NCBI GenBank assembly: GCA_016098155.1
Contig: JAAAJB010000401.1
Coordinates: 1-32,782, forward strand
DNA: 32,782 nucleotides
Direction of reading: 5' to 3'
Origin: Actinomortierella ambigua
Taxonomy: Eukaryota; Mortierellomycota; Mortierellomycetes; Mortierellales; Mortierellaceae
Below, piece by piece: positions 1-32,782 of this stretch; within the stretch, counting starts at the first letter, position 1, and each line of letters opens with the position of its first letter. The notes under the pieces were generated by a model. That model ran no database searches and was not told where the DNA came from. It worked only from the letters and a program-made list of their open reading frames with translations. Both the position numbers and the translations under genes were made by a program.

Positions 1-685
1 CGATCCTGTTCTCCGGCACAAGCGTCCAGTCGCGCGCATCATCGGTCTGACCTGGCACAGGTAGATGACCACTCACATGGTCGATGCCTGCACCTGTGCC
101 AATCTGATGCTATAATATAGAGCAAATCATCATCTAGCACTGCAGGACCAGTTGGCCAAGAACATGGCGAAGTAGACAATAATACTGGATGTTACTCGCT
201 GAACACCACAAATCGAAATTCGCTTTTTATTTCCATCCTTTCCACAATGTGTGTGCGGAGCAAATCCGGCAGAGTCATTGACCACGAGACCACTGGTCAT
301 AGCCCGTGCTCCCTCTGCAAGGTCTAATCCGGTAGTCGGTGAAATCTCGCGCCATATGTTTGTACCAGAATGGGCCATAGGGTTGAGCGAGACTGGCCAG
401 GCAGTAGCATGTTATCTCGAATGTGCGGAACAAGGGAATCTGGATGCGCACACACCCTTGTAGCAATGCGTTAGAGTCGAACGAGATTATGGCCAGATGG
501 TAGTGTGGTTTCGTACAACGGCTGGCCATGGAAATGAAAATGCGCAACCCAAACATGGGAAATGGTATGGTCAAAGGACATGCGCCTCTCAAAGGTGTTT
601 AGTATGCTTTCCAATGATATAGGATAGCTTGATGGCGGTAATACTCCTCGCCGGATAGAATACCCTGCACAATCACTGTAGCCAT
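1..685 (-). CDS. Tentative partial gene running off the left edge, family unknown
   Basis: Function not recognised. A plausible model on the minus strand starts at an ATG at 685 (context CTAAAATGG), with exon 1 at 664..685. A 78-nt intron at 586..663 has a GTATTC donor and a TACTAAAC branch-like site near its acceptor. Exon 2 runs from 585 to about 454. A further exon lies near 188..396, ending before a GTAACA donor. The last exon starts at 109 after a TATTATAG acceptor and stays open for 36 codons to position 2. The last exon is the only fully open minus-strand frame there. Against it: other minus-strand frames in 130..685 are also partly open, the exon 2/3 junction is a guess, and no domain is evident. 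It could be a decayed gene or noncoding. It diverges from the gene starting at 1682. Confidence 0.25.
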
Positions 686-1562
686 TTTAGGTGGATGCTT
701 TAGAGATTTTTAGTTGAAAATTTGTAAAATGCACACCCTTGCGCTTTCCCTAAAAGACACAACCTTGTGCCCAAAGTTGAGAACACGAGGGCGCAGAATC
801 CTTGCTGGAATACGTGAGCGCTGGGTACCAGCGCTGACATCATTGAAGCTTTACCAAGGGGTCTCTGTGCGCAGTTCTGGGGCATATTTTGGTGTTCTTG
901 TCCACTTTTACCTTCAGTATTTTATTGTTGAGTCCGCCAATATCCGTTGCGATAAAGAGGGGGGGGGGGTAGAAAGAAGAGAAAAAGGTAGAAAAGGGTA
1001 GAAAGGGGTAAAAAAAAGGCTTTGCCAAGGGCCTTTCCGACTCTTTCACATGAGTGTCTCGTCCTTAAGCAAGGTCATATCCTCCTGAGCGTGAGAAGCA
1101 CAGCGTGGCAGATGAGGACAAGGGCATAGTTGACATTGATAGAGTTGAAAAAAAATGCTACGGACATGGCTGCAGGGAGAGAGAGCGAAGGATATATAAT
1201 TTAGCAATGATTCTGCGTCCATGTGTCCTCCTCTTTGGGGTGCAAGGTCATGTCTTTTGAGGAAATTGCGTACACTTAAAGCCCACATCGATCGTGCAAA
1301 TTACTCTTATCTTAGGTCTAGCTAGGATTGTCCATTATACGGAGTGAAGGTGTCCATCGCACGCCAAATCCTCCTTGCAGATAATAATATTCGAGTTGTG
1401 TTCATCCCGACGTTTATAGAAGATCGAGAAAGACCCTGTTCCATATGTGTGCTGTGTTTGCTTGGTTTTTGAAAAAACAACAAAAGCCCAATTCCATTGC
1501 ATATGGTTAAAAAAACATGCGCGACTGTAAATACTCGTATTCTGCATACCACAGCCTGCAAG
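686..1562. other. Intergenic region, no gene recognised
   Basis: I see no convincing coding exon on either strand between the tentative minus-strand start at 685 and the promoter of the gene at 1682. The stretch is AT-rich and broken by stops. It holds a run of ten or so G around 960, followed by a purine-rich AGAAAAGG segment to about 1020. It probably contains divergent upstream regions for both flanking genes. Confidence 0.5.
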
Positions 1563-1570
1563 TATATATA
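1563..1570 (+). promoter_or_regulatory. TATA box candidate
   Basis: The sequence TATATATA lies 112 bp upstream of the ATG at 1682. It is followed by a pyrimidine-rich leader (CCTCCTTTCCTCTTCTCTTC and more), typical of fungal transcription starts. Transcription would be expected to begin roughly at 1595-1625. The role is inferred from position only. Confidence 0.5.
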
Positions 1571-1681
1571 CCTCCTTTCCTCTTCTCTTCTCGCACATTG
1601 ATTTTCTCATCTATCCCTTACACAATCCAGTCCTTCATTTACCCCACTCCTTCACTCGCTTCGGTTCGCTCTGTCTTCGCC

Positions 1682-3134
1682 ATGTCCTCATTGTACGCCT
1701 TCTGCCTTGCGTCGGACGACCAGCATGTGTACGCGGCTGTGTTTGACAAGCCCGAGGGTGGCGGCAACCTAATCCTTCTGCGATCTCAGGCCCATCCACC
1801 AGACTTGCAGTCAGTAAAGTGGGAGAAGCTCGCAGACTCCAAGTTTGAGCATGCAAAGTCAAAGGCCGGTCACAAGTCCAGTTGTGCGACGACCAGCGGA
1901 GCCTTCTTGGTTCTGTTTGGTCATGAGGGGCCAGGATTTGACAAGACTCTCTCTGGAGCTTACTATGATACTAACATGAGCAGGGGCAATGGCACTGTGG
2001 TCGGCCATTGGGACCCAGTCGGAGCAGGCGAGATTTGCTCCGTCTTTGGCTGTGAAGGCAAGGTCATGGCTATTCCCGGCTCGCAACCGCCTCGTTTCAG
2101 TTATGCTTTCCGAGACGTGCAAACCAACAATCTCCGATTCGCGACCTTCAGAAATGACTGGAAATTAATTGTCATGCCTTTCACCTTCTCGAAAGTGGTA
2201 AGAACCTTTACCCACCTGAGGTCTTTCCATCAAGCGCTGGTTGTATGTAAGAACCTCTCTTCTGCTTCCCCTTCAGCTATTCTCATATCATGACCCGCTC
2301 TTTCATCTCTATTAGCCGACAACACTCGTACGAAATGGCGAGCCCTATCCTTCCGTTGACTTCCTGGTGGACTACTTGAGTCCACAAGACCTGGCTTTTA
2401 TCATGATTGAGGTTGTGGAAACTCCTGAAAAGAAGAATTCCATAACCTATTTCAAATTTGGGATCGACGACCGTGGCTTCCCGATTGGAAGCCAAATTAA
2501 GAGCAACTACTCGGATACGCTTCCAGTCTCATGTGAAGACAAAGGTACATTTTCCAACGTTGGAACGCCCGTGAACGGCGAAATGTACCATCGATGCAGG
2601 GTAAGACCCCCGTCCTGTGGAGCGAAGAAGAAAGATAAGATGAGGAGGTTGAATGGACTGTAATCGGATAAGTACGAGATGATGTTCTTATCACAACATT
2701 TGTTCATCCATTCATCCTTGTAGCAAAAGCAGCCTTCAGGTTCTCAAGAGCAGGAGTCTCCGACATTCCTCTATTCTCTGCACGATAATCCGGCTCGACA
2801 GGTGGTCAAGGTCTCTGGAAAGAAGCTCCTGAGGTTTCTACCAGTGCCAGCGCCTGGAGGCGCCAATGCTACCTGGGCCATCGAATACGATATCGGTGCA
2901 GGTATCTACGGATTCCACCTATCGGGACCCCGAGCCGGAGAATACTTTACGCCTGGAATGACACCCATCAGCCTGGAGGGCAAGGTGACCACGGGACCCA
3001 TGGCGGAAACCAACGACTCTGGCATGGCTGGGTGGGCCATCGGACTCATTGTGGCCAGCTGTGTTCTGGTCATTGCGGGTCTCATCTGGTTCTGCACTCG
3101 ACGCCGTAGACGAGTGGGAAAAAATGCAGCATAA
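1682..3134 (+). CDS. Unrecognised single-pass membrane protein, 418 aa
   Basis: Family not recognised. The model is 1682..2242, 2316..2600, 2724..3134, with all junctions in phase 0 (donors GTATGTAAG and GTAAGACCC; acceptors ATTAG and TTGTAG). The ATG at 1682 follows a pyrimidine-rich leader and sits in CGCCATGT. There is no N-terminal signal peptide. The first 380 residues are soluble and rich in aromatic and glycine residues, with repeated strand-like segments that could form a propeller or beta-sandwich, but no diagnostic motif is visible. A hydrophobic segment spans about residues 386-406, followed by five arginines (408-412) and a short tail. This predicts one membrane span with a short basic cytosolic tail and the large domain on the lumenal or outer face. 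The arginine run acting as a stop-transfer signal is inference. Its role could be cell-surface or vacuolar. Confidence 0.75.
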
Positions 3135-3578
3135 ATGTGAAAATATCATCGCCCCGACAGTCTCCCCTCCCTTCACGGTCTTTCCATTTTGCACGTAGTA
3201 TCGATGATAAAGGAAAGGAGAGGCAGTTCCTTCCATTGTGATTGAGCGTTACTATCCTCATCCTGTGAACCCGGTGAACATCTTTTACTCGTTTCGTCTT
3301 TCGTCGGCTCCAGAATATATTTGACGTCTTGACATGCAAGTCCCATTGTCATTTTTCTGGACCTAGACTTCTAGAACGAGTCAATGGATTTTGTGGCTTT
3401 GCCCACTGTGTCCTTTGCACGCAGTAGTAGCCCAATTGGCCAAAAGTCCCACACGAGACTATCAAATGTTTGACCTCAGCATACTTTCTTCTCTTGCTGC
3501 ACCCTCATTTCCCTTCTCATTTCCTCATTTCTCTCTCATTTCATCTCTCAGCCTTGTCTTGGCTATTCAGCCATCTCA
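3135..3578. other. Intergenic region and leader of the recombinase gene
   Basis: No gene is seen. The first part is the 3' flank of the membrane-protein gene. From about 3480 to 3575 the plus strand is strongly pyrimidine-rich, with repeated CTCATTTC motifs, and looks like the 5' leader of the gene starting at 3579. The 9-mer TTTGCCCAC at 3398-3406 recurs at 7202-7210, on the far side of that gene. Confidence 0.5.
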
Positions 3579-6500
3579 ATGCCGAGCCACAACACTGGGA
3601 CGCGCGTCCATTTGGAACGCGGAGCGAATACAACACGGAAGAAGAATAGGCAGACAGAAGTGCCGCGCCAGAGCAAAAGAGTGAGACGGAACTCTCTCTC
3701 TGCGCCCGCTGCAACCATCACTGACACCACGACCGCCACCACAACTGAGCCATCAGCTCCTGCTCCAACTCCTGCTCCAACTCCTGCTCCAACCCCTTCT
3801 GCAACTCCTGCCCCTCTCAAAAGTGTCTTGTCGCAAGAGGAGTTAGCCCTGGCCGAAGAGCGGAAGCAGTGTGCTAACGCGGTCCTGACCGAGGTTCTCA
3901 CGAGGCCTCGAAAAGGAAGCGCGAAAGACTACTTTCCTCGGATCAAAAAATGGCAGGTACGATTGTGTTGTTGCGTTGTGTTCTTCGAATATTCAAAAAA
4001 AGATGGGGCACATACATATACTCACATACTCATCTATTGCTGCATTGTTGATGGTACAGACGTTCTGCATTGAGCACTATGACAGCGACAGCACTGTCAA
4101 CACCGAGAAGATTATTCGATACCTTGAACTTCACGCTTTCACGACCACCGTCAAGAGGCGAATCGCGCCAAAGGCAGGGCACTCTAGAGCTGTTGGCGTG
4201 AGAGAGAATCATGGAGAGCCTTCTTCTCTGTCACATCCCCCTGAGCCCCGACAGGCGCACTGGGAGGCACAGGACCCATCAGAAATAGATCCATTTGAGT
4301 GGCAAGCTAGTGATGCTCAAGCCGCCATGACTGCAGTCAACCTCGTACCCGAGAATGCAGAGGACGTGGGCGAGGACTCGGGAGACGAAGAGGATGAGGA
4401 TGCGGAAGACGAAGATAGCGAAGGTGACCAAGATGACCAAGATGACCAAGATGACCAGGACGACCAAGATGTCCAAGATGACGAAGATGACGAAGGTGAT
4501 GTAAACAGCGCTGGCGTGGGAGGCACGCGATTTACACGTACAACACGCACTACACTCACATCGCAACGAGGTAAGGGCCCTAACAGTTTGCTTTCGTATG
4601 CGTATGCTTGGCGTCGAAAGTGGACAAACATTGAAGTCCACTTCTTGTTTTGGTGATAGTTCTTGAAACAGCTGCGATGGACGAGTTTGGTCGTAAAATC
4701 ATATACACGCCACTATGTGCCGGCACGGCTAGGAATATTGTAAAGGCATTCAACTATCTGCACAGAGAACAGGCTGCTCCCCATCTTGGTAAGCTCGCCA
4801 ACCCTTTCCCATATCCTGGCGAGGATCGAGCGTTGAGGCTCGCACTAGCCACCTACCAAGAGAGGCTGGTCCATGATCGCGCCACAACAGAGTCAGCACG
4901 CACAGGAGCCCGTGAGCCGGACGTCTACACGGAGAAACTCCTTATTCGCATGTCTATGTTTTTGTGGCGAGAAGTCCCAATCCCTCAGCCGAAAGGCAAA
5001 CGCGTCTATAACACATCAAAGCGCTATCAATACATGCGGGAGCGTTTATGCATTCTGGCCCGACATCACATGCTCCTGCGTGACCAGGATCTCTGCGGCC
5101 TCAACCTGTCGGATATCTTCCAAATTCAACAACGTCATCCAGCCACCGGGTCTCGCTTGGCAACCGGTCTTGTGTTTTCCATCAGCCACGGCGATACGAA
5201 CAAGAAAGGTGTCGCTCAGTATGCAACGGCTTTTCGCCACAAAAAGCTCGTTCGTTGCACTGTGAGCGCCTTTGCATTTTACATGCTGGAGCGCTATGAG
5301 GTGAGCGAAAAGGAATGTCTTGAGCCTCCCCTAAGCACTAGCCACAGCTGAATGTCAAGCACAACGATTAACGCGTTCTTTTGGTGCATCACATTATTGT
5401 CTGCTTAAGATCAATGGAGAGGAGCTCCCCGACTTTTCAGACCCTGATGACTGGTACAATGTCAAGTTGATCCAAGGGGGAAGGGATACCCACACGGCGA
5501 TCATAGCTGTAACCAATCAGAACAGCTGCAGCGCTGTCATGCGCGCCTGTGAGGTTTCCTGCAACAAGGTGACGCATTCTGGCCGTCATTCTGGGGCGAT
5601 GGAGGCCTACGATCTAGGGCTGTCGGAGTCTGACGTTCGTCATTTTGGCCAGTGGGTCACCGGGCAGATGGAAAATTTCTATGCGCCTAAAAATCCTATT
5701 CGAGGTGCCTTCTGTATGGCTCATTTCAACCAACGCGACGAACCGTACCTGATCGAACGGGACCTTGTCACACCACCACTTGATCTCCAGCGCCTTCTCT
5801 TTGCTTGGGTGGAGAAGGCCTTGGATGCCGAGAACAGCGACGAGCCTGAAAAGCTACGACGGTGGCGTGCCGAGTGCGATCGGGAGATGGAGGGAGCTGA
5901 TCCGAATGAGGGGAGCGAGGACGACCTCTTCTGGACACCAGCAGATGCATCCAAAAAATTGTCCGCAAAGCCCAATAACAGTTTAAGGATGGACAAGATT
6001 GCGTTCCTGAAGCTGATGGTTCGGATGAGACGAGTGATTTTGCAGGACGCCGCTATCTTCATGGAGACGAAGGGCAAGGCACCATCTACGTGAGTTCTTG
6101 AGAACATCTTATTTTAATTGCTCCGTACAAAAAAAAAATAGGAGCTAATATTATGTTGACTCGTGCTAACATTTCTTCCTCCCTGTTCCCCTCCTCTCTT
6201 TTTGCGTCGGCGACCATTCCATGGAAACAGGTCCGATGATGAGAATGAGGTGGTTCTGTCACTCACGAATAGGCTCATCCGGGCTTTACCAGAGGTTTTC
6301 CAATCCGAATTGTTTCTGAGATTCAAGGCTGACCTATTGAAGGCGATCGATGAACATCGACAGGATGTCCAAGTCTTTCATGGAGCTATCCACGTCGATA
6401 ACCATACGTTCTGTGAAGGCATTAACTCCCTCGCGAGAAGTATTGGCATGGTGGAGCGGTTAGTGGAGCGGGTGGATCGCAGGGTGGAAGCTATGGGTCG

Positions 6501-7113
6501 CAGGGTGGAAGCCATAGAACGCAGGGTGGAGGCTATTGGAGGCGCAACATATCAAATGCTGGTAGAAACCATCAAGCTATCTCAACAGCAGGGTTTGATC
6601 GGGCAACAGCAACCCTTCATCAACCCTGTCAACCATCCTATCACCATCCAAGAGCATGAATTGTTGCTTCACAGCACCACTACACAGCAACAGGAAGTAC
6701 TGCAAGATCAAGAGCCACAAACGCTTCGACCACGACCATCACCGCCGCCACCACTACCATCGTCATCATCATCTCAGCACGAACTTCGATTCAAAGGGTA
6801 TGTTCTTTTGCCAGATAATGAACACTTGACTATCCGCCGTGCCTGGGATGAGTTCCATGGCGTTGTTGCCCTAGCCAAACAGCAAGATCGCGACTGGCCG
6901 TATACTAATGGACGCAAAAAGACACTTCAGCGTCGGCAGCAGTTCATCAAACTGGTGTCGGCAGAAGCAACGAAAGCAGGCTTTTCTCCTTCGGCTCCAG
7001 GCATTTACCCCTTTCTGGAACACATGCAAGCACGTTTCAAAGGCCAGAGCATCAATAGGATCCTCAATCAGCTTCGCAAAAAGGATGAGGGAGAGACAGC
7101 AGCAGCAGAGTGA
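3579..7113 (+). CDS. Crypton/Ndc10-type tyrosine recombinase with GCR1_C-like domain, 1030 aa
   Basis: Five exons: 3579..3956, 4060..4570, 4660..5300, 5410..6089, 6231..7113, all GT-AG and closing in frame. The N-terminus has basic nuclear-localisation-like patches and a PAPTPAPTPAP repeat. Residues about 227-274 are very acidic (DDQ repeats). The recombinase core covers about 300-605: R437 in LLRDQDLCGLNLSDI, lysines at 478-479 in GDTNKKG, H566 and R569 in THSGRHSGA, HFGQW at 588-592, and candidate nucleophile Y601 in NFYAPKN, 32 residues after R569. This spacing fits tyrosine recombinases. A coiled coil of seven-residue repeats (RRVEAIE type) lies at about 811-842. Residues about 922-1021 match the GCR1_C pattern (TIRRAWDEF, then RKKTLQRRQQFI). 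The related yeast Ndc10 binds centromeres, so a DNA-binding host role is an alternative to transposition. No frameshift or stop was found. Its stop lies 146 bp from the convergent UBE2O stop. Confidence 0.82.
4425..4490 (+). repeat. 9-bp GACCAAGAT-type minisatellite coding for DDQ repeats
   Basis: Imperfect tandem copies of GACCAAGAT / GACCAGGAC encode repeated Asp-Asp-Gln within the acidic tract of the recombinase gene. The repeat keeps frame because its unit is a multiple of three. Confidence 0.85.
6463..6543 (+). repeat. 21-bp tandem repeat coding for a heptad coiled coil
   Basis: Three to four tandem units built on CGCAGGGTGGAAGCTAT encode seven-residue repeats of the form RRVEAIE in the last exon of the recombinase gene. 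Valine and isoleucine recur at a/d-like positions, so the segment probably oligomerises. Neighbouring units such as GTGGAGCGGTTAGTGGAGCG extend the pattern upstream. Confidence 0.85.
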
Positions 7114-7259
7114 GGATGAGGAGGAAACAGAGGCGACAGAGATGAGGGGAAGGGCGGGGGGGGGAGGGGAGGCCAAAAGTAAATAGTCTCATAAACATGG
7201 GTTTGCCCACCAGTATCGAATTTATGGCTTTCTTATTGGGAGCGAGGGTAGTCATGTGG

Positions 7260-10200
7260 CTAATCTTCGAGAAAAGAGCTGAGAGCGTCAATATGCTTCT
7301 TCAGCACTCGGAGTGCTCCACGGCTGATGTGTGTCATCTCGTACGGTTCCATGGCGAGCGAGAAGCCCGAAGGTTCCAAGTCTTCGTCATTGCTGCCATT
7401 CTCGTGGCTAGGTGGTTGCGATGTCTCCATAGCCTCCGCCGCTGTCGCTGCTGCCGCCTCCTTCCCTTTCTCTTCCTTCTTGGCCTTGGCATCCAAGCTT
7501 TCGCGACGGCCCGCATCGCCGCCATCAGTCGCTCCAGTCACCTGTGCTGCTTCAACAGAGGGTGATCCCTGGTAAGGAGCACCGGGTGGGTTGCTGCTGC
7601 TGCTGCTGCCGCCGCCCATGGTCTCTTCGATCACCTCGACGATGATGCTCTCGTCATCATCACTCGTTGCATCTGCTGCCGTCTCATTGGGCGATTTACC
7701 ATGCTTGTCCTTATCCTTCTCCTTTTGGCGGTCCTCCTCTGCCTGAAGTTCTTCTGAGCGAGCAATGAGTTCAAAGCCTTGGATCACAGCGTGTTCCAGG
7801 TTCTGTCTCTCAAAGTAAAAATGTTGGACTTCTTTGATGAACGGTACCGGAGGATTGTTGAGAATCGTGTGGATAGACTAATCGTAAAGAACCAGACAAA
7901 CAGAAAGCAAACAAACAAAAGAATATTAATAAGTAGGGAAGGTTTCGTGCATGCATGTCGTTTTTTTTTCTCCTCTCAAAACTTTGTGTTCATGTTTCTG
8001 TTTCTGTCCCTGAAGTGTTGGAAATAGCTGAGAGACCGGGAATACCCAATCTCTTTCTCAATTCTCGTACCTTCAGCGTGAGAAGGTACACCTTCTCATT
8101 GTACAGAGCGGAATTTCTAGAAGCCTCAAGGGTACCGATGAATTTTTCGAATCTATCAATCATGAAAGTGAAAGTAGCATGGAGGAGAGAACAAAAAAAA
8201 AAGAGTCAATGGATGATAGGTTGTAATGAATCAAAGAATGTTCTCCAGCACTGTGTCCTCAAAGAGCATATCACATACCCAGTTTCGTTGTAGTAAGGAT
8301 GGGGCACTAGGACAAGTCCTTGCAAGGAAATGAGGAGCTGTAGACAAAATAGATTAAGGTGCATGAGATTCAAGCGGACAAACACAGAGTGCGACTCCCG
8401 GCTAATCATCGTCCAGCGCACACTTTCTTTCGGTTTGTACCTGGAGGATACTTGAGTTGGGTGTCCATGTTTCCGTCTCATCTTTTCCATGCCAGGTGTT
8501 CAATAGACTAAGACAAACACCGCCATCTAGAACACAAAGAAGTCCAGAAAAAAATAGGATGAAGTATGAATGTCGTTAGGCATATTTATCCGAATGAAAC
8601 CATGTTTCCTTTTGCCTTTAGTTGTGCCTGAACTTTACCTTCATAGAGATTAGGGTTGATCCGACCAACACCTCCAGTCCAAGAGTGGAAATAGGCTCTA
8701 GGTGGCTATTAACGTTCGTAGTTACCGTAGGAAAAAAAAGTATAACGATGATCGTTCTCAGCCACGTGTACAGTCCCTTCTCGCTTTGAACAAATGCCCA
8801 CCGCCAACCTTGGAACACGCATATCTCCCCCATCCCTGTCTTACCTGTTGAGGGAACTGATCCGGAAGATAAAGATCAAACATAAACAGGGCATCTTCAT
8901 ATGGCGTCTGCTCCGGGCCTGCAACCAGGACGCGCAACAAGTCCAGCCTGGACTCAAAGGCGCGGACGCGGATGCCGTCCGGCAAGGACGTTGACATGAT
9001 CGAGTGCTCGGCACGGACGCGGCGGATCCACTGACGAGGCTTATCGCGCGTCGAACCGCCGGCGGACAAAAATTGGTGGTCCTCCGGCACGTTCTCGACG
9101 ACCAAGAAGCTCCTCCAGTTCTTGTGCTCGGCATAATTCCGCACGGCGATTGTGTGGGCCAGCATCGCATCCCATGTGGGTTTTTTCGCCTTTGGCAAGG
9201 TGGTTGAAAGAGTGTTGAATGCACCCACCGTGGCGACAGCGGGGGCCAGTGTCCTTGTGCTGATGGTGCCATTGTTATCCGCTGGTTTTGGGACTTTGGC
9301 TTTTTTATCAATATCCTCTGTTGCCTGTCCATCAACACCATGCGTCATCGTTGTCGTGGCCTTCCTGGCCTCGGGGCCGTCTAGCTCTTTCCTGTCTCCA
9401 TCCTCGTTCTCAGCCTCCGAGTCTGTCTCCCAGCTATCGTCCGAACTGCCATCGGCCGTGTCGTCAAAATTATATTCTTCAAACTGCACGCCCTCGTTCT
9501 CGTCGTCGCCTTCACCATCGCCTACCTCGTCCTCGTCGTCGACGACCATCAGCCTACCCACAGAGATCTCCTCCTCGGTACCATCCAAGAACCGCACTAG
9601 CGCTGTGGGTCGGTCGGTGTGGACCTTCCAGATCTGACCAAACCAGTTGACCTGTATCCTCATCGCCTCGAGATCCTTGAGTGTCTGCGCCTGCTGCTCG
9701 GCCGTGCTGCCTGCTCCGTTGGTTTGTCCATGAGAGGTGACATCACCACCGTTCAAACCATCGTCCATGCTGTTGTCTCGAGGCAGCCCTGGTCCATCGC
9801 GGTACAGGAGCGGGTACATAGTCCTTGGGGTCATCTTGTTGGTCTCGGAAATATAGCGATCCAGAGCCTCGACGCCCTCGATCCCATAGCGTCGGAGCAA
9901 GACGGGGGCGCGTCGTTCGATCCACTCGGATCCGATCTGGGCGTCGTCCATCGAGGTGATCCCTTCCAGTTTTAACAGGGCCTTTTGTTCACGGATCAGC
10001 TCATGAAAAATCTCGTTGCCTCGGTTGACGACCATGAGGATATCGTCGACACTCGGGGCCGACTCGGACATCAACAAGGAGGCCTCTTCCCGGTCACGGC
10101 TGACAATGACCTTGTCGCCTTTGCAAAATTTGAGGTCTGGATGCGAGACAATCTCATAGAGTGACAACTCCTCGGCTTGTTCGTCCAGCCCGGTTTCACG

Positions 10201-12368
10201 TTCCGCGCCAAACCATTTCACGAGGGCCGTACGCGCGTTGGCGTTGACGGATTGGACAATGCCCAGCTTGTCGGCCTTGGCCCGGTCAAGGGCCACCTGT
10301 CCACCTGGTCGGTCCTGTAGCACTTCACCGGCTTTCAAAAGGACATAGTCGGCCGGCCAGACATCTTGGTCGTCCACGTTCAGGTATGGTATCAAAGACG
10401 GCGCTGGTACGTTTTCGGAAATGCTGAGATCCTGCCATTGGACCGTCACATGAGTGGTCGTCTTGATCACTTTCTAACCTCAGTTTAAATGTGATAGAGA
10501 GTAATAATCATTAATATAAAGTTATATTATGTAGTATCCAACATTTTATCTCACATACGCACACACGCACACACACAGTAAAGTATCATACCATCTCCTC
10601 TGTTGTAAATTTGAAAGCATGATCATGTTCCTCATGCGGACACATCTGACGAGTGACACGGCTCCTAACGTAAGGGCAGGTTCCAACTAGACCCCGCTCT
10701 ATTTTTTTTTTTTTTTTTTTTTTTTTTTGGTGAGAGCGAGCATGAAAGAAAAGCAATGACAGTATTAGATATACACATTGTGTATCCCTCAAATAATGAA
10801 ACGAAGAAAGAAAAAAGAGTACCTTCCAAAACAGCAGGATCCACAATCTTGACACGGTCCATAAGCTCATAGGTGCAATGCTGCTCAGCATCCTTGAAGA
10901 CGATGATGTTGGCAAAGTCGTCCAGGGTGCTAGGAGGAGGGGTGACAGCAGGTGTCTGATCCAGCGATAGTGGGTTGTATGAGATCCAATTGACCGTGAT
11001 CGACACAGCTTCACATCGCAGCAGAAAGCCTTGGCGGTGCGAAGGTTGGTATTGTCCCGTGAGATATTGGGCGTTCTTGAATACTTTGCTTGGAGCTCGC
11101 ACCGCCTAAAGAGTAGCGGAGAGGGAGAGTAATAGGTAGAGACGGAGGGAGATGAAGTGATAAGGTGGGTGATGGGGGGGGGGGGATGTTAATTTCGGAA
11201 AAAGGAAAAAGTCGGCACACGACAAATGTATTTTCGCCAATGTAATAGAGCATCAAAAGTATGAGAGAGTGTGAGAAAAAAAAAGGCCAGTGATGCTAGG
11301 GAAATAATGGCCGGAGATACTTACAAGGCCAGGCACAAGCACGTCTGGGAAGAACATGGATCGATCATGGACGACATCACGGATATCAAGCTCATCAGGA
11401 TCCTTGACGACGCAGATATGGCCATCGCTTAAAATGATGGTGACCTCCTCTTCGACCTCCTCAATGACGCCAAGCCAATTATCGTACAGGATCCGACGAT
11501 CGACAGCAAAGTCCTTGGCAAAGTCGACCGCGCACGCATCCACACTGGTGAATTTCGTCATGGGCGGACAGATCATCTCCAGGTCCAGCGTCATCTTTAC
11601 ATCTACGACCGTACCCGACTGCACATCGTTGGGCGACCGCTTCACCACATCCCCGTGGCTGAACGATCGGTCCGTCACTATCAGTTCGTCTTCGTGCACT
11701 ATCGCTGGCGCGGATCCGTCGGACCAATGAACTACGACGTGATGAAGCGGAGGCTATGAAAGCGGGGGAGTTTTTTTTTTTTTTTTAAATGGTTAGGAAA
11801 AAATGGGGAAGGGGCAGGGGTTTACCCAAAGGGGGGGGGNNNNNNNNNNTTGTTTTTTTTTGTGAAAGGAGGGCGGGACAATGGTGAGTGGCAGTTGGTT
11901 ACCCAAAAGGGGGGGGGGTCGAGAAGATTGAAATGCAGGAGGTGCCAGGGAGGCGAGGAGAGGGGTAAAAGGGAGGGGGCCAAATCGGGATCTCCATCTA
12001 CAAGATGGTTAAGTCAAGAAACCCCCCCCCCCCCGTAGTTAACGACAGTGGCTCCGATAGGTGGAAAAAGACGCGAGGACTTACTGTGCCGGCGAGCACG
12101 TCGTCGTCGTCCGAGTCGGATTCATGGTCCTCAAAGTCGTGCCAGGTCTTGATGACAAGGCCTTGCAAGCCCGGCTTGGTCTTGTGCTCGACAGTGTCCT
12201 CAAGGAAGACCTATAAGGGAGAGAGCGAGAGAGAAAGTGACCGTTTGGATGGGGGCCAATGGGATGGCAATGAGAAACTGTCGATGGAGAGGAGTTTCAG
12301 TGCATGGTTGCCAAGGCCTAGTGACTAAAAAGGAGGTGTACCTTCGCCGTAAAGTAGGGCTTGGTCAT
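7260..12368 (-). CDS. UBE2O: UBE2O-type E2/E3 hybrid ubiquitin ligase, about 1170 aa
   Basis: Eleven exons on the minus strand: 12342..12368, 12085..12210, 11325..11753, 10823..11105, 10592..10698, 8845..10473, 8639..8705, 8441..8526, 8279..8337, 8071..8152, 7260..7877. They sum to 1171 codons with stop and every phase matches. UBE2O attaches ubiquitin without a separate E3, known substrates including orphan ribosomal proteins. SH3-like CR domains lie upstream (VVVHWSDGSAPAIV; LVKWFGAERETG; VTVQWQDLS). An acidic linker follows (about 620-690). The UBC fold covers about 800-935 with an NPN motif in place of the usual HPN, then catalytic C894 in GGVCLSLLNTW. A charged, low-complexity C-terminal tail ends with a helical stretch. 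The short first exon (MTKPYFTAK) is the preferred start, although the frame is open upstream to 12692. The exon 5 acceptor is uncertain (10698 or 10686, both in frame). An assembly gap lies in intron 2. Confidence 0.88.
10557..10577. repeat. AC-rich microsatellite in a UBE2O intron
   Basis: ACACACGCACACACACAG-type repeat within the intron between exons 5 and 6 of UBE2O. It reads as a GT repeat on the transcribed strand. No function seen. Confidence 0.8.
10701..10729. repeat. Long T homopolymer at a UBE2O splice acceptor
   Basis: About 27 T in a row on the plus strand, i.e. a poly-A run in the sense direction of UBE2O, directly preceding the first candidate acceptor of exon 5. The length is likely to be unreliable in the assembly. 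Confidence 0.9.
11840..11849. other. Assembly gap of ten N
   Basis: Ten N follow a run of nine G and precede a T-rich run. The gap is inside UBE2O intron 2 (11754..12084). The flanking exons join in phase 0 and the protein reads continuously across them, so a lost exon is unlikely. The true gap length is unknown. Confidence 0.98.
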
Positions 12369-12754
12369 GGCTGTTGAGGTGAGAACAAGGTGGGTAGTCT
12401 TCTTTGGTGTTTGTTTGTTTGTTTTTTTTTGTTGTCGTTGAGGTGAGGAAGGCAGAGAGAGAGAGAGAGAGGGACAGAGGTGGAGATGGAGAGAGTCGAC
12501 CTGAGAGTGTGGAGGAGGAGGAGGACAAGAAGGAGGAACTGGCGAAAAAGGGTCCAAGAGGGGAGAAGGAGTTAACGGGAAAGGGGGAAGGAGGGGGATA
12601 AGAAGAAACCTATTTCTGCATTGGGGGAGGAGTCCCCCTCCCCCTCCAGCTGGTCCTTTGGAGTGAAAGCAGTCCTTCTTCCTCCTCGCCACGCTGGTTG
12701 ATCAGCTCCCCATGCACCTTCTCTCTCACTTGAATTGAATCTATACTTTCCGTA
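12369..12754. promoter_or_regulatory. Shared divergent promoter of UBE2O and AFG2
   Basis: This 386-bp segment separates the minus-strand start of UBE2O (12368) from the plus-strand start of AFG2 (12755), so it must carry both promoters and leaders. It contains a GAGAGAGAGAGAGAGAG run near 12454-12471, a GGAGGAGGAGGA segment, and a CCCCCTCCCCCTCC stretch near 12632-12648 that reads as a pyrimidine leader for AFG2. A CTCACCTCAACAG acceptor-like site just before the UBE2O ATG could mark a 5'UTR intron. No TATA box was identified. Confidence 0.6.
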
Positions 12755-16307
<3,553 letters not shown>

Positions 16308-17133
16308 TTCGGTAAAAGAAAAGAGAAAAACACCTAATATTGGAAGCCCAAGGAGAGGGAAAGGAGGGGGCGAGAGAGAGGAGAGAGCAGGCGATTGAGC
16401 GAGGGCGATTGAGCGAGTGAGCAAAAGGAGGCTAGGGACGATAGAAAGTGAGATGCTTGTCACGAAAAGAAATATTCATTCAATGGAGGGAGGGGGGCGT
16501 CCAACGTTTCAGACTCTTTCCCCACCTCGGACAAGCGCGACTTTGGATAATTCTCTAGCCACAGTGGTTGATTGTCATGCAAGTGCCATTCTCTATCATC
16601 TAGTGTGCAGGCACTGTGCCCTTTGTGAAGCGTAGATTCGTCCACTCAGCGTCGCTGGCAGGATCAAGGGTGTCGAGTGACAAGCCTTACCATTCTTTCA
16701 TGCATAGATTTGTGTTATTGTTGTTGTTGTTGTTGATATATGCACAACCCCTTCTCCTTGTGTCAAGAACACCCCAACAATTTGTCAAAGCACGGGAGGA
16801 ACAGAGTGACCTTACGTCGAAGTGAATCATGGTCAAAGAGTCCTTTGCAAAGGTCTCGTTTTCCACAACACGGACTAGTTTCCGCCTTGCGTGCCTCGAG
16901 GAATGGTGCAGATGAGGTGCATTTTCCTGCCATAGATGCAGCACCCCTTTCCCTGATTCATGTGCAGCCAAAGTTGGAACGACGAAAGAAGAGGTGGTCG
17001 AGGACCTGCCTGCTTTTGCCGTCTTGAAGCGACTTTGAGATGCATGGAAACTAAATCGTAAAAAGATGGTGGAGAACAATATGGTAGTGCGGTTTGGCTC
17101 TGATAAAAGAAAAGGGCCAGAGCGATGGGTATA

Positions 17134-17182
<49 letters not shown>

Positions 17183-17840
17183 CACGAGCACGGGTACGAA
17201 CATGAATACGAGTACGAGTACGACAAAAAGAAAGACAGAAGAGTAAGTTCAAGGCGTAGGGAACGCCACAGTGGTTCTTGTTGTCTCTTGGTTGCTTGGA
17301 GGGGTGTCCTCTCACCTGGTTGCTCACTCCCAATGGATCGCGTCCAGCTTGGAGGTATCCCTCCTGCCTCTTCCCCCCCCCCCATTTTTTCTTCATCGTT
17401 TTCACCTTTGCCGAGATACAGAGTTGGGTGGATCCATCAAACCGTCCTAAATGTTCGCCATGGCGACTATTCTGCACCATCGTGCCTCTTGATCTCTATT
17501 TTGTCTTTGTGTGGTATGTCCAACATGCAGGTCATCCCCTACTTGGGCGTGCGATCCTTAACAGTTGACACCGGACAGGGAGAGAGAGAGAGAGAGAACG
17601 AGAGTGTGTGTGTGTGTGTCAAGGGCCGGACCAATAGACGCCTGCTCGGTAGACGGTGCGCATCATTACCGTCTCTTCAAGTAATTACACCGCCGCCGTG
17701 TTTGCTCAGAGCACCCGACGAAGCCCCTACTTCATTTTCCAACGCAGGGCGGAAAGCGTGAAGAATCCTTCGCTTCCTACAGGCAGGCCGTGTTCGTCCT
17801 TCCCCCCTTTCATCTCTCGTAGTTGGTCCTCTTACTGTTG
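16308..17840. other. Intergenic region, no gene resolved
   Basis: This holds the 3' flank of AFG2 and the upstream region of the Ras GEF gene. I could not resolve a gene. On the minus strand, parts of 16460..17040 are open in more than one frame with possible splice sites, but no consistent model or family emerged. Microsatellites: a GTT repeat near 16710-16735, a long GA repeat at 17136-17177 followed by short CGAGTA repeats, and GA then GT runs at 17580-17618. Confidence 0.5.
17136..17177. repeat. (GA)n microsatellite
   Basis: About 20 GA dinucleotides, ending in GAAAGAGCACGAG and passing into degenerate CGAGTA copies up to about 17222. It lies upstream of the Ras GEF gene. Its length is probably variable between strains. 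Confidence 0.95.
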
Positions 17841-17940
17841 ACTCTTTTTCTCGGTTTTTCGTTTTACTCCTCAACCGACTCTCAGATCGCACTCAGAAGA
17901 CCCTCCCTACCAGTGCTCAACCACGAAGCTGCTTGTCGAG

Positions 17941-18022
17941 GTGAGTGTGCTATATAATGAAGCAGCAAAATAAGAAAAATCTCTGTTAGGACCATCCTTT
18001 TTTTGTTTTTTGACTCGCACAG
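17941..18022 (+). other. Probable 5'UTR intron of the Ras GEF gene
   Basis: A GTGAGT donor at 17941 pairs with a CTCGCACAG acceptor preceded by a T-rich stretch ending at 18022. There is no long frame here, and the first ATG of the large gene is at 18406, so this would be a leader intron. The pyrimidine-rich stretch around 17800-17860 could hold the transcription start. This is inference from splice signals only. Confidence 0.45.
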
Positions 18023-18405
18023 GCCTGCAGCCAGGATCTTTTCTATCGCCCCTTGGGGAGAGGCGTTCAAGCCTATGCCCCCTTGCCCATGCTTTGACCA
18101 GCTACTCATTATTCATTCAATGTCTCCTGCATTCTGCTGATCATCATTCTCCATCCACCTTTTTTTTTCTCAGCTCTATTTTTTCCAACTGAGCTACCCA
18201 ACTTCCTGTCCACACATTGTGTTACCTTGGTTGACTGTCTCAGGAGGGAGGGGGTGCACGTCGTCTCTAAAGAAAAAAACACTCTCGTCTTCCCCCACCC
18301 TGTCATCATTTACGTTCGACCATCCGGAGTCAAGCTCACGGTGGTGAACAACAGCAAGCAGCAGCTACGAGAAATAGCCTCTATTCGATCAGCAAATCAA
18401 CAAAG

Positions 18406-21400
18406 ATGAGTCTCCAGCCCAACTTGCGCAGTCAACGGAATCGTGTGATGGAAGGTTATCGCGCTTCGATGAGCCAATACTCCGCCGTTGGGCATGGCTC
18501 GAGCACCCTCCATGACGCACCTGTGCGAAGTTTGTACACCAAAGACACCTCAGACAGTCACTTTGTGACCAGCACTGGAATATCCTCGTCTCTAGCGGCA
18601 GCGGCGGCGGCAACCGCGGCAGCGGCGGCGGCAACCGCGGCAGCGGCGGCGGCAGCAACGGCAGCAGCAACAACAACAACGGCAGCAGCAAAAGCAACTG
18701 CAGCTGCAACAACAACAACCACAGCAGCAGCAATAGCGATGATGGCAGGAACAGCAACCACAACAGCACCAGAATCTTCGGATAGTACCAGTCGCTCGAG
18801 GTCTGGCCATGCTCCTCATCTCCCTCGCCACGATAGCCTCCTTGGAGCAGAGAGCGAGAGGGAAGGGATTATCCGAAACGCGCGGCTTCAGTGGCAACAA
18901 CACCAGGATCACCCTCATCCTCAGCTACAACATCACCAACAGCGGCAACATCGGCGACGACGACAGCAGCAGAATCAGCGCCGCACCGAGGAAGGTGAGA
19001 AGCCCGGGTTTCCCCCATATGGCCTGCCATACTATTTGTTGGATCGGGATGAGCTTTTCAGTCAGCAAGGCGATGGAGCTCCCCCCGACCATCGTCGCCG
19101 GCAGCAATGGCCAGTCGCACACGGCCAAGGTCAACAGCACTTGCGAAAACAACGTCGATCTCTCCTGCAGGAAAACCACCAAGAGCAACCACAACAACTG
19201 CAACAGTTGCGACACCGGCAGCCACAGTACTCTTCCTCTTCTTCCTTCTCTTCTTTCTCTTCCTTCACCCTTGGCCATCGGGATCAATGCACTCTACACG
19301 AAAAGGGGCAAAGGCAACAAGATTGTGGGGAGCCCCCAGTCCATAAAAACGAGGATCAGGAGGAGCAAGAGGATGAGGATGAGGACGGCCATGGAGGGGA
19401 GGAAAAAGGAGATAAGGGGCAGTGGTGGGATCATCGTTCCCAGCAACAGCATCATCTTCGTCCTATGCATAATCATGGTAGCAGCAGCAATAGCAGCAGC
19501 ACAGATGTACCACTAGACTGGCCCCAAGGGCGACACCATGCTGTCGGAGAGAAGGGAGACTGGTGGAGGAGGCGACGGCGACTGGGTGCAGAGGCAGACG
19601 GCCGCACCTCCTTGTCGGGATGGAAGCTGTACCTCGAGGACTACGAGCGATATCAGCAACAACAACAAAAGCAGCAGCAACAGCAGCAACAGCGCCAGCC
19701 GTCGTGTACTCTAAAGAACAGCACTTTGATAATGCAAGGGGTGGATGTGGGTACTATCGAAGGCATGGGCAGCTGCTTCCATGATTACGGCAGCCTTCCC
19801 CCGGCAGATAACGGCCACAGCGCATACCCACCACCACCACCCTTCTACTATCGAGACTCATTGTAAGTATAGCGAGCAACTCGTCCCTATCCACACACAG
19901 CAACTGGGCACACGATCGCGCACACATACACACACACGCACATACGCACATACGCACACACACACTTTCCTTGGACCTCCCTTTCCTATTCCTCTTCCTT
20001 TCCTCCAAAGCCTACACACATACACCCACACCCACCCCACCAACACGCACTCTCTCTTTCGCACTAATCGTCCTCGTTGGCCAATCTTCTCCCCTCTCTC
20101 CTCACCATCCACCCACCCGACTCTTCTCTCTTTGTGCGCATTTTCCTTCCTTGGGCTCTTGGACTAGGGAAAGGATGTTCATCCTACTCCCACCTAATCC
20201 ATCTGTGCCCCAACTCCTCTGCGAAGCTCTCTGTCACACTTGCGTCCCTCGAAATCCCCCTTACTTTTTACCTTGTCCTCACCGGTCCCCCCTACATTCT
20301 ATTCTCTCGTTCTTTCCTTTGTTCGCCACTCCACACGAAATCAATCGACTCGATAGATTGTCTGACAGAGCGCTATCAAGACAGCGGTCTCAGTCAGCGA
20401 GTGACATGGCCGATCTCGCCGAGCGATATCCAGAGAGTCAAACCTTCCCTTCCTGTGGCCTCCATCGGACGGCGAGTCACGACAGCGTTACATCAGCTCT
20501 TGGCAGTCAGCCCCTTGTCAGGTCCGAGTCGAGTCATCCGATGATGAATAATTCCCATGCCCACCTGACAGAAGCTTCTGGGCACCGACGCCGAGGTCGA
20601 GGGGGAAGGGTAGGGTATCTTGCTGACGGCTTGATAGATCATCCCACCCGACGAGTTACTGCTACAACACAGAACAGCAGTGACAGCCCATCGACGCCGG
20701 CTGGAGTAGTAGCAGCAACAGAGACAGGAGCAACAATAATGACAACAAAAACAACAAAAACAGCGGCGGCAGCAGCAGCCGCCGCGGCCGCCGTTGCTTC
20801 GAGACGAAGACACAACTCATGTGTGGATCCCAACACAAGCGAATTTAACACGCTAGCAACAATTTTCGGTTGGGTTGTGCCACCAACCACGACACTACAA
20901 AGTAAAGTGGGCGGTGGTAAGAGTAGTCTCGTGGGTTCAACAGTCGCTCATTCCCAAGACGAAACGGACAACTTCTACTTTAATCTGCTTCACACCGAAG
21001 ACGATGAAGAGGCAATGGATCCGCATGGGCACCACCTGCATTCGGGTTGCTCCTCCAAGAGCGGTACGCAAGACCAGCATTTTTTGCTGGACGATGACTT
21101 CGACTGGACGCATGCAAGTAGCAGGTGCATACTCTCATCTTTTTTTTTGAACGCCCAATTGTAGGATGTTTGCTCCTACTTAGCTTATGCTTACTCACGC
21201 AACTCATGTTCATCACTGATTCATGCAATGCGCGCTCTTCTTCTAGAAATCATGACCTTGCAGAGATGCTCACACGGAGCATCGCCCTCGATGCACAAGG
21301 CGCAGCAAGTCCAGCTGTCGGTGAGTCTACAGACCATTGCGAGGATGCAAGACGGCATCACAAGGCTGATCGATCACAACGGACTCGCTCTCAGTATGGC

Positions 21401-24400
21401 TCCTGGATGCCTGAGAGTAGTAGCAGCCGGCAATGGTCGGGTATTGGACAAAGAGACGGCATTGTTACTGATGACCAGGACGAAGATCATGATGTAGCCG
21501 AAGATCTGTACTGGGGAGACAGCCTCGACGACGATGATGACCACCATGGGCGACCTATGGAGCTCGAGTACGATCTTGCTATAGAATCTATCCAGTCAAT
21601 TCAAAAGAGGCAGATCCGTCCTGGAGGAGTTCAAACTCAGCCAATCGGACAAGAGAATGATGAATTTGAAGAGGCTCGACAGTACACAGCTGGAGAAAAC
21701 AGGAGCATGGAGAACCCGCCGATACAGCTGGGTGGCATCGAGGTGGCGACATGTGAGACAGAGCAAGAGGGCATTCCACATCACAGGATATCTGTAGCTC
21801 AGCTGGAGGAACCACGCATGTGCAGCTCTTGCCCCGAGAGTGGACAGGAGTATGTCGCCCAGCGCGAAGAATCGATCCTGCGGCGACACAGATCCAGAGT
21901 GGGCATTTCTCCTCTTCACATTGATGACGATATCAGCCCGTGCCCTTCGCTCACCATGACGGATTCGCCCATGACGGATGGATACAACTCCAGTCTCATG
22001 TCACCAACGTCATTCAAACACCCCAAGGACTCTGGCTATTTGGCGCTTTCGGACCCAAACATCGTACAGCATGCTCTTTCGACAATGTTTGCCTCAATCC
22101 AGACTGGAGGCGATGACGAAACTGAATTGGGTGCCAAAGTCGGGGAACAGTGCAAGGACGAGGAGAGATCCCTCGTGGAGATTGATGGGCCTGCAACACC
22201 ACCTTCACTCACACTCGTATCTACCCCAACACCGACACCACCAGTCAACAGAGCCAGCTCAGTCAAGGACCAAGGAACACCAGCGCAGGATACCGTCAAT
22301 ACGAACCCAGAAAGTTCGGCAATTGAGACAAAATGTGTTCGCAGTCAAGAAGAAGCAGAGGAGGAGCACAGAGCCGATGGTTCAGATCGGCCACCTTCGC
22401 CATCCCGCCAACAAGAAGCCCCGTCACCTTCAACACCACCCGATCATGGAGCTCCACCACTTTTACCTGAAGGTGACATTGACCTTTTCGATAAAGTCAG
22501 TCAGGATACACCCTACAACATTATGTATGCCTCTTCTCCGCCGCTTCGGAACCACTATTCATCTCATGTCCACGAGCTCAAGCCTATTGTGGCAGCCACA
22601 GTTGCTAAACTGATTGAAAAGCTAACAGGCGACTACGGGATGGGTAAGAAGTGGTGTATAGGGGAGATCAAGATTCGATTGTGTGGTTCTCTCTCTCTCT
22701 CTCTCACACACACACAACTCTCTGTTTGTGTTGTACCATGTTACCCCTCGCTTGAAAATCTCTTCAACGTTCTAGACACGAACCTATTGATGGATTTTTT
22801 CCTCACGTACCGTCTGTTTATGTCGCCCGTCCAGTTGTGCAAATATCTCATCCAACGCTTCCGATGGGCGCTAAAGGAGAACACTGAGCCTCGGTGTGTT
22901 GTTCGTGTTAGGTAACAGAAAAGAATAACCCCCTTCTTTCTCCTTTTTTTCTTTGTTGCATTACAAATTGTAGCCACACTTTGCCATCCCTGAATGACGG
23001 GAAAAAAATATATCTGAGAAAAAAAAACCAAAACCAAAACAAACCCCATCCCCTTTACTCTAACCACCTAAAGTTGTTCGTTTTTGCTTTGTAGGACCTT
23101 TGTGGTATTTCGGTTTTGGATCAAGCACCACTTTCAGGATGACTTTTTGGCATGTCGAACGTTGCGTTTCCAGCTGGCGACGTTTTTGGAGGAGATGCGC
23201 CAAAATGCAGTAGTGTTGTCGTCCCTCCGGGACACGCGAATCATTTGCTACCTGCGCGATCTGGTCCGAGATAAACGGCGTTATTACAAAGAGCTTGCAT
23301 TGCAGCAACAGCAGGAACAGGTGGACTGGTTAGAGCAACAAAGGATGAAGACCAATCATCCTCCATCATCCCTTCCGAGGGATATCGAGTGCTCTGCAGG
23401 TCAACAGGGAATGCAGGCCCTTCCACTCTCGGACGATGCCGCGGAGCGGTCGCGTGCTACCGTCGTACGAGGCAAGGCGTGCGACCATGCAGACGACTCG
23501 ACCAACTTGTCCCCTCCCAAGGTAAATGACATCAAGAGCCGGTCGCTCGGTCTCACGAGTGGCACTCGTCGAGAACTACCACTCGCGAACCGGGCGAGGG
23601 CCTCGACCCTTGGGTCATACCACAGGGGTCTCAGCAGCGATAAAATTTATAACACTATGGTAAAAAAAAAAAAGAAAGAGAAAGAGAAAAAAAATGACCG
23701 TACTCCTGCGCAGTACACCTCTCTTTAGCCTCTCCTTCCCTTCCAACGCAACCCCCACCGACTTGACCAGCCTACAACAATAGGGGATGCGAAGCCTGTT
23801 GACTGACGATGTTGCTTCCGTTTTTTGCGCTCCTTTCTCTTTTTTTTTTTCCTACAGCCACTATCGCCTCCTTTACCGCGTGATGGCAAGCTTGCAACAA
23901 TGATGACGCGTCAGGCCAGTGAAGGGGGTGCCTCTGTTATTGCAGGGACTGCAGCAGGTGGTTTAATACGTGAACGACGTCTATCGGCGACCTCGATCCG
24001 GTCTGCGAAGAGCACAAGCACCTGGTCCTTCAAGATGCCGCACAGCATCCACAAGCTCAAGCAGAAGGGCGAGGTATTTTATCATCAGATTGTTCATAAC
24101 CAGCAATTCTATCCACGTGGGGGGAATAACGGCAACATCTGCATTTGCTGGACCCCCGAGTTTACGGGTGTCCACGTGGAGTCGCCATTTTTCCATCCAT
24201 CCACCGGAGTTTCTATCGGATCTGCTGGTCGAGCCTTGCCGAAGGCGGCGGTCTCCAAGGCTTCCTCAACGGGCACTCTCCATAGCACCACCAGTTCGGC
24301 CACTTCGGACATGGCTACTTTGGCCGTATCAGACGTGGCTACTTCGGCTGGAACTGCACCATCGGCCACACCGCCATCCACAGTGGCAGTCACGGAAGCA

Positions 24401-27293
24401 ACAACGCCGGTATCACCAACATCATCTTCCGTTACGGGGACAGTGGGAGATCATCCTCCATCGCTTCCCTCGCTCTCCAACAAGTCGATCAAACGACTCA
24501 AGTCCTCGATGATCCTTGGTGGTGGTGTTAGTGATAGCGGAGACGGTACTGTGCCCGTGGTCAGTCCATCGCCATCTCCGTCGCCATCACCGACGCTGTG
24601 CCATTTCACGAACAGCGACTCCAATCGCCACTCCCGATCCAACTCCAACTCTTCGCAAGGGTACCATCCGAATCCGGAGTGTCCGTATCATCTCCCATGT
24701 TTGGATGTCTTCCAGAGCAACACTGACGCGACGAGCCATAGTGGGGGTGGCGGCACTGTTGCTAGTGTGGCTGCAAAGTCAGTACATCCGCTCTCCTCAG
24801 AGCCATTGTTGCTGGATCCGCCACACCCTGCCGATCCTAATCCATCCGAGGGCACCTATCACGAGGGGGCCGAAGGAACAGAAGCTCCTCATCCTTCGTC
24901 AACCGACCAACAAGAACAGCAACAACAACAGCAGACGCAGCCAACACCGCTACCGCCACCGCCATCCTTCCGCGTCCGACCTCAGAGCTCCAACCTTCAG
25001 TCGACGACGACGGCGACAACGACGATGTCCAACGTTAGTAGTCCAACCAGCATTAGTAGCACCACTGGTACGGTCGCCAGTGCCAGTGCCAGTGCCAGTG
25101 CCAGTGCCAATGGTGGTAGTGCAGGCGGCACTGGTGCCAGCATACTCTCACCCACCTCACCCACAGGCTCGACCTGGTCTTCGATCGGGCCTGCTTCCTC
25201 ATCATCTTCGACCGTGTCATCCTCGATGGCAGTGACGGTAGCGCTGCGACTTGGCCCGGCGCCCATGACATCCCCGACCTGGCTCGTCCCATCCCCGCTT
25301 CCTTACAAGCCGTTTATCCTTTTTTATCGGTCGCAATTAATTGCACAACAGCTCTGCCATCTGGAACAGTATTTCTTTTCCCGGATCCGATGGACAGAAC
25401 TGATTGAGATGGATCGTCTCAAGGCTGCTGCTGCGGCGGCGGCAGCAGCGGCAGCAGCGGCAGCGGCAGCGGCAGCGAGTGCGAATGCGAATAGTGGAGG
25501 TGGAAAGAATGCACAATCTCCTCCACCACCGCCGCCGATCCAGCGTCGACGGATCGTGCGATCGGCGGTGGGTGTAGGCCTGACGGCGTTGCCAGCGGGA
25601 AGCGAGACATACAAGACGGGGCTACGAGAGAATGACGATCGGAGCAATATGGTATTTTCATCCTAAAAGAAAGAAAAAATGGGAGTCGTTGAAAGGAAGA
25701 CATGAAAGAGGGGAATGATTTGCTAATTGATACCCTTTTTGGTGTTTTTTTTTATTGACGCGGTATGTTGCGCGTGTGGTTTAGCTTTGCATGTGGGTAG
25801 CTTCCGAGGTTGTCAGTACTCCATCGCTGGATGACCGAGTCCGTGTGATCGAAAAGTTTATTCGAATTGCCCAGGTACGCACCCACTAAAGAAAAAAAAA
25901 AGAATCACGCTGGCCTCAAAATGAAAATGTCTTCCTCCCTCTCCTCCATCCTAACCCTTTGCGCAAACACGCATTCTCTACCCCCACCCACCCCTCGGCA
26001 CCCCTGTTCTATCCCTTTCTCCCTACATAGAAATGCCACCAGTACCACAACTACAACGCCCTCATCCAACTCGTGATGGGCTTAGGCTCCTCGCATCTTT
26101 GTGGTCTGCGACGGACCTGGAGCAGGGTCTCGAACCACGAAATGCGCGTATTGCGAGAGCTGCAGGATTTCATCTCTCCCTGCGGCAACTGGGGCAATAT
26201 CCGCAAGGCCATGGCTCAGATCGGACAGTTGGATCCAACTGTCGGAGGAGGAAATGGCAATGGCAATGGTGGTGGTAGTGGAGGAGGAGGAGGAGCAGGA
26301 GGAGCAAGGACAGGAACTGGCGTTGGCACTGGTACCGTCCTCGGAGTGCCACGCCCTAGTGCTAACGCTGGAGCCGGATCTGGAGTGAGTGGATCGACCG
26401 TCGCAAGCCGGTACCTCCATGGACGTCGCCAAAGCCTGACGCCTCGGGGCGCGAGCTCTGCTGGGTCAGAAGCCGATACAAGTACGTGTTTGTTTACATA
26501 TTTGGCGTCACAGAAAAATAGAGAGCGAATGGGTGTGGGTGTGAAGACACTAACTGAATTTTTGTATTCCTTGCATTATTTTGATACAAATATTGCAATA
26601 TCTCAATCTTATTCTCCAATATTACAGAAGCACCAATGTCGAGCTTTGGCGTCAGTGAACCGCCGACGAGTAAATACCTACCAAGCCAACTACCCCTCGA
26701 CAAGACAGGATGCGTGCCATTCACGGGATTGTTTGTGTACGACCTGACACACATCACCGAGTTGCCACGGACACTGAACCCTTCGCCTACTGCCGGGGCT
26801 GTTGGTGCGCAGCATGTGTCCAAATTCCACGCCCAAAGAACGACATCTGCCACAGGTGAACGTGGTCCTGTATTCTCGACTCTTGAAGGAGGCGAGGGTG
26901 AAAGGTCCGGAGCGGATGATGGGACGGTTCAAGCACAGCCATCAACACAGGCAAAGCCACAACAGCATCAGCATCAGCATCAGCAGCAATGTAGTCGAGT
27001 ACCGATGGTTCACTTTCATCGTTACCAGCTGATTGCCAAGACGGTAAAATGGTTCCTGGCTTTCCAACGACATTTGCCAAGGTATTCGTTCCCGATCGAC
27101 AGCACGTTGTATTCCAAGTGCCTCATTCTGCGTGTGCTGAGCGAGGACCGGATCCGGGAGCTGGCTAAACAATGTGAGGCTGGATGAAATGTCAATAATA
27201 TCAATAAGAATAAAAAAAAAAAAAGAGTGCTCCATTCCCTTCTCCCTTCTAGATGACTGTCGTGGGTGGGTTCCAAAGACTAGGGCACTCTGA
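18406..27293 (+). CDS. Large Ras guanine nucleotide exchange factor (RasGEF_N + RasGEF), about 2414 aa
   Basis: Ten exons: 18406..19862, 20357..21124, 21247..22643, 22776..22911, 23095..23659, 23858..25651, 25785..25874, 26031..26481, 26628..27173, 27253..27293; total 2415 codons with stop. It should load GTP on a Ras-family GTPase. RasGEF_N covers about 1183-1325 (ELKPIVAATVAKLIEKL, LLMDFFLTYRLF, VRTFVVFRFWIKHHFQDDF). The catalytic domain runs from about 1930 to the end (LIAQQLCHLEQYFF, NYNALIQLVMGLGSSHL, LRRTWSRVS, GLFVYDLTHI). The first 1180 residues are disordered: Ala/Thr tract 64-124, Gln/His-rich segments, acidic runs. The domain is split by insertions, including 18 alanines at 1964-1981 and a Gly-rich loop. 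Uncertain points: exon 2 acceptor (20357 or 20168), exon 5 donor (23659 or 23521), and whether the last intron is used (otherwise stop at 27187). No SH3 or kinase domain was seen. Confidence 0.85.
18595..18735 (+). repeat. GCN/ACN trinucleotide tract coding for poly-Ala/Thr
   Basis: A long run of GCG, GCA, ACC and ACA codons in exon 1 of the Ras GEF gene gives an Ala/Thr-rich tract at residues 64 to about 110. Mixed codons indicate an old or selected tract rather than a recent pure expansion. Confidence 0.9.
25424..25477 (+). repeat. GCN tract coding for 18 alanines inside the RasGEF domain
   Basis: Eighteen consecutive alanine codons (GCT, GCG and GCA mixed) follow MDRLK near the start of the catalytic domain in exon 6. 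A Ser/Asn/Gly-rich and proline-rich linker follows before the domain resumes in exon 7 with LCMWVASEVV. Confidence 0.93.
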
Positions 27294-27782
27294 TCGGGTA
27301 AGGATTTTTATTTGTTAATACTTGTCATTGTTCCCATAAGGGAAGGAGGGCTATGTTACCCACATGCTAGGGAGAGGAATGGCTCGTCCGCCTATGTTGG
27401 CCGTTGGAGGGCAGATGCAGGCACCAACGACGCTGATTGGCGCAAACGCGGGGGGGGGGGTAGCTGCATGCGGAGAAACCGACGACTTGCCCACACAGAG
27501 AGAAAAAAGCTCTCTGTCCACTCCTGTCGCGAGAATTAGAAACAAATAACCTTGTACCTGAACAAGCTTTCTCCTCTTCCTCTTCTTCTTCTTTTTCTTT
27601 TTCTTCTTCATTCTTTGGTTTTTGCATTGAATCCAACTCCTTGTTCATCTCGCCCTTCCATTCGATCTCACGCCCGACCTCTCCACCCCCTTCTCTCCCT
27701 CCCCCCTCGCCCCCTCTCTCCTCATTCGTCCTCACTCCTCAGTCGCACCGCCCCCCTCACTCATTCATTTCTCAAACAAGCG
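27294..27782. other. Intergenic region between the Ras GEF gene and ATG22
   Basis: No gene is seen. From about 27560 to 27780 the plus strand is strongly pyrimidine-rich (CTCTTCCTCTTCTTCTTC and more), consistent with the promoter-proximal leader of ATG22. A short G run lies at about 27450-27459. Confidence 0.55.
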
Positions 27783-30700
27783 ATGGGATCTTCTAAAGAG
27801 GGCGAAGTTGCAGCAGCGGCACACCAGGCCGAGCTAGGCTCGATCGACACCAATACCAAGGAGGGTCAGCAGAAGCCTGCCGAGAAGGCCCTGACAAAGC
27901 GTGAGATTCAGGGCTGGTACGTCTTTTTCATCGAAATGTGTGCCCACTCCCCTATGTTCTCTCTCCTCGAATCTCTCTCCTTCCTCTCTTCTCCTCCCTG
28001 CCCCACTTTTTTCATTTTTGTGTGCTTGAGAAGCCCAAAGTGGACCATGGAAGAGAAGAGGAGGAGTTGAACGACAACATCGAGAGACCAGAAAGGGGAG
28101 TGGCACAACTCCCTTTTTTTTTTGTACAACCACATGCTTCCATTTGTTGTAATAGTGTAGCCATGGAGAAAACAGCCTGATTTTAAGCGTGGAAAGTCTT
28201 ACTTCGTCCTCCCCCTCTTCCTCGTCCTTCTCTTCTCTCCACATGACAACTTGTTTTGCCTTCCATCCTCCCTATTTTTCTGTGGGCGCTGTGTTTGTAC
28301 TACAACAACGACGACAACGACAACGACGACAACAACAATAACCTGACCCTAACCACCCTCAATTGGATCTGTAACAGGTTGGCCTATTCTGCAGCTGTAA
28401 GTGTATATTTTTCCGAATAGAAGGGGTACCGAGAGGGCTCAATTGGCGGTTGTGGAGAGAGAGAGAGCGAGAGAGAGTGAGGAAGAGTAGGAGAGCCAAA
28501 AAAAAAGGAGGAACATGCAGTAGAAATGGACGGAGGGAAAGGAGAAGAATACAGATGTACGGTACGCGGTGCTGGATCCCGATGGGGGTGGGGTGGGGGG
28601 ATCGCGCTTTTTTGGCGGCCCGATGCTCCGCTTGTTCCTGAAAGAAACCTTGAACAAAATTCCAAACGCTCTGTTTCCCAGCATTGGGGGTGTCGGTATG
28701 ACAAAATCATATGTGTTGTCTTTGAGCGGGCAGGCATTTGCATCCAGCATTCGCCAACAAGCTCCGGCGAATTGCATCTCAGGACCAGTCTTGCAGAGAG
28801 AAGGGGAACGAGGGTTAATCCACTGCCTGGGAAAGTAGACTCTCTTTCTATTCACTCAAACCTTTTTTTTTTTCTTTCTTCTCTTTCTCCCTTTCCCACC
28901 ACTTGTTCACATCAATGAAAATAGGCCGAGCCGTATAGTGTTGTCGGTGTGTCCGCCTTGTTGCCCATCATCCTTGAAGCCTTGGCGAGCAAGCATGGCT
29001 ACAAGAATTCGGATCGATCGATTCCCTGTGACACTGTAAGTCCTCATGGTTGTATCTGGTGTATGTATGTTGCTGTTGTTTGTTGTGGAGAAAACAATAA
29101 AGATACTGGAGAAAAGAATGAAGACCGTACAAATGAGCAAAAAGTACCAAAGTATCTACGATCAGCAGTGCTTCCCGTCCGTCTTGTCCATTGTCACGAG
29201 CCATTGGGGGAGGAGGGGGTGTGAACCTCAAGTGCTCTCAGCTCCTTTCACTAACTTTAAACGTACCCAACTCTTACCCCTCCCTTCGTCTTTCTCGATA
29301 TCCAATACTACCTACATTTTTGTAGAAAGAGGTTGATTACCAGGTATGTTGTTTGTTGTTCTCAAAAAATACGATACATCCTTTCTAGCTGGCGTCCATT
29401 TGCATGAGGCTATCCCTCATTGTAACCCGTCCAATGATCACTCAAACAATCATGCTGTTTTTATTCCGTCAACTCACAACCGAAAAAATGTCGTTTTTTG
29501 GCGTGTATATGTGTTTGTGTGCGTGTATGGGAATTATTAGTGTGATGTTCAAGTCGGCAGCATGTGGCTCGACACGGCCTCGTTCTCGCTGTACTGTGTC
29601 TCCGTCTCCGTGCTCCTACAAGCTCTCGTGTTCATCTCGACAGGCGCCCATGCCGACCACGGCAAGAACCGCAAGGCCTTCCTGATGATGTGGGCCGTCA
29701 TTGGGTCGATTGCCACAGCGTTGTTTGCCGCCATCCGGAGCGCGTCCTTGTTCTGGCTCGCCGGTGTGTTGGTCATGATCTCGAACGTGGCCTTTGGCGC
29801 CAGCTGGGTCCAGTACTATGCCTTCATCCCAGCCATGGCCCGTGTCCACGAGGATGTCATTGAGGCCCGGCAACAGGCCGAGGCTGGCACGAGCACTTGG
29901 GAGCATTTCGAGGAGATGCGCGACCGGATTGCCAACACCCTGTCCACCCATTCGATGGGTGTCGGTTACGCCGCCGGCGTCATCCTGCTCATCATTGCCG
30001 CAGGTATCACGCTGGCGTTGGGCAAGTCCACGTATGGCATGCAGCTCGGCGTGGCCCTGTCTGGTCTGTGGTGGTTCATCGTCTCGGTAACGTTTGTGCT
30101 CAAGTACATGCCTTCGTTGCCTGGCGAGCCGTTGGGTCAGAACGTCAACTTGCTTGCCTACTCGTGGGTGCGTCTGTACAAGACCCTGCGGAGCGCACGT
30201 TCGTTGGTCGAGACGTTCAAGTTTCTGGTGGCCTGGTTCATCTTGTCGGATGGCTACTCGACCATCATCTCGCTCGCCATCTTCATGGGCAAGAAAAAGT
30301 TCCTCATGGACGATGTTGAGCTCATGATCGGCGCCATTGCCGTGCCCTTCTCTGCCATGATTGGCTCGTATCTGTGGCTGCTGATCCAGCGTCGCTTCGG
30401 ACTGTCGTCGAAGAGCATGGTGCTGGCCATCTCATCTGCTTATGTTCTCGTCCCCATCTATGCCTTGGTGGGCTTCAGCGACGTCTTTGGTTTGGTCCAC
30501 AAGATTGAGGTCTGGCCTGTCTTGGTCTATTTCGGTCTCATGCTGGGCGCCATCCAGTCCTACTGCCGTGTGCTCTTTGGCGCCTTGGTCCCCAAGGGTC
30601 ATGAATCCGAGTTCTTCTCGCTGTACGGCATCACGGACAAGTCGTCGTCCTGGTTGGGTCCTCTGATCACGGGCGCCATCATTGCGCACAACGATACCCG

Positions 30701-30833
30701 CTATGGCTTCATCTTCCCTCTGTGCATGATGGTTGCCCCCCTCTTCATCATTGCCTGGATCGATGTCGATAAGGGTATCAGGGATGCGGAGCGCTTTGCT
30801 CAGGATCATTCCGACTCGAAGGATGGTCTTTGA
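27783..30833 (+). CDS. ATG22: ATG22 vacuolar amino-acid effluxer, 524 aa
   Basis: Five exons: 27783..27916, 28378..28396, 28925..29035, 29326..29343, 29541..30833; 525 codons with stop. In yeast Atg22 sits in the vacuole membrane and exports amino acids released by autophagic breakdown. The protein fits the family in length and order: a soluble acidic N-terminus, LTKREIQGW, then AEPYSVVGVSALLPIILEA, a lumenal loop with cysteines, WLDTASFSLY, and a long C-terminal exon. I count twelve hydrophobic segments, as in the major facilitator superfamily, with a central cytosolic loop before QAEAGTSTWEHF. Exons of 19 nt and 18 nt are needed to restore the frame and the conserved sequence around LAYSAAAEPY and the C-D-V segment before the second helix. 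The last exon has notably GC-rich third positions, suggesting good expression. The first two introns are long (461 and 528 nt). Confidence 0.93.
28302..28345. repeat. ACAACG-type repeat in ATG22 intron 1
   Basis: Degenerate ACAACGACG repeats occupy the 3' part of the first intron of ATG22, about 30 nt before the acceptor. On the sense strand this replaces part of the usual pyrimidine tract. Confidence 0.75.
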
Positions 30834-31301
30834 AAGGTCTTAACAATCTTACATAATATAATACCTTTTACCAATATATTGATGTATTAATATTTCTTAC
30901 CACCAAGTGTACAATAACTTCGTCATCCTCCGCCTCTGAAAGTGGCCTTAACCCATTTCGTATCGAACTGTCACTCTATCTTTCTCTCCTTTGGCCACCT
31001 AGCTCCCCATCCTGATCCTACCGCCCATCTCCTACTCTCCTTGTCGTGTTCTTCATATTTTTCTCTGTGTCCCCCGCTCCATATCACACTCTCTGCATCC
31101 CTTGCATTAACACCGAATTGTTTATGTTCACAGATAGATGGGTTCAAAGTAAGGAACGGCGAAACCCTTTCCGAGCTCGGTCCAGCCACGGCCATACCCA
31201 AGAATGAGAATAGATCAAGGGAGTATCTGCTAATCTTTATCCCGTGGGTCTATTTCTTCTTTAGTCTATTGCATACCTCAATGGTTTTTTCCGTCGTTGC
31301 T
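30834..31301. other. 3' flank of ATG22, no gene recognised
   Basis: AT-rich sequence directly after the ATG22 stop (ACATAATATAATACC, then AATATATTGATG) probably holds its polyadenylation region. Beyond it is pyrimidine-rich sequence without a recognisable gene on either strand. Confidence 0.5.
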
Positions 31302-31466
31302 CTACGACATGGATAATGTCAGTTGTTGGGCGACGTGCTCTGCTTCGTAGGCGTCAGCAAGCCTGCGCTTTGCGATTAGTACATGTCTGTCATCGGCACA
31401 TTTGTTGCAAATAAACACGACCTGATGCGTCAGAGGAAAGAGCGCATTTTTCACGATAGACAACAT
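31302..31466 (-). CDS. Small ORF of 54 aa, unrecognised
   Basis: An ATG at 31466 opens 54 codons to a TAG at 31302. The product has a C-x-x-C pair in FICNKCADDRHVL, then a basic-acidic helix-like stretch (IAKRRLADAYEAEHVAQQL). A TTTATTTAAAG element lies about 50 nt upstream and an in-frame stop precedes the ATG. There is no family match I can name and no neighbour evidence. It may be a chance ORF or the last exon of a decayed gene. It is convergent with ATG22. Confidence 0.25.
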   Translation of the reverse strand: MLSIVKNALFPLTHQVVFICNKCADDRHVLIAKRRLADAYEAEHVAQQLTLSMS

Positions 31467-32124
31467 CGTAGACAGTCAATCAACCATCCGACCTTTCCAG
31501 AGCACTTTAAATAAAGGCTACTCAAGTTCGAAAATCCAAGACCACAAGTACCACGTTGCAGGATCGAATACCGTGTTTAAAAAAATAAAAAAAATCCAAT
31601 CACTCTCACGGACCACAAGAGCCAAGCGGCGCCATGTAGGTTGGAGGCACTGCCGATGCATGAGAACCAGCTACCCCCCAGCAAGGAGTGGGGACGAATA
31701 TGGATGAGGTCATGGAGAGACGCAGGTCTTTCCCGGACCTTCCCTCAGTACCCACGAGGACAAACAGAGTATGCTGCATCATACCTGCAGTCCTGCATCC
31801 ACTCGGTACCCCGTACACTCGCCATTCAACAAACAGCTTCTGCCACCACCATTACCTTATTGCTGCTTGCCGGCCACGGCTCGCCTGCCATGGCTTGGGG
31901 TCACCGGGCTGGCGGAGGACAAAAAAAGACAAGTCTAGAAGGATATAGAAAAAAATGTAACGGTTAGCCCTACGATGCTACACAACCATACAACCCCAAT
32001 GCGATGACAAAAGATCGCAGCCGCCACACACATTCACAGAACCCAAGTTCTGTCCAGGAAAACAGAGTCTCAAGTTGCCTACAAGAGGTCTAGGTCCACG
32101 TTCCTCGAGAGTGTGAATATGGTG
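31467..32124. repeat. Noncoding region with copy A of a diverged duplicated block
   Basis: No gene is recognised. The segment from about 31660 to 31830 resembles 32350 to 32540 in the same orientation: both contain CAAGGAGTGG, then GATGAGGTCAT or GTGAGGTCAT, then CCCTCA..GTACCCA.GAGGA, with roughly 70 percent matching positions by eye. The block could be a low-copy dispersed or subtelomeric-type repeat. The intervening sequence shows no feature. Confidence 0.5.
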
Positions 32125-32353
32125 AAGGGAAGGAAAGGGAGGGAAGGAAAAATAGGGAAGGAGGTAGGGAAGGTTGGGAAGGTAGAAGTGAGGGAAGCAG
32201 GGAAAGAAGTAAGGAAAGAAGTAAGGAAAGAGGTAAGGAAGGGGGTAGGGAAGGAGGTAGGGAAGGTAGGGGAGGAGGTCTAGGGAAGGAAGTAGGGAAG
32301 GAAGTGGGGAAGATAAGGAAAGGAAGGGAGGGGAAGGGAAGGAAGAGGAAGAG
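32125..32353. repeat. Purine-rich minisatellite, about 12-bp unit
   Basis: About 230 bp of almost pure A/G with regularly spaced T, built on GGGAAGGAGGTA and variants such as GGAAAGAAGTAA. On the minus strand it reads open with repeated Leu-Pro-Tyr, which is a by-product of the repeat rather than a gene. Such tracts can form triplex or G-rich structures. Confidence 0.85.
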
Positions 32354-32540
32354 TACTGATGAACCCCAACAGGCAGCGACAAGGAGTGGCAGGTACTGGG
32401 TGAGGTCATATGGAGGGATGGAGATTTGCCAAGTCTCCCCTCATGTACCCAAGAGGAAGTGAGGAGTGATGCACCACTCCTCGCACACACCACGCAGTCC
32501 AAGCCGTACGAACGCCATGCAACACCATACGACCGCAAAG
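32350..32540. repeat. Copy B of the diverged duplicated block
   Basis: Second copy of the block described for 31660-31830, lying directly after the purine minisatellite. The shared core includes CAAGGAGTGG, GAGGTCAT, GGAG and GTACCCA.GAGGA. Small insertions and deletions, not all multiples of three, separate the copies. Confidence 0.5.
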
Positions 32541-32592
32541 GCGGCTCAACAGCATCGAGTTGCACGTCGGTCGGTCAACACCTGTGCGTGTC

Positions 32593-32740
32593 CATCCTGT
32601 AGCAATGGTCCAGCTGTCTCTCGGCCAATACCAACATGTAGCCATTAGTGTAGCTGTTGCTCGGTCAATACCATCCTGTAGCAATAGTGCAGCTGTCGCT
32701 CGGTCAATGCCATCCTGTAGCAATAGTCCAGTAGTCCACG
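32593..32740. repeat. 39-bp tandem repeat, about 3.8 copies
   Basis: Units start at 32593, 32632, 32672 and 32711, each beginning CATCCTGTAGCAATAG or a close variant (the second starts CAACATGTAGCCATTAG and is 40 bp) and ending CTCGGTCAATAC. The fourth copy breaks off at about 32740. No coding role is supported. Confidence 0.9.
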
Positions 32741-32782
32741 CCCACGCCGTTCGCTTGCTCTGTCCATAGCCGCTTTCTAGGT

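Follow-up and report, generated by a model that had tools for sequence, protein, structure and literature searches.

An apparently intact gene for a Crypton/Ndc10-like recombinase in the soil fungus Actinomortierella ambigua raises the question of whether it belongs to a DNA element that has moved recently or has been kept by its host for DNA binding, the two possibilities offered by an earlier reading of the letters without database searches (the sequence-only reading). We analyzed the whole 32,782-nucleotide stretch that carries the gene (hereafter, the window), which is contig C337 of the genome searched (33.8 Mb, 846 contigs). The explanation that we favor, with modest confidence, is that the gene encodes the recombinase of a CryptonF-like DNA element of the Mortierellaceae that is long resident and now largely immobile, and that the protein would bind DNA and cut it poorly or not at all.

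The recombinase gene lies on the forward strand, flanked by the 3' ends of two genes that converge on it, with stops at 3134 (upstream gene) and 7260 (UBE2O). In the predicted model, for which the splice sites were picked by eye, five exons within 3579-7113 join into a frame of 1030 amino acids without a stop, from the ATG at position 3579 to the stop codon at 7111-7113; introns 1-4 are 103, 89, 109, and 141 bp long, and all have GT-AG borders. Exon 1 (3579..3956, residues 1-126) encodes a low-complexity N-terminus and the first core-binding helices, as judged from the splicing and from similarity to the relative P0001. According to the splicing and alignment, exon 2 (4060..4570, residues 127-296) encodes the remaining N-terminal helices and then an acidic linker, and exon 4 (5410..6089) carries H566, R569, W592, and Y601 and completes the catalytic domain. 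Exon 3 (4660..5300, residues 297-510) contains the second part of the core-binding region, box I with R437, and the beta-hairpin with D475, and exon 5 (6231..7113) comprises the heptad region (residues about 805-845), a Q/P-rich linker, and a GCR1_C-like C-terminal domain (about 895-1030). A dead gene read through chance splice sites might produce such a model, given that the sites were selected by eye in a prediction, but this is scarcely credible: four GT-AG introns accompany 1030 open codons, alignments to independent proteins cross the exon junctions, and the matches on C387, C112, C146, C578, C303, and C492 are likewise interrupted where intron 3 lies, with C387 having a GT-AG intron at exactly that place. 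The uninterrupted five-exon frame of the sequence-only reading therefore held, coordinates included, although an open frame of 1030 codons is equally expected of a recently moved or a useful gene.

Scanning of the whole protein against Pfam listed five families at E ≤ 1, of which only NDC10_II (PF16787) exceeded its cut-off, at 96.1 bits (E = 2.7e-27; cut-off, 26.3). This tyrosine-recombinase domain spans residues 426-729 (5046..6066, + strand) in exons 3 and 4, with intron 3 inside it. COG6_N and Nop14 scored below threshold where the heptads and the acidic tract lie, and DUF3435, the domain borne by Starship captains, was absent from the five families. Among solved structures, no sequence-level match to Ndc10 was obtained for the window protein. 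Relatives listed in the single-protein search were proteins of E. parvispora (45% identity), M. alpina (37%; nine member sequences), Podila humilis (32%), and Panaeolus cyanescens (27%). An alignment-based protein search returned at least 15 proteins at E ≤ 1e-5, three of them in common with the single-protein search; it added proteins of Linnemannia, Mucor, Pilaira, and Trichomonascus, a second E. parvispora protein, and environmental proteins. Among the matches listed, the partial Linnemannia proteins were 43-46% identical to the window protein; this value and those for E. parvispora, M. alpina, and Podila humilis apply to the parts covered. The Ndc10-domain proteins of the Mortierellaceae (E. 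parvispora EMPS_07769 and those of M. alpina, Podila humilis, and Linnemannia) are unnamed. One of them, Podila humilis BG004_003464 (P0003), has a gene model without the hairpin and box II and with leucine-rich repeats at its end, and is a candidate fusion or misannotation. A tree of 25 rows over residues 517-735 grouped the window with C387 and the Mortierellaceae proteins (83/90, not starred), and the end branch of the window was 0.32, compared with a tree median of 0.42.

The profile search proposed as a check on the Crypton/Ndc10-like identity thus matched NDC10_II far beyond chance, and this score and the family relatives confirmed that identity. As judged from its domain and relatives, the gene is a CryptonF-like recombinase of a low-copy family with relatives in other Mortierellaceae and in Mucorales, CryptonF elements themselves being already known. 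It has in common with CryptonF elements of the Crypton-Cn1 type (PMC3212892) a YR domain with R-H-R-Y, a very low copy number, and apparently a C-terminal domain of the GCR1_C type, and it differs from them in that its GCR1_C is strongly diverged, its hairpin lysine is lost, and its element ends are candidates only. Table 1 of the same article contains no Mortierellaceae species and one zygomycete, Rhizopus oryzae.

The GCR1_C-like domain seen by the sequence-only reading is carried by the family but stays below the Pfam cut-off in the window itself. GCR1_C was not listed for the full window protein at E ≤ 1, and the isolated C-terminal piece scored 12.8 bits (E = 0.16) against a cut-off of 23. 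When ten C-terminal pieces were compared, GCR1_C was listed in nine (as the first match in eight) and exceeded the cut-off in one, P0006, at 23.3 bits; C387 scored 22.4, P0010 scored 22.6, five others scored 14.2-17.5, and the piece from the C168 fragment had no GCR1_C match. The whole proteins P0001, P0002, and P0003 had no GCR1_C listing at E ≤ 10, and hhalign against four GCR1_C sequences gave probabilities of 9.6% and 17.9% over 20 columns. A GCR1_C-like tail was found in P0002, for which the C-terminal fold was predicted at pLDDT 72-90, and in P0003, P0005, P0006, P0008, P0009, and P0010. In contrast to the window, P0001, the closest full-length relative among the matches listed, has a low-complexity tail without GCR1_C. 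Because related C-terminal pieces list GCR1_C, some of them near or above the cut-off, the window domain appears to be a diverged member of the GCR1_C family.

The combination of a DDQ acidic tract with a heptad coiled coil had been regarded as unusual. Repeat analysis revealed that both are encoded by tandem repeats on the forward strand, the DDQ tract by 8.8 copies of a 9-bp unit (4421..4499) and the heptads by 2.8 copies of a 21-bp unit (6473..6530). The four relatives examined (P0001, P0002, P0003, and P0011) all have an acidic stretch in the same linker, with 15-19 Asp or Glu in the richest 40 linker residues, compared with 28 in the window. The M. alpina relative has long helices at 682-737 and 743-787, past the catalytic domain, in a model with pLDDT below 70. 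Since relatives have an acidic linker and modelled helices, the combination is not clearly unusual, and the tract and the heptads are most simply explained as family features that have expanded.

The sequence-only reading also stated that all expected recombinase residues were present, and the letters R437, K478, K479, H566, R569, and Y601 do stand at the positions named. R-H-R-Y is the catalytic tetrad of Crypton tyrosine recombinases (PMC3212892), and the alignment placed R437, H566, R569, and Y601, as well as W592, in register with the relatives. Ten in-genome copies can be read at all four tetrad positions; three of them (the window, C387, and C578) keep every residue, and the other seven have lost a tetrad residue. 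A lysine in the beta-hairpin is a general feature of tyrosine recombinases and is important for catalysis in Cre and its kin. The conserved lysine of this family, in the GKTN hairpin, corresponds to position 475, which is Lys in 15 of 17 other sequences (including the Mortierellaceae relatives P0001 and P0002), Thr in C99, Arg in L. gamsii P0011, and Asp in the window, where the codon GAT (5193..5195, + strand) differs from the Lys codons AAA and AAG by at least two bases. K478 and K479 are situated in the same hairpin, two and three residues past D475; Lys occurs at 478 in 7 and at 479 in 5 of 17 relatives, nearly always alongside K475. The window also differs at two arginines that do not vary among the close relatives compared: position 442 is Cys in the window and Arg in 17 of 19 others, and position 591 is Gln in the window and Arg in 14 of 22 others. 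The claim therefore stood for the R-H-R-Y tetrad and failed for the lysine, neither K478 nor K479 being the conserved one, and for R442 and R591.

We further examined the window at positions that do not vary among ten other rows from the Mortierellaceae clade. The window departed from these at 12 of 124 positions, C387 at 19 of 131, P0002 at 24 of 136, and P0001 at 9 of 121, and rows spanning the second half only departed at 0-6%. The window departures numbered 5 of 20 inside narrow active-site boxes versus 7 of 104 outside (Fisher p = 0.025), and 6 of 35 versus 6 of 89 when the boxes were wider (p = 0.081). None of the 9 departures of P0001, none of the 24 of P0002, and 2 of the 19 of C387 fell inside the four narrow boxes. 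Adding P0003 and P0011 left 96 positions, with K475 no longer invariant; the window departed at seven of these, and three of the seven fell in the boxes. Because the boxes were drawn after the alignment had been seen, the clustering is a lead and not proof. The changes of the hairpin lysine, R442, and R591 and the clustering in the active-site boxes suggest that the window copy is probably impaired in catalysis. Against this, K478 or K479 might stand in for the lost lysine of their hairpin, the clustering test is weak with the wider boxes and with the two added rows, and Gln at position 439, which the window has, is likewise found in C99, P0014, and P0015.

A Crypton that is still mobile would account differently for the locus: R-H-R-Y would suffice, K478 and K479 would give the lysine, and the element would have moved recently between the convergent genes, leaving a 10-bp repeat. 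The intact tetrad and frame agree with this account, which we nonetheless consider unlikely in view of the changed lysine and arginines and of the copies found elsewhere. A DNA search with 3135-7260 as the query returned, besides the window itself, pieces on C168, C1, C751, and C648 (a lower bound), none of them above 83% identity, and revealed no close intact relative in the 33.8 Mb. C168:111970-112797 corresponds to the 3' end (window 6336-7153) in two pieces of 69% and 83% identity, and C1 has the 5' part at 72-78%, with three pieces of 73-75% in this search; the pieces on both contigs are truncated and are either frameshifted or stopped. The C751 match (74%) is the 3' end of a copy of the upstream gene, and the two short C648 matches fall in a low-complexity stretch of exon 1. 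DNA searches with the flanks, again as a lower bound, found no other copy of the 236 bases before the ATG or of 7100-7260, so that both flanks are single in the genome. At the protein level, NDC10_II matches at E ≤ 1 were present on 11 contigs (the window and ten others), and the window protein had at least 32 matches on 18 contigs, its own five included. Protein identity was 79% and 51% for C168 and 25-50% for the remaining matches beyond the window, and the latter give the impression of old, deeply separated lineages rather than of recent copies. With only pieces of at most 83% DNA identity elsewhere and with single flanks, the proposal of recent activity was not supported. Very low copy number is usual for Cryptons in most known hosts (PMC3212892), and thus low copy number does not show immobility; the same article does not bear out the premise that Crypton families are usually degraded, describing very low copy number as usual instead.

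Other copies in the genome differ in their state. The matched stretch C578:44117-45589 has no stops and keeps R-H-R-Y, the hairpin lysine, and the Trp, and C387:12740-14971 also has no stops and keeps R-H-R-Y, with Cys for the Trp. C28 (L002) and C492 (L001) score above the cut-offs for both NDC10_II and GCR1_C, have no stops in their matched stretches, and have lost the tetrad His; they are candidate Gcr1/Msn1-like DNA-binding proteins.

The surroundings of the gene bear on the same account of a still mobile element. The 10-bp direct repeat GGCCAAAAGT occurs just outside the gene, at 3438..3447 (left copy) and 7171..7180 (right copy; both + strand), and at these two sites only within the window, which would fit a recent move. 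However, the repeat is not significant: a common 10-mer or longer was found in 39 of 192 random interval pairs, and a repeat at least as complex as GGCCAAAAGT in 191 of 2893. The longest inverted match was 10 bp, a length reached in 26 of 192 random pairs. The known direct repeats of Cryptons are 4-6 bp long, and CryptonF elements have such short repeats and no TIR, in contrast to the 10 bp of the window candidate (PMC3212892). Because random pairs often share such repeats, GGCCAAAAGT is a candidate element end only. The only empty-site candidate, C751, was rejected when it turned out to be a duplicated upstream gene. The upstream gene of the window (1656-3342) has an 86% identical copy at C751:994-2715, and the homology ends 237 bp before the recombinase ATG; it shows one membrane segment at its end by eye and no Pfam match in the two frames scanned.

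On the other side, UBE2O, an E2/E3 ubiquitin enzyme, is a host gene on the reverse strand at approximately 7260..11753. Its protein, pieced together from open frames, matches two A. ambigua records, one at 98% identity with 80% covered and the other at 75%, and one of A. wolfii at 67%. A translated frame at about 11760-12038 contains XXXX, which points to a short run of unknown or masked bases in the assembly. Elsewhere in the window, 692-1270 is a repeat whose inverted arms (770-806 and 1203-1239) are imperfect, at 81%; it has at least 43 matches, the window included, among them a near full-length copy of 92% identity on C637, and part of it is found close to the recombinase remnant on C1. 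This repeat looks like a small non-autonomous DNA element.

The distribution of relatives bears on mobility and on host service alike. Actinomortierella proteins were absent from the relatives listed, although the same database contains three Actinomortierella UBE2O proteins; this agrees with a patchy element and speaks against a gene in host service. As evidence of patchiness the absence is weak because gene callers often mask Crypton-type genes and because it holds for the matches listed. The two E. parvispora relatives are situated on contigs of 2,100,617 and 1,910,511 bases, and the contig that carries UBE2O has 2,901,438 bases; the relatives are therefore not beside UBE2O there, which also counts against host service, though they may be paralogues.

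Host service would mean that the gene is entering, or already in, use as a DNA-binding protein, like the yeast proteins Ndc10, Gcr1, Msn1, and Hot1, all descended from CryptonF proteins (PMC3212892). We regard this as a doubtful alternative, and domestication of the window gene as possible. The dN/dS relative to C168 was 0.27 over 228 codons and 0.22 for the C-terminal domain (dS 0.46, 125 codons), whereas the value relative to C1 was 0.46 over 207 poorly aligned codons and dS relative to C387 was saturated. At least the last part of the protein, the C-terminal domain, has been under constraint. Together with the open frame this fits host service, but purifying selection is likewise expected of a transposing lineage, and the constraint is compatible with both. 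Host service also agrees with the overall number of departures, which lies between the extremes of the three other long rows while the active-site boxes are eroded, and with the loss of tetrad residues from most readable copies, as the matched stretches of C131, C99, C28, and C492 lack stops despite such a loss and C28 and C492 carry GCR1_C above its cut-off. Nevertheless, the window keeps its tetrad, unlike the known domesticated genes: animal DUF3504 genes, which derive from Cryptons, have lost the tyrosine and the second arginine, and the catalytic site is not preserved in yeast Gcr1 or in budding-yeast Ndc10/Cbf2 of the CBF3 kinetochore complex (PMC3212892).

We thus return to a long-resident CryptonF-like recombinase, in which, as far as the sequence indicates, DNA binding has probably been kept, cutting is probably poor or absent, and the element has probably been in place for long and become immobile. 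By analogy with the family, the core-binding helices and the catalytic domain would clasp the element end, Y601 would cut and rejoin the DNA by way of a circular intermediate, subunits would be paired through the coiled coil, and further DNA binding would come from the GCR1_C-like domain. The circle model for Cryptons is that of Goodwin, as reported in PMC3212892.

The gene might, alternatively, be a Crypton recombinase early in domestication, with the frame, the DNA-binding parts, and R-H-R-Y under selection and with K475, R442, and R591 gone. This is quite improbable; if true, the lineage may repeatedly turn Crypton recombinases into DNA-binding proteins outside the yeasts. Taken alone, the window gene is mostly ordinary, having diverged within its family and changed in its active site. 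Cryptons, which are low in copy number and patchily known, gave rise to several yeast regulators and to a kinetochore protein (PMC3212892), and a diverse set of Mortierellaceae Cryptons at different stages of active-site loss would allow the step from a mobile recombinase to a DNA-binding protein to be studied.
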